DNA of 64,000 bases from Bifidobacterium asteroides (GTDB lineage Bacteria > Actinomycetota > Actinomycetes > Actinomycetales > Bifidobacteriaceae). A program made the position numbers and the translations under genes. Shown piece by piece: positions 1-64,000 of this stretch (positions are counted from its first letter, which is position 1; each line of letters begins with the position of its first letter). The notes under the pieces are model-generated. The model was not told the DNA's origin. It was given only the letters and a program-made list of their open reading frames with translations, and ran no database searches. The stretch covers positions 2,108,001-2,172,000 of the forward strand of contig NZ_CP048272.1 of assembly GCF_019469425.1 (NCBI RefSeq), given 5' to 3'.

Positions 1-2
1 TT

Positions 3-198
3 CAGGTCGTCTGTTTCGACAACACCCGTGAATCCCGCTATTCATCGCCCCCGCTCACCACCGTCGATTCTTTTATTGCGAAGTATGCGCTGATGGCTGT
101 AGAGCCGCCGATAGCACGTATTGAGGGATACGATGCTGGCCCGCAGGTGTTGACGGACTGGCTATCGTCTGGCCGAGCGGGACACCACGCGCCGCTGA
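3..198 (+). pseudogene. C-terminal remnant of a LacI-family regulator, frameshifted
   Basis: The reading frame enters from the left edge and gives residues typical of the last 60 positions of LacI regulators: a DNTRESRY-like stretch, then PPLTTVDSFIAKYALMAVE and IARIEGYD. Near position 160 this frame leaves the family pattern. Shifting one base gives YRLAERDTTRR followed by a stop at 196-198, which matches the usual RLVVRDST-type end. The gene therefore carries one frameshift at its end, or a sequencing error. Most of the gene lies outside the window. It probably regulated the decayed sugar-binding protein that converges on it. Confidence 0.6.
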
Positions 199-489
199 CT
201 GAAGGCCGACTCACAGCACAGGGGCAGTGCCGCGGCTTCCGTCCTGTCTGCTCTTCGAAGGTTCATGAAGTGATTCTAATTGCCGGTATTTCTGCAGCGG
301 ACGGCAGGCGGCAACCAGGAGGATTAAGGCGATCAGGCTGCCGATGATGCTGATATCACATAAGGACACCAGCGCATTACTTGCCGACCGCTTGACCGCG
401 AGTCCGGCAGCAGGAGCCCATCCATTTCAGATGCCCGCCGCCCCTTTCCGGCGACAGAAAGGTGCCATCGCACTTGGAAGCCCTGATCC

Positions 490-1590
490 CTGGCATACTA
501 ATCGTTTACCGCCTCTGAAAAACGTTTCGCCATAGTATGCCTTGGAGATATGGTCACCGGAAAACGCGGCTGGCATAGACGCTGAAAATTATATTCCTGA
601 AATGCGGATCTGCGTTTTTCGAAGCCTGAGCCAGCACTTCATTGATCTTCTGCCCTCCGAAGTATGCAATGGGTTTGCCTTCACCGTCTTTGGCGGTGGT
701 TGAGTTCAGGAAATCCTTATCCGCCAGAGTCTTGTAGTCGGCCGGAAACGTTCCCGCGCCGACCCTTAGATTGATGGCGCCAAGGTCATGGGACGCATAT
801 TCTATGAACTTATAGGCAACGTCAGCTTTGGATGCCTTGTCGATCACCGCTAGGACGGAACCGCCATTCTCTGAATTGTGCTTCTCCCCTGCCTTTCAGA
901 CAGGCATGGGCACCACCCGCCATTCTCCGGCCGTCCGAGGAGCTGAGGACACAAGATTCGGCAGTATCCACGCTCAGCTGAGCAGGGCAGCCGTCGACCA
1001 GTCGCCAGGCTGTGATTCCATTCGTCGGACCAGACGGAAAGCTTCTTATCGACAAGATCCTCTCTGACATCTTCTGCCAGTAGTCGATAAACCTCTGGGT
1101 CCCCTTGTCGCCTGTCAGGTTGATGGTGACATTCCGCCCATCGTCTGAGGCGCTATAGGGGTAGCCTCCGAATGCCCGGATCATGGATTTGAAGAAGCCT
1201 GCATCGCCCGCGTCGGCCTCGATGTACGAACCAGCTGCTTTGGTCTTCCTGGCAGCTTCGTAATATTCATCCCAGGTCCTCGGAGGCTCCCCCACTCCCG
1301 CCCTGTCGAGAACCTCCTTGTTGCAGAACAGAGCCATTGGGCCGGGGTCCATGGGCAGACCGCAGATGCCGCCGCTGATGGCCTACGAAGACCAAGTGCC
1401 TCTGGCATAGTCCTTGCTGAGACCCTTTACATTTTTTTATCTGGTACTCAGGAAGGTCCTCGTAGCTGAATTGCGCGGCATCAGGCAAGCCGGAGCCTGC
1501 GGCAGCAGCGTTGTTCAGCGATTTGCACTGATCGTTGCCAACGACGGCTGCAGAGGTGCACTTTTAGCGGCCATGGCTCTCTTGAATGCG
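490..1590 (-). pseudogene. Decayed extracellular solute-binding protein (sugar ABC type)
   Basis: Pieces of one family 1 solute-binding protein lie in order but in different frames. An N-terminal fragment (about 1590-1425, CTSAAVVGNDQCK then DAAQFSYEDLPEYQ) leads to a middle piece (1352-1085, MDPGPMALFCNKEVLDRAG and PRTWDEYYEAARKTKAAG). A shifted segment follows (about 1085-850), where WSDEWNHSLATG and a GKWR-like motif can be traced. Next come a C-terminal piece (847-554, IDKASKADVAYKFIEYASHD) and a final shifted stretch (HISKAYYGETFF, about 552-500). At least four frame changes and no intact start make it non-functional. No permease genes remain beside it. Confidence 0.82.
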
Positions 1591-1677
1591 GGTGCAAGGA
1601 GGGCACGGCACTTCGCTCGTCCTGGCGACACCCTCGGACTGGGAGAGTGTTGGTGCGCGTGGTACGGTGATAGGCAC

Positions 1678-1714
1678 GGCCGGGCTGTCCCCGGCGCGCG
1701 GCCACAGCCCGGCC
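1678..1714 (+). promoter_or_regulatory. Strong hairpin in the 5' leader of the RCC1-repeat gene
   Basis: An 11-bp perfect inverted repeat (GGCCGGGCTGT at 1678-1688, ACAGCCCGGCC at 1704-1714) encloses a 15-nt GC-rich loop, 53 nt upstream of the ATG at 1768. No T tract follows, so it is more likely an mRNA-stabilising or regulatory stem than a simple terminator. It could also insulate the gene from upstream transcription. Confidence 0.5.
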
Positions 1715-1767
1715 AGGGGGGGTCCAGGGCACGGTTGCAACTCTGCGGAAAAGAGGGTTTTTCTATT

Positions 1768-4700
1768 ATGCGTCAGCGTCCGAGCTTGGCGGCCGCCGCT
1801 CTGGCCATCCTCCTGGCCCTGTCCTGCGCTCCTGCCCTGGCCGGAGGATCCAGCAGCCCATCGGAAGCAGCCACACCCGCCACCCTGGAAAACGCCGGGA
1901 AGCAGGACCCCGAAGCCCCCCGCCCGGATAGCCGGCAGCCCGACGCCGCTGGCAGCACGCTGACCGCAGCCCCGTCATCATCCCCGCTGGCCACGTTCTC
2001 GCCCCTGAGCCACACGACCCTGACGCCTGCATCACCCACGCGCGGCACTTCCGGCGATGCTGCCACAGCCCAGGCCCGGTCCCCCGCAGTCCGGACGGTC
2101 AGCTTCGACACGGCAGGCGGCGGCAGCGTCGACCAGCAGACCATCCCCGACGGTGGCCAGGCCAGCCGGCCCAGCCCCGACCCGTCCAGGGGCGGGTATG
2201 CGTTCGACGGCTGGTTCCAAGGCGACATCGCCTACGACTTCACCCAGCCCGTCACCGGCAGCATCACCCTCACCGCCCGATGGACCAAGGCAGACACCCA
2301 GCACTGGGCCATCAGCCCCACCCAAGGGCCCGCAGCCGGAGGCGCCAATCTCACCCTCACCCCGCCAGCACAGCGCGGCATCAAATTCAGCCAGGCCAGC
2401 CTAGGCTACATGCATTCCGCGGCCATCGGATCCGACGGCAACCTCTACACCTGGGGATACAACGGCGAAGGCCAGCTGGGCGACGGCACCAACACCGACC
2501 GGACAAGGCCAGTCCAAGTTGAAAAGCCCCAAGGCGCACCCGACGGATTCACATGGACACAAGTCAGCCTAGGCGACTATTATTCTGTGGCCATGGGCTC
2601 GGACGGGCAGCTCTACGCCTGGGGAAGCAACAACTACGGCCAGCTGGGCGACGGCACCAACACCGACCGGACAAGGCCAGTCCAAGTTGAAAAGCCCCAA
2701 GGCACATCCGACGGGTTCACATGGAAACAAGTCGACATTGGCTGGTATCATTCCGCAGGCATCGGCTCGGACGGCAACCTGTACACCTGGGGATGGAACT
2801 ATTACGGCCAGCTGGGCGACGGCACCAACACCGACCGGAACACGCCGACCCTGGTCGGCAAACCCCAAGGCGCACCCGACGGATTCACCTGGACACAAGC
2901 CAGCCTAGGTGGCCGCCATTCCGGGGCCATAGGCTCGGACAACAACCTCTACACCTGGGGATGGAACAGCAATGGTCAGCTGGGCGACGGCACCACCACC
3001 GACCGAAACAGGCCGGGCGTGGTCGACAAGCCCCAAGGCGCACACGACGGATTCACCTGGACACAAGCCAGCCTAGGCGGCTGGCACTCTGCGGCCATGG
3101 GCTCCGATGGCCGCCTCTATGCTTGCGGATTGAACTTCAACGGGCAGCTGGGCGACGGCACCACCAACGACAGCTACAGGCCGGTCCAGGTCGTCAACCC
3201 CGCAGGCGCGCCAGCAGGGTTCACCTGGGAACAAGCCAGCCTAGGCAACTCTCATTCCTCAGCGTTCGGCTCGGACGGCCAGCTCTACACCTGGGGATGG
3301 AACCAGTACGGGCAGCTGGGCGACGGCACCACCAACGACAGGAGCACACCGACCCTGGTCGGCAAGCCCCAAGGCGCGCCCGCCGGGTTCACCTGGAAAT
3401 ACGCGATCCTAGGCAGGTATCATTCCGCAGCGTTCGGCTCGGACGGCAACCTGTACACCTGGGGCGAGAACAACCCTGGCCAGCTCGGACGTGACGTCAC
3501 CGAAGCCACGCCACAGGGCAGGCCGGGCGTGGTCGTCTTCCCTGGCGCCGCCACGCCCACCAGTGTCCTGTTCGGCCAGGCCAAGGCCACGGGGAGGATC
3601 ACGCCTAACCCTGACGGCACCTGGCAGGCGTCCACGCCCAAGCATGCCCCGGGGGCCGTGGACGTGACCGTCGTCTGGAACAGGAACGGGCCGCAGCCGG
3701 ACGCGCACCTGCAATACACGTTCATCGCCCCCGAACACCAGGTCGGCTTCACCTCCAAGGACAGCGCCTGCCCCGCCCCCACGGGCATGCCCCCCAGCCA
3801 GGCCGTCACCCAGGACGGGCAGGCGGAACGCCCCCAGCCGGACCCGAAAGCCGACGGCTGCCTGTTCGACGGCTGGTTCCAAGACAATGTGGCCTACGAC
3901 TTCACCCAGCCCGTTACCCATAACATCACCCTGACCGCCCGGTGGACCAGGACGGACACGCAGCACTGGACCATCAGCCCCGCCCAAGGACCCGAGGCCG
4001 GCGGCACCAAGGTCACCCTGACCCCGCCCACGCCGCGCGGCATCCGCTTCAGCCAGATAAGCCTCGGCAGCAGCCATTCCGCAGGCATCGGCTCCGACGG
4101 CAACCTGTACGCGTGGGGAAACAACAGCAGCGGCCAGCTGGGCGACGGCACCACCACCGACCAGAACAGGCCAGTCAAGGTCGGCAAGCCCCAAGGCGCG
4201 CCAGACGGATTCACCTGGAAACAGGTCAGCCTAGGCGGCTTTCATTCCGCGGCCATCGGATCCGACGGCAGCCTCTACACCTGGGGAAACAACAGCAGCG
4301 GCCAGCTGGGCGACGGCAGCACCACCACCACCAGCCGGAGCACGCCAGTCAAGGTCGGCAAGCCCCAAGGCGCTCCCGACGGATTCACCTGGACACAGGT
4401 CAGCCTGGGCGACCAGCATTCCGCGGCCATCGGATCCGACGGCAGCCTCTACACCTGGGGAAGGAACAACTACGGCCAGCTGGGCGACGGCAGCACCACC
4501 AGCAGCAGCACGCCAGTCAAGGTCGGCAAGCCCCAAGGCGCTCCCGACGGGTTCGCCTGGACGCAGGTCAGCCTGGGCGACCAGCATTCCGCGGCCATCG
4601 GCTCCGACGGCAACCTGTACACCTGGGGGTACAACTTCAACGGCCAGCTGGGCGACGGCACCACCAGCAGCCAGGCAAGGCCAGTCAAGGTCGGCAGGCC

Positions 4701-5556
4701 CCAAGGCGTTCCCGACGGGTTCGCCTGGACGCAGGTCAGCCTAGGCTTCAACCATTCCGCAGCTTTAGGCTCCGACGGCCAGCTCTACACCTGGGGAGGC
4801 AACCACTACGGCCAGCTGGGCGACGGCACCCAGGTCGACAAGCACACGCCGACCCAGGTCGGCAAGCCCCAAGGCGCGCCAGACGGATTCACCTGGAAAC
4901 AAGCCAGCCTAGGCAGGTGGTATTCCGCGGCGATCGGCTCCGACGGCAGCCTCTACACCTGGGGAAGCAACGGCGACGGCCAGCTGGGCGACGGCACCCA
5001 GGTCGACAAGCACACGCCGACCCAGGTCGGCAAGCCCCAAGGCGCGCCAGACGGATTCACCTGGAAACAGGCCAGCCTAGGCTTCAACCATTCCGCAGCA
5101 TTAGGCTCCGACGGCAGCCTCTACACCTGGGGATACAACTACTACGGCCAGCTGGGACGCGAACCCTCCAACGCCTGGCCGGCCAGCCGGCCAGGACCGG
5201 TCGGCTTCCCCGGAAAACCACAAGCCACCAGCATCTGCTTCGACCAGACCCGGTGGCGAGGCGCCTGCCTTGCCGCCGGCAAAAACCTGGCGCCCAACCC
5301 CGACGGCACCTGGAACGCCACCACGCCCGCCTACACGCCAGGCCCCGTCCCCGCAGCCATCGACTGGACCCAGGACGGCATACCACAGGAAACCGACACA
5401 AGCAACACCTACCGGTACCTGTCCATCGCCAGCCTGCCCCTGACCGGAGGAAACGGCATGCTCCTCCTGCTCGCCACAGGACTGCTCGCCGCAGGAGCCG
5501 CCGCAGCCGCCAAAAACCGACGACAACAAACCCAAACAAACACTTCACACGAGTAA
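1768..5556 (+). CDS. Sortase-anchored surface protein with two seven-repeat RCC1 propellers
   Basis: A secreted wall protein of 1262 residues. The ATG at 1768 is preferred: AGAGG lies just upstream and a signal peptide follows (MRQRPSLAAAALAILLALSC, cleavage after ALA near residue 25). Order of parts: Ser/Thr/Pro-rich linker; InlB-type B-repeat (about 110-172, ending TLTARW); a TIG/IPT-like start (ISPTQGPAAGG); seven RCC1 repeats (about 200-577, each with a SLG..HSAAIGSDG core and W/C-G-x-N-x-x-GQLGDGT); a TIG-like end (ASTPKHAPGAVDVTV); then the same module again (InlB about 657-730, seven repeats about 759-1131). It closes with LPLTG (1223-1227), a hydrophobic helix and a basic tail, so a class A/D-type sortase should attach it. 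Seven RCC1 repeats normally make one closed beta-propeller, so two are predicted. Ligand unknown; adhesion is an inference. Confidence 0.9.
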   Translation: MRQRPSLAAAALAILLALSCAPALAGGSSSPSEAATPATLENAGKQDPEAPRPDSRQPDAAGSTLTAAPSSSPLATFSPLSHTTLTPASPTRGTSGDAATAQARSPAVRTVSFDTAGGGSVDQQTIPDGGQASRPSPDPSRGGYAFDGWFQGDIAYDFTQPVTGSITLTARWTKADTQHWAISPTQGPAAGGANLTLTPPAQRGIKFSQASLGYMHSAAIGSDGNLYTWGYNGEGQLGDGTNTDRTRPVQVEKPQGAPDGFTWTQVSLGDYYSVAMGSDGQLYAWGSNNYGQLGDGTNTDRTRPVQVEKPQGTSDGFTWKQVDIGWYHSAGIGSDGNLYTWGWNYYGQLGDGTNTDRNTPTLVGKPQGAPDGFTWTQASLGGRHSGAIGSDNNLYTWGWNSNGQLGDGTTTDRNRPGVVDKPQGAHDGFTWTQASLGGWHSAAMGSDGRLYACGLNFNGQLGDGTTNDSYRPVQVVNPAGAPAGFTWEQASLGNSHSSAFGSDGQLYTWGWNQYGQLGDGTTNDRSTPTLVGKPQGAPAGFTWKYAILGRYHSAAFGSDGNLYTWGENNPGQLGRDVTEATPQGRPGVVVFPGAATPTSVLFGQAKATGRITPNPDGTWQASTPKHAPGAVDVTVVWNRNGPQPDAHLQYTFIAPEHQVGFTSKDSACPAPTGMPPSQAVTQDGQAERPQPDPKADGCLFDGWFQDNVAYDFTQPVTHNITLTARWTRTDTQHWTISPAQGPEAGGTKVTLTPPTPRGIRFSQISLGSSHSAGIGSDGNLYAWGNNSSGQLGDGTTTDQNRPVKVGKPQGAPDGFTWKQVSLGGFHSAAIGSDGSLYTWGNNSSGQLGDGSTTTTSRSTPVKVGKPQGAPDGFTWTQVSLGDQHSAAIGSDGSLYTWGRNNYGQLGDGSTTSSSTPVKVGKPQGAPDGFAWTQVSLGDQHSAAIGSDGNLYTWGYNFNGQLGDGTTSSQARPVKVGRPQGVPDGFAWTQVSLGFNHSAALGSDGQLYTWGGNHYGQLGDGTQVDKHTPTQVGKPQGAPDGFTWKQASLGRWYSAAIGSDGSLYTWGSNGDGQLGDGTQVDKHTPTQVGKPQGAPDGFTWKQASLGFNHSAALGSDGSLYTWGYNYYGQLGREPSNAWPASRPGPVGFPGKPQATSICFDQTRWRGACLAAGKNLAPNPDGTWNATTPAYTPGPVPAAIDWTQDGIPQETDTSNTYRYLSIASLPLTGGNGMLLLLATGLLAAGAAAAAKNRRQQTQTNTSHE

Positions 5557-5735
5557 GCAGCCCGGGCCACACCCCCAACAGGACCCAGGCCAACAGGCGG
5601 CCCCGCCACCCCCAACACGACGGAGCCGCCACCACACCCAACAACCCTACAAACCACAACCAGACCCCAGCCGGACCAACCACACACCGCCAACAAACAA
5701 CCACACAACAAACACAATCAATGCCACCAAGATGC
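5557..5735 (+). terminator. C/A-rich, G- and T-poor tract, possible Rho-dependent terminator
   Basis: After the stop codon at 5556 about 180 nt are rich in C and A and very poor in T, and from about 5645 also in G, with no stable hairpin seen. Cytosine-rich, guanine-poor unstructured RNA is the classic entry signal for Rho, and no intrinsic terminator is visible behind this long gene. The call rests on composition alone. The rest of the gap to 6064 shows no recognisable gene. Confidence 0.35.
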
Positions 5736-6013
5736 ATACCTAGGCTTCAAGATAAGATTTCCGACAAACCACAGTTTGAGTCAAATAGCACCCATCGCTC
5801 CTGAATGATTCGATATGCAAGACCTTGGCGACTGCAGGGGCGCCAAAACCGTCGACAGCGCAGATGCAGCAGCACTGAGCAGCGTAGAGGCTCTCCTCTA
5901 CCTGAGGGGAGGGCACTTTCGTCACAAAGCAGTCAAGGCAATCGGCCTGGGCGGCCTTCCTAGGCTGGTATCGAGCGTACCAACAGCCGTATAGCGTCAA
6001 AGCGGATTACCCT

Positions 6014-6024
6014 CCCCCCCCCCC
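6014..6024. repeat. Homopolymer tract, 11 C (G on the minus strand)
   Basis: An uninterrupted run of 11 C lies 40 nt past the stop codon of the minus-strand P-type ATPase. Runs this long are rare by chance and prone to slippage. It is outside any supported coding sequence, so an effect would be on transcript ends. See the similar tracts at 36309 and 63555. Confidence 0.9.
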
Positions 6025-6064
6025 GATCGGCAGCACTACACAGGGAACCGGGAGGGCGAAAGGG

Positions 6065-9000
6065 TCACGCCCGCAGTCGTCTGACTGCCCACATGGCCAG
6101 TTTGCGCAGCTCAGAAGCGACCAGGACCAGAGAGGCCAGCACGATGCATTCCAGCCAGGCCTGGGGCCGGAGGGGGACAGTCCCGAAGGCCTCGCCCAGG
6201 AAAGGCAGATAGACCACAGCCATCTGCAAAAGGATGGAGACGCCGATGGCGCCCCAGAGCCAGAGATTGCCGAACAGGCCCAGGAAAGCCGATCTCCGGG
6301 ATGAGCGTGAGGCCAGCGCGTTGAACAGCTGGGCGAAGACCAGGATCGTGAAGCCCATGGTCCGCGCCTCACGCATCTGCGCCTCATGGCCGATCGCCTG
6401 GACCGACCTGTCAGTGAAGAGACCGCCACTCAAATGCATGTCCATGCCAATCAGGGTCACCAAGGCCATGACCAGGCCGATATAGACGATGTCGACCCAC
6501 ATGTTCCGGTCAATCACCCGGTCGTCGATGGACCGGGGCGGACGGCCCATCAGATCGTCGCTCTGCGGGTCCACTCCCATGGCCAGGGCGGGAGCCGCAT
6601 CGGTCAGAAGGTTGATCCAGAGCAGCTGAGTGGCCAGGAGCGGCACGGTCACGCCCGCCACACCGGGCTGCGATATGCCCAGAAGACCCGCAAAAACCAC
6701 GCCCCCGAAGACCGTGAAAACCTCGCCCATGTTGGAGCTGAGCAGGTAGCGCAGGAACTTGCGGATGTTGTCGAATATGCCCCGGCCCTCTCGTACAGCC
6801 TGGACGATGGTGGCGAAATTGTCGTCCGCCAGAATCATCTTGGCCGACTCCTTGGTGACCTCGGTCCCGGTGATGCCCATGGCCACGCCGATGTCCGCAG
6901 CCTTTACAGCAGGGGCGTCGTTGACGCCGTCGCCGGTCATGGCCACGACCTTGTCCTGGTCCTGAAGCGATTCGACGATCTTCAGCTTGTGCTCGGGGGC
7001 CACGCGAGCGTAGACGGAGACCTTGGAGGTGGTCTCCCGAAGCTGGTCCGCATCCATGGCATCCAGCTGCTCGCCGGTGCAGGCGGGGCCGCCGGGTTCG
7101 GTGATGCCCAGGTCACCCGCGATCCTGGCCGCAGTGAGTGGATGGTCGCCAGTGATCATGATCGTTCTGATGCCGGCACTGTGAGCCTGAGCCACAGCCT
7201 GGCGGACCTCAGTCCGAGGCGGATCGATGATGCCGACCATGCCCGCCCAGATCAAATCGCTTTCCAAATGGGCGCTCTCCTGGAATACCTTGTCCGCAGA
7301 CAGGAGAACTGCGGAAGCACGCTGAGTCTCCTTAGACAAACGGTCCGTCTGGCCTGTCCCAATCGTGCTTGACGGCCTCTCCCCCTCGTCATCTTCGGTC
7401 AGGGACGACAGTTCCTGACCGGATACAGGCCGGAAAGCCTGTCCTAGAGTCCTGTAGGCATCGCCGGACAGATGGCTGACCTGGGCGAGTATCCTCTCCC
7501 GATCAGCGCTAGTCATAGGCCTGACCTGGCCGTCTTCGAGAATCCGGTCGCACCGGCCGAGCAGCACATCGGGAGCACCCTTGCAGAAGAGGCGCGATTG
7601 CCCTTCGCTGCCGTCACGCGGAGCGGCCAGGACCGACATGAGCTTGCGCTCGGACGTGAAAGGAATCTCAGCCAAACGACGGTAGCCGTCAGCCTTGGCA
7701 TCAGCGCCGACTTTGCGAGCGGCGACAATCAGAGAGACCTCCGTGGGATCGCCGACGCTCTGCCAGTGACCCTGCCCGGATCCAGACTGGGCCTGGGAAT
7801 CAGGTTCGGCCTCGACCGGCTGCCAATGCAGGTCTCCGTCGTTGGCGATGGCCCCGACCATCAGGGTCTCTTCCACTGCCTCAGCCAGAGATGAACCAAT
7901 GGTATCTGTCAGTTGTTGATCATCTGACCCACTGGCCTCGACCGGCTGCATGGTTCCCTCCGGAGCGTACCCGGTGCCAGTGAGCCTGACCTGCCCCGAG
8001 GGGACGACCACCCGTTCAACGGTCATTTCATTACGTGTAAGAGTTCCTGTCTTGTCGGAGCAGATGACTGATGCCGATCCCAGGGTCTCCACCGAGCTGA
8101 GCTTCTTGACGATGGCATGATGCTTGGCCATGCGCTGCACGCCCAGGGCGAGAACCACAGTCAGGATGGCCGTCAGCCCCTCCGGCACAGCAGCTACGGC
8201 CAGGGATACGGCCATGAGCAGGGAATCAATCAGATCCTGGGTTGTCTGAAAGCCTTCCATCAGGGCCAAAGCAGCCAAAACCAGGGCGGCAATCAAGCAG
8301 ACGGCCAGTCCGAGGAGCTTGGAGACGCGGGCCATCTCCTTCTGTAGGGGCGTGGGTTCCTCCTGGGTATCAGCCAGCATGTCGGCGATCTTCCCGACCT
8401 GGGTGTCCATACCAGTAGAGGTGACGATCATGCGCCCGTTCCCCTGGGTCACTGCGGTGCCGTTGAAGACCATGTTGGTTCTGTCGCCCAGAGCCTTGGG
8501 CTGGTCAAGCCGACCGGGCCGCTTGCCCACCGGCAGCGACTCGCCGGTCAGCGATGCCTCGGCCACGCGCAGACCTGCGGCCTGGAACAGTCTTCCGTCG
8601 GCGCCGACCGAATCGCCTTCAGCCAGGACTACTACATCACCAGGCACGATCCTGCTGGTCTCCAGGCTGACCACCCGGCCGCCTCGCAGCACCGAGGCGT
8701 GCGGGGCCGTCATGCTCGCCAGAGCATCCACAGCCCGCTCGGCCTTAGCCTCCTGAGCGTACCCCAGGGCGGCATTAAGGATGAGGATGATCATGATGAC
8801 GATGGCATCAAAGGGCAGGGGCTCTCCGCCTCCTGATGCCGGATGTGAGCGTTCCACCACCCAGGCCACCAACGAAATGGCCGTGGCTGCCAGAAGCAGA
8901 TAGACCAAGGGGTCCTTGAACTGTTGAAGGAACTTCCTCCATCCAGGAACGGGAGGCGCTCCAGCCAGCTCATTAGGACCGAACCTGTCCAGCCGACGCG

Positions 9001-9196
9001 CCGCCTCGGCCTCATCCAGGCCCCGGTCGGGGTCAACATTCAGGGCAAGGGCAACCTGATCGACACCTACTATAGAAGGGTCCTTGAGGACGGGGCCATT
9101 CACGCTGCGCCTCTGCTCATGGCCCCGCCCTCCAGCCGGGATCACGCCGGTATCTGTCGATTGCTCATGCTTGGGGTCGCTGGTCAACCCAGTCAT
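6065..9196 (-). CDS. P2-type cation-transporting ATPase (calcium-pump-like)
   Basis: A membrane pump of 1043 residues that drives cation export by ATP hydrolysis. The ATG at 9196 has AGGAGAG four bases upstream; a longer TTG start at 9229 lacks one. All landmarks are present: actuator loop TGES (about residue 218), PEGL in transmembrane helix 4 (about 338), phosphorylation motif DKTGTLT (about 381), hinge TGDGVNDAP, and NLLTDAAPALAMG in helix 6, which fits P2A calcium pumps better than copper or potassium pumps. The C-terminal half has six further membrane segments. It is monocistronic, with a long AT-rich gap upstream. Calcium is the best guess, but P2 pumps for sodium or manganese look similar. 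Confidence 0.9.
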   Translation of the reverse strand: MTGLTSDPKHEQSTDTGVIPAGGRGHEQRRSVNGPVLKDPSIVGVDQVALALNVDPDRGLDEAEAARRLDRFGPNELAGAPPVPGWRKFLQQFKDPLVYLLLAATAISLVAWVVERSHPASGGGEPLPFDAIVIMIILILNAALGYAQEAKAERAVDALASMTAPHASVLRGGRVVSLETSRIVPGDVVVLAEGDSVGADGRLFQAAGLRVAEASLTGESLPVGKRPGRLDQPKALGDRTNMVFNGTAVTQGNGRMIVTSTGMDTQVGKIADMLADTQEEPTPLQKEMARVSKLLGLAVCLIAALVLAALALMEGFQTTQDLIDSLLMAVSLAVAAVPEGLTAILTVVLALGVQRMAKHHAIVKKLSSVETLGSASVICSDKTGTLTRNEMTVERVVVPSGQVRLTGTGYAPEGTMQPVEASGSDDQQLTDTIGSSLAEAVEETLMVGAIANDGDLHWQPVEAEPDSQAQSGSGQGHWQSVGDPTEVSLIVAARKVGADAKADGYRRLAEIPFTSERKLMSVLAAPRDGSEGQSRLFCKGAPDVLLGRCDRILEDGQVRPMTSADRERILAQVSHLSGDAYRTLGQAFRPVSGQELSSLTEDDEGERPSSTIGTGQTDRLSKETQRASAVLLSADKVFQESAHLESDLIWAGMVGIIDPPRTEVRQAVAQAHSAGIRTIMITGDHPLTAARIAGDLGITEPGGPACTGEQLDAMDADQLRETTSKVSVYARVAPEHKLKIVESLQDQDKVVAMTGDGVNDAPAVKAADIGVAMGITGTEVTKESAKMILADDNFATIVQAVREGRGIFDNIRKFLRYLLSSNMGEVFTVFGGVVFAGLLGISQPGVAGVTVPLLATQLLWINLLTDAAPALAMGVDPQSDDLMGRPPRSIDDRVIDRNMWVDIVYIGLVMALVTLIGMDMHLSGGLFTDRSVQAIGHEAQMREARTMGFTILVFAQLFNALASRSSRRSAFLGLFGNLWLWGAIGVSILLQMAVVYLPFLGEAFGTVPLRPQAWLECIVLASLVLVASELRKLAMWAVRRLRA

Positions 9197-10293
9197 GCCA
9201 CTCTCCTGCTTATGCCACGGAGTAGTCAACGCTTCAGAGGCCCGTTAAAAGAAATCAGAAGCGGCCAGACCAAAACGTTGCGTGGATGCTTGCCAAGTTG
9301 AATTTATAATATACATAAACACGGCCGAAGTCGTCAAGGCCTTCGTCCCAAGGCAAAGCAATCGCATTACGCGACGATGATATCTGTACAAAAACAAGTC
9401 TATCGGACGTGGGCTTGCAGGCTAAATTAACTACGGTAAATCTACTTATTGCGCAACATGGGCACGAACTGTCGGCTATGCTTCAGAGCATTTTCATAAG
9501 TATAATTCAATATATAGTCAGACGGAATAAACAGTAAGCGAATAAGGCCGCCTACTCCTTGCCGAACCACAGACTTCTTTTTACCAAACCCGAACAGCTT
9601 AAATTGTCTTGCATATATAAGCTGAACTTTCACACATGCAACAATGCACAATTGTGTAAGGTGACCCTAGAAACATTGTTTGTTTAGCCTCGTTGCTGAC
9701 TTGATGATATGCTACCCAACGCAATACCTGCACCACGCGTGGAAACCTAAATACAAACACTCCAAGCCCTTACTGAAATAAGGGGTCTATAAGCACTTTT
9801 TGCATAGCACCCCGTCAGAAGCATGGTGCAGACCAGTTTAACTAGAGTCTGTATTTCGTATAGTAAGATTATAATGTCCACTTTTTTGCAAAGCTATAAT
9901 ATTAGGCTTCCCCATGTGTAATTAGATATAGCGAGAGCAAAACTTAAAAGACTCGGTATTATGACAAACTGTCGCGCAGTTTATTCATTATCTCATTTAT
10001 TAGCAAATATCTCTTTCCAATAAGATTCACAAGTTTTAATTTGTTAGTATTGTTTTCTAATCACTTACGAACTTAGAACTTATCGAGCTTATATACTCAG
10101 AATGTCTAACATCAGTTAAGATATATTTATATATATATTTCTATATTACAAATGCTTCCTGCTGGGAGAAGCAAACATTTAGGAAGAGCCAGTATCATTA
10201 ATATAATCTACACAACACTGTTTCTCGCGAAAAATCGCTTTACTTTTCATTATTGTGCTAGCATGAAAAAAATAAGGGAAGGCGCCAGAACTT
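9197..10293. other. AT-rich intergenic DNA at the left end of a foreign island
   Basis: About 1.1 kb of strikingly AT-rich sequence compared with the GC-rich neighbours. Only short, unconvincing reading frames occur, the longest being 69 codons on the minus strand (9651-9442), rich in Lys, Arg and Tyr and of no family I recognise. The part next to 10294 is the likely promoter region of the RloA/RloB pair. No transposase, tRNA or clear attachment repeat was seen. Confidence 0.6.
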
Positions 10294-11604
10294 ATGTTAA
10301 TCAGCTTCAGCGTAGCAAATTATGGCTCAATTAAGGAAAAGCAAATCCTTTCTTTAAGGCGATATCAAAGCGGCATGGAAAGTCGTATTGTAATTGATGA
10401 CGAACTAGCCGGTAATGATATTTCCCCAGTTGCAGTGATATACGGCGCGAATGCATCAGGAAAATCTACTTTCCTCCATGCTCTTTCTTTCGTCAAAAAA
10501 CTAGTTTCGACATCCGCTCTAAGGCCTGTTGGGCAGCCTATCCGCGTCCCGTTCTTCGCTTTATCAGAGCAAACAAGGTCAGAGCCTTTTCGGACTGAAA
10601 TCGTATTTACAACAGCTAAATCAGAATATAGTTATAGATTCGAAATTAACCGCAAAGGCAACGTGTCCAACGAGGAGCTATTACGAATAAATCCTGCTGG
10701 AAAACGAAGATCAATTCAGACAATCTTTTCCAGACAAACAGAGAAAGGACAGCGCGACATAATCAAAACTTCGTCGTATATGCATGGAGCAAAAAAACAT
10801 ATAGTCGATAGTACAAGGCCAAATTCACTCTTCCTTTCTAAAGCAGCTCAAGAGAATAATAAAGATATTTTAGATGCGTATGAATGGTTTGTACCACCAG
10901 AAGATAGCCAGGTCAAGGCCATCGATACGCCTAGTCTGAGCGTTGCTCTATTTGAGAACGATAAGGAATTCCAAAAATGGGTATTACAACTAATAAAAAA
11001 ATCTGATTTAGGCATCGGCAATATCGAAATAATACCACCAACAACAAATCCACCAAAAGAATTAGTAAAATTATATAAGATGATGAATGAGAGCGACAAC
11101 AAGCAACAAGATGATGCAACAATAAATAAACTGCTTAGGATGAACAGGCATCCGGCCTTATATCATTACGGCGAACAATCTAAATCCGTCCGCCTGGATT
11201 GGCATTATGAGTCTGCTGGAACTTTAAGTTTGTGGGACCTCGCAGGAGGCTTATACACCTGCCTAAAAAAGGGATTGCCTTTCTGGATAGACGAATTGTC
11301 TGACTTGCATCCTGCCTTAATGCGCCAGCTCGTATATATCTTTCAGTCTAAACGATCCAATCCGAACAACGCTCAAATTTTATTTACGACTCACGATATA
11401 AGTCTACTTGGAAATTTCGGCGGACTAGGATACGCATTAGACAGGGATCAAATATGGTTTACTGAGAAAGATGCCAACGGAGCTACCAGCCTATACCCGC
11501 TGACTGACTTTGATCCGAGACGAGATGCAAATACAGAAAAAATGTATATTGGTGGGCGCTTTGGAGCTGTACCCCTGATCGACGATTTGCCTACCTTTGC
11601 GTAA
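10294..11604 (+). CDS. RloA/AbiLi-like AAA ATPase, phage-defence type
   Basis: A 436-residue ATPase of the SMC-like group typified by RloA/AbiLi. The N-terminus MLISFSVANYGSIKEKQ is the family's usual beginning. Walker A is GANASGKST (about residue 51-59). Near the C-terminus WIDEL gives the Walker B acidic pair, and TTHD is the switch histidine motif. Between them lies a long variable insert. It is followed 17 nt downstream by a RloB-like gene, the standard pairing, in which the ATPase is thought to control a Toprim-like effector and cause abortive infection. Base composition is far more AT-rich than the chromosome, supporting horizontal gain. The assignment to defence is from family knowledge; the trigger is unknown. 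Confidence 0.85.
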   Translation: MLISFSVANYGSIKEKQILSLRRYQSGMESRIVIDDELAGNDISPVAVIYGANASGKSTFLHALSFVKKLVSTSALRPVGQPIRVPFFALSEQTRSEPFRTEIVFTTAKSEYSYRFEINRKGNVSNEELLRINPAGKRRSIQTIFSRQTEKGQRDIIKTSSYMHGAKKHIVDSTRPNSLFLSKAAQENNKDILDAYEWFVPPEDSQVKAIDTPSLSVALFENDKEFQKWVLQLIKKSDLGIGNIEIIPPTTNPPKELVKLYKMMNESDNKQQDDATINKLLRMNRHPALYHYGEQSKSVRLDWHYESAGTLSLWDLAGGLYTCLKKGLPFWIDELSDLHPALMRQLVYIFQSKRSNPNNAQILFTTHDISLLGNFGGLGYALDRDQIWFTEKDANGATSLYPLTDFDPRRDANTEKMYIGGRFGAVPLIDDLPTFA

Positions 11605-11621
11605 TAAGCGATAATTCAACT

Positions 11622-12290
11622 ATGCAGGCCAGGAAGAGGAGATTCGACTCTACAAGAAGAAGCAGAAAACGGAAACCGGCGTCGCGTATCTTTGTAGCGT
11701 GTGAAGGACAAACGGAGCGTGCTTATTTTCGATATTTAAATACTGAATTACGAACATCTGGCATCCAGATAAAACCTTATTCTGATAAATCAGATCCAAG
11801 TGAAGTCGTAGAAGAAGCAATAAAGGCAAATAGAGGGGACCTACATAAAGGCGTGGATGAAGGCTACTACGACGAGGTTTGGGCAGTATTCGATTGGGAC
11901 GGTAGAACGGAACAGGTTAGAAAAGCCAAACACCTTGCAAAGAAAAATCGCGTCCACGTTGCGCTGTCAAATCCAGCATTTGAACTATGGCTGGTGTGGC
12001 ATTTCCTTGATTACATGAACCCTTCATGCGACCAAAAGGAGACGTTAAAAGAATTACAAAAAGTGTGGCCAAATTATAAAAAAGGCATGGACATAGATTT
12101 CACAACACTACCTCCACATAGTTGCAACGATGCTCGCTCTAGATCCCAGAACGCCAGAAAAGCGCATAAGCAGCATAGATGTTATTTCCCGAACAATAGA
12201 CCATCTACTGATATCGACTTGTTAATTGAATACCTGATATCTGCATGGAAAGACTGGCATGGGAATTCTTCCATCTGCCCTATCCTATAA
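11622..12290 (+). CDS. rloB: RloB-like (AbiLii) effector protein
   Basis: A 222-residue protein of the RloB family. A basic N-terminus (RKRRFDSTRRSRKRK) precedes FVACEGQTERAYFRYL, whose glutamate is the first conserved acidic residue of the Toprim-like fold. VWAVFDWDG supplies the DxD-type acidic motif, and SNPAFELWLVWHF is the family's most conserved block. It forms an operon with the upstream ATPase, with no strong ribosome site visible before the ATG, so translation may be coupled. RloB is the presumed nuclease or effector of the pair. It shares the AT-rich composition of the island. Confidence 0.85.
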   Translation: MQARKRRFDSTRRSRKRKPASRIFVACEGQTERAYFRYLNTELRTSGIQIKPYSDKSDPSEVVEEAIKANRGDLHKGVDEGYYDEVWAVFDWDGRTEQVRKAKHLAKKNRVHVALSNPAFELWLVWHFLDYMNPSCDQKETLKELQKVWPNYKKGMDIDFTTLPPHSCNDARSRSQNARKAHKQHRCYFPNNRPSTDIDLLIEYLISAWKDWHGNSSICPIL

Positions 12291-12603
12291 CTGTCGCAAG
12301 CACTAGGACCATTATAGATTTTAAATTATTATGCATACTATTATTAAAGGTTTTTCGTTAGAATAATATGTATAAGAGTACTTACACTAGATTATTCGGA
12401 AAGTGCTATGGCGAGCGCACCCACTTCAAGCAAGAGGGCTAAAAAACGGCAAGCTATTAGTAATAGATTGCTTAAATAATTACTAAATAATTGATGTTTT
12501 CATAATTATTGGCCCACGACTAACACTATTTCCTAATCTTTACCACTGCGCAATTCTTAACTGGACACCGAGTTTGCTGTGACCGGTATCAGCTCCGCTG
12601 AAT
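12291..12603. other. AT-rich gap, right end of the defence island
   Basis: About 310 nt without a supported gene. The sequence stays AT-rich to about 12540 and then returns to chromosomal composition just before the histidine kinase stop codon. No terminator hairpin or insertion-sequence end was recognised. Confidence 0.5.
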
Positions 12604-14112
12604 TCACTGCACTGGCAAAGATACGGTGACTGCTGCGCCATCGCCACTGGCTGCATTGGCCAGGATTAGGCGGCCTCCTGCACTTTCCACAGTCGACCGC
12701 GCTGCAGCCAGGCCGATGCCATGGTGACCGCTGGAGCCGTGCCGACTGCTGTCAGCCTGATAGAGCCATTCCGTGGCATGGGCCAGAGCCCGGCTGCTGA
12801 AACCTGGACCCCGGTCACGCACGGTCACCACTAAGGCTCGCCCGCCCTCCTGACCACCCTCCAGCCTCCAGGTCAACGTCACTAGGCCATGGTCCGGCGA
12901 GTAGTCAGCCGCGTTCGCAACGATGTTCATGATCGCTCGGACAAGGTCAGCGGCATCACCGGAAATGTGACCGGCGGCGGAATCCAGACGGCCATCGCTC
13001 TCAAGCCGCAACCCCCGGGCCTTCACATAGCCTTGGGCTTGATTGTCGACCATATCCCTCAGAACAGCTGTGGCGACCCCAGATCGTCCGGAGGCCGCAC
13101 CCATGGAGCCCTGGCTGATGGCCTGGGCATAGTCAGCCATTTCATGGATGGCACCCTCAATGTAACCCAGGTAGGTCTGCTGCTCCTGGCTGAGCTCGGT
13201 CTCGCTTAACAGTTCTGCATTGCCTCGCATGACGGTCAGAGGCGTTTTCAAATCGTGAGCCAGGGCTGCCACCTGCCGCCGCTGGGCCTCCTGTGCCGTC
13301 CAGGTCGCCTCCAGGGACTTCCTGAGCGTGACGCGCATCCGGTCGAAGGAGTCCAGCACCCGGTTGATCTCCAGGATGTTGGTGCGGGGCAGCCCGACCT
13401 CCAGATCCTGGCGCCCTATATCGGCAGCCACCTGGTTGAAAACCTTGAGCTTGGAAGATATGACATGAGCTGCCCTCAGCCCGACCGCCAGCAGAGTAAT
13501 CGGCAGGGCCGCCGCAAATGCCGCCAGCAGGAAGTCCTGAGGGTTGGGGTACCGGTCACGGGCCTGCTTCGAAACCCACTGCGGCATGATCTGATAAGCC
13601 AGAATGCACCGGCTTCCATCAGCCGTGGCATAGATGGCATACGTCGCTTCCTTGCCCACGCGGGTGCCCAGCGGCTGGCCGGTCTTCCTTCCCTGCTCCT
13701 CCACCAGCGTGGATGCCCCGCGCTCAGGATGATCGGCCGCCAGCAGGTCCGCATCAGCCGCCATGCCAGGGCCCATGTCGCCCCCCAAGGGACGTCCTCG
13801 ATGGTCATAGGTCCGGTACCAGTAGGCTGCGGGAATCATGGCGTCGTCCACAGTGGCCGAACTGCTGATGGTGCGCCCCACCTCCTCCAGGTGCCGTTCG
13901 CCGTAGTTGGCCCAAAGGAAGTCGCCCCTGGCGCCCAGACCCGTCCAGACCGCGTCGATGCCGGCGAAGAGCAGGACCAGTGCTAGGAGCACATAAAGAA
14001 AGTATCTGATAATCAGCAGAACAATGGGGATCCCTTTGCGGCCGGACGCACCCTTCCCCTCGCTGCTCCGCCTCTGTGGCGATCCGGGCCCGCCGCCGGT
14101 CAGGCCGCCCAC
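12604..14112 (-). CDS. Sensor histidine kinase
   Basis: A 502-residue membrane kinase. Two membrane helices (about residues 29-52 and 195-216) flank an extracytoplasmic domain of about 140 residues. HAMP-like and dimerisation segments follow, with the phospho-acceptor in ALAHDLKTPLTV (His about 286). The ATPase domain has NIVANAADYS (N box), VRDRGPGFS (G1) and a glycine-rich GHHGIGLA (G2). The GTG start at 14112 overlaps the end of the response-regulator gene by 13 nt, so the two are translationally coupled. The whole cluster with the ABC exporter upstream resembles lantibiotic-sensing and immunity systems; the extracellular domain is larger than in short BceS-type sensors. The ligand is not shown by the sequence. 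Confidence 0.92.
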   Translation of the reverse strand: MGGLTGGGPGSPQRRSSEGKGASGRKGIPIVLLIIRYFLYVLLALVLLFAGIDAVWTGLGARGDFLWANYGERHLEEVGRTISSSATVDDAMIPAAYWYRTYDHRGRPLGGDMGPGMAADADLLAADHPERGASTLVEEQGRKTGQPLGTRVGKEATYAIYATADGSRCILAYQIMPQWVSKQARDRYPNPQDFLLAAFAAALPITLLAVGLRAAHVISSKLKVFNQVAADIGRQDLEVGLPRTNILEINRVLDSFDRMRVTLRKSLEATWTAQEAQRRQVAALAHDLKTPLTVMRGNAELLSETELSQEQQTYLGYIEGAIHEMADYAQAISQGSMGAASGRSGVATAVLRDMVDNQAQGYVKARGLRLESDGRLDSAAGHISGDAADLVRAIMNIVANAADYSPDHGLVTLTWRLEGGQEGGRALVVTVRDRGPGFSSRALAHATEWLYQADSSRHGSSGHHGIGLAAARSTVESAGGRLILANAASGDGAAVTVSLPVQ

Positions 14113-14831
14113 TGGTACCCCACCGACCAGATGGTTCTGATGGGATCCGCTCCCAGGGCTTTGAACTTGCGCCGGACATTGCTCAGGTGCACCCTGACCG
14201 CTGCAGTGGCATCGCCGTTTGGACTATTGGCGGCCGGGTCGTCCGCCGTGGCCAGGCAGGCCTCCCATATCTGCGGAGGCGTATATGCCCGCCCAGGATG
14301 TTGGGCCAAGAGGGCGCATATGCGGTATTCCGCATCCGTCAGATTGGCTTTGCGCCCATTCACTCTGATTTGACGCGTCTGAAGATCCATGTCCAAGGAG
14401 CCGAAACGCAGAAGCGGGCGTCTGGACCGGCTGCCCTGGGACAGCCGCGCCCTGACCTTGGCGCGGAGTTCGGCTACGCCGAAGGGCTTGCGTATGTAAT
14501 CGTCGGCACCTAGGCCATAGGCCAGCACAGCGCTGTCCTCGTCGGTTTTGGCCGTCAGGAAGATGATCGGGCAGGACGCCCGGTCCCTGATGGAGGCCAG
14601 GAGGGCGAAGCCGTCCATGTGAGGCATCATGACATCGCACAGGATCAGGTCGACCGAGGACAGATCCATCTTCGTAACCTTTCGGGAATCGTTGACCACG
14701 GTCACCGCGTGGCCGTCCTTGGACAGGGCCGCCATCAGCAGCGCAGTGATCCTGGGATCGTCGTCCACCACCAGGATGGTGGCCGGATGCCGATCGCCCC
14801 CATGGGAAAGGTCGGCCTGCGTGTCAACCAT
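14100..14831 (-). CDS. OmpR/PhoB-family response regulator
   Basis: A 243-residue two-domain regulator. The receiver domain has the acidic pocket VVDDDP, the phosphorylated aspartate in LILCDVMMPHMDG, the threonine/alanine of FLTAKTD and the lysine of RKPFG. The C-terminal part is a winged-helix DNA-binding domain (LTDAEYRICALLAQHPG, then VRVHLSNVRRK and IWSVGYQW). The ATG at 14831 follows GAAGGAG at good spacing. It is the cognate partner of the overlapping histidine kinase and probably controls the ABC genes upstream in the same transcript. Confidence 0.95.
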   Translation of the reverse strand: MVDTQADLSHGGDRHPATILVVDDDPRITALLMAALSKDGHAVTVVNDSRKVTKMDLSSVDLILCDVMMPHMDGFALLASIRDRASCPIIFLTAKTDEDSAVLAYGLGADDYIRKPFGVAELRAKVRARLSQGSRSRRPLLRFGSLDMDLQTRQIRVNGRKANLTDAEYRICALLAQHPGRAYTPPQIWEACLATADDPAANSPNGDATAAVRVHLSNVRRKFKALGADPIRTIWSVGYQWAA

Positions 14832-14907
14832 GATCGGCTCCTTCTCTGCGCTTGGCCTCCCCCGGCTCAGCCGGCATACATGCCTGTCAGGCGTTTCTCA
14901 GCCCAGT

Positions 14908-15777
14908 CTAATCGCTGGACTTGTGCCGGTCTTCGAACCAGCCGATCCACAGCATGAGCGCCACGGCCAAGGCCAGGGTAAAGTCCAGGCAGGGAACCAG
15001 ATTATCCAAGGCAGTTACGCCGATGGAGACCCGTAGGCCGTCCCCTCCCGGCATGGTCAGGGCCAAGGCCTGCTCAATGCCCAGGGAGCCGAAGCGGGCG
15101 GGCCAGGTGAAGGGGATCCACCGGCTGACCCCAGTGGGGCCGGCCCCGGCCAGGGTGTGACTGTACAGGCCGTTGAGCAGGCCTCCCAGGGAGCCGATGG
15201 CGGTCCCAGTGCCGACGACCCCGACGGCAATGGTTAGGTTCCTGCCGAAACGCATGGCCAGGGCTATGGCCAAGAGGTAGAGGCAGAGGGAACCCCCGGC
15301 AATGCCCAGGATGGCGAGCGCGAGGGCGGAGACCGGCATCCCCGCCCGGCCTGCCAGAGCCATGGGCAGGCGGAAGGTCAGGGCGGCCAGGACCAGAGCC
15401 AGCAGGCCCAAGATCCAGAGCACCATGATCTTGGCTGTCAGGCCCAGGCGGCGGCTGGGAATCCCCAGGAGGTTGGCCATGTCGCCAGCCTCGCGCTCGG
15501 TTTCGATGTTCAAGGCGACGATGATGGCGACCATCAGGGGCATGAAGGCACCCAGAATCTGGAAGAAGGCATCGGTCCCGAACCCGGGGTCGTAAGGGGC
15601 TGCAGCGAAGTAGACGCCGCAGGCGATCCCGGCCGCCAGCCCGCAGACGGCGTGGATGGGGATGAGCACTGATCCGCGCAGCCGTCCGGCCTCCGAGACT
15701 ATGGCCCGGCAGATGGTTGTCCTGGGTTGCCTGGTCGGAACGGTCTGCCTGGCGGCGCGTCTGTAGTGCACGGTCAT
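14908..15777 (-). CDS. ABC-2-type permease, lantibiotic-immunity (MutG/SpaG-like)
   Basis: A 289-residue integral membrane protein with about six helices. It is third in an operon of ATPase, permease, permease, response regulator and kinase. The pattern resembles MutG/SpaG-type immunity permeases: FFQILGAFMPLMVAIIVALN followed by ETEREAGDMANLLGIPSRR, the cytosolic E-rich loop characteristic of this group. It lies only 1 nt after the other permease gene, so the two probably form a heterodimer. Expected role: expelling an antimicrobial peptide from the membrane. Substrate not deducible; a housekeeping ABC-2 exporter is the alternative. Confidence 0.75.
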   Translation of the reverse strand: MTVHYRRAARQTVPTRQPRTTICRAIVSEAGRLRGSVLIPIHAVCGLAAGIACGVYFAAAPYDPGFGTDAFFQILGAFMPLMVAIIVALNIETEREAGDMANLLGIPSRRLGLTAKIMVLWILGLLALVLAALTFRLPMALAGRAGMPVSALALAILGIAGGSLCLYLLAIALAMRFGRNLTIAVGVVGTGTAIGSLGGLLNGLYSHTLAGAGPTGVSRWIPFTWPARFGSLGIEQALALTMPGGDGLRVSIGVTALDNLVPCLDFTLALAVALMLWIGWFEDRHKSSD

Positions 15778-15778
15778 G

Positions 15779-16630
15779 TCAGTCGGCCTCCTTATGCGAG
15801 AACCAGATTCCCGTCAGGAGGGACAGGAGCAGGAACCAGACCAGACAGACCGCCAGCGCCGTCAGGCTCTGACCGCCGAAGACGGACAGTGCGGTCTTGA
15901 TCGGACTACTGCTCTCGATTTTCAGGGGCACGCCATCGGGCATGACCCTCATGAAAGGCACTGGCAGGCTGATCATGGCGGAGGGCGGCAGGAAGGGCCA
16001 TAGCCGTTGGTTTCCCCAGAAGGTTGTCGAGACCAGCAGGTCCGCCATATAAGGCAGGCCGAATCCGATCAGGATGCCGAATCTGGCGGTCAGCGCCAAT
16101 CCCGCCGGTATCATCCAGGAGCAGGCCAGGACCAGCATCAGGGCGCTGACGACAAAATCAGCCGGAGAGGGCCCCTCGACTCCAGAGATGGCGACCATGA
16201 GCGCCGGCAGGCCCAGAGCCAGCAGGGTGGCGACGCCGACCAGGAACAGGCAGTAGACGATCTTGGCCCACCAAACCAGAATGGGCGCGGCGGGCAGGGC
16301 CAGGGTCGTCCTCCACTGCTGCCTTGCGTCGATGCTGGCCACGGCGGCGCTCATCAGGGCAGCCATGGCTGGGAGAAGCAGGACATACCAGTAGTTGACC
16401 GAAGAGGGCGACCAGACATGCAGTCCGAACACGAGGACAGCCATGATGATAATGAGCACCAGAGGAAAGGCCAGGGCCATACGCCTCGGCGCGGCCGACC
16501 GACCTTTCATGATCTCTACTGCCAGGATCCTGCCGAAGGGGATGCCTCCGGCCCCGACCCGCGTCCCGATCTGGTCGCCTGATGCAGCCACATTATCTTG
16601 GGTCAGTTCTTCAAGGTTCCTGCTGCTCAT
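15779..16630 (-). CDS. ABC-2-type permease, lantibiotic-immunity (MutE/SpaE-like)
   Basis: A 283-residue permease with a hydrophilic N-terminal stretch of about 40 residues and about six membrane helices. The start ATG overlaps the stop of the ATPase gene by 4 nt. In MutE-like proteins the first long loop holds a DARQQWRTTLALP-type segment after the second helix, seen here as SIDARQQWRTTLALPAAP. The pair of unequal permeases with one ATPase is the arrangement of the MutFEG/SpaFEG immunity exporters. Nothing in the sequence identifies the peptide handled. Confidence 0.78.
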   Translation of the reverse strand: MSSRNLEELTQDNVAASGDQIGTRVGAGGIPFGRILAVEIMKGRSAAPRRMALAFPLVLIIIMAVLVFGLHVWSPSSVNYWYVLLLPAMAALMSAAVASIDARQQWRTTLALPAAPILVWWAKIVYCLFLVGVATLLALGLPALMVAISGVEGPSPADFVVSALMLVLACSWMIPAGLALTARFGILIGFGLPYMADLLVSTTFWGNQRLWPFLPPSAMISLPVPFMRVMPDGVPLKIESSSPIKTALSVFGGQSLTALAVCLVWFLLLSLLTGIWFSHKEAD

Positions 16631-17322
16631 CGCGACCTCCTGAGCACATCCATGAACAGCCCCTCCAGGTCCTCCCCGGCATGCAGCTCATTCTCGTAGG
16701 CCAGGCGGCCGTCGGCGATGATGCCGATGTGATCCGCCAGGACCGACACCTCGGAGAGGATATGGCTGGAGACGATCACGCTCATCCCCTGCTGGGGGAA
16801 ACTGCGGATCATCCCTCTCAGCTCCTCGATGCCCAGCGGATCCAGCCCGTTGGTGGGCTCGTCCAGGATCAGCAGCCGAGGTTTGGTCAGGATGGCGTTG
16901 GCTATCCCCAGGCGCTGCTTCATGCCCAGGGAGAACTGCCCAGCCTTCTTGGAGCCCGTATCGACAAGTCCGGCAATGGAGAGCGCCTGGTCGATCCGCT
17001 CATCAGGCAGGCCAAACAGGGTGGTGCGCACCTTGAGGTTCTGGCGGGCCGTCAGGTTGGGGTAGACGGGCGGCTGCTCAATCAGAGCACCGATGTCGTA
17101 AAGGTCCCGGCGCGACCAAGGGTGCCCATCCAGGATCATGGACCCGCCGCTAGGGCGCAGCATACCTGTGACCATCTTCAGAGTGGTGGATTTGCCAGCC
17201 CCATTGGGGCCCAGAAGCCCGTAGACTCCGCCCTCGGGTACATGCAGGGACACCTGGTCGACGGCCCGCTGCCCATGGCCGAAGACCTTGGTCAGCCCCT
17301 CGGTCCGTAATATGTAATGCAT
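16627..17322 (-). CDS. ABC transporter ATPase, lantibiotic-immunity (MutF-like)
   Basis: A 231-residue nucleotide-binding protein, full length for the MutF/SpaF/BcrA group. Walker A is GPNGAGKST, the signature is FSLGMKQRLGIA (LSxGMxxR, usual for drug and bacteriocin exporters), Walker B is LLILDEPTNGLDPLG, and the switch is SSHILSE. First gene of the five-gene operon; ATG at 17322 with GAGAGGAG upstream, the same leader motif as the response regulator. It powers the two permeases that follow. Confidence 0.9.
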   Translation of the reverse strand: MHYILRTEGLTKVFGHGQRAVDQVSLHVPEGGVYGLLGPNGAGKSTTLKMVTGMLRPSGGSMILDGHPWSRRDLYDIGALIEQPPVYPNLTARQNLKVRTTLFGLPDERIDQALSIAGLVDTGSKKAGQFSLGMKQRLGIANAILTKPRLLILDEPTNGLDPLGIEELRGMIRSFPQQGMSVIVSSHILSEVSVLADHIGIIADGRLAYENELHAGEDLEGLFMDVLRRSR

Positions 17323-17916
17323 GATCGGCTCCTCTCCGTTTCCGTATGGCAGGAGCCAGACTAAAGACCGAAAATAAAGAAAGATAAAGGCGGCGGAACA
17401 GATTGTCGCGCCACCACTAAGTCAATGCGGTCATTCTATCCCGGCCAGCTTTGCCAGACTGATTGATTCGCATATTTGATATCGCACACACAGGAGCATT
17501 TGGAACGCAAGGAATGCCTAATGCCAGGGAGAGCCAACGGGTACAGAACCGCACAAGTCCATGTGGAAAGCGGTCAATGAGTTAAGTTACATACGCGGGA
17601 CAGTTCCCACTTCCATCTTGACATGAGTGCTGACTTCAGCCACATTGACAAGTCCGCTCATGGCCTGGATCCACAATAGGCAAATCACAATGTTCGCATC
17701 CATCTGCCTACCCAACCTGGATATGGCCATGGCTGACCCGCTCCTTCCCTTGCCTCGTTCACGTCGGATTCGAGTACTTTTAGGTCGCAGATTGTGCCAC
17801 CGCCGACTGGGTTGCGGAAAATATGCCCAGCAGAATTCTGCCCGCACCCTTATGGACAGAAACCGGGCTCAGGGGCAAATCCTGGGTCCGGTTCTTTTAA
17901 TCAGCAGTTCGGAAGG
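17323..17916. other. Intergenic region upstream of the exporter operon
   Basis: About 590 nt with no supported gene. The first 80 nt must contain the promoter and ribosome site of the minus-strand exporter operon. The rest contains only short frames with no recognisable protein family. No repeat or intrinsic terminator could be defended. Confidence 0.5.
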
Positions 17917-19365
17917 TCAGTCCTCGTCCTCAGCCACGCGGGAGTGGCTGTAGATCATCTTCATGGAGCAGATGAAGAGCACCATGCCAGCGAGGATGAT
18001 CACGCCGCCGATCATGAAGACGTTGGCGTAGGTGGAGGCCAGACCGGCCTTGGTGCCGGCCAGGCTGCCCGAACCCATGGAACCGTTGGCCATCAGCTGG
18101 CCGAAGAGCGAAACGCCGATGGAGCCGGTGATGGCCTGCAGAAGATCATTGAATCCCAATACGCGTCCGGACTCCTCGGGCTCCACAGTCAAAGTCGCGG
18201 TGTCGACGATGGGCTGGTAGAAGAAAGAGGTGCCGAAGTAGTAGATGCAGGGCGCCACGGCCAGGGCCCAGATCTTGCCAGCAGGGATCAAGAAGGCGAT
18301 GGCGATCAGGCCGCCACCCATGCAGGCCAGAGCCAGGATCACGGAAGCCTTGCGCCCGATCTTCTGGATGACCGGCCCGGCAGCGAATCCCATGATGCCA
18401 GCCAGGATGATGGACCAGACCAGCAGGTTGGAGACCTTGGAGGAATCGATGCCGTACACGTTCAGACCAATGGCGTTCACGCCCGCGTTCAGGGTGTAGC
18501 TGAAGAAGTAGCCGACGAAGATGACGGTCATGGTCAAGGCGAAGGCCGGGTTGGTCAGCATCTTGGGAGTGATGAAGGGGTTCCTGGCCTTGTTGATGTA
18601 CACCACGAATGCAACAAGGGTCACGACGCAGGCAATGCCCCAGCCCCAGTTCATATCGGTGAAGAACATGGTCACCGAAGCGGCGAACAGTCCGATCAGG
18701 GTGAAGCCGACTCCGTCGATGCGCGCACCGGCGGCATGCTGGTCGGGCAGGTTCTTGGCCAGGACGGGAATGAAGAAGACAGCCACGATACCCACGCCGA
18801 AAAGCCAGCGCCAGTCAAGCAGGGTCATGTATCCGGCCAGGAAAACGCCAAGGGCGGCGGCGAAGCGGAAGACCGCGACGAAGACGCCGTACCAGAGCAC
18901 ACGCTTCTTCTTCTCCACATACTTGGAGACTAGGACCAGGAAGATGGAGCCGGAAACCTGCCAGCCGGCCGACTGCACCACGCGGGCCGCGATGACGATC
19001 CAGATGCTGAAGGTGCCGAAGCACCCCAGAATCGAACCCAGCACGAAGACGACCGTGCCCAGGATCATCATCTTCTTCAGTGAGACGAAATCACCCAGCG
19101 AGCCGTAGATGACGCAGACGATGCCCAGGACGATGCCCGGCAGGGAGGTGATCAGGGGCGCCAGATTCGCCTGGTTGAGCTGCTTGCCGATGTTCACGTA
19201 GATCATCCCGAAGGCCTGCTGCTGGAGCACGCCCAAGGTGAAGATGACCAGCACCACCGGAATGGCGATGCGTGCCATCTTGTTCATTTTCGCGAACTCC
19301 GGCGTACCCTCCTCAGGAACGGGAATGCCGTTCCTCTGCTCCTCGGAGACAGTTGACTCACTCAT
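17917..19365 (-). CDS. MFS transporter, likely nucleoside or base carrier
   Basis: A 482-residue permease with 12-14 membrane helices. The ATG at 19365 is chosen because AAAGGA sits five bases upstream and the protein then begins MSESTVSEEQ with a short polar tail before helix 1. Longer frames run into the nucleoside hydrolase gene. Family marks: GDFVSLKKMM between helices 2 and 3, RVVQSAGWQVSGS in helix 4, and an internal VIQKIGRKASV loop at the half-way point. It follows the nucleoside hydrolase by 40 nt in one transcription unit with the ECF genes, so a nucleoside, nucleobase or ribose substrate is inferred. Confidence 0.85.
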   Translation of the reverse strand: MSESTVSEEQRNGIPVPEEGTPEFAKMNKMARIAIPVVLVIFTLGVLQQQAFGMIYVNIGKQLNQANLAPLITSLPGIVLGIVCVIYGSLGDFVSLKKMMILGTVVFVLGSILGCFGTFSIWIVIAARVVQSAGWQVSGSIFLVLVSKYVEKKKRVLWYGVFVAVFRFAAALGVFLAGYMTLLDWRWLFGVGIVAVFFIPVLAKNLPDQHAAGARIDGVGFTLIGLFAASVTMFFTDMNWGWGIACVVTLVAFVVYINKARNPFITPKMLTNPAFALTMTVIFVGYFFSYTLNAGVNAIGLNVYGIDSSKVSNLLVWSIILAGIMGFAAGPVIQKIGRKASVILALACMGGGLIAIAFLIPAGKIWALAVAPCIYYFGTSFFYQPIVDTATLTVEPEESGRVLGFNDLLQAITGSIGVSLFGQLMANGSMGSGSLAGTKAGLASTYANVFMIGGVIILAGMVLFICSMKMIYSHSRVAEDED

Positions 19366-19405
19366 TTTTCCTTTAATTTCCTTTCGGTTCTTCTCAATGC
19401 GGAAG

Positions 19406-20329
19406 CTACTGGCGCTGGACCCGGCCGACCCTGTCGACAAAGGCGGAGCGGAATCCTTCCACATCCACGCCCACGCACACGCTGGTGTTGGGCTTGCCGC
19501 CCAGGATGCCGTCGTAATCGACCACCGTGGCGCCCAAGGTGAGAGGACTGGAGATCTCGACATCCACAAAAGCCTCGCGCATGGCGAACAGGTCGGGCTT
19601 GAGCAGGACCATTGCAGCCGAGGGATCGTACATCTTGACCCCCTCCTCGATATGGCCGCCGTCATAGGAGCGGAAGAGGGAGGCGACCATGCCGCCCACT
19701 TCACCGGCTGCATCCAGATCATCCAGGTCTCCGGCGACCAGATGGGCCTTGCGGCCGATATCCAATCCGACCATGACGATGGGCAGGCCGCTGCGGAAGA
19801 CCATCTTGGCAGCCTCAGGATCAACGGAGATGTTGAACTCACCATAGACCCCGATATTGCCGCGCTCCGTTGAGCCTCCCATCATGACGATCCGGTCGAT
19901 GTTGCCCTTGACCTCCGGGAAGGCAGCCAGCAGCAGGGCGATATTGGTCAGAGGACCCAATGTCAGAATAGTGACCGGCTCATCGCTCTCCAGAAGCACC
20001 CGCCGCTCCTCCAAGACCGCATTATTGGCGGTCAGCAGGCTGGCATCCGGCTCAGGAAACACGAAAGACCCCATCCCCGACTTGCCATGTGCCTCGGTGG
20101 CGAAGCGGTTGTCACGCATGAGCGGGGCCGCCGCGCCACGGGCAACAGGAATCCTCCTGCCCAGAAAAGTCAACAGCTTCAAAGCATTGCTGGTCGTATG
20201 CCCGATGCCCACATTGCCCGACACCGATGCAATAAGCCTGATGTCAAAAGCGGGCTCGTCCACCAGCATCGTAATCGCCGCAGCATCATCAATGCCAGGA
20301 TCCGTATCAATAATCAAAGGCTTAGCCAT
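19406..20329 (-). CDS. Ribonucleoside hydrolase (IunH/Rih family)
   Basis: A 307-residue cytosolic enzyme that cleaves nucleosides to free base plus ribose. Family marks are clear: the N-terminal calcium-binding cluster IIDTDPGIDDAAAI, the backbone motif VTILTLGPLTNIALLL, the MMGGS loop, and EFNISVDPEAA near residue 165. ATG at 20329 has AAAGGAG upstream and lies 34 nt after the ECF ATPase gene. Length is normal. With the ECF importer, the MFS carrier and the LacI-ribokinase fusion next door, it suggests a pathway nucleoside to ribose to ribose 5-phosphate. Purine or pyrimidine preference cannot be read from the sequence. Confidence 0.92.
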   Translation of the reverse strand: MAKPLIIDTDPGIDDAAAITMLVDEPAFDIRLIASVSGNVGIGHTTSNALKLLTFLGRRIPVARGAAAPLMRDNRFATEAHGKSGMGSFVFPEPDASLLTANNAVLEERRVLLESDEPVTILTLGPLTNIALLLAAFPEVKGNIDRIVMMGGSTERGNIGVYGEFNISVDPEAAKMVFRSGLPIVMVGLDIGRKAHLVAGDLDDLDAAGEVGGMVASLFRSYDGGHIEEGVKMYDPSAAMVLLKPDLFAMREAFVDVEISSPLTLGATVVDYDGILGGKPNTSVCVGVDVEGFRSAFVDRVGRVQRQ

Positions 20330-20363
20330 CAGTTCACTCCTTTTGCTCGTGCCGTATCCAAAC

Positions 20364-21182
20364 TCAAATTCCTGCCCTCGCTTTGACCCGCCAGACTGCA
20401 TCGACAAAGGCGGAGACCGTGAAGACCGTGCCGTCCAAGCCGACCTGCCGAGCCACCCGGGTGATGGGCGGAGGCGTCACATAGGCCTGCTTGAGCACAT
20501 CTTCCCGGTCGAAAACCTCCTCGCGGCTGCCGTCCAGCAGGACCCGGCCATGCTGCATAAGCACAACCCTGGGGAAATTGCGGGTGACGAACTTCATGTC
20601 ATGGGAAATCGTGATGCAGAGCTTGCCTTGGTCCCTCAGGCGGGCGATGATGGCAGCCAGCCGTTCATTGCCAGCCTTGTCCTGCCCGCATGTGGGCTCG
20701 TCGAAGACCACAGCACCCGTATCCATCATGAGGACGGAGCCGATGGCACAGAACTTCTTCTCGGTGGGACTCAAATCGAAAGGATGATCGTCCAGCCGGT
20801 CCGCCAGGCCCACCAACCCAGCCACCTGCTCCATACGTCGCCCTATCAGATCCTGACCAAACCCAAGCTGCCGGGGACCGAACTCGAATTCCTTCCGCAC
20901 ACTGTCCAGAAAAAGCTGATCATCGGGATTCTGGAAGACGTATCCCACCTTCCGGGCCCACTGGGCCGTGTCCGCCGCAGCCAGATCGATACCGTCAATC
21001 AAGATCCGACCACTGGTCGGTCTAAGGATGCCGTTCAGATGCTTGGCCAGGGTGGTCTTGCCGGCGCCGTTCTGACCGATCAGCGCCACGGGTCGGTCGC
21101 CTTCGAAGGTCAGGTCCACTCCGTCCAAGGCACGGTGGCCGTGCGGGTAGACGTACTCCAGATGCTGCAGGTCTATTCTCAA
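20364..21182 (-). CDS. ecfA2: ECF transporter ATPase 2 with atypical signature
   Basis: A 272-residue ATP-binding subunit of an energy-coupling factor importer. Walker A is GQNGAGKTT, the Q loop is YVFQNPDDQLF (typical of EcfA proteins), Walker B is AVVFDEPTCGQD, and the switch is ISHDM. The ABC signature is unusual: LSPTEKK replaces LSGGEKR/LSGGQ. In a heterodimer this would weaken one of the two ATP sites. It overlaps the previous ATPase gene by 4 nt and works with the EcfT and S subunits encoded upstream. Confidence 0.9.
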   Translation of the reverse strand: MRIDLQHLEYVYPHGHRALDGVDLTFEGDRPVALIGQNGAGKTTLAKHLNGILRPTSGRILIDGIDLAAADTAQWARKVGYVFQNPDDQLFLDSVRKEFEFGPRQLGFGQDLIGRRMEQVAGLVGLADRLDDHPFDLSPTEKKFCAIGSVLMMDTGAVVFDEPTCGQDKAGNERLAAIIARLRDQGKLCITISHDMKFVTRNFPRVVLMQHGRVLLDGSREEVFDREDVLKQAYVTPPPITRVARQVGLDGTVFTVSAFVDAVWRVKARAGI

Positions 21183-22027
21183 CGCAGCGCCTCCCGAATC
21201 GCGCGAACTGTCTGGTCCTCGCGTATGGGCAGACCTGACAGATCAAATCCTGCCTCCTCCAGACCCCTGCCGAGCTTGACATAATCCGGAATGTCAATCC
21301 CCCACTTCTTGGCCTCGGGATCGGTAAAGACCTCTTCGGGTGTGCCCAGGGCTCGGACCCGGCCTGCCCCCAGGACCATGACCTGGTCGGCGCATCTGGC
21401 GACCCGCTCCATATCGTGATCAACCATGACTACAGTGATCCCTTCCTGGTTGAGCCGCTTGACAATGTCGAAGATTTCCTCGCTGCCTAACGGGTCCAGC
21501 TGGGCCGTGCATTCGTCCAGAACCAGGATGTCCGGCTCCATGATCAAGGTCGAACCAAGGGCCACCCGCTGCACCTGTCCGCCGGAAAGCTCCAGAGGTT
21601 CCTTGTCGAGCAGATCCTCGATATGCATAAGAGCCGCTACCCGAGCCACCTTGGCATGCATAGTTTCACGTGAAACCCCATGATTGCCCAGTCCGAAGGC
21701 CAGCTCCTCGGCCACGGTCCCGGCTGTATAAGAGAGCTGATTGAAGGGGTTCTGAAAAACCAAGCCCACATGTCTGGACAGATCGGCAATGGTTGAAGTG
21801 GCTACGTCCCTGTCTTCAATCCGGACGCTTCCCTTGGATTTGCCTACGAAATAGTGCGGAATCAGACCGACCAGGGCGTTGCATAGGGTCGACTTTCCTG
21901 ATCCGTTGGCTCCGACGATGCAGAAGAAGCTGCTCTGCTTCACGCTGAAGCTCACCCGCTTCAACGTGGTTCGATCGGCGTCTCGGTATCTGAAGGAGAA
22001 GTCATTCACTCGTATGACCTCAGTCAT
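21179..22027 (-). CDS. ecfA1: ECF transporter ATPase 1
   Basis: A 282-residue partner ATPase. The ATG at 22027 overlaps the EcfT stop (ATGA) and has GGAGG upstream; longer frames run into EcfT. Walker A is GANGSGKST, the Q loop is LVFQNPFNQL, the signature is canonical (LSGGQVQRVALG), Walker B is ILVLDECTAQLDPLG with cysteine in place of the usual proline, and the switch is VDHDM. The C-terminal extension after GTPEEVF is usual for EcfA. It forms the ATPase pair with the degenerate-signature subunit downstream. Confidence 0.92.
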   Translation of the reverse strand: MTEVIRVNDFSFRYRDADRTTLKRVSFSVKQSSFFCIVGANGSGKSTLCNALVGLIPHYFVGKSKGSVRIEDRDVATSTIADLSRHVGLVFQNPFNQLSYTAGTVAEELAFGLGNHGVSRETMHAKVARVAALMHIEDLLDKEPLELSGGQVQRVALGSTLIMEPDILVLDECTAQLDPLGSEEIFDIVKRLNQEGITVVMVDHDMERVARCADQVMVLGAGRVRALGTPEEVFTDPEAKKWGIDIPDYVKLGRGLEEAGFDLSGLPIREDQTVRAIREALR

Positions 22028-22842
22028 GCCCGACCTCCCCATTGAATGGCCACGGCGATCAGGCCGGTGCGTGCGAGGCAGCCGAGCACCAGAGCCAGCA
22101 CCAGGAAAACAGTGAACAGGATGGTCGCCACGGTGTCGCTGCGCCGCCAAACCACCTGAAGATAGCTGGTCTGCCGCACCCCTCGGATACCGAATCCCCG
22201 GGTCTCCAGGGTCATCCCGCGCTCTTGCGAATCCGTCAGGGAGGAAAGAACCACCGGTCCAAGCAGGGGCAGGAAGGCCCGCGCCCGGGAAATCAAGCCG
22301 CCGCCAGTCTCCAGACCACGTGCATGCTGAGACTGCTCGATGACAGCAATCCTACGCTGCATCTGCGGAACCACATTCAGGCTAGCCAGGATCAAATAAC
22401 CGATTTTCGATGGCACGCCGATCTGTGTCAGAGCCGCAACCAGGCGACCCATGTATGTAGTTTTATTGGTCAGGTAGAAGGACCCCAGGAAAACCAGAAG
22501 GGTTACTACGATTTTGGCCGCATATAGGCTGCCTTCAAGGCCCAGTTCTGCGAATCCCAGGTCAAGAATGACCCTGGTGTTCCTCGGGCTGTAGCACCCC
22601 TGGATGAACAGCAGCATGAGCGTAACGGGGATGCCGAACCCGAGCATAACGCCGGAGAAGGGCCGAAGCACCCGAGCCAGAACAGCTGCGATAAAGAGCA
22701 TGACGATGATCCCCAGACCAAGGGTAAAGTCCGGCCAGACCAAGGTCGCCAGGCCCAAGGAGCACACGCCGGCGATCTTAGCCATGGGATGCATACGAGC
22801 AAGCGGGGAATCAGGAATCCCATTCGATGAGGGGCCAGGCAT
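22024..22842 (-). CDS. ecfT: ECF transporter transmembrane subunit T
   Basis: A 272-residue membrane protein with about five to six helices. It carries the two short A-R-G-type coupling motifs that grip the ATPases, QHARGLE and LETRGFG, separated by about 40 residues, as in EcfT. The start ATG overlaps the last base of the S-subunit gene and the end overlaps the first ATPase gene, so all four subunits are translationally linked. A dedicated rather than shared (group II) ECF module is suggested because S, T, A and A' are together. Confidence 0.92.
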   Translation of the reverse strand: MPGPSSNGIPDSPLARMHPMAKIAGVCSLGLATLVWPDFTLGLGIIVMLFIAAVLARVLRPFSGVMLGFGIPVTLMLLFIQGCYSPRNTRVILDLGFAELGLEGSLYAAKIVVTLLVFLGSFYLTNKTTYMGRLVAALTQIGVPSKIGYLILASLNVVPQMQRRIAVIEQSQHARGLETGGGLISRARAFLPLLGPVVLSSLTDSQERGMTLETRGFGIRGVRQTSYLQVVWRRSDTVATILFTVFLVLALVLGCLARTGLIAVAIQWGGRA

Positions 22843-23639
22843 CAGCGTTCAGACCTTTGGTTACGATCACTGTCCAAGTCCGCTGGGTCGCCTGTCAATG
22901 AGTCCCGATCGGATTCCGCAGCCTCGTCGACCTTCCCCAGCTGCGCTGAACTCTCCTGACTGGACGCTCCAGCCGCTTCGTGCCCATCCTCGTCTTCATC
23001 CTCATCCAGGTCGTCCAAATCGTCCAGATCGGCCTGGTCATCGCTGCCGTCCAAAGCGTACTGGCTCAGGAAGCGCTTGGGGATTCGACGCACGATCACA
23101 TAAGCGATCAGAACTGTGATTCCCTTGTCGATCAGATTCTCCAGCATGGAGGAGGAGAGCACAGAGATGACGATGTTCTTCACAGCCACCACCAGAGCAG
23201 CCGTGAGGATCGAAGTGCCGTTAACTCCGGTGGCGCCCCCGTAGACAAGTACGGTGATCAGAGAAGCGGTCACCGTGTTGACCAGAGCGCAGGCCAGCCA
23301 GACCAGGACGACACCCCAAATCCGTTTGAACAGTCCGGCCTTGACCATGTATCCGATCACCAGGCCGCACAGAACGCTGGAGAGCGCATAGGGCAGATAG
23401 ACCGGGTTAGCCACCAGAGCGAGGAAGACATTGGTCAGCAGCCCGCACAGGGCAGCCACCCAAGGACCGGACAGGCAGGCGATGACCGTGGTGCCGATCA
23501 TGTCCAGGAAAAGCGGCAGTTTGAGGGTAGAGCTCAGGGTCCCGCCGATGAGGTTGATGCCCACAGCTATGGGTATCAGCACCAAGGATTTTGTCGAGAA
23601 CTGAGCAGTGATTCCTCTCCACACCGAACGAATGCTCAT
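22842..23639 (-). CDS. ECF transporter substrate-binding S subunit with acidic tail
   Basis: A 265-residue membrane protein; about six helices fill the first 190 residues, with GINLIGGTLSSTLKLPLFLD near the start, a common S-subunit pattern. Residues 195-265 form a hydrophilic, very acidic tail (DDLDDLDEDEDEDGH) of a kind S subunits normally lack. It is the first gene of the operon. The neighbouring nucleoside hydrolase and ribokinase fusion suggest a nucleoside as ligand, but S subunits differ too much for the substrate to be read from sequence. Confidence 0.82.
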   Translation of the reverse strand: MSIRSVWRGITAQFSTKSLVLIPIAVGINLIGGTLSSTLKLPLFLDMIGTTVIACLSGPWVAALCGLLTNVFLALVANPVYLPYALSSVLCGLVIGYMVKAGLFKRIWGVVLVWLACALVNTVTASLITVLVYGGATGVNGTSILTAALVVAVKNIVISVLSSSMLENLIDKGITVLIAYVIVRRIPKRFLSQYALDGSDDQADLDDLDDLDEDEDEDGHEAAGASSQESSAQLGKVDEAAESDRDSLTGDPADLDSDRNQRSER

Positions 23640-23726
23640 AATCCGTACCGCCTTTGGTCCTTGAATGTCGATTTCTGCAGATGGCCGTCGCTCACAACCA
23701 GATCCGCATCACCGCTTTGAGAAACC

Positions 23727-23752
23727 ACTTTAGTAAACAACTTTCATTAACA
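23727..23752. promoter_or_regulatory. Tandem 13-bp direct repeat between divergent nucleoside genes
   Basis: ACTTTAGTAAACA is followed immediately by ACTTTCATTAACA (10 of 13 identical), 88 nt upstream of the S-subunit start and 139 nt upstream of the LacI-ribokinase start. Placement between the regulator and its likely target makes it a candidate operator, although LacI proteins usually bind palindromes rather than direct repeats. Confidence 0.35.
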
Positions 23753-23890
23753 GAGACTATCAATAGCTGCATAGGGTGTCAAATGCGAAACTTCTAACGA
23801 CGATCTCTCAGGTAAGCTTGATTCGCTAGATCCAGCAGGTCGACAAAGCCGTTCGCCGGAGCGTCAAAGAATAAGGAGAATGGGAACCCC

Positions 23891-25762
23891 ATGAACATCA
23901 AGGACATTGCCCAGCTTGCCGGCGTATCCACATCGACGGTCTCCAAGATCGTGAATCACAGGGACGCGAGCATCACTGCCGCCACGCGCGACAGGGTCCT
24001 TGAACTGGTCAGGAAGTACCACTACACGCCTTACGGATCCTCCAAGCCCAACACCACAACCTGGAGAATCGGGGTCCTGCTGAGTTCATCCATCTCCATG
24101 GACTCCACCTTGGACGGGATCATCCAGCAGGCACAAAAGTCGGGGTACGGCACCTTGGTTTTCAACAGCTATGGCGATCATGACCAGGAGGAACGCAACA
24201 TCCTGGCCGCTCTGGAGCATCAAGTAGATGGCATGGTCTGGGAGCCGATCGACCGCACAAGCCTGGCCTTGAAAAGCAAAATCGAGGCACGAGGGACTCC
24301 TGAGCTCACCATCGGGCCCCTAGGAGACGACAGGACTGCTCTCATGCCGTACGAGGAGGCCGCTTACAGTCTGACTGAAGAGCTGATCAAGCGCCACCAC
24401 ACCAGCATCGCCTGCCTGCTCTCGCCGGGCAGACGGACCCAGAGCTTCCTGCACGGTTATCGTCGCTGCTTGTTCGACCACAACATCCAATACCACACTG
24501 ACATGGTCATGAAAACCTTCGGTGAAGACCTGACCAGGGTGCTAGAGAACCGGCATGTCACTGGTGTCGTGGCATCTCACTATCACCATGCCCTGGAATT
24601 CCTTCAGTTCGTCGAATCCATGCATTATCGCCTGCCGCAGGACCTCTCCCTGGTCTCCCTGATGAACGACACCAACGTGCACCTACGCTACCCGGGCAGC
24701 CCCGAAATATCGTCCTACGTCATGCGCAATGCCGATTTCGGCGCCTACCTGTGCCGACGGATCATCCGCGCCATCGAACATGAGTCTGATTCGAGCGAGA
24801 CTTTCGAGCATGTCTTCGCCCTGGACGGCGAGAAAACCGTCGGCCAACCCCCGGATCAGCAATGCAAGAAGATCGTGGTGGTCGGCAGCATCAACGTAGA
24901 CACCTACCTGACTGCTCCTAGCCTGCCCAAGGCGGGTATGACCACCACGACCAGAAATTTCGCCTCCACACCAGGGGGCAAAGCCACTAACCAGGCGGTA
25001 GGCGTGGCCAGACTGCGGCATCAAGTCTCTCTGATCGGCAATGTCGGCAGTGATCCCGCCGCAGACTACATTTACAAAACTATGAGGCAAGCCCATGTGG
25101 ATGCCGCTGGTGTGCGCAGAGTCAGTGGGGCAGACACAGGCAAAGCCTACATCTTCGTCGACAGCAAGGGCGAGTCGATGATCTCCCTAGTAGCGGGCGC
25201 CAACGAATCCCTGACCCCGGACGACATCACCGAGCGCGACCAGATCTTCAGAAACACCGGCTACTGCCTGATCCAGACAGAAATCCCCATGGACACTGTC
25301 GCCGAGGCTTGCAGAATAGCCAAGCGCCACCAGGCCGCCACCATCGTCAAACCATCATCCTGCGACCACCTGCCTGAAGACCTGCTGGATTCGATCGACA
25401 TCCTGATCCCGAATCTGAACGAGTTGAACACCCTGATACCCGGACCAGGGTCGGTAGTGGATAAAGCGAGACAGTTCATTGACGGCGGGGTCGGCAAGGT
25501 CATCATCACCTTGGGTGAGCGCGGCTGCACCCTAGTCACCGCCAGCGGGCACAAGGACTTCCCAGCCCATGAGACCCGAACGATCGACGACACCGGCGCC
25601 AGCGATGCCTTCATCAGCGCCCTGGCCTCCTATCTGTGCAACGGATGTTCCCTGGACAAAGCCGCTCACATCGCCAACCTGGCCGCCAGCTTCAGCGTCG
25701 CCCACGAAGGAGTCATTCCCTCCCTGATCAACCGCCGCCAGCTCGAAGGCCTGATCGACTGA
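23891..25762 (+). CDS. LacI-type regulator fused to a ribokinase-like (PfkB) kinase
   Basis: A 623-residue two-part protein. Residues 1-55 are a LacI helix-turn-helix (MNIKDIAQLAGVSTSTVSKI). About 60-320 is the periplasmic-binding-like sensor domain, and a short Gln/Pro linker leads to a complete PfkB sugar kinase from about 330 (VVVGSINVDTYL, then PGGKATNQAVGVARL). The C-terminal kinase motif reads DDTGASDAF: the catalytic aspartate is present, but the second glycine of the usual GAGD is serine. A single uninterrupted frame rules out a misjoined pair. AAGGAG lies 12 nt before the ATG; a four-codon frame (23880-23894) ends on the start codon. It is divergent from the nucleoside operon, so it may both regulate it and phosphorylate the ribose released. 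Confidence 0.88.
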   Translation: MNIKDIAQLAGVSTSTVSKIVNHRDASITAATRDRVLELVRKYHYTPYGSSKPNTTTWRIGVLLSSSISMDSTLDGIIQQAQKSGYGTLVFNSYGDHDQEERNILAALEHQVDGMVWEPIDRTSLALKSKIEARGTPELTIGPLGDDRTALMPYEEAAYSLTEELIKRHHTSIACLLSPGRRTQSFLHGYRRCLFDHNIQYHTDMVMKTFGEDLTRVLENRHVTGVVASHYHHALEFLQFVESMHYRLPQDLSLVSLMNDTNVHLRYPGSPEISSYVMRNADFGAYLCRRIIRAIEHESDSSETFEHVFALDGEKTVGQPPDQQCKKIVVVGSINVDTYLTAPSLPKAGMTTTTRNFASTPGGKATNQAVGVARLRHQVSLIGNVGSDPAADYIYKTMRQAHVDAAGVRRVSGADTGKAYIFVDSKGESMISLVAGANESLTPDDITERDQIFRNTGYCLIQTEIPMDTVAEACRIAKRHQAATIVKPSSCDHLPEDLLDSIDILIPNLNELNTLIPGPGSVVDKARQFIDGGVGKVIITLGERGCTLVTASGHKDFPAHETRTIDDTGASDAFISALASYLCNGCSLDKAAHIANLAASFSVAHEGVIPSLINRRQLEGLID

Positions 25763-25787
25763 ACGGCCCAGGGGCGAGTACGATCGG

Positions 25788-25811
25788 AAGGCCGTGATTG
25801 TCCACGGCCTT
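25788..25811 (+). terminator. Hairpin after the LacI-ribokinase gene
   Basis: A perfect 9-bp stem (AAGGCCGTG at 25788-25796, CACGGCCTT at 25803-25811) with a 6-nt loop begins 26 nt after the stop codon. No long T run follows, so efficiency may be modest. Confidence 0.6.
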
Positions 25812-26331
25812 GCTCTGACTCAAGCTGAACGCTTCCATGTTCTCTGACTGGCCGTGCCAATCACCAAGGTCTGCGGTCATGGCCCCGTCTCGGTCTTTTA
25901 AACAGCATCTCGGTCTCATCACTATGGATTCCACAGCAGCTGTGCCATTCGCCGTCATGTTTCTTTCGAGTTTCATGACCAGCATGGCGCTTCACATTGG
26001 CGTGTATTCACAACCATTGCGGGTTCCGTTAAGCCGAAACTCCATCGTGGCGATCTCACTGTTCTCACTTCTGTGGCATGGTCTGACTTCATGTGTGCGT
26101 AAACGTTGGATCCGACAGGGCCGCATGCGTCCCATCACGATGGGCCCCTATAATTTTATAGGGCACAGAATCCGGAATGGGAGCCATTGATGGCTGCAGC
26201 TGTTCTGGCTTCGGTGCCAACCGCAATACCGCCGATGGTCGCACGGGAATATGTCACTACGGGAGTTGCAGCAGGTGCGGTAAGGGACTGATCTCAAAGG
26301 TGAATCAACCAATTGAAAGGGTACTGAATCA
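25812..26331. other. Long leader region upstream of the first GH31 gene
   Basis: 520 nt with no supported gene; the short frames found match no family. It contains a double palindrome at 26131-26163, listed separately, and presumably the promoter of the GH31 gene. Confidence 0.5.
26131..26163. promoter_or_regulatory. Two adjoining palindromes, candidate operator
   Basis: CCCATC-AC-GATGGG (26131-26144) is followed directly by CCCTATAA-TT-TTATAGGG (26146-26163), a perfect 8-bp dyad. They lie 168 nt upstream of the GH31 start. The second resembles a protein-binding site or an AT-rich promoter core more than an RNA terminator. No regulator gene is adjacent, so the binding protein is unknown. Confidence 0.4.
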
Positions 26332-28401
26332 ATGCAACATTCAACATTTACCACCGACGGCCAGGCGCTGCAGTGGACAGGCGACGGCGAATACCTTCGC
26401 ATCGAGCCCTGGGGAACCGATTCAATACGCGTCCGATCCTCGCAGATGCACGAACCTGAAGACCCAGACTGGGCGCTTTTACGCGACCACCATGAGCCTG
26501 CAGAGGCAGTGCACATAAGCATCGATGACCAACGGGGACAGGCCACCATAATCAGCGGATCTCTAATGGTCAAGGCGCGAGCTTCGGGCGGCATTGGCAC
26601 AGGCAACGGCTATACCGAGAAGTGCCTGCTCAGCTTTTGGCGCACCGACGGCAAGCTGCTCTTCAGCGAGATGAACGATGGCGGCTCCTTGAATTTAAGA
26701 GCACGCTCTTTCATTCCCATCGTGGGAGGCGACCACCAGGTCAAGGTGACATTCGTCCCTCCGGAAAACGAACGTCTGTACGGCATGGGCGAATATCAAC
26801 AGAACATCATGAACCTGAAAGGCTGCACGCTCGAACTGGCCCACAGGAACTCGCAAATCTCCATACCCTTCGTCGTCTCCAGCAACGGATACGGATTCCT
26901 ATGGAACAATCCGGCAGTCGGTTCCGTCAGTTTTGGGAAAAATAAGACTCAATGGTCGGCGGAGAGCACTCGACAGATTGATTATTGGATTACAACCGGT
27001 GCCGATTATCGCTCAATTATGTCCAATTACGCAGACGTTACCGGTCATGCTCCTCAGATGCCTGAATGGGGTCTGGGCTTTTGGCAGAGCAAGCTCCGCT
27101 ATTGGAACCAGGATCAATTGCTGCAGGTTGCCAGAGAGTTCAAAAAACGCGGCATCCCTCTGGACCTCATTGTCATTGATTTCTTCCATTGGCCCCACAT
27201 GGGTGATTTCAGATTCGAAGACGAATTCTGGCCAGATCCAGTCAGCATGAGCAAGGAATTGCACAGGATGGGAATTCGACTCATGGTGTCAATCTGGCCG
27301 CAAATAGCACTGACTTCTGAAAACTATCCAGAGATGAAAGCCAAGAATCTGCTGGTACGAGCAGACCACGGCGAAGACATCGGCATGATGTTCGAGGGAC
27401 CCAGCCAGTTCTTTGATGCCACCAACCCTCGAGCCCGCCAATATGTATGGGAGAAATGCCGTGAGCACTACGCCGATGTCGGCGTCGACGCTTTCTGGCT
27501 GGATGAAGCCGAACCGGAGTATGGCACTTACGATTTCAGCAATTACCGCTACTGGGCTGGACCTGCTCAGCAGACAGCCAATTTGTATCCGCGGGAATAC
27601 AACAAAGGGTTCTACGAGGGGCAGCTGGCCTACGGGCGCCAAGGACAGATCGTTAACCTCACCAGATGCGCATGGGCCGGATCCCAGCAATATGGGGCTC
27701 TTGTATGGTCGGGCGATGTAGCATCCACCTTCGAGGCGTTCAGAGCACAGATTACCTGCGCTATCCATATGGGCATGGCCGGCATTCCTTGGTTCACCAC
27801 CGATCTTGGAGGCTTCCACGATGGAGATATCGACGACCCCTCGTTCCGTGAACTGTTATTGAGATGGGCGCAATTCTCCTGCTTCTCGCCGGTCATGCGC
27901 AATCACGGTGACCGTAGCCAGCATCACCCCGATGGGACCACCAAGACCGCTGTCGCTACAGCGCAAGGCGAACGACGATTGCCGTCCGGGGCGAGCAACG
28001 AACCATGGAGTTACGGAAAGTCTGTCGAAGACATCTATGTCAAGTTCATCAGGATCCGAGAACGTCTTCGCCCTTATTTGCGTGAGCTATTCGCTCAAGC
28101 GCATGAGGATGGGCAGCCGCTCATCAGGGGACTGTTCTACGAATTCCCCCATGACGACGCTGCCTCCGATATCGCCGACGAGTACATGTTCGGACCTGAT
28201 CTGCTGGTCGCCCCTGTGGTAAAGGAAGGAGCCAGATCTCGACAGGTCTACCTGCCTGGGGACGCGGCTACGCAGTGGCAGGATCTTCGCGACGGGGCGA
28301 TGTACGACGGGGGCCAGAGGATCACCGCAGAAGCCCCGCTGGATACCCTGCCGGTATTCGCAAGGGACAGCGGAAACCACGAGCTGCTGGGCATACTCTG
28401 A
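26332..28401 (+). CDS. GH31 family glycosidase (alpha-glucosidase/xylosidase type)
   Basis: A 689-residue cytosolic enzyme. An N-terminal beta-sandwich (ending near ERLYGMGEYQ) precedes the (beta/alpha)8 barrel that starts at MPEWGLGFWQSK. The nucleophile aspartate is in DAFWLDEAEPEYG (about residue 389), the acid/base aspartate in VWSGDVAST (about 463), and the FSPVMRNHG loop is typical for GH31. There is no signal peptide, so the substrate is imported first. Length matches compact bacterial GH31 enzymes. No transporter adjoins it; the CUT1 system at 41155-44329 could serve it. Exact linkage specificity is not deducible; alpha-xyloside or alpha-glucoside are most likely. Confidence 0.9.
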   Translation: MQHSTFTTDGQALQWTGDGEYLRIEPWGTDSIRVRSSQMHEPEDPDWALLRDHHEPAEAVHISIDDQRGQATIISGSLMVKARASGGIGTGNGYTEKCLLSFWRTDGKLLFSEMNDGGSLNLRARSFIPIVGGDHQVKVTFVPPENERLYGMGEYQQNIMNLKGCTLELAHRNSQISIPFVVSSNGYGFLWNNPAVGSVSFGKNKTQWSAESTRQIDYWITTGADYRSIMSNYADVTGHAPQMPEWGLGFWQSKLRYWNQDQLLQVAREFKKRGIPLDLIVIDFFHWPHMGDFRFEDEFWPDPVSMSKELHRMGIRLMVSIWPQIALTSENYPEMKAKNLLVRADHGEDIGMMFEGPSQFFDATNPRARQYVWEKCREHYADVGVDAFWLDEAEPEYGTYDFSNYRYWAGPAQQTANLYPREYNKGFYEGQLAYGRQGQIVNLTRCAWAGSQQYGALVWSGDVASTFEAFRAQITCAIHMGMAGIPWFTTDLGGFHDGDIDDPSFRELLLRWAQFSCFSPVMRNHGDRSQHHPDGTTKTAVATAQGERRLPSGASNEPWSYGKSVEDIYVKFIRIRERLRPYLRELFAQAHEDGQPLIRGLFYEFPHDDAASDIADEYMFGPDLLVAPVVKEGARSRQVYLPGDAATQWQDLRDGAMYDGGQRITAEAPLDTLPVFARDSGNHELLGIL

Positions 28402-28898
28402 TATATCCGTCGCACGGTCACGGATGTCCATTGTCATTCGCATCGGGTCGGGGCCGCTCGTCCTGACCCGACTTCTTAGTCGATCAAGACATGATTCATC
28501 CCGTTCCCGGTCTCATTGAGCTTTCACGCTCATATGCCACCCTGTGCAACGTTCACTCAGGGAGTTTGCCAAGTTATCGACTAAGTGAAAGGAGGATTAG
28601 GCAGCGGATCACCAGGTTATGATCCGTAAGAAGTCAATATCTCGGAAAGCGATTCTAGCGTAATCCATAAGTGAAGAGACAAACCAATAAACGAGTGCCG
28701 ATGACCATAATTCCTGTGGGCATCAATTCCAACCGGCCTGGTCAGTAACTGGCACCGGAGCCTTTTATAGGCTTGCTCATAACCGTCAAAGAGCGAATAA
28801 TGATGTCCAAAGTGCTCTGCGAAAATGACTAGTAAACACTAGCACGCAAATAGCCGTACCTATGGCCAGATAGGATTCGAGATACAGGAGGGGGAACG
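28402..28898. other. Intergenic region with inverted repeats
   Basis: About 500 nt between the GH31 gene and the ImmA/IrrE gene. It holds a possible weak terminator (TCGGGTC 28443-28449, GACCCGA 28465-28471, 15-nt loop) and a 10-bp inverted pair CTTAGTCGAT (28475-28484) and ATCGACTAAG (28576-28585) 91 nt apart. The inverted pair could be a remnant of a mobile element or paired binding sites. No coding sequence is supported. Confidence 0.45.
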
Positions 28899-30068
28899 AT
28901 GGCTCAAACAGTACGTGTCAATGTTCCTCGCACCATTCTCGATTGGGTCATGTCCATAGGCGCCAAAGACCATCTAGGTGAAGGCCAACGTAAGAATATT
29001 GATGCTTGGAAACAGGGCACCAAACGGCCTACTGTCTCACAGCTACATGACATCAGCGACAAGTTGCACGTGCCATTCGGCTACTTCTTCATGGATGAGC
29101 CCATTGATGATACGCCGCCTATCTATGCCAAACGCACTATTGGCAGTCAGCAGCCACAAGGACGTCCTTCACGAGATCTTGTGGACACCACTGACCAGAT
29201 GACTGCCATTCAGGACTGGGCGAGACAAGACCGTATCGATAATGAAGGCACCCGACTGGGACAGGTGGGTTCTCGAACCATCGATGACGATAGCAAGCTT
29301 ATTGCCGAGGATATTCGTCAAGCTCTGAAGATTGATGAGCGCTGGTATCGCAAATCCGGCCTGCATGAACCAGCTAAGGCTTTCAAGCTGCTGCGCGAGC
29401 GCGCTGAGGGTACTGGGATTCTCATCATGCAGAACGGAGTGGTTGGCAACAACACCAGCAGACCACTCGACCCCAAAGAATTTCGTGCTTTTGCGCTCAT
29501 CGACCCATACGCCCCATTGATATTCATCAACAGGACCGACGAACCCGAAACCGCTCGCCTCTTCTCCCTGGTGCATGAGCTGGCACATGTTTGGCTGGGA
29601 GCAGATGAGTTATACAATGACACCGCCCTACCCACCGGAGTCACCAGGCTTGAACAGGTCTGCAATGAGGTAGGGGCAGCCATATTGCTGCCAGACGAAG
29701 ACTTCCTGGAAACGTGGCAGAGCATTCCGGACGACACCACATTGGACGAACGGATGAAAAAGCTGAAGGCATGCTTCCCTGTTTCCCACACCACTTTGGC
29801 CCTTCATGCCCTGAAGCATAAGCTGATCAGCCAGGAAACCTTCCAGAAATGCAACCAGGCCGCCCAAACCTGGTCAGAAGGAACTAAAAATCAGCAGCAC
29901 TCCGGAGGAGACTATTATAAAAACAAACTAAGCAGATTCGATTCTCGCTTTCTGGAAAGGATGGCGAGCAGCGTAGCCGAGGGCAGAACCACATATCTGG
30001 ATGCTTATCGTCTCACTGGCACCAATGGTGATACTTTCACCAAACTCATGAAGAGAGCCATCTCATGA
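28899..30068 (+). CDS. ImmA/IrrE-family metallopeptidase with N-terminal HTH-like region
   Basis: A 389-residue protein. The first 75 residues look like the XRE-type region that often precedes this peptidase (RKNIDAWKQGTKRPTVSQLH, a helix-turn-helix recognition pattern). The zinc protease motif is LVHELAHVWLG (about residue 230), followed by CNEVGAAILLP, the second conserved block with the third ligand glutamate. GGAGGGGGAACG precedes the ATG. The gene overlaps the DUF4411 gene by 4 nt. ImmA/IrrE-type antitoxin plus DUF4411 is a known predicted toxin-antitoxin pairing, so this is the likely antitoxin or regulator. Confidence 0.88.
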   Translation: MAQTVRVNVPRTILDWVMSIGAKDHLGEGQRKNIDAWKQGTKRPTVSQLHDISDKLHVPFGYFFMDEPIDDTPPIYAKRTIGSQQPQGRPSRDLVDTTDQMTAIQDWARQDRIDNEGTRLGQVGSRTIDDDSKLIAEDIRQALKIDERWYRKSGLHEPAKAFKLLRERAEGTGILIMQNGVVGNNTSRPLDPKEFRAFALIDPYAPLIFINRTDEPETARLFSLVHELAHVWLGADELYNDTALPTGVTRLEQVCNEVGAAILLPDEDFLETWQSIPDDTTLDERMKKLKACFPVSHTTLALHALKHKLISQETFQKCNQAAQTWSEGTKNQQHSGGDYYKNKLSRFDSRFLERMASSVAEGRTTYLDAYRLTGTNGDTFTKLMKRAIS

Positions 30069-30598
30069 CGCAGCCACTCCTTATGAATCCGCTTTTTCTT
30101 ATCGATGCAAACTGCCTGATTGAGCCCTACAACCGGTACTACAACCCTCAGTTCACTCTATCTGCACCGTTCTGGCAGCATCTACATAATTTGGTTAACT
30201 CGGGCCGAGTGGCAATCATCGACAAAGTTCGCGACGAGGTATACGGTCACAACTGCCCAGAAGTCGATACCTGGTTGGATGCCATAAACAGCTTACTAGT
30301 CATCTGCGAGGAAGAGGATGGCATTATACAAGCATATAGCGCAGTGCTCAATCAGGTCGCCAGACCTGAAAATGGATACAAATCCACAGCATTTCGTGAA
30401 TGGGCTAACAAACAAATTGCCGACCCCTGGTTGATCGCTACGGCGAAGTTTTACGGTGCCACTATCGTCACTTTCGAGCAAACCCAAGCTGAATCAGATC
30501 GCCCGTGGAAGCGTCCCAAGATTCCGACCGTCGCCTCCCAGCTTTCGATCAGCACCGAAAACCTATTCACCTTCATGCAGAACGATGGAGGCTTCTGA
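30065..30598 (+). CDS. DUF4411 protein, PIN-like predicted toxin
   Basis: A 177-residue protein, normal length for DUF4411. FLIDANCLIEPYNRYY contains the first acidic residue of a PIN-type nuclease site. VRDEVY, ADPWLIATAKF and ATIVTFEQ supply the remaining conserved positions in the usual order. Its ATG overlaps the stop codon of the upstream metallopeptidase gene; a second Met at residue 7 is an alternative start. By family knowledge it is a probable RNA-cleaving toxin. Cleavage target unknown. Confidence 0.85.
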   Translation: MTQPLLMNPLFLIDANCLIEPYNRYYNPQFTLSAPFWQHLHNLVNSGRVAIIDKVRDEVYGHNCPEVDTWLDAINSLLVICEEEDGIIQAYSAVLNQVARPENGYKSTAFREWANKQIADPWLIATAKFYGATIVTFEQTQAESDRPWKRPKIPTVASQLSISTENLFTFMQNDGGF

Positions 30599-30716
30599 AG
30601 ATTCAGACTGCAAAGCCTGTTTCATTTTCTCTCTCGCTTTCATCTTCAGACGCACCACCGCCTAGAGTAGGTGTAAGGAAGCATCGCAGCATCAAGGTAC
30701 CAAAGGAGCAGCCACT

Positions 30717-31112
30717 ATGCGGCCAATGTCGGACTACGTCAAGGATTTGCAGCACTCGGGCATGATCGCCCACGATCTGGATGAGACCATCGACTTCTAC
30801 ACCAACAAACTCGGGTTCGAGCTGGTCGGCATCTACCCCAACGGGGAGAACCGCTGCGCCTTCCTGCGCCTGGGCCATTTGACCATCGAGACCTGGGAGG
30901 GCGAACCTGCGCCCATGCGCACCGGAGCCATCAACCACTGGGCTCTGGACACGCCGGACATCGACGCCGCTTACGAGCACGCCCTGGAGATGGGGCTGAA
31001 CATCAGGGAGGACTCCATCCAGTCCATCCCCACCTTCTGGCAGCACGGAATCCGCTACTTCAACGTCATCGGCCCCAACCAGGAAACCATCGAGTTCTGC
31101 CAGATACTCTGA
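30717..31112 (+). CDS. VOC (glyoxalase-like) family protein
   Basis: A 131-residue single-domain VOC protein. It shows the beta-alpha-beta-beta-beta pattern twice: HSGMIAHDLDETIDFYTNKLGFEL, with the metal-binding His near residue 13, and INHWALDTPDIDAAYEHALEMG, with a second His. The C-terminal glutamate lies in NQETIEFCQIL. These fit a lactoylglutathione-lyase or epimerase-like fold. AAGGAG is eight bases before the ATG. It is co-oriented with the downstream 3-hydroxyacyl-CoA dehydrogenase, separated by 310 nt. Specific reaction not deducible. Confidence 0.82.
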   Translation: MRPMSDYVKDLQHSGMIAHDLDETIDFYTNKLGFELVGIYPNGENRCAFLRLGHLTIETWEGEPAPMRTGAINHWALDTPDIDAAYEHALEMGLNIREDSIQSIPTFWQHGIRYFNVIGPNQETIEFCQIL

Positions 31113-31114
31113 AT

Positions 31115-31131
31115 GCCCGCTGCAAGCGGGC
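31115..31131 (+). terminator. Short hairpin just after the VOC gene
   Basis: GCCCGCT (31115-31121) and AGCGGGC (31125-31131) form a 7-bp GC-rich stem with a 3-nt loop two bases after the stop codon. There is no T tract. The remaining 290 nt up to 31422 carry no gene I can support. Confidence 0.4.
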
Positions 31132-31422
31132 GCAACCGCAGCCACGAAGGTCTGGGCCCTGCCCCGTACGAACAATCCCATGCCAGCAATGAGGCCCATT
31201 TGCTGATCTCCCTGCAACGGAGCCAGCTGCTCATGCCGACTATCGGGAAAGTCGCTGTAGCCGGCGGCCTGCGCACCGTTTATGGCATCTTCGAAGAAGG
31301 GGAGGGTGCTTCAAGTCCTGATCGGCCTCTCGCCGCATCGGTGGGCCTGGCCCCGTCCAAGACCTGGCTCTACTATGAAAGAGCGTATCCAACGATGGGT
31401 ACCACAAATGAAAGGGGTTCCC

Positions 31423-32316
31423 ATGACGAACATCAACATGGTCACAGTAGCCGGCGGTGGGGTGCTAGGCAGCCAGATCGCCTATCAATCGGCCTTCAAG
31501 GGCAAGAAGGTAACGGTCTACGACATCAACGACGAGGCTGTGGCGGCCGCCGAGGAGCGCGTCCGAAACCTGCGCGACCTCTATAAGAGGGACATCAATG
31601 CCACTGACGAGCAGTTCGATGCGGGCCTGAACAATCTGAGCTACAGCTCTGACCTGGCTGAAGCAGTCAAGGACGCCGACCTGGTCATCGAGGCCATCCC
31701 CGAGAAACCCTCCATCAAACATGATTTCTACCGGAGCCTGGCCAAGGCGGCCCCCGAGAAGACCATCTTCGCCAGCAACTCCTCCACCTACGTGCCCAGC
31801 ACCTTCGCGGAGGACACCGGCCGACCAGACAAATTCCTGAACATGCACTTCGCCAACCAGATCTGGCGCATGAACACCGCTGAAATCATGGGCACCAAGC
31901 AGACCGACCCCAAGGTCTTCGACCTGATCGTGGACTACGCCAAGGAAATCGGCATGGTCCCCATCGTTCTGAAGAAAGAACAGCCCGGATACGTCCTGAA
32001 CACCCTTCTCATCCCCCTGCTCAACGCCGCCGCATATCTCTGGGGCCACGACATCGCAGACCCGGAGACCGTGGACAAGACCTGGATGATCGGAACGGGC
32101 GCCCCCATGGGGCCCTTTGCCATCTTTGACGTCGTTGGGCTGCGGACCGCTCTCAATATCACCAAAGAGCAGCAGGGCGACAACCCCGATTACAAGCCCT
32201 TCATGGAGAAGATCCAGAAGATGATGGACGAGGGCAGGAACGGCAAGGATTCCGGGCAGGGCTTCTACACCTATCCTGATCCCGCCTTTGACAGGCCTGA
32301 CTTCCTGAAGGCCTGA
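31423..32316 (+). CDS. 3-hydroxyacyl-CoA dehydrogenase family enzyme
   Basis: A 297-residue NAD-dependent dehydrogenase. The ATG at 31423 is chosen because AAGGGG precedes it and the protein starts right at the Rossmann fold. The dinucleotide motif reads TVAGGGVLGSQIA (GxGxxG variant GGGVLG). The catalytic His is in FLNMHFANQIW, and NSSTYVPS is the family's conserved NxSx region. The C-terminal domain has GPFAIFDVVGL and ends at a DSGQGFYTY motif, where GxGFY is typical of HBDH/HCDH enzymes. Bifidobacteria do not run classical beta-oxidation, so a hydroxy-acid substrate of other kind is possible. A second family member lies at 58776. Confidence 0.88.
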   Translation: MTNINMVTVAGGGVLGSQIAYQSAFKGKKVTVYDINDEAVAAAEERVRNLRDLYKRDINATDEQFDAGLNNLSYSSDLAEAVKDADLVIEAIPEKPSIKHDFYRSLAKAAPEKTIFASNSSTYVPSTFAEDTGRPDKFLNMHFANQIWRMNTAEIMGTKQTDPKVFDLIVDYAKEIGMVPIVLKKEQPGYVLNTLLIPLLNAAAYLWGHDIADPETVDKTWMIGTGAPMGPFAIFDVVGLRTALNITKEQQGDNPDYKPFMEKIQKMMDEGRNGKDSGQGFYTYPDPAFDRPDFLKA

Positions 32317-32583
32317 CAGTAGGCTCTTTCTAAGGACAAAGGATCCGGCCGTCTTAGGGACCACGCCATAATCGACGGGTCTGCAGGATGGTCGGGTCCT
32401 CTTCGCTTTTAAGCCATGACGATGATTTCCGCTATGCACAATGCGTAATCTGGAGCTCCGATTCAGCCAACAGACCGTACCCGTCGACCTACTGCACGGT
32501 TCCACGACTAAAATGAGACTCTGTCAGAATGCATCTCGAGCCTCTCAAAAATTTCGTGGAACACTTCGTGAGATTCCAGTTAA

Positions 32584-33294
32584 TCAGCGCACTCTGTTAA
32601 GAGTGTCCCGAATATGTTGAAGAGTGGGCAGATCTACACGGTCCTTGGCTGTAGCTTCTTGAATTTCATTAATGGCCTGGGAATAGAAGAGGCCAGTCGT
32701 AGCATCTGGCACCAGCGGCAGGGATTCGACCTTACGCTGGATTTGGTTGCTGATATCGCTCGCCTCCTTGTCATTCGGATCCAAACATGAATCGAGGAAG
32801 AGCACCTGAGATTTCAGTTGCGCCCGATTGGCGACCTTCTCTTCTCTGATGGCCTGCTGGCGAACCGTATGCACGTTGGCTGTAATGTTGCCGACCCATA
32901 GGGAGATGACCACTATGGTGAGCAAAACTTCGACCAGGAGGGGGATGAAAAAACCATTGGGCAATATGTGCCGCAAGGCAAGACTCCCAGACCACCAGGG
33001 GGCGTTCCAAGCTGAGAAGTAGAAAATTGCGATGATGCCTTGAATCAGATAACCGACAGCGGGAAACACCACATTCTCAGCTATCAGCCGGTAATAAAGG
33101 CTCTCGCTTCTCGAAGCGGCACCGTCATCGCTACGCGACTGAGCCACCCAGCACAGGATGGTGAACACCACCAAGAAGAACATCACAATCCACTGAGCGG
33201 GAGGTGCAAAGCCATAGGTGCCAATTTCGGCCATGAAAGCCGCACAACCTATGAGCGTCAGGACCGTTGTAAAAATCGAAACCAGATACTTCAT
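32584..33294 (-). CDS. Four-helix membrane protein of the SPFH operon
   Basis: A 236-residue protein of unknown family. Four hydrophobic segments are visible (about residues 3-22, 33-50, 75-95 and 118-140). A cytoplasmic, helix-forming C-terminal region of about 95 residues follows (RQQAIREEKVANRAQLKS, later IQRKVESLP). It is the last gene of a five-gene operon, 9 nt after the SPFH gene. No catalytic motif is seen. A membrane platform for the SPFH protein is a reasonable inference. Confidence 0.75.
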   Translation of the reverse strand: MKYLVSIFTTVLTLIGCAAFMAEIGTYGFAPPAQWIVMFFLVVFTILCWVAQSRSDDGAASRSESLYYRLIAENVVFPAVGYLIQGIIAIFYFSAWNAPWWSGSLALRHILPNGFFIPLLVEVLLTIVVISLWVGNITANVHTVRQQAIREEKVANRAQLKSQVLFLDSCLDPNDKEASDISNQIQRKVESLPLVPDATTGLFYSQAINEIQEATAKDRVDLPTLQHIRDTLNRVR

Positions 33295-33303
33295 TCAAGC
33301 CAC

Positions 33304-34449
33304 CTACATTTCCTTGAGTATGTCGGCTTTTTTAGCCTCATACTCCTCTTGGGAAATAAGCTCCTTCGACAGCATTTCTTTCAGTCTGCTCAACCGCTCT
33401 ACAGGGTCGACGGCAACCGGTTGAGGAGCTGCTTGCGCCTGTCCCATCGTCTGATTGACCATTTTGGGAATGACCTGGCCCATGCCGGCACCCATGGTCA
33501 ATCCCATACCCGCCCCTAGAAGGGCTCCACCGTCAGAGCCAGGATTGGAAGCGGCACCATTCATGGCATTCAAAACCTGAGCCTGCTGATAGTTGGTGCC
33601 ATAAGTCTCATAAGCAGACTGCTGGCCCTGCGCATATGCCGCTTCGCCTTGCCCCTGGGCCATACGCCCATAGAACTGCTCGCGGTTCTTGGATACCAGA
33701 TCCTGTGCTTCCTGTCTGGCTTCATTGTCGATGATGTCAATTGCGGAAATGCTGAAGTTCAGTACTTTCATGCCATATTCAGCAGCAATGGGCGCGATTT
33801 CATTCTCGATGGTCTTGGCATAGGTTACAGCATTGGCAGGCACTGAGATAAGAGGCCCCGCCCACTTGGTCAGCTCAGTGGTCAAGATGGAAATGATGTG
33901 GCCAAGGAACTGATTGCGGAAGTAGTCGGTAATCGACTCCTGATTGCTAAGATCATAGTTGTTGCCAATCAATTGAGTGAGGAAGATGCCGCAATCGTCC
34001 ACTTTGATGCGATACGCGCCTCTTGCCCTCACCTCGGTTTCGACGCCAATCCCCTGGAATTGGTCAGAGAGCGCCTTGTCGTAGACCTTGATAGGCGTCT
34101 GTGTGCCCCACTTGATTTCCCTGCTAGTCGCCGTACGAACGAAATAGACCAGCGAATGGAACGAAGAGACTCCACCGGAGAGGCTGTTCCGCAGGCGGGA
34201 TATAAAGGGATAATTGGCACTGTTCAGGGTATAACTACCCGGATCGAAAATCTGCTCGATCGTACCCTGATAGACAAAGATGGCTTTTTCTCCGGGACCT
34301 ACCACCAAGGTGGTTCCGTTGTTGAAGTCTTCCTCGGGGTTTTTGAATATGAGTGTGTCATTATCTGAACGGTTCTTGATGACATCGACAAAGTGCTTCT
34401 CACCATCCGCAAAAGCGGCTTCATTGGAGTTGCGCTTGAATACAGCCAT
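33304..34449 (-). CDS. SPFH-domain protein with C-terminal SHOCT motif (YdjI-like)
   Basis: A 381-residue protein. Residues 1-60 are polar, then an SPFH/band-7 fold runs to about 260 (VVGPGEKAIFVYQGTIEQIF at its start, RGAYRIKVDDCGIFL inside). A glycine/methionine/glutamine-rich stretch (GALLGAGMGLTMGAGMG) follows, then a short SHOCT module (VERLSRLKEMLSKELISQEE) at the end. This is the layout of the so-called virion-core-like proteins such as Bacillus subtilis YdjI, which gathers PspA at stressed membranes. No transmembrane helix is evident. It is the core of a five-gene operon with zinc-ribbon and membrane partners. Confidence 0.88.
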   Translation of the reverse strand: MAVFKRNSNEAAFADGEKHFVDVIKNRSDNDTLIFKNPEEDFNNGTTLVVGPGEKAIFVYQGTIEQIFDPGSYTLNSANYPFISRLRNSLSGGVSSFHSLVYFVRTATSREIKWGTQTPIKVYDKALSDQFQGIGVETEVRARGAYRIKVDDCGIFLTQLIGNNYDLSNQESITDYFRNQFLGHIISILTTELTKWAGPLISVPANAVTYAKTIENEIAPIAAEYGMKVLNFSISAIDIIDNEARQEAQDLVSKNREQFYGRMAQGQGEAAYAQGQQSAYETYGTNYQQAQVLNAMNGAASNPGSDGGALLGAGMGLTMGAGMGQVIPKMVNQTMGQAQAAPQPVAVDPVERLSRLKEMLSKELISQEEYEAKKADILKEM

Positions 34450-34510
34450 CTGTACACCCCTCTTTCCTATGCACTGTTCAATCCGTATCCATTACCTGGT
34501 CAAGCAACAA

Positions 34511-34972
34511 TCAGTCGTCATATTCATCCCACAGACTCACAAGACCATGGGCAGAATTCAGGAAGGACTCTGAGCCTTCATAAGTGTTGGACTTCAGTTC
34601 CAGCTTTTTCCCTGTCCTCATACTGATGACGCAACCAAAGTCATCCACTCGAATATCGACTATGTTCTTGAACCGATACACATCAAAGAAGGTGCGGCCT
34701 GGAGGTGTCGCGTCCCCAGCCTCGTCGGGCTGGAGTTCAAACATGGCGGAGTATATTTTTTTATTCCCAAACATCCAGACGGTGATCATCATATGACCGT
34801 TCATTTGCTGGATGTAGGAAACCGGTTCCACCCTGCTCACTTCGTCCTCGTCGAAAATGCCGCAGATCTCCATAGCCGTGGCCTTACGCCTATCTATGGC
34901 AACGCTGTAATCTTCGAAACTCACTCCTATTCCCACCTTTCCCGAATCACAAACTTCAGCATCGATCTTCAC
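34511..34972 (-). CDS. Hypothetical beta-rich protein of the SPFH operon
   Basis: A 153-residue soluble protein I do not recognise. It looks rich in beta strands (TFFDVYRFKNIVDIRVDD, CVISMRTGKKLELKS) and could be a PH-like fold. It begins with GTG sharing one base with the TAG stop of the preceding gene (TAGTG), so translation is coupled to the zinc-ribbon/TPR protein. No membrane segment or catalytic motif is seen. Confidence 0.75.
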   Translation of the reverse strand: MKIDAEVCDSGKVGIGVSFEDYSVAIDRRKATAMEICGIFDEDEVSRVEPVSYIQQMNGHMMITVWMFGNKKIYSAMFELQPDEAGDATPPGRTFFDVYRFKNIVDIRVDDFGCVISMRTGKKLELKSNTYEGSESFLNSAHGLVSLWDEYDD

Positions 34973-35550
34973 TACATCAACAATTCGTTCATCTCTTGGC
35001 TGTCAGAATCGGTCAGTCCTCCTTGCTTGGCTGCTTCCATTACCTTCTTGGATGATTGCGAATACCTGATGTAGCGCTGCTCAAAAAGTCGTTTGATCAA
35101 TAATGATTTCGCACACAGATACTGGGGATGTGGATTCATCTCAATCGCAGAATCCAGAGTCGCCATTATTGACTCCGCCTCTTTGAGCTTTATCTTGAAC
35201 GGTTTTTGAGACTTGAACCTGCTTAATGCAATATGAAAAAGAACATCGGAATCGTTAGAACCATTTTCCACAGCCTTTTCCAAGTTCTTAGCGGCTTCTT
35301 GGTATTGGCCCCTGTCAAAAAGGACATACCCCAATGAAGCCAGCACTTTCGGATCATTGGGCGAATCCTTCAGCACCTCCTGGTACTTATCAAGGAATCG
35401 TGCCGAGTCCTTATAAGTGGCTCGACGAACCTGTTTAAAGTTCAACGAAGTTACAACAACAGGTCTTCCACAATAAGGACATTGCTTGCTCGAAGCCGAA
35501 AGTGGTGCCCCGCAGCCGGGGCACACGATATCCGAATCAACCGAAGGCAT
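34972..35550 (-). CDS. Zinc-ribbon plus TPR-like protein of the SPFH operon
   Basis: A 192-residue protein. The N-terminus has two CxxC knuckles (CPGCG at about residue 10 and CPYCG at about 24), a zinc ribbon. From about residue 50 TPR-type helices appear: DPKVLASLGYVLFDRGQYQE is a textbook repeat, followed by SDVLFHIALSRF. It lies 6 nt after the first gene of the operon. The ribbon-plus-repeats design suggests a scaffold. It may take the place that zinc-ribbon membrane proteins hold beside YdjI in Bacillus. Confidence 0.82.
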   Translation of the reverse strand: MPSVDSDIVCPGCGAPLSASSKQCPYCGRPVVVTSLNFKQVRRATYKDSARFLDKYQEVLKDSPNDPKVLASLGYVLFDRGQYQEAAKNLEKAVENGSNDSDVLFHIALSRFKSQKPFKIKLKEAESIMATLDSAIEMNPHPQYLCAKSLLIKRLFEQRYIRYSQSSKKVMEAAKQGGLTDSDSQEMNELLM

Positions 35551-35556
35551 GATGCA

Positions 35557-36237
35557 TCAACGGCGCCGCATCGATCTGTTTATGTCGGCCATGCCCTTCT
35601 GAATAGCCTGCGTCTGCTCGGCCTGTGCGGCCAAAGCACGCCTAGACTGTTCAGCCTGAGCTTCCATGTTCTTCTGCATCTGTCGCTGCTGCTGCTCAAA
35701 GCCACGGGCATTGTCATCAAGACTCTTTAGGAACAGATCATCAATCTTCTTGAAAAGACCCGTAGCAGGCGAGTGCAGTGTCTCAGCATGTCCAATAGAG
35801 TCGACGAAGCCATCGAAGAATCCATTCCATTCAGCGAGTAGATTGGCAGACTTGTTTGCATCAATCTTCTTGAAAACGAAGTGGCAAATTATGCCAGCGA
35901 TGACCATTATGAATCCAAGAACGCGAAGTTTCTCATTAACAACGCACAGGAGCCCTAGTATAATCAACGCAATTTTGACGAGTAGGAAGATAATATGTTG
36001 AGTTTTCAGTTTCTTCTCTTCTGCTTCAATTGCAGAACGCTTATCGGGAAGTTGCTGGTTGAAAGAGGTATTCAGATTAGTCAGCTGCTGCGAAAAGTCA
36101 TCAGGTAAAATCCTGTCCGGCCCTTCCAAATTAGCCGTACGGATCATGCTCAACTGATTTTTGGCATTGCCATAAGCAACATTGACATCGTCGCTGTGAT
36201 CAAAACCAAGAGCAACAATATTTTCTTTGTATCCCAT
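35557..36237 (-). CDS. Membrane-hairpin coiled-coil protein, first gene of the SPFH operon
   Basis: A 226-residue protein of unknown family. A soluble, helix-rich N-terminal part (1-75) is followed by two adjacent hydrophobic segments (about 80-100 and 104-122). The C-terminus is a glutamine/alanine-rich coiled coil (FEQQQRQMQKNMEAQAEQSR and on to AEQTQAIQKGMADIN). AAGGAG precedes the ATG at 36237. It heads the operon, 72 nt downstream of an 11-nt G tract. The coiled coil may contact the SPFH protein. Confidence 0.78.
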   Translation of the reverse strand: MGYKENIVALGFDHSDDVNVAYGNAKNQLSMIRTANLEGPDRILPDDFSQQLTNLNTSFNQQLPDKRSAIEAEEKKLKTQHIIFLLVKIALIILGLLCVVNEKLRVLGFIMVIAGIICHFVFKKIDANKSANLLAEWNGFFDGFVDSIGHAETLHSPATGLFKKIDDLFLKSLDDNARGFEQQQRQMQKNMEAQAEQSRRALAAQAEQTQAIQKGMADINRSMRRR

Positions 36238-36308
36238 TCTTCAGTCTCCTTGATTTGGATAAACATCAGGGAGGAGAATGCATGAATTATGGCTTAGCTT
36301 ATGGCCTA

Positions 36309-36319
36309 CCCCCCCCCCC
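36309..36319. repeat. Homopolymer tract, 11 C (11 G upstream of the SPFH operon)
   Basis: Read on the minus strand, 11 G lie 72 nt before the start codon of the SPFH operon. A CATAAT hexamer 17 nt downstream of the tract could be a -10 box, which would put the tract at the -35 position. Length changes there could switch transcription. Confidence 0.85.
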
Positions 36320-36686
36320 GCAATACGGGCAGGGCATTAAACAAACCTTTAGCGAAAGCAGACATCATTACCTCTTTCGTTCCCCTGCGATGTTCTTGAC
36401 AAGCTGACTATACCACTACATATACGACAGCAGTCAAGAAGTCCTGAAATGCGACCTCTTGAAACAACATATACAGGCCTCTTTTTTGTATCTGTCTGTC
36501 TTTAATTGATCGGGAATGCAAAACCACTGGATTCGAGGGCGCATCTACATTCTTCCGCACTGAAGAAAGCTGCGTGGTAAGCTGTATACTTATGACATTT
36601 TTGTGAAAACCGCTAAAGGAAGAGGCAGACAGGGAAATCACAAGGCGGAAAAGACGAACAACGGCCTGGTGGCCGGAGAAGGAATA

Positions 36687-38342
36687 ATGGCAGAGGACGA
36701 TATAATTTCGGCCGCGGACAGCGGTCAGCACGAGCAGAAACGGCGCGATAAGCACACAGCCAAGCAGATCAAAAAACAGCAGGCCGCAGCAAAACGCAAG
36801 GCCCGCAAACAGAACCCCCGGCAGCATCGGGGCTGGAGCGAGCGCCTGCACCTGACCGACATCAACGTGGTGGACAGATCCACCCTCAAGCGGGCCATCG
36901 CCGGCACCGTGGTCGGTAACTTTATGGAATGGTACGACGTGGGGGTCTACGGCTACCTGGCAGTCACCATCGGCCGCGTCTTCCTATCCAACGCATCCGA
37001 TGCCGTGCAACGGCTCTTCTCTTTGGGCGTCTTCGCTGTCACCTTCATCGCCCGTCCCCTGGGTGGCGTGGTCCTGGGCCAGCTGGGCGACAAGGTCGGC
37101 CGCCAGCGCATCCTGGCCTTCACCCTGCTGAGCATGTCAGCAGCCACCCTGCTGATCGGCCTCCTGCCCAGCTATGCGGCCGTCGGTCCCCTGGCACCCA
37201 TCCTGCTCATCCTGCTCAAACTGATCCAAGGGTTCTCTACAGGCGGCGAGTACGCGGGCGCCTCGACCATGGTCACCGAATACTCACCTGACCGGCATCG
37301 CGGCTTTTTCGCTTCCCTGCTGGATGTAGGATCCTACTTGGGCTACGCTTTCGGGGCTGCTTTGGTCTCCCTGCTGGAATTCTCCATTTCCCCTCAGGCC
37401 ATGCTGGCCTGGGGCTGGCGCATCCCCTTCATCATCGCTCTCCCACTGGCCGCCATCGCGGTCTACTTCCGGGCCAAGGTCCAGGACACGCCCGCCTTCC
37501 GCCAAGCTCAGGATGCCAGCGACGAGAAGACCAAGAGCCAGCACAAGGGCCTGTTGGATCTGATCCGGGGCTATTGGCGGGAGCTGCTCATGGCCTTCAT
37601 CCTGGTGGCAGCGGCCAACACCCTGAGCTATACGCTGACCGCCTACATGCCCACCTACCTGTCGGGCACCCTGCACTACAACACGGCCCAGGCCAACCTG
37701 CTCTCCCTGCCGGTCCTGCTTATGGTGGCCTGTTGCATCCCCATTACCGGAGCCCTTTCCGATCGCTTTGGCCGCAAGAAGGTGCTGTTCATGGGGGCGA
37801 TCACTGGACTCTGTCTGTCCCTGCCGGCCTTCCGACTGCTGGAGCATGAGACCACAGGTGCCGTCTTCGGTGGACTGGTCCTGCTGGCCATCCCGGTCAT
37901 CTTCTTCGTGGCCAATCTGGCCTCCACCCTGCCGGCACTCTTCCCCACTGCTTCCCGTTACGGCGGCATGGGACTGTCCTACAACCTGGCCGTAGCCGTC
38001 TTCGGCGGCACCGCGCCTGTCATCATGGAAGGGCTGGTGACCGCGACTGGCAAGTCCCTGGCACCTGCCTACTGGATCATGTTCACCTCGACCTGCGGTC
38101 TTGTTACCGTGCTCTTCCTGGCGGAGACCGCCCGGCGCCCCATGCCCGGCACCTTGCCTACTGTGCTCAACCGACAGGAGGCACGCGACTTGGTGGCAAC
38201 CCAGGACCGCAACCCCGACCTGGACGTGAAGACCATCATCAAGGATGCCGAAGAGAGCGGAGTGCGTAAGATGCCGAAAAAACTGGCTGCCGAAGTTATG
38301 AAAAAACTGGGCAGCAACAAATCGACTACTGGAACCAAATAA
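36687..38342 (+). CDS. MFS metabolite:H+ symporter (ProP-like)
   Basis: A 551-residue carrier of the MHS group, which imports osmolytes or carboxylates. The ATG at 36687 has GGAGAAGGA directly upstream; an in-frame GTG at 36603 lacks such a site. A basic N-terminal tail of about 70 residues (KRRDKHTAKQIKKQQAAAKR) is longer than usual. MHS marks: VVGNFMEWYDVGVYGYLA at helix 1, GQLGDKVGRQRIL between helices 2 and 3, QGFSTGGEYAGA in helix 4, and LSDRFGRKKVLF at the centre. Ends with a soluble Lys-rich tail. ProP-like use of betaine or proline is plausible; citrate or ketoglutarate carriers look similar. Confidence 0.87.
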   Translation: MAEDDIISAADSGQHEQKRRDKHTAKQIKKQQAAAKRKARKQNPRQHRGWSERLHLTDINVVDRSTLKRAIAGTVVGNFMEWYDVGVYGYLAVTIGRVFLSNASDAVQRLFSLGVFAVTFIARPLGGVVLGQLGDKVGRQRILAFTLLSMSAATLLIGLLPSYAAVGPLAPILLILLKLIQGFSTGGEYAGASTMVTEYSPDRHRGFFASLLDVGSYLGYAFGAALVSLLEFSISPQAMLAWGWRIPFIIALPLAAIAVYFRAKVQDTPAFRQAQDASDEKTKSQHKGLLDLIRGYWRELLMAFILVAAANTLSYTLTAYMPTYLSGTLHYNTAQANLLSLPVLLMVACCIPITGALSDRFGRKKVLFMGAITGLCLSLPAFRLLEHETTGAVFGGLVLLAIPVIFFVANLASTLPALFPTASRYGGMGLSYNLAVAVFGGTAPVIMEGLVTATGKSLAPAYWIMFTSTCGLVTVLFLAETARRPMPGTLPTVLNRQEARDLVATQDRNPDLDVKTIIKDAEESGVRKMPKKLAAEVMKKLGSNKSTTGTK

Positions 38343-38381
38343 AAGAGCGGAACAAGCTTCCTCTATCCTGATACAAAATGG

Positions 38382-38417
38382 ATTGTCGGCTCCGGAGACA
38401 GACCCGGAGCCGACAAT
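38382..38417. terminator. Bidirectional hairpin between convergent genes
   Basis: A perfect 14-bp stem (ATTGTCGGCTCCGG at 38382-38395, CCGGAGCCGACAAT at 38404-38417) with an 8-nt loop sits between the convergent MFS and GH31 genes. It should stop transcription from both sides. Confidence 0.85.
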
Positions 38418-38435
38418 CTATTAGTCTCAATAAGC

Positions 38436-41048
38436 TCAAGAACGCAACAGTATCTCAGTCAAAGCTGATTGAACCGACCGTGGCACTGCTGAAGTCACCC
38501 CCTGTTCGCCGCCAGGGAATCCAGCTTGCAGGGTATCCAAGCCCGCAAGCGCATCCACTCCTTGCCTGGACACCATATCTGCGAGCTGATCTTTAACTTC
38601 AAAAGAGATCTGAGCTTTCTTTAAGACCTCACTGGAGTCATTCATCACGGGGTTGCTGGCCAGTTCAGCCCGATCAGGCAATATCTCAACCTTAGAACCA
38701 ACTGGCACCCTACCTAGGTCAAGCCAGACTGTAAGTGTTGATTCGTCATACGTCGTTGCGACTCTCCTCTCGCTACCGTCAATCCGCACTTTGCAATCCG
38801 TAGGTGCCCAACCGCGTAAAGCTACTTCCCAATACCTCTGGGATGGCAAGGCTTCAGCGCATCCATTAACAGCATCTATCGTGACTACGCCGCCGGAAGA
38901 CCAGTTAAGGCGGATAGCAGTCCTTGCGGCACCCGCCTCCCGCTCAGCCTTGTCAAGATTAGGAGAAACAGGGAAACGTCCAGCATCCTCGATCAAGGTG
39001 AAGCAACCGTCTGCACCAGGGAAAACCATCAGGACCATCTGTTCGGGGTTGTCAGAAAGTGGATGGCAATCGGCCGATAGTCCATTCCTGGTGCCCGCCA
39101 CAAGTTTGCAACGCCCAACAGGATAGTTGTCAGGAGAGGAAACGCGCTCTTCACCCGGGGTTTCATAGGCAGACCCTAAAGGAATAATTCCCCCAGCTTT
39201 TGCCAAGATTGGCACCCTGTCGATTGTCCGCCACAGGCTCAACCTGCGACCTTGCGGATCCCTAGCTTGGTAATGACGACCGTCCAAGCAATCGAACCAG
39301 TCCCCTGAAGGCAGCCAGGTTAGGCTCTCCCCCATCCTGGTAATGACATCGACAGGCTGCGAGATCGGGGAAACCAGGATCTGGCTGCCAAACCAGTATT
39401 CGCCGGGAAACGCATAAGCATCCTCGCATTCTGGATCTTCCCAGTAAAGAGGCTGAACCAAGGGGAGCCCTTCGTATGCTGCCCGCCAGTTCATTGTATA
39501 GAGATAGGGTATTAGCGCCTGTCGTAAGCGCAAGGCGTTCTCCATAGCACCTCGGTAGGGCTGAGGATATTCCCAGGGCTCCTTCCCCTCAAAGGGCGAA
39601 GCTGATGAGTGCAGACGGTTGATGGGACTAAAGGTACCCAACTGATACCATCTGGCCTCCAGTTCGTCATCCCTACACCCTTTCATATGGCCGCCAATAT
39701 CATGACTCCACCAACCAAAACCGATGTTGCTGGCAGTCGCCGTGAAGTAAGGCTGGAACTTCATTGAATTCCAAGTAACTATGGTGTCGCCGGAGAATCC
39801 TATCGGGTACCGATGCGACCCAGGGCCGGCATACCTGGAAAGAATCAGGGGCCAATGACTGGAACGTGCACTGTCTAAGTAGTGGAAGTGATTAAGCATC
39901 CACAAAGGGTCCAGTCCCGGCACCCGAGTCACACCCCCCTGCTGCCAGTCCAGCCACCAAAAATCAACTCCCTGGGACTCCAGCTGATGATGCATTTTCA
40001 TGTAGGCCTTAAGGAAGCGGATGTTCGTGAGATCAAACATAATTGGATCTCCCTTGTCTGCATCCACCCCCAATGTCCATGCCATATCAGCATACGGCTC
40101 CTCAAATGCTCTAATCCCATCTCTGGGATGAACATTGAGAGAAACACGCAAATCCCTCTTATGAAGAGAACGGAGGAAACCCACAGGGTCCGGAATCAGC
40201 CATCGATTCCAAGTATACCCAGTCCATCCGGATCCGTACTTTGGATCAACCGAATCCGTCAAATGCCAATCCATGTCCATGACGGCAACGGTGAATGGTA
40301 ACCCAGATGCTCGGAAACGATCCATAAGACCTAGATACTCCGCTGAGGTATAGGGGTGGAAACGACTCCACCAGTTTCCAAGAGCCCACCTGGGAAGAAG
40401 TGGAACAGGTCCGGTTAACTGGTAAAAATCCGCTAGAGCCTCTCGATAACGATGGCCATAGGCAAACAAATAGATATCTGTCTCCTTGTTTTCCCTGGAG
40501 ATGATCCAATGACCATACGGGTCTTTCACCTCCCCAACTCGGTCAGTGCGAACAATAAGGTTCGAAGTTGAATCGTCCAGAATGGCCCACCCATCGCGGG
40601 ATATGACACCGTCTCCCAATGCGATCGAACCATCAGCCTCGTCAAGAGTTCTCGCTGTCCCATGCAGGTTATGCAGGGAATCATCACCGAAATGCCAAGT
40701 GTTGAACTGATTGGAGACCCCTTTCACCATGGCACTGAGCCCCTCCTTGGCAAAGGAGTTGTAATCATATTCCAGCCTTAGTGCTGGCGTATCAATGACA
40801 AGCTTTTCATCTCCTTTTATTATACGTGCATGGATTTGGTCAGGATCGGTGAAGTTTCTGTTGATTACGGTTTGAGTGGCCTGGTCTTCAAAGACCCCGT
40901 TCGCGGACCATTCCAGCCTGATCAGGGAATCGCTCAGGATCCCTATCCTCCAGTGATCCCCACAGATGGTCCACCTTGCATTCATGGTTGGCCTAAGCTT
41001 GTTATTAAACACAGAGAAGCCTCGATATGAGTCATCTATTCCCCGCAT
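38436..41048 (-). CDS. GH31 family glycosidase, large form
   Basis: An 870-residue cytosolic enzyme. The N-terminal beta-sandwich (1-230) leads into the barrel at PLLPRWALGNWWSRFHPY. The nucleophile aspartate is in DFWWLDWQQG and the acid/base aspartate in GFSGDTIVTW, followed by GFGWWSHDIGGH, all standard for GH31 with the WLDWQQG subtype. A C-terminal beta domain with a variable tail completes it. AAAGGA precedes the ATG. It is the last gene of the sugar operon with a binding protein and two permeases, so it probably hydrolyses the imported oligosaccharide. It differs clearly from the 689-residue GH31 at 26332. Substrate unknown. Confidence 0.9.
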   Translation of the reverse strand: MRGIDDSYRGFSVFNNKLRPTMNARWTICGDHWRIGILSDSLIRLEWSANGVFEDQATQTVINRNFTDPDQIHARIIKGDEKLVIDTPALRLEYDYNSFAKEGLSAMVKGVSNQFNTWHFGDDSLHNLHGTARTLDEADGSIALGDGVISRDGWAILDDSTSNLIVRTDRVGEVKDPYGHWIISRENKETDIYLFAYGHRYREALADFYQLTGPVPLLPRWALGNWWSRFHPYTSAEYLGLMDRFRASGLPFTVAVMDMDWHLTDSVDPKYGSGWTGYTWNRWLIPDPVGFLRSLHKRDLRVSLNVHPRDGIRAFEEPYADMAWTLGVDADKGDPIMFDLTNIRFLKAYMKMHHQLESQGVDFWWLDWQQGGVTRVPGLDPLWMLNHFHYLDSARSSHWPLILSRYAGPGSHRYPIGFSGDTIVTWNSMKFQPYFTATASNIGFGWWSHDIGGHMKGCRDDELEARWYQLGTFSPINRLHSSASPFEGKEPWEYPQPYRGAMENALRLRQALIPYLYTMNWRAAYEGLPLVQPLYWEDPECEDAYAFPGEYWFGSQILVSPISQPVDVITRMGESLTWLPSGDWFDCLDGRHYQARDPQGRRLSLWRTIDRVPILAKAGGIIPLGSAYETPGEERVSSPDNYPVGRCKLVAGTRNGLSADCHPLSDNPEQMVLMVFPGADGCFTLIEDAGRFPVSPNLDKAEREAGAARTAIRLNWSSGGVVTIDAVNGCAEALPSQRYWEVALRGWAPTDCKVRIDGSERRVATTYDESTLTVWLDLGRVPVGSKVEILPDRAELASNPVMNDSSEVLKKAQISFEVKDQLADMVSRQGVDALAGLDTLQAGFPGGEQGVTSAVPRSVQSALTEILLRS

Positions 41049-41154
41049 AGAATAATTCCTTTCTCTGTTTTGTCATATACAGACCCGCATCAAGAAAGCC
41101 TCCATGTAAGAAACTAGAAAAATGTTCCATTGAAGAGATCATCTTGACTATTGC

Positions 41155-41976
41155 TTACTTGCCGCTCCCACTGGCTACTCCAGCTATGAATTGCTTCTGG
41201 AAAACCACATACACCACCAGCACCGGGATAATGGCGATAGAAGTTGCAGCGAACAAGCCGCCGTAATCGGTCCCATATCGCCCACTGAACATTTTCAGTC
41301 CCACGGAGAGCAGCTGTTTCTTCTCATCGGTGATCATCAAGAACGGCCAGAGGTAATCCTCCCAATTCCAGAGGAAGGTAAATATGGCCAAAGCGGATAT
41401 GGAATTCCTGCTCATGGGCAGAATGATGCGGTGGAAAATTACCGTATCCCCGGCACCATCCAATTTGGCCGCTTCCACGATTTCATCCGGTATTCCCCCA
41501 ATCGATTGGCGGAAAAGGAAGACACCGAAAGCGTTGACAAGTCCCGGTGCCAGCAGAGCTTTGTAGGTATCCAGCCAACCAAACTTGGTCATCATCTCAT
41601 ATTGAGGAATGATGGTGACCGCCCACGGCACCATCATGGTGCTAAGCACAATACCGAATATCAAATTGCGCCCTCTGAACCTCATCTTCGAAAACACATA
41701 TCCCAATGCTGCGCTTGTGTAGATGATCACGACCGTCTTGAACGATGACACGAACAAAGAATTCAAAAAGAGACGAAGAAAATCGAACTTCTCTTGTATG
41801 CCACGGTAATTGCTCAGAGTTGTGGGCCTAGGGAAGACACCGCCTGACACTTTCACGATCTCGCTGTTGGGCGCAAATGACGAAATGAACATCCAAACAA
41901 AGGGGATGATTGTGATCAGAGCAAGGATGAAGAGCATCCCGGTCAGGATCCAGGACCACATTTTCCTTGCCCTCAT
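41155..41976 (-). CDS. ABC sugar permease, CUT1 (MalG-like)
   Basis: A 273-residue inner permease with six helices. The coupling EAA loop is EIVEAAKLDGAGDTVIFHRI, usual for MalG-type proteins. It overlaps the MalF-like gene by 4 nt. No ATPase is encoded in the cluster; CUT1 systems in bifidobacteria often share a distant MsmK-like ATPase. Confidence 0.92.
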   Translation of the reverse strand: MRARKMWSWILTGMLFILALITIIPFVWMFISSFAPNSEIVKVSGGVFPRPTTLSNYRGIQEKFDFLRLFLNSLFVSSFKTVVIIYTSAALGYVFSKMRFRGRNLIFGIVLSTMMVPWAVTIIPQYEMMTKFGWLDTYKALLAPGLVNAFGVFLFRQSIGGIPDEIVEAAKLDGAGDTVIFHRIILPMSRNSISALAIFTFLWNWEDYLWPFLMITDEKKQLLSVGLKMFSGRYGTDYGGLFAATSIAIIPVLVVYVVFQKQFIAGVASGSGK

Positions 41977-42896
41977 GATTCCTCCATATCCATGTCGCCT
42001 GAGGCCTTGAACATCAGAATCGTGAGCATTCCTGTCATGATAAAGAGAAGAACACTCATGGCCGAAGCCGTGCCGAACTTGTATTTCTGGAAGGCCTCAT
42101 CGAAGATGAGGTAGCTGATTGTGTATGTTTGCGTTCCGGGTCCACCGCCAGTCATGATCATGATCTGCACGTACGCCTGAAGATAGCTGATCAGGGAAGT
42201 GATGACGATGAAGAGAGTCATCGGCTTCAACAGTGGAAGCGTGATCTTCCAGAAAGTCTGCCAGGCATTGGCTCCATCAATCGCAGCGGCCTCGTATACG
42301 CTACTCGGCAAACTCATCAAAGCTCCCAGATAGAGTACGACTGCGTATCCGAAATCCTTCCATATTGTCATAATGATGACGGCCGGCAAGGCCCAGTTAG
42401 GATCCTTTAGCCAGTTGATGTCCAGTCCAAGGACCCGGTCGATCATGCCGAACTGCGGGTCAAACATCCAAACCCATACAAAGGCCACCGCCACCATGGG
42501 AGTAATGGTCGGCATATAGAAGAGACCGCGCAGCGTATCCTTGGCCTTGACCAGCTTCGAACTGAGCAAAAGCGCCAAGCCCAGACCGAGAACGATACGG
42601 AACACGACCGATACCAGGCAAAAGACAGCCGTGTTCCCTATGGACTTCCAAAACAGACCGTCGGAAAGCACCTGACGGAAATTATCAAAACCGACCCATT
42701 CATAGGTACCTATCAGTGGATTCCACTCATGCATGCTACCTGCGAATGCCTTGAATATCGGGTAGATCATGAACACGCTGAAATATACGACCAGAGCTGC
42801 AAGAGATACGTTTCTCATCGTGAACACACGACCGAGGCCCTTACCAGTCTGGATGGTCTTGCTGCCTGTGTGACTTGTTTTCGTCACTGCCTTCAT
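41973..42896 (-). CDS. ABC sugar permease, CUT1 (MalF-like)
   Basis: A 307-residue permease with six helices after a polar N-terminal stretch of about 30 residues. The EAA loop reads SVYEAAAIDGANAWQTFWKI. It forms a heterodimer with the overlapping MalG-like protein and serves the lipoprotein encoded 29 nt upstream. Confidence 0.92.
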   Translation of the reverse strand: MKAVTKTSHTGSKTIQTGKGLGRVFTMRNVSLAALVVYFSVFMIYPIFKAFAGSMHEWNPLIGTYEWVGFDNFRQVLSDGLFWKSIGNTAVFCLVSVVFRIVLGLGLALLLSSKLVKAKDTLRGLFYMPTITPMVAVAFVWVWMFDPQFGMIDRVLGLDINWLKDPNWALPAVIIMTIWKDFGYAVVLYLGALMSLPSSVYEAAAIDGANAWQTFWKITLPLLKPMTLFIVITSLISYLQAYVQIMIMTGGGPGTQTYTISYLIFDEAFQKYKFGTASAMSVLLFIMTGMLTILMFKASGDMDMEES

Positions 42897-42925
42897 AGCT
42901 GTGCCTTCCGACGTCCATTCATGGT

Positions 42926-44329
42926 CTATCGCCTTGCCTCCTCATAGAAGGCGTAGGCAGGCTCAAGGGATTTGAACCCGGTGCCTTTGATGTCTTTCTC
43001 CATCAAGGCCTGGGTCGAGTCCAGAGCGCTATCAATCGACTTATGGTTCTGGAAAACGTCCTGGAAAGACTTCTTGGCGCTTGATTCCATAGTTGAAGGT
43101 GTCGGTCCGGGCCAAATCAAACGGTCGATCCTCGGCTTGATAGCGGCCATGATCGGCATAGAAAGAATCTCTGGATCGTTCTGCAGAGATTTCTTAGCCG
43201 GGAACGAATTGAAGGCCTTTGCATCATCCTTGATGAACTTGTCATTGGCGAGGATGTACTTAAGAAAGTCCTGTGCCGCAACCTGCTGTTCTTTGGACTG
43301 GTTCTTGTTGACACCGGGGGTTGATTCTCCGTTGTAACGATCATAGGCAAAAGGCGTCTCTTCAGTGAACGTTGGGGTTGCGAAGACTCCGTATTCGATA
43401 TCCGGATACTTCTGCTTCAAAGTGCCAGCGAAGCCTCCCCACTGGTATACCATTGCTGTCTGCCCATTGCCGAAGCTCTGACCCATGTCCACACCGAACG
43501 CTGTTGAAGCCACCTTGTATTTGTCATACAGGTCCTTGATGAACTGCATGTTCTCTTTTGTTGTTTCATTTTTATAGTTGGGCTTCGTTCCTGAGGAATC
43601 AAACATGAGCTCGCCCTTTTGATAATTGAGCCCCTGCCAAAGACCGGGATAGCCCGCGCTTGCTTCGTCCCCATTGAGGTTAAAACCGGATTGCACCATC
43701 TTGGAACCATCCCATTTGGTGAGCTTTTGGGCGTCTGTAACTAACTGGTCCCAAGTCTTCGGAATGTCGGAATCGGTCAAGTTGGCTTCTTTCCAAAGCC
43801 TCTTGTTGTAATAGATATTCCCCGTGTTGATGACCGTATCGATGTAATAAGCCTTGCCTTTCTCAAGGTGGGCGGAGACCCCGGTGTAATCGGCTTTGAG
43901 CTTGTCTGCTGGTATGCCAATCGGGGCCATATAGGGCTTTAGGAGGGCATCTTGTGAATTATGGACAGCAAAGAGCACTGGCCCATTCTTGCCTTTTAAG
44001 GCCAGGGGCACCTTTGTCCAATAATCAGCCCAAGCAACATTCACAATTTTAAAGGTGACATTAGGGTGAATCTTCTGATAATCACGGGTCATAGAACTGA
44101 TAGGGTCCTGTTCCTTGTCGACCCAAGACCAGTATTCGAGCTGGATAGGCTTGCCTTTATTCACAAGGTGATTCGGGTCGTACTTGACATTCACTCCAAG
44201 AGTTTTCAATCCCTTGTCGGCTTTAGTGTCCGTCTGGCCTCCCCCCTGGCCACCCCCTGCGCCACATGCTGACAAAGCTATTATGCTAACGGTCGCAAAA
44301 AATGTAGCCAATATGCGTCTTTCTCGCAT
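42926..44329 (-). CDS. Sugar-binding lipoprotein of the CUT1 ABC system
   Basis: A 467-residue extracellular solute-binding protein. The signal peptide ends in the lipobox LSAC (Cys about residue 22), followed by a glycine-rich linker. Family 1 binding-protein features: PIQLEYWSWVDKEQDPISSM near the start, NIYYNKRLWKEANLTDSD in the hinge region, and GQTAMVYQWGGFAGTL. First gene of the operon with two permeases and a GH31 enzyme. The shape fits oligosaccharide uptake; the sugar is not deducible. A divergent LacI gene lies upstream. Confidence 0.93.
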   Translation of the reverse strand: MRERRILATFFATVSIIALSACGAGGGQGGGQTDTKADKGLKTLGVNVKYDPNHLVNKGKPIQLEYWSWVDKEQDPISSMTRDYQKIHPNVTFKIVNVAWADYWTKVPLALKGKNGPVLFAVHNSQDALLKPYMAPIGIPADKLKADYTGVSAHLEKGKAYYIDTVINTGNIYYNKRLWKEANLTDSDIPKTWDQLVTDAQKLTKWDGSKMVQSGFNLNGDEASAGYPGLWQGLNYQKGELMFDSSGTKPNYKNETTKENMQFIKDLYDKYKVASTAFGVDMGQSFGNGQTAMVYQWGGFAGTLKQKYPDIEYGVFATPTFTEETPFAYDRYNGESTPGVNKNQSKEQQVAAQDFLKYILANDKFIKDDAKAFNSFPAKKSLQNDPEILSMPIMAAIKPRIDRLIWPGPTPSTMESSAKKSFQDVFQNHKSIDSALDSTQALMEKDIKGTGFKSLEPAYAFYEEARR

Positions 44330-44345
44330 TGTTTTTCCTACCTCC

Positions 44346-44366
44346 TTGTAAGATATTTACTTGCAA
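44346..44366. promoter_or_regulatory. Imperfect palindrome upstream of the sugar-binding protein
   Basis: TTGTAAG (44346-44352) and CTTGCAA (44360-44366) form a 7-bp dyad with one mismatch around a 7-nt AT spacer, just upstream of the binding-protein start and within the divergent region of 259 nt. It is a candidate operator for the adjacent LacI regulator, though it lacks the central CG common in LacI sites. Confidence 0.35.
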
Positions 44367-44588
44367 AACCTATTGTATATCAAAGGAACAGTCTCTATGT
44401 TCAACTAGTCAGAATAAAAGGTCTATTAATGCGACCCTTAGCATTATTTAGCTATTTTTCTGAAAACAATTAACCTCTATTACACCCCATACGCGGCGTG
44501 TCGATCTAATCCATCTGCAAGCGAGGATAAAGTGGGCGATTGTTATACTTACAGAGTTGGTTACATTTTCTCCGCATTGAGGTGGCAA

Positions 44589-45635
44589 GTGTTCAAAGCC
44601 AGCGTTTACGACGTTGCTCGCGAAGCAGGGGTGTCGATTTCGACAGTATCGAGATCTTTCACCAGTCCAGAAAAGGTATCCGCGAAAACACGGGCGAAGG
44701 TAATGAAGGCCGCTGAGGCCATGAATTTTACCGTTACGCACACGGCAGCCAGCCTCAAAACAGGCCGGACATTCCGAGCGGCACTGCTGGTTGGCAGCGA
44801 ACGCTTGGATTGGTTTGGCTCCTTGGTACGCGAAGGACTGGACTCCATCCTCCATCCGGCTGGTTACGACACCTCCGTCTATCCCATCGGCGACTCCGAA
44901 GAACAGGAACATTTCTTTGCCGAGCTGCCTATCAGGAGAAACGTCGATCTGGTTTTTGTCTCCTCCTTCGACATCACTTCCAAGGAAACCAGCCGCCTGA
45001 ACAGTATCAATGTACCGATTATCGGTATCAACGTCGAATCGAACCATGATCTGGACGGCTCAGTGAAAATCAATGACACAAAGGGCACCAAGATGGCGGT
45101 CAATCATCTACTTGCACTGGGGCATAGAAACATCGCGTATATGCACATCTCGCCAAAGTCGCCCCTGCACTTCAGTTCTTTGAACCGTTTGCAAGGATTC
45201 CTAGCAGCCTGCAGACAGTGGCCGGAACCAGTGAAAACCGAATTGATAAAGTTGCAACCTGGACAAGACGTGTTCAGCTCTTTTGTCTCTCAGATCCAAA
45301 GCATGGAAAGCCGCCCGACTGCTCTCTGCTGCCAGGATGATTCGGTAGCTATCCCGCTGCTTTTCAAGCTCAACCGTTTTAGGCTCACTGTCCCAGGCAA
45401 TCTTTCCCTGATTGGTTTCGACGACAGCACTTACGCAGATAAAATCGGGCTGACAACAATTCACCAGGATCCTTTCGACCTGGGTGCCAAGGCTGGTTCG
45501 CTTGCATTGGAATTGCTGAAGAAAACCCCACCGAAGAATCCATACATAACCTTGGACACCCAGATCATGATTCGCAACACGACCGCTCCGATTGAAGACA
45601 CCCGCCCTCTGGATGAATGGGCCTGCAATTCATGA
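44589..45635 (+). CDS. LacI-family transcriptional regulator
   Basis: A 348-residue regulator if the GTG at 44589 is used. GAGGTGG lies about five bases upstream and the protein then begins at the helix-turn-helix (ASVYDVAREAGVSISTVSRS). An upstream GTG would add 19 unlikely residues. The sensor domain runs from about 60 to 335 (GINVESNHDLDGSVKINDTK, later LSLIGFDDSTYAD). It is transcribed away from the sugar ABC/GH31 operon and is its likely repressor, responding to the imported sugar or a derivative. Confidence 0.9.
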   Translation: MFKASVYDVAREAGVSISTVSRSFTSPEKVSAKTRAKVMKAAEAMNFTVTHTAASLKTGRTFRAALLVGSERLDWFGSLVREGLDSILHPAGYDTSVYPIGDSEEQEHFFAELPIRRNVDLVFVSSFDITSKETSRLNSINVPIIGINVESNHDLDGSVKINDTKGTKMAVNHLLALGHRNIAYMHISPKSPLHFSSLNRLQGFLAACRQWPEPVKTELIKLQPGQDVFSSFVSQIQSMESRPTALCCQDDSVAIPLLFKLNRFRLTVPGNLSLIGFDDSTYADKIGLTTIHQDPFDLGAKAGSLALELLKKTPPKNPYITLDTQIMIRNTTAPIEDTRPLDEWACNS

Positions 45636-45753
45636 TTTCACACCGACGTAAGTGTGATACGAAAATATTTCCTTGAGAAACACTAAAAACACGGCATTAG
45701 TGGACAGATCACCATAACATTCATCGGATCGGATCAAGCAAGTAAAATGAGGT

Positions 45754-46173
45754 TTAAAGCAATCCCAAGGCAGATACCGGATGATTGACCAAATCCCGCT
45801 CGATCCAGGCCATGACCAGACTGGCCAGGGCATCAACCTCTGCATCGGTCAGAGCCCGGCCGCGCGGGATGCGATGCCAGCGCTCGATGCACCCGCGGCA
45901 GCAGGTGGCCGTGGCATGCTGGGCCGTGAAGACCGGATGCCCGCGGTAGGGGGTCTGCTTGCCGTCCTTCAAAGGGTGGGCAGGCCCCACGCGCTTGGCC
46001 AGCATCTCATGGGCGTGGCGGTCGATGGTATCCCTGCCCTTGGCGCGGGCGTAGGCGCGATCCTTGGCCGATAGAGAGAATCCAGCGCGGAAACGCGAAT
46101 GCTCCAATCTGGCAAGAGTGTCCTGAATCCAGGCCTCATCTGCTTCAACTGACGCTGATCCGCTGCTGGTCAT
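45754..46173 (-). CDS. DUF4186 family protein
   Basis: A 139-residue protein of unknown function. The conserved DUF4186 run is clear: FSLSAKDRAYARAKGRDTI, then HPLKDGKQTPYRGHPVF and AQHATATCCRGCIERWHRIP, ending RALTDAEVDALASLVMAW. The paired cysteines and histidines (HATATCC-x-x-C) suggest metal binding. ATG at 46173 with GGAGG ten bases upstream; a longer frame would run into the divergent synthase leader. Confidence 0.85.
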   Translation of the reverse strand: MTSSGSASVEADEAWIQDTLARLEHSRFRAGFSLSAKDRAYARAKGRDTIDRHAHEMLAKRVGPAHPLKDGKQTPYRGHPVFTAQHATATCCRGCIERWHRIPRGRALTDAEVDALASLVMAWIERDLVNHPVSALGLL

Positions 46174-46364
46174 TCCCTGCTCGCCTCCATGTTCAGCCTT
46201 ACCAAAGAGTCTGTACCCAGGCAAGGTTTCCCATGCGGAATAATTCACCGAACATGGCACCAACGGGGACCAGTGTCGGGGGTAGGGTGAAGACAGTACC
46301 TATATTCATCAACTATCCGACCCGCCATGATCCGTCATGTCCGGGTCACGAACAAGGGGGCTTC

Positions 46365-47654
46365 ATGGCCAAAAGCAAGATGACTGTAGCCGAAATGATC
46401 GGGCTCTTCCTCACCCCTGACGCACCTGTGCAGGTGACCGCCTTCGACGGGTCGGTCTTCGGGCAAGAGCAAGCGCCGCTGCATCTGGAAGTCAAGAATT
46501 CCCGTGCCATGTACTACATCGCGGAAAATCCCAACGATCTGGGTCTGGCCCGGGCCTACCTGCAAGGCGACTTGGATTCTCCCGAGCTGCTGCCAGGCAA
46601 CCCCTACCAAGTCCTCAAGGAACTGATGGACCTCAAGCACTTCGTCAAGCACCCCAGCAAGCTGGATCTGGCCCGGGCAGCTGGGGCCGTCTTCTCACAT
46701 GGAGTGCGTGTACCCGAGCCACCCGCCATTGAGGGGCCTTCCTTGGCCAAGCGACTGACCGAGGGCATCCGCCCCCATACCCGCCGGGGCGACGCAGCCA
46801 CGGTCAGCTACCACTACGACCAGTCCAACGACTTCTACCGGCTCTTCCTGGGCTCCTCCATGACCTACACCTGTGCTGTCTTCGAGAAGGAGGACGACAG
46901 CCTGGAGGACGCTCAGTGGCATAAGCTCAACATGGTCCTGGACAAGATGCGCCTGAACAAGGGCGACCGTCTGCTGGATGTGGGCTGCGGCTGGGGCTCC
47001 ATGGAGATCGCGGCCGCCCGCCGCGGCATCCACGTCATCGGCGTGACTCTGGCTGAGGAGCAGGTCGAATGGGCCCAGAACTGGATCCGCCAGGAGGGTC
47101 TGCAGGATCTGGCCGAGGTCAGGCTGATGGACTACCGCGACGTGCCCGAGTCCGGCTTCGACGGGATCTGCTCCATCGGCATGATGGAGCATGTGGGTTA
47201 CAAGCAGTACCCCTCCTACTTCAAGGAGATGATGGACAAGCTTCGTCCAGGCGGCATCCTGCTCAACCACCAGATCACCCGCACCAACTCCCACGACCAC
47301 AAGCGGGCGGGCGGGTTCATTGACCGCTACATTTTCCCCGACGGCGAGCTGGCCAGCCCAGCCGAGATCGAACTGGCCATCCAGGATACCGGCTTCGAGG
47401 TCATCACCCAGGAGAACCTGCGTCAGCACTATGCGCTGACCCTCAAGCACTGGACTGAGAACCTCCAGGAGCATTGGGACCAGGCCAAGCCTATGGTGGG
47501 CGCGCCCAAGGCGAGGCTCTGGGGCCTGTACATGGCCGGCGCGCGGCTCAACTTCGAGCTCGACAACATTCAGATACACCAGTTCCAGTGCATCAAGCCC
47601 GATCCTGAGACCGGCACGGACACCTACCCCCTGCGGCCATGGTGGGATCGGTAG
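46365..47654 (+). CDS. cfa: Cyclopropane-fatty-acyl-phospholipid synthase
   Basis: A 429-residue cytosolic methyltransferase that adds a methylene bridge from S-adenosylmethionine to unsaturated acyl chains of membrane lipids. ATG at 46365 follows AAGGGGG. The N-terminal lipid-handling domain (1-140) precedes VSYHYDQSNDFYRLFLG, the family's bicarbonate and lipid-site region. The SAM motif is LLDVGCGWGSMEIAAA, and CSIGMMEHVGYKQYPSYF is the conserved catalytic block with glutamate and histidine. Full length. Associated with acid and stress tolerance in other bacteria. Confidence 0.95.
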   Translation: MAKSKMTVAEMIGLFLTPDAPVQVTAFDGSVFGQEQAPLHLEVKNSRAMYYIAENPNDLGLARAYLQGDLDSPELLPGNPYQVLKELMDLKHFVKHPSKLDLARAAGAVFSHGVRVPEPPAIEGPSLAKRLTEGIRPHTRRGDAATVSYHYDQSNDFYRLFLGSSMTYTCAVFEKEDDSLEDAQWHKLNMVLDKMRLNKGDRLLDVGCGWGSMEIAAARRGIHVIGVTLAEEQVEWAQNWIRQEGLQDLAEVRLMDYRDVPESGFDGICSIGMMEHVGYKQYPSYFKEMMDKLRPGGILLNHQITRTNSHDHKRAGGFIDRYIFPDGELASPAEIELAIQDTGFEVITQENLRQHYALTLKHWTENLQEHWDQAKPMVGAPKARLWGLYMAGARLNFELDNIQIHQFQCIKPDPETGTDTYPLRPWWDR

Positions 47655-47669
47655 TATAAGGGCCTGCTG

Positions 47670-47704
47670 AAAAGGGGCGAGGAGTCGAATCCTCACCCCT
47701 TTTT
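47670..47704. terminator. Strong bidirectional intrinsic terminator
   Basis: AAAAGGGGCGAGGA (47670-47683) pairs with TCCTCACCCCTTTTT (47690-47704), a stem of about 13 bp with one mismatch, flanked by A and T tracts on the two strands. It lies between the convergent synthase and iron-operon genes and serves both. Confidence 0.93.
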
Positions 47705-47730
47705 GTTTCCGCCACCGTACAGCCCGGTTT

Positions 47731-48282
47731 TCAGGATGACCTGTCCGCCGAAGCCTCCAGCCGGGCCAGATCCAGGGCTTTGTTGAAGGCATCCGAGGTC
47801 CAGCTGGCTCCAGCCACCTTGTCCACCTTGAGGTCCTTGAGCGGGCGCCCTTGGACCACTCCAGGCACAGCCCGAGCGAAGCGTTCCATGTGACCGCGCG
47901 AAATGGGCGAGTCCGAATGCCCCTGAACCTGGACCCGGCTCACCTGGCCTCCCGACAGGTCCAGATCTACATCGATGCTTTCAGCCCCGTCACGCCCGTA
48001 CTTGCCCGTCAGAGCGTAAGTGCCGTCGTGATAGTTGCCCGTATCAGCCGGAGCGGTCGGCAGTCCATCGCGGGAGACGGCCGTGGGCTTGCCCTCGCCT
48101 GCCGCACCGGATCCTTCCGCTGACCCTGGAGCAGAACTGGACTCTGCGTTTGATCCGGCGAACTCGTCGTCCATGGGCTTGGCCTGCTGGCTTCCGCAGC
48201 CGCCTAGGAGGGAGCCGACCGCCACCAGGGTCGCCAATGTTGCCGAGGCCGTGACCAGCCCCCGAGACTTGCTTGTGGCCAT
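47731..48282 (-). CDS. FMN-binding-like lipoprotein, last gene of the iron operon
   Basis: A 183-residue lipoprotein. Signal peptide with lipobox LGGC (Cys about residue 29), then a Ser/Gly/Glu-rich linker. The C-terminal domain resembles FMN_bind (YHDGTYALTGKYGRDGAESI, then GHSDSPISRGHMERFARAVPG, and a KVDKVAGASWTSDAF-type end, where the SxxT/SD region takes the flavin phosphate). ATG at 48282 has AAGGAG upstream and sits 1 nt after the ATPase stop. It may pass electrons for extracytoplasmic ferric reduction; that role is inferred from the operon. Confidence 0.78.
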   Translation of the reverse strand: MATSKSRGLVTASATLATLVAVGSLLGGCGSQQAKPMDDEFAGSNAESSSAPGSAEGSGAAGEGKPTAVSRDGLPTAPADTGNYHDGTYALTGKYGRDGAESIDVDLDLSGGQVSRVQVQGHSDSPISRGHMERFARAVPGVVQGRPLKDLKVDKVAGASWTSDAFNKALDLARLEASADRSS

Positions 48283-48283
48283 C

Positions 48284-49159
48284 TCAGCGTTCTCCTTCTG
48301 ACTCAGCGGCTGATCCCGGCAGAGACCCACCTGTCTTGGCCATTTTAGTGGGGTCATGGAAGCCCACGGGAATATCCTGGTCACCGGTGTCGCCAGGAGC
48401 CCCGCTGAAGGCCGGCCGGCCTCCGGCTGCCAGGTAGGCCTGCTTGGCCTCCTCATCATTCCACTGCTCACCGGCCAGCACCCCGTGGTTGAGCATGATC
48501 TCCCGCTGGGCGCATGAGGCCACCAGAGCATCGTGCGTGACCACGATCAGGGAGGTTCCTTGGTCATGCAATTGCCTAAAGAGGTCCAGCACGATCCGCT
48601 CATTGGCCTCGTCCAGGTTGCCAGTGGGCTCGTCAGCCAGAATCAACTTGGGCTCATTGATCAGCGCCCGGGCCACGCAGACCCGTTGCTGCTCACCGCC
48701 CGAAAGCTGGCTGGGCAGGTGGCGGGCTCGATCCGCCAGACCCACCCGGTCCAAGGCCTTCAGGGCCTGGTCCTCATCCACCACCGAGTGGTAGTACTGG
48801 GCCACCATGACATTCTCCAGGGCAGTCAGATGCGGGACCAGGTAGAACTTCTGGAAGACCAGGCCGATCACGTTCTTGCGCACATCGGCCAGCTGGGACT
48901 GGCTCAGATCCTCCAGCGGCCGCCCCTGCAGACGGACCGAGCCGCGGCTGGGCGTATCCATGCAGCCCAGAATGTTCATCAGCGTGGTCTTGCCTGAGCC
49001 GGAAGACCCCACTACGGCCAGCCACTGACCTTGCGGGACGCTCAGGTTCAGATCATCCAAGGCATGCAGATCGCCGTAGATCTTGGATACATGGTCCAGG
49101 TCCAGCAGCATGCCGCCGCCTGACTGGGACTCGCTCGCCTTTGCCTGCGTCATTGTCAT
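48284..49159 (-). CDS. ABC transporter ATPase (MacB/LolD type) of the iron operon
   Basis: A 291-residue ATPase. The ATG at 49159 overlaps the FtsX permease stop (ATGA) with GGGAGG upstream. Walker A is GSSGSGKTT, the Q loop VFQKFYLVPHLTALEN, the signature LSGGEQQRVCVARAL, Walker B LILADEPTGNLDE, and the switch THD. A C-terminal extension of about 60 polar residues follows. It powers the two FtsX-like permeases upstream, in the layout of the P19-linked iron loci (cj1660-cj1663 type in Campylobacter). Confidence 0.9.
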   Translation of the reverse strand: MTMTQAKASESQSGGGMLLDLDHVSKIYGDLHALDDLNLSVPQGQWLAVVGSSGSGKTTLMNILGCMDTPSRGSVRLQGRPLEDLSQSQLADVRKNVIGLVFQKFYLVPHLTALENVMVAQYYHSVVDEDQALKALDRVGLADRARHLPSQLSGGEQQRVCVARALINEPKLILADEPTGNLDEANERIVLDLFRQLHDQGTSLIVVTHDALVASCAQREIMLNHGVLAGEQWNDEEAKQAYLAAGGRPAFSGAPGDTGDQDIPVGFHDPTKMAKTGGSLPGSAAESEGER

Positions 49160-50349
49160 TCCTCCCTCAGAACTAGGGCCGGGTCGATACGCGAAGCCCG
49201 GAGGACCGGCCGGATAGATGCAATCATGGATATGGCCACGCTCAGCAGGACCGTACCCAAGGCCAGCCACCAGTTGAAGCCCAGTGGCCGCTGGAAGACC
49301 GACAGGCAGAGCAGTCGGGCGAAGCCATAGCCCAAAGCGGTGCCGATCAGGCCTCCAGCCAACCCGTAGCAGGCCGACTCAGACAGAAACTCCATGGCTA
49401 TCCCCCGCGAGGAGGCACCCAGGGCCTTGCGCAGACCGATCTCGCTGCGCCGCTGAGAAACAATGGAAGCCATGGTGGTCCCCACGCCCACAAAGGTCAG
49501 GACCAGCACCACCACCGAAACCAGCCAGAAGAGCGACTGGAGCATGGCGATGGTATGGCTGTCGCCTGCTGTGATCCTGGCGACCGGCCGGGCCTTGACC
49601 CCCATGGAGGTCATATCGTTGATGCTGGCAGCGATGGCTTTCAGACCTGAGGTCATGGTGTTGACCGAGTATTCGATCACATCGGTACCCCGCTTGGCCC
49701 CGGTCAGGAGCTCCAGATCGGACAGGTCGGCGTAGATAATGCGATCCTCGGGGCCGCCAGTATCGACAATGCCGCCCACGCGAAAATCACGACCCTGCCC
49801 CCCGGCTTTGCCTGTGAAGGTGGACTGCCCGGCCGGATAACCAATAGTTATTGGCTTGCCAGTGGTCAGCCCCAGCGAATCTGCCAGATCCCGCCCCACC
49901 ATGACCCAACCAGGCTTCGGCCAAGCTCCTTCCACGCTCCAGTGACGGTTGAGCTGGCGCACCTGGTCTGGGTGGATGCCGGCCATCACGCGGGCGCCGG
50001 CATTGACCTGCACCGTCTCATATCGATAAGTAGCGTACTTTGCCGGAGCCTTGGCGGTCACCATATGGGTGGTGTGGTCCACCATGCCCTGTTCAATGCC
50101 GGCCCCGGACCTATTGCCCCCCTGGATGGGCGAGACGACCAGGTTGGCCCCGTAGGAGCGCATCTCCTGGTTGATCTGTCTAGGGGCCTCGATGCAGACC
50201 GCCGCCAGGCAGAAGAGGGTGGCGGCACCCACCAGAGAAGCCACCACGGCCATCAGGGCCCGGCCCCGACGGCGGAAGACGGCCCCGAAAAGCATGGTCA
50301 GGAACATGCGGGTGTTGGTCATATGGCTCTTATGGCGATCAGCGGCCAT
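49156..50349 (-). CDS. FtsX-like ABC permease (iron operon, second copy)
   Basis: A 397-residue MacB/FtsX-type permease: one N-terminal helix (about 33-55), a large extracellular domain of about 200 residues, and three C-terminal helices starting at SLFWLVSVVVLVLTFVGVGT. SQRRSEIGLRKALGAS is the conserved cytoplasmic coupling loop. Start ATG at 50349 with GGAGGTGC upstream, overlapping the previous permease by 11 nt. Pairs with the other permease. Confidence 0.9.
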   Translation of the reverse strand: MAADRHKSHMTNTRMFLTMLFGAVFRRRGRALMAVVASLVGAATLFCLAAVCIEAPRQINQEMRSYGANLVVSPIQGGNRSGAGIEQGMVDHTTHMVTAKAPAKYATYRYETVQVNAGARVMAGIHPDQVRQLNRHWSVEGAWPKPGWVMVGRDLADSLGLTTGKPITIGYPAGQSTFTGKAGGQGRDFRVGGIVDTGGPEDRIIYADLSDLELLTGAKRGTDVIEYSVNTMTSGLKAIAASINDMTSMGVKARPVARITAGDSHTIAMLQSLFWLVSVVVLVLTFVGVGTTMASIVSQRRSEIGLRKALGASSRGIAMEFLSESACYGLAGGLIGTALGYGFARLLCLSVFQRPLGFNWWLALGTVLLSVAISMIASIRPVLRASRIDPALVLREE

Positions 50350-51625
50350 GAAGCACCTCCGCCGGCCGAAGCCGCAGAATCGATCTGATGGACGAGATGG
50401 ACGCCAGCAGCACGGTCAGGGCCAGCAGCACGAAGACCAGCACGAAGACCATGGGCCTCATGGTAATGCCCGAGCCGAAGACCACCCTGCCTACGATCTG
50501 AGCCACGCCAGAGCCCAGCAGGACGCCGACCAGAGCCCCAACCAGGGCGATCAAGGCAGTTTCGGCCAGCACCAGTCTGGACACGGCCCCATCGGTGGCG
50601 CCCAAGGCCTTGAGCAGGGCGAACTCCGAAGACCGCTCGCTTATGGATGACGCCATCAGATTGGCCACGGCGATGGCCGCCGCCAGCAGGCTGAGCACAG
50701 TCATCAGGATCATGACTGCCTGAGTCTTCTGCAGAACGTCGCCCTGCAGAGCTGCCACCTGTCTGACCTGCTTGGCCATGGACCCGGGGATGGCCTCCTC
50801 GATCTGGTAGGCGATGGATGAGGGGTAGGCCGTGCAGTACCAGGTCTCCCACTCGTCCTGGGAGAGGGCAGCAGGGTTTCGTGCGGCCTTGCGGGCCAGG
50901 TCGTTCTCGGGCGTGGTCAGGGCCTTGACCTCCACTTGGTCGATCTGATCGGTCAGGCCGGACATCTCCTGCAACGGCCGGGTGGGCAGGTAGAGGGAGG
51001 AGGCATCAGAATCACCGGAGTCGAAGATACCCACAATGGTGACAGTCTGTTGTTTACCATCCAGACCCACCTTGACCTGGTCGCCAACCTGACGGCCACC
51101 CAGTCGTGCGGCCAGCTCTTTGCCCATCATAGCCTCGGTCCTGCCGGCGGACCCAGCCTCGTCCTTGGGCCAGCGACCTTGAACCTTCCACCAGGGCCGA
51201 AGACCTTTCAAACCTACGGCGCTGCTCTCGCCGCTATCGACCTTGACGGTCCGGCCGAACCAGGTGCCCACCAGGGGAGCGCCGACCTGGTCCACGGTGC
51301 CGCGAAGATCCAGACGGGGGGCAAAGTCGGTGATGTTGTAGGCCCAGAAGATGGTCTTGATCCTGGGCACCTGGGACTCCTTGAGGAAGGCGGTTGGCGT
51401 TGACTGGTCGCCATAGAGGTCAGAGACCACAGCATCCGCCTTGGCCTGGACCGTGATGTTGGATCCGTAAGTGGACAGTTCTGCGTTGAGCTTGTCACCT
51501 ACGTCGAAGACCACTCCCAGCATAGCCGTGGCCACGCAGGCCGACAGACAGACCGTGACGGCGATGAGCATTCTTCGCCCGAACTGGCGGCTGAATGACC
51601 GCACCATCATTCGCATGAAGAACAT
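50339..51625 (-). CDS. FtsX-like ABC permease (iron operon, first copy)
   Basis: A 428-residue permease with the same plan: one helix near the N-terminus (about 18-40), a long extracytoplasmic domain, and three C-terminal helices. The coupling loop is SERSSEFALLKALGATDG. GAAGGAG lies nine bases before the ATG. The two permeases are diverged, so a heterodimer is likely. In homologous loci this unit supports use of periplasmic or surface-bound iron, but what it moves is unknown. Confidence 0.9.
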   Translation of the reverse strand: MFFMRMMVRSFSRQFGRRMLIAVTVCLSACVATAMLGVVFDVGDKLNAELSTYGSNITVQAKADAVVSDLYGDQSTPTAFLKESQVPRIKTIFWAYNITDFAPRLDLRGTVDQVGAPLVGTWFGRTVKVDSGESSAVGLKGLRPWWKVQGRWPKDEAGSAGRTEAMMGKELAARLGGRQVGDQVKVGLDGKQQTVTIVGIFDSGDSDASSLYLPTRPLQEMSGLTDQIDQVEVKALTTPENDLARKAARNPAALSQDEWETWYCTAYPSSIAYQIEEAIPGSMAKQVRQVAALQGDVLQKTQAVMILMTVLSLLAAAIAVANLMASSISERSSEFALLKALGATDGAVSRLVLAETALIALVGALVGVLLGSGVAQIVGRVVFGSGITMRPMVFVLVFVLLALTVLLASISSIRSILRLRPAEVLHGR

Positions 51626-51646
51626 ACCAACCGCTCCTTCCCTATC

Positions 51647-52921
51647 TCAGCTCTTGAAGTGCGAGGACAGAGCATCCAGATCGGCGGTGCTGATCAGTAT
51701 GGCGCCCCGGCCGGTTTTATAAGGCAAGGGAACGGGATTGCAGCCGCCCTTGAACCCGATGGTGGCCAGGTTGATGGCTACGTCGCACTTCTTGCAGATA
51801 ATCTTGCCGTCTTTTTCGTAATAGCCCGCATCCCCGCAGTTCTCGCAGGCATCCAGCCCGACCCCGTAGGCCGCGCCATTCTTGCGGATGATGATGAAAC
51901 GCATCTCGGTGCCGTCCTTGGCCCGGTAGCTGAATCGATGCAGGTGGCCATCCTCCACCTGAGAGAAACGAATGGTGGCCGTATCGGAGGTCAAGGAATA
52001 CCGCTCCGGAGGCGAGAGCACAGGCACCTGGTGGGCTTTGGCCGTCCCCATCGTCAGGGCCAGGGTGACGCCGATCATAGCCACCAGGCTCCAGACCGCT
52101 GATGCCAGGGCCCTTCGGCGGAAGGCCCGGTGGCTACGGTCGTCGGCTGTGGAGGCTCCGGTCACCGGCATGCGCCAGCCTGCAACCAAACAGGCGAAGA
52201 CTGGAATGATGAAGACCAGGACCTGGGCAAGAACCAGGATCAGGTCGGCGTTGTATCCCAGGGCCATGACCCGGAAGGCCCAGCCGTGCAGAAGAACCAG
52301 GCCGGTGGTCTGCATCAGGGCCACCAGGGCTACGCCGTGCCGGACCAGCAGCAGGACCACCATGAGCAAGGCGGCCAGACGGAAGGCTATCCGGGGGCAA
52401 GAAGTATGCATGGTCCTCAGAATGGCAGCCACCGTCACAGCGGCAGCCAAGCCGAGCAGGAAGCCCAAGGCCCGCAGGAGCATGGCCGAGGTCAGCACAG
52501 GCTCCCCCGGCTCGACAAAGGCCGTAAGCTGCAGGATGACATCAGGCAGGGCGCGGAAGGTGGTTAGAGCTATGGCCAGGGCCGCCAGAGCGTTGGCCAG
52601 ATCCATGGCCCAGGGGCGGTGATGCCGGTCCATGACCAGTCGGTCTGCGGCCAGCACCACCGCAATGGCGACCAGGTCGGCCAGAACGCAGGCTACCAGG
52701 GTCGGATAGTTGACCATGGTCCGCCGGTTGATGATCACGGTGGCGCGCAGGAGGGCGAAGACCAGCGCCCCCAGCACGCCGACCCCCAGGCCGATCAGCC
52801 GCCAGGAGGAGGAACGGGGCCGATCACGGCCCTCGCCAACCCCTAGCAGCACGCTGAAAACCATGGCCAGGAGGGCCGGGGCCAGAGTCCCCGGCAAGAC
52901 CGTGACAAATTGCTCAAGCAT
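51647..52921 (-). CDS. DUF2318 membrane protein, iron-uptake accessory
   Basis: A 424-residue protein with about nine membrane helices in the first 320 residues, then a soluble DUF2318 domain. The domain carries the paired cysteine motifs ACENCGDAGYYEKDGKIICK and KKCDVAI, and later GGCNPVPLPY, a likely metal or redox site facing outward. Such proteins sit next to FTR1 and P19 genes in many bacteria. A role in reducing or transferring iron is inferred. Confidence 0.88.
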   Translation of the reverse strand: MLEQFVTVLPGTLAPALLAMVFSVLLGVGEGRDRPRSSSWRLIGLGVGVLGALVFALLRATVIINRRTMVNYPTLVACVLADLVAIAVVLAADRLVMDRHHRPWAMDLANALAALAIALTTFRALPDVILQLTAFVEPGEPVLTSAMLLRALGFLLGLAAAVTVAAILRTMHTSCPRIAFRLAALLMVVLLLVRHGVALVALMQTTGLVLLHGWAFRVMALGYNADLILVLAQVLVFIIPVFACLVAGWRMPVTGASTADDRSHRAFRRRALASAVWSLVAMIGVTLALTMGTAKAHQVPVLSPPERYSLTSDTATIRFSQVEDGHLHRFSYRAKDGTEMRFIIIRKNGAAYGVGLDACENCGDAGYYEKDGKIICKKCDVAINLATIGFKGGCNPVPLPYKTGRGAILISTADLDALSSHFKS

Positions 52922-52934
52922 AATAGGCGGCCGC

Positions 52935-53558
52935 TCACCACTGGTGGGGCGTGTAGTCCCAGTCCCAGCTGACCACGATGGGCTCGGTCCAGAAGTGGCC
53001 TTTCACGCCGGTCTCCGGATCGACGTGCAGCATCCATCCCTTCTTCTCCGGGGAGTCGATGGAATAGGTCAGCTTGTAGGACCCGGCCTTCTCCATTTTG
53101 ATGTTGGCTCCGTAGTGCGGGCCGTCCGAGGCGTTCATCTGCATGAAGGTGCCGGACTGCTTGTCATTGGGATCGTCCTTGTTCTGGATGGTGTAGTTGA
53201 CGGTCAGATCCGGGACGAACTCACCCTTGGCATAGCCCAGGTTGTTGTTGGGCAAGGCGTGGATATCAGCCTCCAGGTGCAGGCTGGCATCGGCCGCCTT
53301 CAGCCCCATGGACGCAGGCTCCATGTCGATGGGCTGGAAGAAGACCGTGCCGATGTTCAGTGGACCCTTCTGCTGATCGTCGGGCGGAATGGGAATCTCC
53401 TCGAAACCAGCCCCCTTGCCCGCCGAGGACTGGGAGGCGCCGGAAGCCTCAGGCGCGGGGGCCTCACGGGTGCCCGACCCGCCGGAGCCGCACCCCGCCA
53501 GGGCCAGAGTGCCCGAGAGCACCAGCGCGACCAGGGCGGTCAATTGTCTCTTCTTCAT
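52935..53558 (-). CDS. P19/Tp34-family iron-transport lipoprotein
   Basis: A 207-residue lipoprotein; lipobox LAGC with Cys about residue 22, then a Gly/Ser/Ala linker. The mature domain has P19 features: FFQPIDMEPASMGL, with the Met/Glu metal site; LHLEADIHALPNNNLGYAKG, with a His; GPHYGANIKMEKAGSYKLTY, with a second His. It ends GHFWTEPIVVSWDWDY. P19 proteins bind copper and iron and feed FTR1 permeases. The ATG overlaps the stop of the FTR1 gene by 4 nt. Confidence 0.92.
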   Translation of the reverse strand: MKKRQLTALVALVLSGTLALAGCGSGGSGTREAPAPEASGASQSSAGKGAGFEEIPIPPDDQQKGPLNIGTVFFQPIDMEPASMGLKAADASLHLEADIHALPNNNLGYAKGEFVPDLTVNYTIQNKDDPNDKQSGTFMQMNASDGPHYGANIKMEKAGSYKLTYSIDSPEKKGWMLHVDPETGVKGHFWTEPIVVSWDWDYTPHQW

Positions 53559-55369
53559 GATTGTCCTTCGCTCTTTGGTGTTTGCATGGTTGCCGTGACC
53601 TGGGAGGGCACAGCCCCTTCGGCGGCCTGCTCGGCTTCCGTCTGATGGACGGTTGCCGACGACGACCCGCCGGAGTCCTGATTCGACTGCACCTGTCCCT
53701 GCTTGTGCAGGCGGTGGGTCGACACAATTGCCAGCACGACCACGACCAGGGCCGCCAGGATCTGGGCGCCGATGGTCTGCATGTATGGATACAGCCCGAT
53801 CCAGTCGCTGGTGGGCACGCCGGGCAGGTAGGTGGCCGGCACCAGGTCACCCTCAATCAGGGCATGGACGCCGCCCCCGGCGAAGATGACCACCATGACT
53901 GCCATGAGCAGGCTGGTGATGATGAAGAAGGGCCGGATGGGGATCTTGACCGAGGTGAAGCGGATGAGCACGAAGACGACGACCAGGACCACGGCGGCCG
54001 CTGCAAAACCGGCCCAAATCTCCCGTGTGCCGCCAGGAGCCATGGCGAAAATAGCCTGGTAGAACATGACCGTCTCGGCCCCCTCCCGGAAGACCGCCAG
54101 GAAGGAGAGCAGGGCCAGGGAGATCACGCTGCCCTGCGAAATGGCCGCCACTGTCCGGCTCTGTATGTAATGGTTCCAGGATTCCACAGAGGACTTGGAC
54201 AGCATCCAGTTGCTGGTGTAGAGCAGCATGAGCATGGCAACCAGGGCCACCACACCCTCCAGGATCTCCTGCTGGGGACCGTTCCCGTTGAAGAGCAGGG
54301 TGAAGAGCAGAGCCACCAGCCCGCTGGCCACCAGACCTGCCGCAATGCCCCAGTAGATGTGCCGGATCTTGTCTTTATGGCCGGACTTGACCAGGTAGGC
54401 AATGATGGCCGCCACCACCAGGATGGCCTCCAGCCCCTCCCTCAGCAGGACCACAAAGGCCTGGCCGAAGGCGGAGGTCAGGAAGGAGGTCCACCCATTG
54501 ACCTGGTCCGCGGCGCCTCCATCCAGAACGGCGGCGTCCTCGACCAGCATGCTCTTCAGGTCGTTTACCAGGGTCTTGGTTGGCTTGCCCGCCACCATGG
54601 CCATCCGGGTCTCCTTGAATTGGTATTCCACCTGGGAGACCCTGTTGCCGCTGATGGCGTTCATGACGTTCTTCTCGAAGCCCAGCTTTTCGTAATACTG
54701 GTAATAGGCCTTGTTGACCAGGTCAGATCCCGCCTGGCCCTGTCCCTTGGATGCCTGGGCGAGCGCCTGGTCCAGGATGGGCGTCATCTCGTGGGCCACC
54801 TGGGTCCAGGTCCGGTCGCCCTTGCCGTTGTTCCGATGCTTCTTGGCTGCGTCCAGCCGTCGACGATCCGCCTTGATCTGCTCCTGCTGAGCCTTGGCGT
54901 AGGCACGAGGATTGGCCAGCCCTTGGGTGGCATCCAGCTGGGTGGCCGCAACTGCCAGATCGGCCTTGAGCTTTTCGCTGCCCTGGGTCAGGGCCTGCCC
55001 GGCATCCGGAGCGTAGACCTGGCCCTGCAGGGCCTGGAACTGCCCGTCCAGGGCGATGCGCCTGTCCTGGCCTAGGGTCGACTCCACGATCGAGACGAAT
55101 CCGGAGCCCACGTAACCTACGTTGTAGGCCCCCATGAATTGGGAGGCCGCCCCGGCGCGATCCTCCCGGGTATAGTCCTCACACCCTCTATCCAGCTGAT
55201 GGGATATGGAATCGGCCACCTGGGTCCAGCTGTCATAATCCGCAGCCCCGCTTGCCGCCATGGCCGACTGTGGAGTCTGCAGGACCAGGAATATCAGGGC
55301 CAACAGCAGGCATGAGGGCAGGGAGCCAGCGGTTCTGGCCACTCGTGTCCTGCCGACCTGTGCAACCAT
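53555..55369 (-). CDS. FTR1-family iron permease with N-terminal extracytoplasmic domain
   Basis: A 604-residue permease, first gene of the iron operon. A signal peptide (LLLALIFLVLQTPQSAMA) precedes a helical extracytoplasmic domain of about 270 residues. The FTR1 membrane domain has seven helices; its two iron-binding REXXE motifs are REGLE in LLREGLEAILVV and REGAE in FREGAETVMFYQA. A short cytoplasmic tail ends the protein. GAAGGAG lies about ten bases before the ATG. Similar loci in Bifidobacterium breve were reported to support growth under iron limitation (recalled, not checked). Confidence 0.93.
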   Translation of the reverse strand: MVAQVGRTRVARTAGSLPSCLLLALIFLVLQTPQSAMAASGAADYDSWTQVADSISHQLDRGCEDYTREDRAGAASQFMGAYNVGYVGSGFVSIVESTLGQDRRIALDGQFQALQGQVYAPDAGQALTQGSEKLKADLAVAATQLDATQGLANPRAYAKAQQEQIKADRRRLDAAKKHRNNGKGDRTWTQVAHEMTPILDQALAQASKGQGQAGSDLVNKAYYQYYEKLGFEKNVMNAISGNRVSQVEYQFKETRMAMVAGKPTKTLVNDLKSMLVEDAAVLDGGAADQVNGWTSFLTSAFGQAFVVLLREGLEAILVVAAIIAYLVKSGHKDKIRHIYWGIAAGLVASGLVALLFTLLFNGNGPQQEILEGVVALVAMLMLLYTSNWMLSKSSVESWNHYIQSRTVAAISQGSVISLALLSFLAVFREGAETVMFYQAIFAMAPGGTREIWAGFAAAAVVLVVVFVLIRFTSVKIPIRPFFIITSLLMAVMVVIFAGGGVHALIEGDLVPATYLPGVPTSDWIGLYPYMQTIGAQILAALVVVVLAIVSTHRLHKQGQVQSNQDSGGSSSATVHQTEAEQAAEGAVPSQVTATMQTPKSEGQS

Positions 55370-55528
55370 GGGCGATGATCTCCTTCGTCAGTCCCTCGTT
55401 ATCGAACCTGCGAGAAACGAAGGCCAATTTGACAACTACCGAAAATCAATCTAGCCCAAGCACAAATGGAAAAACAGACTTGTTTATAGCGTTTTGAGGC
55501 CATATAATACGCCCGCGCTCGCGGACGG

Positions 55529-57019
55529 TCAGTCGGCCAGCAACGGCTCACCCTTATGCTTCCAGAGGCAGATGCCGCCGAATATCAGCAGCCAGACCAA
55601 TCCCAATATGGCTGGATACCGGGTGTCGGGAGCCAGGAAGAGCGAAAAGTAGATCAGAACGAAGAAGACGATGGCAACGGCTCCAGTCACCCGGTAGGCC
55701 GGCATGATGAATCCATCAGGCATGAAGTCCTTGCTGGTCCGGTAGCGGCGGTGAGCAAACAGGGTCAGGATGTAGATGAAGATGATGACCGCGCTGGAAC
55801 AGGAGGTGAACAGGACGAAGGTGTCCTCGAAGCCGGGCAACAGATGCAACACCGGAGATAAAAGGATCAGCGCCCCGGATAGGACGATGGCCCGGGCGGG
55901 CACCTTGCCGCGCCGCGAAATCGTATGCAGGCTGCGCATCACTGGAGAGTGGCCGGCGGCGGCCAGCTGGAAGAGGTTGCGGCCAGCGGAGTAGAGCAGG
56001 GAGTTTAGCGAGGAACTGGCTGCTGTGATGACCACGAAGAAGACCAGAGCGGCCGCCCAGTCCACCCCGGCGTAACGGAAGACCATGATGAAGGGCGAGG
56101 TGAAGCTGCCGTCGGCGTTGGGACGGAAGGAGCGCCAGGGCACGATCAGCATGATGGCGACCAGAGCGCCCACGTAGAAGATGAGCACCCGAAGGATGAT
56201 CTGGTTGATGGCCTTGGGCAGGACCTTGCGGGGATTCTGGGTCTCGGAAACGGTGACTCCCACGAATTCGATCATCTCGTAGGCGAAGAAGACCATCTGG
56301 AAGCTCATGAAGAAGGCCATCCACCCGTTGGGCGCCAGGCTCAGGCCTGTGGTGATGTTGTCCAGGCCCGCATGGCCGGCCGGGCTGATCCGGTCCTGTC
56401 CCGGCATGTGGACGGCCGGATAGTGGAAGCCTGTGACGACCATGACCACAGCCGTGGCGATCATGGCCAGGATCAGGGTGATCTTGATCATGGAGAACCA
56501 GAACTCGGTCTCCCCGAAGACCCGCACGGCGATCAGATTGACGCTCACCATGGCCGCCAGGAAGCACAGCTCGATCAGGCCCCGCCAGGCACTCAGATCA
56601 ATGCCGAAGGTGCCGAAGAAAGTGACGAAGTAGGTGCCTACAGCGGTCAGCTCGGACATGCCGATCAGGATAAGCACGATCCAGTATGACCAGCCGGCGA
56701 AGGATCCCCACCCCTGGCCCAGGTAGCGGCTGATGAAGGCGATGAAAGTATGCTGGACAGGACTGCGGTACATGAGTTCGCCTATGGCCCGCATGAGCAG
56801 GTACATGATCACGCCGACGCCGATGTAGACCAGGATGATGGAGGGTCCGGTCAGGGCTATGGACTTGCCCGACCCCAGGAAGAGGCCGGTGCCGATGGTG
56901 CCGCCGATGGCGATGAACTGCACGTGGCGGTTGCTCAGCCCGCGTTCCATGCCGTCGCCCGACGAGGCGCCGCCACCCTGATGCTTCTGCGCCGAGGGGC
57001 CATTACCCGTGCGGTTCAT
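55529..57019 (-). CDS. APC-family amino acid permease (GabP/AnsP/CycA group)
   Basis: A 496-residue, 12-helix permease. The ATG at 57019 is chosen for the AGGAGGT upstream. The first helix carries FIAIGGTIGTGLFLGSGKSI, the backbone-binding motif of the amino acid transporter family. ENPRKVLPKAINQ-type loops occur as TQNPRKVLPKAINQIILRV. It is divergent from the next permease across a 277-nt region with a dyad at 57170. Substrate class: neutral or acidic amino acids or GABA; not resolved further. Confidence 0.9.
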   Translation of the reverse strand: MNRTGNGPSAQKHQGGGASSGDGMERGLSNRHVQFIAIGGTIGTGLFLGSGKSIALTGPSIILVYIGVGVIMYLLMRAIGELMYRSPVQHTFIAFISRYLGQGWGSFAGWSYWIVLILIGMSELTAVGTYFVTFFGTFGIDLSAWRGLIELCFLAAMVSVNLIAVRVFGETEFWFSMIKITLILAMIATAVVMVVTGFHYPAVHMPGQDRISPAGHAGLDNITTGLSLAPNGWMAFFMSFQMVFFAYEMIEFVGVTVSETQNPRKVLPKAINQIILRVLIFYVGALVAIMLIVPWRSFRPNADGSFTSPFIMVFRYAGVDWAAALVFFVVITAASSSLNSLLYSAGRNLFQLAAAGHSPVMRSLHTISRRGKVPARAIVLSGALILLSPVLHLLPGFEDTFVLFTSCSSAVIIFIYILTLFAHRRYRTSKDFMPDGFIMPAYRVTGAVAIVFFVLIYFSLFLAPDTRYPAILGLVWLLIFGGICLWKHKGEPLLAD

Positions 57020-57169
57020 CCAACTGCACCTCCTTGTCTTCGCAACCTGTCTGTGGTCGTCGGCCAAAGCGGATGCCCCGTAGAGGCCGGTAGGACAGCA
57101 ATACCACAGGGGTGTCGATAACCGCCGCAGAGGCCTGGCGGCTGTCATCCGGCGAATTGGGTATCTCAT

Positions 57170-57194
57170 ATTGCGGACACTGCTATTCCACAAT
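57170..57194. promoter_or_regulatory. Dyad between divergent amino-acid permeases
   Basis: ATTGCGGA (57170-57177) and TTCCACAAT (57186-57194) form an inverted repeat with one mismatch around an 8-nt spacer. It lies 151 nt from one permease start and 103 nt from the other. A shared operator is possible. Confidence 0.35.
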
Positions 57195-57296
57195 ACAAGG
57201 GCAATGTCCCTCAGCCTGGGAGGCTCCGATAGGGTTGGCCCTGTCAACCGGCCGCATTCAGCTGACGACTATCACCACCTAAGGAATGGCATCCCC

Positions 57297-58760
57297 ATGG
57301 ATCAACCCAAGGAGTCGCAGGGCAAGGACCTGCGCAAGACCCTGAAGAACAGGCACATCCAGCTCATCTCGCTGGGCGGCGCCATCGGGACGGGACTCTT
57401 CTACGGGTCCGGGGAATCCATCTCATTGGCAGGGCCGTCCATCATCATCGCCTATTTGATAGGCGGTCTGGCCATCTTCATGATCGTCAGGGCTCTGAGC
57501 GAAATGAGCGTGGAAGACCCTAAGTCCGGCGCTTTCAGCTACTATGCCACCCGCTACTGGTCCAAGCGTGCGGGCTTTGTGTCGGGGTGGAACTACTGGA
57601 TGAACTACGTGTTGGTGTCCATGGTCGAACTCTCCGTAGTAGGCACCTTCGTCAACTTCTGGTTCCCGGCGATACCGGCTTGGGTCTCTGCAGCCTTCTT
57701 CCTGGTGGTCATCACGGCCGCCAACCTGATGGGGGTTAGCAAGTTCGGCGAGTTCGAGTTCTGGTTCGCCATCATCAAGATTGCAGCCATCGTCGCCATG
57801 ATCATCGGCGGGCTGGCCGTCGTGGTCATGGCCCTGCCCACAGCCAACGGCCTGCGGGCCTCCTTCGCCAACTGGTTCACCGTAGGCGGCGGATTCCTGC
57901 CCAACGGGCTCATGCGTCACGGGGCCAATGGCCAGTGGACCGGTCTGCTCATGTCGCTGGCAGTGGTCATGTTCAGCTTCGGCGGCACCGAGCTCATCGG
58001 CATTACCGCCGGGGAGGCCTCCGATCCCCGTCGGACCATTCCCAAGGCCACCAACGCCATCATCTGGAGGATCCTGGTCTTCTACATCCTGACACTTGGG
58101 GTGATCATGGCCGTAGTCCCCTGGAATGCCATCGGCAAGCCCAACGCGCAAGGCATGGTCGTCAGCCCCTTCGTTCAGATCTTCGACTCGGTCGGAGTCC
58201 ACGCGGCCGCAGGCATCCTCAACTTCGTTTGCCTGACCGCAGTCATGAGCGTCTACAACTCGGCCCTCTACTCCAACTCCCGCATGCTCTTCTCCCTGGC
58301 CCGGCAGGGCAATGCCCCCAAGTACCTGGGAAGGCTTTCCAAGGGAGGGGTGCCCTATGCAGGAGTGCTGACCTCGGCCTGCATCATCGCTCTGGCGGTG
58401 GTCGTGGTCTTCCTCTGGCCCCAGTTCGCCTTCAACTACCTGATGAGCATCGCCACGATCTCGGCCATCATCAACTGGTCCATGATCATGGTGACCGAGA
58501 TGCTCTTCCGTCGTGCTGTTGCTCGTGGCGAAGGCCCCGGCGACCTGGCTGGCAAAACCGGCGAAAGCGCTTTGGATGCCCTGCACTTCAAGCTGCCCTT
58601 TGCCCGTGTGACCCCCTGGGCGGTCCTGGCCTTCCTGGCCATGATCGTCGTGCTCATGTGCTTCTCGCCCAGTTATCGGGTAGCCGTCATCGCCGGGCCC
58701 ATCTGGCTGATCGCCCTCCTGGTGGCCTACCAGCTGGCCCAGCGGCGAGCGCGGCAGTGA
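57297..58760 (+). CDS. APC-family amino acid permease
   Basis: A 487-residue, 12-helix permease. ATG at 57297 with AAGGA upstream; the protein begins MDQPKESQGKDLRKTLKNRH. Helix 1 motif: LISLGGAIGTGLFYGSGESI. The conserved loop ASDPRRTIPKATNAIIWRI and VYNSALYSNSRMLFSLARQG in helix 8 are typical of the AAT group (AroP, CycA, GabP). The stop is only 16 nt from the convergent dehydrogenase stop. Substrate not deducible. Confidence 0.9.
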   Translation: MDQPKESQGKDLRKTLKNRHIQLISLGGAIGTGLFYGSGESISLAGPSIIIAYLIGGLAIFMIVRALSEMSVEDPKSGAFSYYATRYWSKRAGFVSGWNYWMNYVLVSMVELSVVGTFVNFWFPAIPAWVSAAFFLVVITAANLMGVSKFGEFEFWFAIIKIAAIVAMIIGGLAVVVMALPTANGLRASFANWFTVGGGFLPNGLMRHGANGQWTGLLMSLAVVMFSFGGTELIGITAGEASDPRRTIPKATNAIIWRILVFYILTLGVIMAVVPWNAIGKPNAQGMVVSPFVQIFDSVGVHAAAGILNFVCLTAVMSVYNSALYSNSRMLFSLARQGNAPKYLGRLSKGGVPYAGVLTSACIIALAVVVVFLWPQFAFNYLMSIATISAIINWSMIMVTEMLFRRAVARGEGPGDLAGKTGESALDALHFKLPFARVTPWAVLAFLAMIVVLMCFSPSYRVAVIAGPIWLIALLVAYQLAQRRARQ

Positions 58761-58775
58761 CATAAGCGGGAGAGC

Positions 58776-59732
58776 TCAGCGGTCGTCCGCCTTCTTGCGG
58801 TCCTCGACTAGCGCCTCCAGCAGCCGCCGGTCGCGATCGGCGATCACGGCCCGGCTCTCGGCTCCCTGCCAGGAATAGAACCCCTGGCCGCTTTTGGCGC
58901 CCAACTGTCCTGCCTGAACCTTGGCCTCCAAGACCGGGTCCTCACCAGGGCGGTTGTCCAAATCGTCGTAGAGGTACTTGGAGATATTGTCGAAGACATC
59001 CAATCCTCCCAAGTCAGCACTGGCAATGGGCCCAAGGATGCTCCACCGCCGGCCCAGGCTGTAGGCGACGATCTCATCAACGGCCTGCGGCGTGGCAATG
59101 CCCCGTTCCACGATATTCAGGCATTCCCGAATAACTGCCGCCTGGATGCGGTTGCCCACGAATCCGAGCGATTCCGTGGACAGCGCCACGGCATGCTTAC
59201 CGATGCGATTCATGAGCTCAACCGTGGTGTTTATCACGTCCTGGCTGGTGCGCGCAGCAGGCACCACTTCGACCAAGGGCATGAGCTGGGCGGGATTCCA
59301 GAAGTGGGCAACCAGGAACCGCTGGGGATGACGCAACACCGAAGCGATCTCAGTCGGCCTCAGCCCCGAGGTGTTGGTGGCTAGAATGGCCCGCTCGCCA
59401 ACTATGGCCTCCGCTTGCCGCCAGACCTGGTGCTTGACCTCCATCTCTTCCAAGACGGATTCGAGGACGAAATCTGCATCAGACAGAATGCCGTAATCCG
59501 TGTCCTCTTGGATCCGATCCAGCACGCTCTCCCTCTGATCCTGACGAACCAGACCAGCGCTGATGAAGGTATCCAGATCATGCTCAATCAGTTCCCTGCC
59601 CCGGTCCAGAGCCTGGCGGCTGGAATCCACCAACCGGACCGGATACCCCCGCATGGCGAACTGGAGCGCTGTCGCATGCCCCATAGTGCCCGCCCCGATA
59701 TTGCCGATTATCTTAATATCATCGACCTTCAT
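58776..59732 (-). CDS. 3-hydroxyacyl-CoA dehydrogenase family enzyme
   Basis: A 318-residue NAD-dependent enzyme. The ATG at 59732 follows AAGG and puts the Rossmann motif IIGNIGAGTMGHATA (GxGxxG reads GAGTMG) at the start. ATNTSGLRPTEIASVL is the NTSx motif, the catalytic His is in FLVAHFWNPAQLMPLVEVVP, and GFVGNRIQAAVIREC opens the C-terminal domain. It ends KSGQGFYSWQG. The WNPAQLMPLVEVV variant is frequent in hydroxybutyryl-CoA, carnitine and gulonate dehydrogenases. Placed among amino-acid permeases; physiological substrate unknown. Confidence 0.9.
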   Translation of the reverse strand: MKVDDIKIIGNIGAGTMGHATALQFAMRGYPVRLVDSSRQALDRGRELIEHDLDTFISAGLVRQDQRESVLDRIQEDTDYGILSDADFVLESVLEEMEVKHQVWRQAEAIVGERAILATNTSGLRPTEIASVLRHPQRFLVAHFWNPAQLMPLVEVVPAARTSQDVINTTVELMNRIGKHAVALSTESLGFVGNRIQAAVIRECLNIVERGIATPQAVDEIVAYSLGRRWSILGPIASADLGGLDVFDNISKYLYDDLDNRPGEDPVLEAKVQAGQLGAKSGQGFYSWQGAESRAVIADRDRRLLEALVEDRKKADDR

Positions 59733-59906
59733 CAGTCGCTGCCTTCTTTCCGAGAAAACCACGCCCATCCTAACGCGGTCAACCGGCGCTGCCAGGATCA
59801 CCCAGCACGGCCACGGACCTTGCAGATTTACCTATCGATCATTGAAGGCACGGCAACCGTTTGGGCCTTGTCTGAGAATTCCTCTATGCTTGCCCATAAT
59901 TGCAAA

Positions 59907-60087
59907 GCCACTGAAGAGGTCGCCGAACCTATCAGTAACCGGGAACAGACAGTGCGGTGTCGTGCATTCCCGGCGAAAGGAAGTCCGGCCGAAATGGTTC
60001 GGATCCGCCCATCCGAACCGTTGGGCCCGGGTCGAACAGGTCCGGGACTGTCGCAACCCGATGTTGCGGAGCGCTATGTGCAGTGTC
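59907..60087 (+). ncRNA. Lysine riboswitch (L-box) upstream of lysP
   Basis: About 181 nt with the L-box landmarks in order. P1 pairs CACTG (59909-59913) with CAGTG (60081-60085). AGAGG (59915) and AGTA (59934) form the loop-E side. P2 pairs CCGGGAA (59939-59945) with TTCCCGG (59967-59973). GCGAAAGG and GGCCGAA follow. P3 is GGTTCGGAT/ATCCGAACC (59996-60019), then TTGGGC. P4 is CCCGG/CCGGG, then the conserved CTGTC (60048). P5 is CGCAAC/GTTGCG, and GGAGCGCTA (60068-60076) closes the core. Downstream, CGGAACTGACC (60121-60131) can pair with GGTCAGTCCG next to the ribosome site, or be freed by a TTCCGC/GCGGAA stem, which suggests translational control. Confidence 0.85.
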
Positions 60088-60180
60088 ACAGACAGGCAAC
60101 CCGTCTGGATTCCGCCTAAGCGGAACTGACCGGAACCGTCGTCATAGGGCTCTCAGGTCAGTCCGAGGAAAAGAGCAGTA

Positions 60181-61656
60181 ATGGCGACCAGGCAGAGCAG
60201 GAAGGGCGGCCCCTCAGCATCCACCGACCGGGTCCAACGCAACCTCAAGACCCGGCACGTCTCCATGATCGCCTTGGGCGGCTGCATCGGCACAGGGCTG
60301 TTCATGACATCCGGCTCCACCATCGCCAAGGCCGGGCCGGGAGGCGCGTTGGTGGCCTACATAGCCATGGGCGTCATGGTCTACTTCCTGATGACCAGCC
60401 TGGGCGAGCTGGCCACCCACCTGCCCACCTCCGGTTCTTTCGCCGCCTACAGCGCCCGCTACGTGGATCCGGCCCTGGGCTTCGCCATGGGCTGGAACTA
60501 CTGGCTGAACTGGGCCATTACCGTAGCTGTCGACGTCTCCACCGCCGCCCTGCTGATCCAGTACTGGCTGCCCCATACCCCCGGATGGATCTGGAGCCTG
60601 CTGGTCCTGGTCATCGTCTTCCTGATCAACGCCCTGACCGTATCGACCTTCGGCGAGACCGAATTCTGGCTCTCGCTGATCAAGGTGGTGACGGTGATTG
60701 TCTTCCTGGTCATCGGCATGGCCATGATCTGCGGGATCATGTTCCAGCCGGCGGTCGGGTTGAAGAACTTCACCTACAAGGATGCCCCCTTCGTAGGAGG
60801 GTTCCCCGCTATTCTCAACGTCTTCCTGATTGCGGGCTTCTCCTTCCAAGGCACCGAGCTGATCGGCGTCACGGCTGGCGAGTCCGAAAATCCAAGCAAG
60901 GCGGTTCCCAAGGCCATCAACGACGTCTTCTGGCGGATCCTGCTCTTCTACGTGCTGTCCATCTTCGTCATCGCCGCACTGATCCCCTACACCAGCCCCA
61001 ACCTGCTGAGTTCCGCCATGGGGGACATCGCCATGTCGCCCTTCACCCTGGTCTTCCAGCGGGCAGGCCTGGCCTCGGCAGCCAGCGTCATGAACGCCAT
61101 CATCCTGACCTCGGTCCTCTCGTCCGCCAACTCGGGGGTCTACGCCTCCACCCGGATGCTCTACGCCCTTGCCAAGGATCATTACGCCCCGGTCGTCTTC
61201 GGCCACACCACCCGACACGGCATCCCCATGACCTCGCTGATTGCCACGCTGGTGGTCTCCCTGACCGCCTTCGCCTCCAGCATCTTCGGTCAGCGGATCT
61301 ACATGTGGCTGGTAGCCGCCTCGGGACTGACCGGATTCATCGCCTGGATCGGCATCGCCCTGAGCCACTACCGCTTCCGCCGCGCCTGGGCGGTCCAGGG
61401 CCGCCGGGTTGAGGAACTGAGCTACCATGCCAGGCTCTTCCCCCTAGGGCCCATCCTGGCCCTGGCCCTATGCGTCATCGTCATTGGCGGGCAGAACATC
61501 GAAGCCTTCGCCACCTGGAATTGGCAGGAGATCGGTGTCACCTACATAAGCGTGCCGCTGGTATTAGCGCTTTATTTTGGCTACAAGATCCGGCACCACA
61601 CCCGGATCGTGCCTCTGGAGGCGATGGATTTGAGCGGAGTTCAGAAATCATTATGA
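60181..61656 (+). CDS. lysP: Lysine-type amino acid permease
   Basis: A 491-residue, 12-helix permease close in pattern to LysP: LKTRHVSMIALGGCIGTGLF, AGPGGALVAYIAMGVMVYFL, MTSLGELATHLPTSGSFAAY and GFAMGWNYWLNWAITVAVD follow the LysP order. ESENPSKAVPKAINDVFWR is the central loop. GAGGAAAAGAG lies just before the ATG and can be masked by the leader described above. Control by a lysine riboswitch supports lysine as substrate. It has a tandem paralogue 203 nt downstream. Confidence 0.92.
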   Translation: MATRQSRKGGPSASTDRVQRNLKTRHVSMIALGGCIGTGLFMTSGSTIAKAGPGGALVAYIAMGVMVYFLMTSLGELATHLPTSGSFAAYSARYVDPALGFAMGWNYWLNWAITVAVDVSTAALLIQYWLPHTPGWIWSLLVLVIVFLINALTVSTFGETEFWLSLIKVVTVIVFLVIGMAMICGIMFQPAVGLKNFTYKDAPFVGGFPAILNVFLIAGFSFQGTELIGVTAGESENPSKAVPKAINDVFWRILLFYVLSIFVIAALIPYTSPNLLSSAMGDIAMSPFTLVFQRAGLASAASVMNAIILTSVLSSANSGVYASTRMLYALAKDHYAPVVFGHTTRHGIPMTSLIATLVVSLTAFASSIFGQRIYMWLVAASGLTGFIAWIGIALSHYRFRRAWAVQGRRVEELSYHARLFPLGPILALALCVIVIGGQNIEAFATWNWQEIGVTYISVPLVLALYFGYKIRHHTRIVPLEAMDLSGVQKSL

Positions 61657-61859
61657 AAGATTCGGCAACTAGCATGACACATTGTGAGCATGGGAGCCGG
61701 AGGACCACACCAATGGCATAGACTCCCTATACGTTGAGGACCGGCCCAAGGACCCGGCCATATGAATCTATTCCGGCATCCAGTCGGCATATCAGGAATC
61801 GCAATTACAGCACGACCCCGGACTTCCCGGTGCGTCGCCCAGCCAAAAGGAGGAGGATC

Positions 61860-63365
61860 ATGACGCAGAACACCAGCAATGCAGCGTCGAACATCAATCA
61901 ATCCGACCGGGCCGGGCAAGAGCACCATGGCTACGGCAGCGTCAAGCGCAACCTCAAGACCCGCCACATCTCCATGATCGCCCTGGGCGGCTGCATCGGC
62001 ACCGGACTGTTCATGACCTCCGGCTCCACCATCTCTACAGCGGGCCCTGGTGGAGGACTTCTGGCCTACATAGCCATGGGCGTCATGGTCTACTTCCTGA
62101 TGACCAGCCTGGGCGAGCTGGCCACGCACCTGCCGGTGTCAGGATCCTTCGCCGCCTACAGCGCCCGCTACGTGGATCCGGCTCTGGGCTTTGCCATGGG
62201 GTGGGACTACTGGCTGAACTGGACCATCTCGGGCGCCGTGGACATCTCCACCGCCGCCCTGCTGATCCAGTACTGGCTGCCCAACACCCCAGGGTGGATC
62301 TGGAGCCTGCTGGTCCTGGTGATCGTCTTCCTGATCAACGCCCTGACAGTCTCCGCTTTCGGAGAGACCGAGTTCTGGCTCTCCCTGATCAAGGTGGCCA
62401 CCATCATCGTCTTCCTGGTCATCGGCATGGCCATGATCTGCGGCATTATGTTCCAGCCGGCGGTCGGCCTGAAGAACTTCACCTACAAGGATGCCCCCTT
62501 CGTGGGAGGTTTCCCAGCCATCATGAGCGTCTTCCTGATCGCGGGCTATTCCTTCCAAGGCACCGAGGTAGTGGGCGTGACCGCCGGGGAATCCGAAAAC
62601 CCCGGCAAAGCGGTCCCCAAGGCCATCAACGACGTCTTCTGGCGGATCCTGCTCTTCTACGTGCTGTCCATCTTCGTCATCGCCGCACTGATCCCCTACA
62701 CCAGCCCCAATCTTTTGGGAGCCTCTGACGGGAATATCGCCATGTCGCCATTCACCCTGGTCTTCCAGCGGGCTGGCCTGGCCTCGGCAGCCAGCGTCAT
62801 GAACGCGGTGGTGCTGACATCCATCCTCTCGGCCGTCAACACCGGGGCCTACGCCTCCAGCCGCATGCTCTACGGACTGGCCAAAGACCACTACGCCCCG
62901 GCCATCTTCGCCAGGACCACCAAGAGGGGCATCCCCCTGGCGGCCCTGGTAGCCACGGTCTGCATGTCCCTGGCCACTTTCGCCTCCAGCATCTTCGGCC
63001 AGTCCTTCTACATGTGGCTGGTGACCGCCACCGGACTGACCGGATTCATCGCCTGGATCGGCATCGCCCTGAGCCACTTCCGCTTCCGGAGGGCCTTCAA
63101 GCTCCAGGGGCACGACTTGAGCGAGCTCAAATACCACTCCAAGCTCTATCCGTTCGGCCCGGTCCTGGCCATAGTGCTCTGCGTCATCGTCATTGCCGGA
63201 CAGGACATCCCCTCCCTGCTCAGCCTGAACTGGTCGCACATGGCCATGACCTACTTCAGCGTGGTTCTGGTTCTGGTCCTCTACCTGGGCTTCAAGCTCG
63301 TCAACCACACCAAGATTGTGCGCCTCAAGGACATGGACGTGTCTGGCGCCGAATCCGCCCACTGA
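61860..63365 (+). CDS. LysP-like amino acid permease, tandem paralogue
   Basis: A 501-residue permease, largely identical by eye to the preceding LysP-like protein across helices 1-12 but with a different N-terminus (MTQNTSNAASNINQSDRAGQ) and C-terminus. AGGAGG is placed well before the ATG at 61860. In helix 3 GWDYWLNWTISGAVD replaces GWNYWLNWAITVAVD, an Asn to Asp change in a substrate-proximal helix. Its 203-nt leader has no lysine riboswitch features. The pair arose by tandem duplication and may differ in specificity or regulation. Confidence 0.9.
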   Translation: MTQNTSNAASNINQSDRAGQEHHGYGSVKRNLKTRHISMIALGGCIGTGLFMTSGSTISTAGPGGGLLAYIAMGVMVYFLMTSLGELATHLPVSGSFAAYSARYVDPALGFAMGWDYWLNWTISGAVDISTAALLIQYWLPNTPGWIWSLLVLVIVFLINALTVSAFGETEFWLSLIKVATIIVFLVIGMAMICGIMFQPAVGLKNFTYKDAPFVGGFPAIMSVFLIAGYSFQGTEVVGVTAGESENPGKAVPKAINDVFWRILLFYVLSIFVIAALIPYTSPNLLGASDGNIAMSPFTLVFQRAGLASAASVMNAVVLTSILSAVNTGAYASSRMLYGLAKDHYAPAIFARTTKRGIPLAALVATVCMSLATFASSIFGQSFYMWLVTATGLTGFIAWIGIALSHFRFRRAFKLQGHDLSELKYHSKLYPFGPVLAIVLCVIVIAGQDIPSLLSLNWSHMAMTYFSVVLVLVLYLGFKLVNHTKIVRLKDMDVSGAESAH

Positions 63366-63554
63366 GGTAAAAGGACAACACGGACAACCTTGTAGAAAGG
63401 CCACGTCCTCTATAACAAATGATGCCCCCATCCAAATGAAATTGACCAGCTGAATGGGGACACCGCCATGCCAGGGACATAAATCCCCAAGTCTGGATGC
63501 TTCAGTTACTCATCCGAGTCTACATCTCACTGGAACATGTAAGGTGATTCTTCC
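63366..63554. other. Intergenic DNA after the permease pair
   Basis: About 190 nt between the permease stop and the 13-G tract. No gene, hairpin with T tract or other site could be supported. Confidence 0.4.
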
Positions 63555-63567
63555 GGGGGGGGGGGGG
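63555..63567. repeat. Homopolymer tract, 13 G
   Basis: Thirteen consecutive G on the plus strand, 31 nt beyond the stop codon of the minus-strand wall protein and 189 nt after the permease stop. The longest homopolymer in the window; liable to length variation or sequencing error. Confidence 0.9.
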
Positions 63568-63598
63568 TACTGGAATTGATATACCTGCAGCGGGCAGT

Positions 63599-64000
63599 TC
63601 ATCGCCCCGTCCTCCTCCGATTCCACAGAATCGCCACGGCTCCCGTCAATAGCAAAGCGGCGGCAGACAGCGCAAGCACACGGACGGCGACACCTGTGGA
63701 GGTCAGTGTTCCACTTTTCCCGTCGGTCTGCTTCTGAAAATCAGCTACCTCGTGAAGCAAGCCTTCAAGTTCGCTGATTGCTGCATCAACCTGCGCCTGC
63801 GTAGCATGAGGATCCGCCATCACCTTTCGCGCCCCTGCCACAGCCCATGCAAGACGCTCAGACAGTCCGCGAGAACCTGCTGTAGACTGCAACTTTCCTG
63901 CCTGGTCGAGGACCGCCTTAAGACGGCTCTTATCAACCTTCACAGAGCCGCGATCATCTGTATTCAGAGCTTGCAATGATGCCTGCGCCTGCACCAAATC
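63599..64000 (-). CDS. C-terminal part of a wall-anchored protein (runs off the window)
   Basis: The last 133 residues of a longer protein; the frame is open to the window edge with no start needed. It contains helical FIVAR-like sequence (LSERLAWAVAGARKVMADPH, then ATQAQVDAAISELEGLLHEV), commonly found near the wall anchor of surface enzymes and adhesins. The end reads SGTLTSTGVAV, a hydrophobic helix and RRRTGR. The sorting motif would be LTSTG rather than LPxTG, a replacement of the usual proline by threonine. What the rest of the protein does cannot be seen here. Confidence 0.8.
   Translation of the reverse strand, partial: DLVQAQASLQALNTDDRGSVKVDKSRLKAVLDQAGKLQSTAGSRGLSERLAWAVAGARKVMADPHATQAQVDAAISELEGLLHEVADFQKQTDGKSGTLTSTGVAVRVLALSAAALLLTGAVAILWNRRRTGR

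Follow-up and report, generated by a model that had tools for sequence, protein, structure and literature searches.

Gene organization and domain layout

The window analysed here is a 64,000-nucleotide stretch of the Bifidobacterium asteroides genome, which consists of one contig of 2.23 Mb. It opens with a gene for a 1262-aa surface protein, and the open reading frame assigned to this gene in a first-pass annotation of the sequence was confirmed. The following features were located (window positions, all on the + strand):

1768..5556, +, gene for the 1262-aa surface protein (ATG at 1768, stop at 5556; paralogs and orthologs exist)
1768..1842, +, probable signal peptide, residues 1-25 (by eye from sequence)
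2095..2277, +, InlB-type (Flg_new) repeat 1, residues 110-170 (PF09479)
2299..2367, +, TIG domain 1, first part (strands A, A' and B), residues 178-200 (profile and model)
2374..3543, +, seven-bladed RCC1 propeller 1, residues 203-592 (repeat model, structure model and fold search)
3553..3762, +, TIG domain 1, second part (strands C-G), residues about 596-665 (profile and model)
3772..3960, +, InlB-type repeat 2, approximate limits (second Flg_new stretch of Pfam; limits by eye)
3961..4029, +, TIG domain 2, first part, residues 732-754 (profile)
4036..5217, +, RCC1 block 2, seven repeats (repeat model on sequence only)
5218..5424, +, TIG domain 2, second part, residues about 1151-1219 (profile; a flank of this type folds in the model of the relic described below)
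5434..5556, +, LPLTG motif, hydrophobic stretch and basic tail, i.e. a sortase signal (by eye; weak PF00746 and NF033902 matches)

The protein thus comprises a probable signal peptide, a low-complexity stretch, two successive units (i.e. InlB-type repeat, TIG start, seven RCC1 repeats and TIG end) and an LPLTG tail. An InlB repeat had been proposed to head each half, and two Flg_new/InlB stretches (PF09479) were detected at 72.4 bits against a cut-off of 27; the NCBIfam model TIGR02543 (List_Bact_rpt) scored 33.8 bits against 20.95. Sortase-substrate features were complete by eye (LPLTG, hydrophobic stretch and KNRR tail), so that the proposed anchor holds on direct reading, although the Pfam anchor model PF00746 reached 12.4 bits (cut-off 20) and NF033902 17.1 bits (cut-off 95). 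From these features we infer covalent attachment of the protein to the cell wall by sortase. The closest protein, from Bifidobacterium sp. B4142, was 91% identical, and further relatives were present in contigs labelled B. asteroides, B. apousia, B. mellis and B. polysaccharolyticum, bacteria associated with honeybees.

RCC1 repeats on a sortase-anchored bacterial protein had been considered uncommon; this view requires correction as a strongly expanded family of this kind is published for bee bifidobacteria. Two papers describe RCC1-repeat surface proteins in 19 copies in B. asteroides PRL2011 (PMC3447821, 2012) and 7-24 genes of the RCC1 family per genome of bee bifidobacteria (PMC4449606, 2015), and report RCC1 domains, Flg_new, LPxTG, tandem clusters and diversification. 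As in the window protein, Flg_new precedes each RCC1 domain, there are about 7 repeats per domain with 2-4 domains per protein, LPxTG is present and the genes occur in multiple copies. As the published family has the same domains, the 1262-aa protein adds a member to a family already known.

RCC1 propellers

RCC1 repeats (PF00415) were detected as 14 stretches, with the family over the Pfam cut-off, and the repeat model placed exactly seven in each block, as the first-pass annotation had counted. The repeats were mostly 168 bases apart and shared up to 89% identity. Seven is also the number that it had equated with a closed RCC1 propeller, and closure was borne out for half 1 by the structure model and is predicted for half 2 from sequence. 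The closest solved structure to the half-1 model in a fold search was UVR8. In this model, the strands of blade 1 comprised model residues 102-107 (A), 111-116 (B), 121-125 (C) and 140-145 (D), whilst the last D strand was short (482-483). GWxH-like motifs were present in some blades.

Across the genus stretches, 336 blocks were found, of which the 19 cut by the end of a stretch were dropped. Exactly seven repeats were counted by our own repeat model in 242 of the other 317, and only one detectable repeat in 34 of the remaining blocks. By eye, three one-repeat blocks (L099, L062 and L118) were diverged propellers between TIG halves, a fourth (L116) came from the end of a frame that is interrupted, and a fifth (L010, the relic described below) truly contains a single repeat. 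The first three belong to a class of proteins in which the first propeller is strongly diverged, with inserts mostly of 290-301 aa and one detectable repeat, and still lies between TIG halves.

Predicted nesting of the propellers in TIG domains

The first-pass annotation had further proposed that each propeller interrupts a TIG/IPT-like domain. Profile positions agreed with its placement of these parts, with TIG starts at residues 178-200 and 732-754 and TIG ends at 596-662 and 1151-1228, leaving an insert of about 390 residues between strands B and C of TIG 1. The Pfam TIG model (PF01833) matched the window protein alone at 10.1 bits (residues 181-198, profile positions 5-22), missing the cut-off of 20.9, and hit nothing in the whole genome at an E limit of 0.01. 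Failure to match TIG after deletion of the propeller had been named as evidence against nesting, and at the Pfam level this was partly the outcome: the joined flanks of half 1 reached 17.2 bits, below the cut-off, and those of half 2 gave no match. When every third of the 89 rows of the unit alignment was taken, 20 of these 30 joined flanks matched at E up to 1, as did 20 of 30 in reversed order; the Pfam test therefore reveals TIG-like pieces but not their joining.

The joined flanks of the 89 units aligned by hhalign with a probability of 95.5 and covered TIG positions 2-80, the N and C flanks matching complementary parts of the profile (positions 2-22 for the N flank), as was also seen in native relatives. 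The N flank carries the TIG motif P..GP..GG, and C parts in relatives passed the Pfam TIG cut-off. A TIG model built solely from other groups of the phylum scored at least 5 bits for 132 of 313 N flanks versus 2 of 313 shuffled sequences, and for 198 of 313 C flanks versus 1 of 313, these being flanks of blocks of the family that include those of the window and are in many cases related to each other. In a mean-field DCA of 303 flank pairs (effective number about 118), pairs between the two halves were under-represented at the top.

In the structure models of half 1 and of a relic copy, the N flank formed strands with pLDDT of about 96-98. Folding of the flanks as separate domains, which had also been named as evidence against nesting, was not seen. 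The half-1 prediction placed strands where TIG strands are expected, at high confidence, and its fold search returned propellers only. As that search was occupied by the propeller, it speaks neither for nor against a TIG in this model.

The relic (i.e. L029, identical to L010; contig positions 2207500-2211500) lies about 37 kb beyond the window end and has one RCC1 repeat between TIG flanks nearly the same as those of the window protein. A TIG fold was predicted, and the model aligned over at least 80 residues to IPT domains of plexin A1, Met, EBF3, NF-kB p65 and CAMTA1. No more than 70 of these residues (74 to the model end) could come from the C flank. The first row of its Foldseek list was an axonemal repeat unit (E 0.0026), with TIG domains next. 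From its sequence, the relic looks like the footprint of an in-frame recombination event that involved repeat 1 of half 1 together with repeat 7 of half 2; it is probably a pseudogene because the match to the start of the protein is in another frame. Another copy (2190000-2194000), about 19 kb beyond the window end, has two RCC1 repeats between TIG flanks. Unsplit, or empty, TIGs with both parts contiguous occur in the same protein family; one (L049) has an insert of 10 residues, and the short copies of the window's own genome have inserts of 58 and 114.

Complementary flank matches in hhalign, the relic model and the unsplit TIGs support insertion of the propeller into the TIG fold, and it is thus the profile-profile and structure tests, not the Pfam count, that favour nesting. 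Very probably, each half contains one TIG domain in which a complete and closed RCC1 propeller of seven blades takes the place of the B-C loop, as judged from sequence and models. The structural idea of the first-pass annotation is right as far as prediction shows, and its surroundings were known already.

Distribution of the nested architecture

All 13 propeller blocks found in the window's own genome had both TIG halves; the TIG-half models were partly trained on genes of this genome, and the 13 start junctions were also matched by a profile of the TIG-start/repeat junction. Genus stretches yielded 303 N-to-C flank pairs, using a permissive cut for the N part. Inserts were of 336-470 residues in 271 pairs, of 280-307 in 25 and just above 307 in one, the other six being of 10, 58, 114, 237, 239 and 246 residues. 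The junction profile matched in 22 of 27 genomes of the genus, with whole-junction matches in at least 20 of these 22 among the matches listed. In one genome (G009) the repeat part of the junction alone matched, though a C half follows; in another (G006) the junction matched over positions 2-62 and the C half scored 70.7 bits, the N model alone having missed it. Many paralogs occur per genome, in neighbouring clusters.

Outside the genus but within the family, nesting was found by reading in two genomes of another genus (G416 and G397), the N half of G397 and of one G416 block being recognised by eye after the N model had missed them. At E up to 1e-8, the junction was seen in none of 295 other genomes sampled from the phylum, a search in which at most 21 candidates were scored per genome and none of the matches listed began before position 10 of the 62; RCC1 repeats as such were present in 42 of these 295. 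One candidate (G161) was rejected as a nested case, since a junction match over positions 5-60 was accompanied by no TIG start on reading; a long junction match alone is accordingly no proof of nesting.

Several other sequences were observed. In two loci (L281 in G445 and L282 in G447), RCC1 blocks lie inside other surface-protein-like sequence, possibly in another Ig-like domain; three joined flank pieces of G445 gave no Pfam match over the cut-off (one reached 11.4 bits, below it). In a Saccharibacteria protein (L021, TM7 oral taxon 350), a TIG C half (33 bits) comes after an RCC1 block, but no TIG start could be recognised. Two frames, of 717 and 1685 aa, at a locus of the window's own genome (L026, 325000-334500) probably represent one four-propeller gene that has been split; a frame of B4142 (G025:C11) with a match similar to L026 spans 2289 aa, so a longer copy exists. 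In-frame stops among the matches listed (e.g. L040, G010:C8, G011:C7, G018 and G019:C2) were all TAG (10 stops in 9 rows) and may reflect pseudogenes, matches overrunning gene ends or something else.

Loop variability and proposed function

Variability was examined for 135 repeats of the close clade, in which the B4142 ortholog is counted twice (L011 and L030). Among the most variable positions were the two after G in LGxxHS and three in WGxNxxG, with entropies of 2.9-3.4 bits. Four of these five loop positions exceeded all other columns, whilst the fifth (2.89 bits) was passed by a C-D loop column (2.94 bits); six of the 43 other columns were above 2 bits, one of them (2.78 bits) in the D-A loop. 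In an alignment with UVR8, the variable pair of the A-B loop falls on W-R of the motif GWRHT, which supplies the tryptophans of the UVR8 interface pyramid (PMC4501546).

Between the window gene and its B4142 ortholog, dN/dS was 1.54 at the variable positions as compared to 0.55 for the propeller frame, 0.76 for TIG and 0.34 for InlB, in position classes chosen after the variability was seen and with few synonymous changes behind the ratios. Against the window gene, variable positions and frame gave 1.84 versus 0.44 for G008 and 1.36 versus 0.45 for G018, respectively. The value for G008 against G004 at variable positions was 0.37, and no amino-acid change occurred there between G020 and G018 or between G004 and G020. 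Family-wide, the contrast between faces was modest (84 disjoint pairs, loop classes from predicted strands, 232 of 251 blocks usable). Variability on one face lends weak support to a binding face, and the variable face is read as a putative binding face that would change now and then and otherwise be kept.

The chain would pass into the propeller just ahead of blade 1 strand A and out of it behind blade 7 strand D; this topology would place the TIG pedestal on the face of the D-to-A loops, with the A-B and C-D loops on the opposite face, pointing away from it. The InlB-type repeat may act as a spacer ahead of each TIG-propeller unit, the pedestal probably holding the propeller out from the cell, where the outward face would bind a ligand such as a glycan of host or plant origin, mucin or another microbe. 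The set of bound ligands would be diversified as units duplicate and recombine. We assign a probability of roughly 0.78 to this explanation as a whole, i.e. nested TIG-propeller units, wall-anchored, with outward-face binding and diversification by recombination. A binding role for the propeller itself is somewhat favoured, an adhesin or receptor being suggested by wall anchoring, family expansion and the variability pattern, and confidence in any particular ligand is low.

An unlikely alternative is that the nested unit is not an adhesin but a shape-variable decoy, or a coat for evasion of phages or antibodies, in which recombination removes the targets of phages or host factors. The many clustered paralogs, the in-frame recombination footprint of the relic and the variable loops would fit such a coat, but most units retain an insert as long as seven blades, and the unchanged variable positions of G004, G018 and G020 fit a kept specificity better than constant escape. 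Very little weight attaches to a row of three separate modules, with the N flank a mere linker, the propeller standing free and the C flank forming a separate domain. Such a row would account for the C half that follows the propeller without a recognisable N half in the oral TM7 protein, and the Pfam scores of the relatives' C flanks are independent of the N flank. Against it stand the TIG motif, profile match and confidently predicted strands of the N flank, a relic alignment longer than the C flank and the contiguity of both parts in empty TIGs. A propeller that serves for UVR8-like light sensing or dimerisation, and not for ligand binding, is scarcely credible: UVR8 is the nearest solved structure and GWxH-like motifs occur in some blades, but the Trp/Arg positions of GWRHT vary across blades and relatives, and a UV-B sensor is improbable in a cell-wall protein of a gut symbiont.

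Returning to wall-anchored nested units as binding devices, we tentatively suggest that a TIG domain whose B-C loop bears a propeller might serve as a modular display scaffold, in which the pedestal stays fixed whilst the propeller is recombined and diversified. Bee-gut bifidobacteria might thereby hold a large evolving set of binding surfaces, as repeat or antibody scaffolds provide elsewhere, and the loop can be empty, leaving bare pedestals in the same protein.

Relation to known systems

Whilst the protein family is known, the nesting of propeller and TIG appears to be undescribed. The main text of PMC4449606 contains no instance of the string 'tig', and its two word-start matches in PMC3447821 appear to be 'TIGRFam' and 'tight', so that neither text, to that extent, mentions a TIG domain or nesting; searches of the open-licence PMC literature, judged by titles and abstract starts, showed no description of an RCC1 propeller nested in TIG. 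UVR8, RCC1 and BLIP-II share the RCC1-type propeller, whereas that of Bifidobacterium is secreted and wall-anchored; to our knowledge, none of the three is carried inside a TIG domain. The IPT/TIG domains of plexin, Met, EBF, NF-kB and CGTase share the pedestal fold but are continuous, unlike the Bifidobacterium TIG, whose strands B and C are separated by a long insert. Nested adhesin folds in which one domain is inserted in a loop of another include the integrin beta hybrid/I-like domain, the pilus tip RrgA and Vibrio Bap1/RbmC; these resemble the present case in domain-in-loop insertion but involve other domains, and no homology is claimed.

Most propeller units examined in this expanded surface family of bee symbionts are thus predicted to be nested two-domain devices. 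For structural biologists, the construct to express is the whole TIG-propeller unit in place of isolated RCC1 repeats, and members of the family whose pedestals are empty offer a natural comparison for filled units. The architecture predicts which propeller face would bind, giving the bee-microbiome field a concrete candidate for attachment to host or niche. A split domain can be missed by Pfam annotation, as the TIG domain shows here.

Other features of the window

Probable remains of a sugar-binding ABC transporter protein lie at 554-1352 on the - strand, with SBP_bac_1 matched on 825-1352; the adjoining frame (557-847, -) gave no Pfam match. GC content was low at 9000-12000 (37-46%, versus 55-69% in the first 9.5 kb), a stretch that was perhaps acquired and that contains an ORF (10294-11604, +) for an AAA ATPase like AbiEii/AAA_21. 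A lysine riboswitch (59906-60084, +; 110.8 bits) was detected upstream of a 491-aa ORF at 60181.
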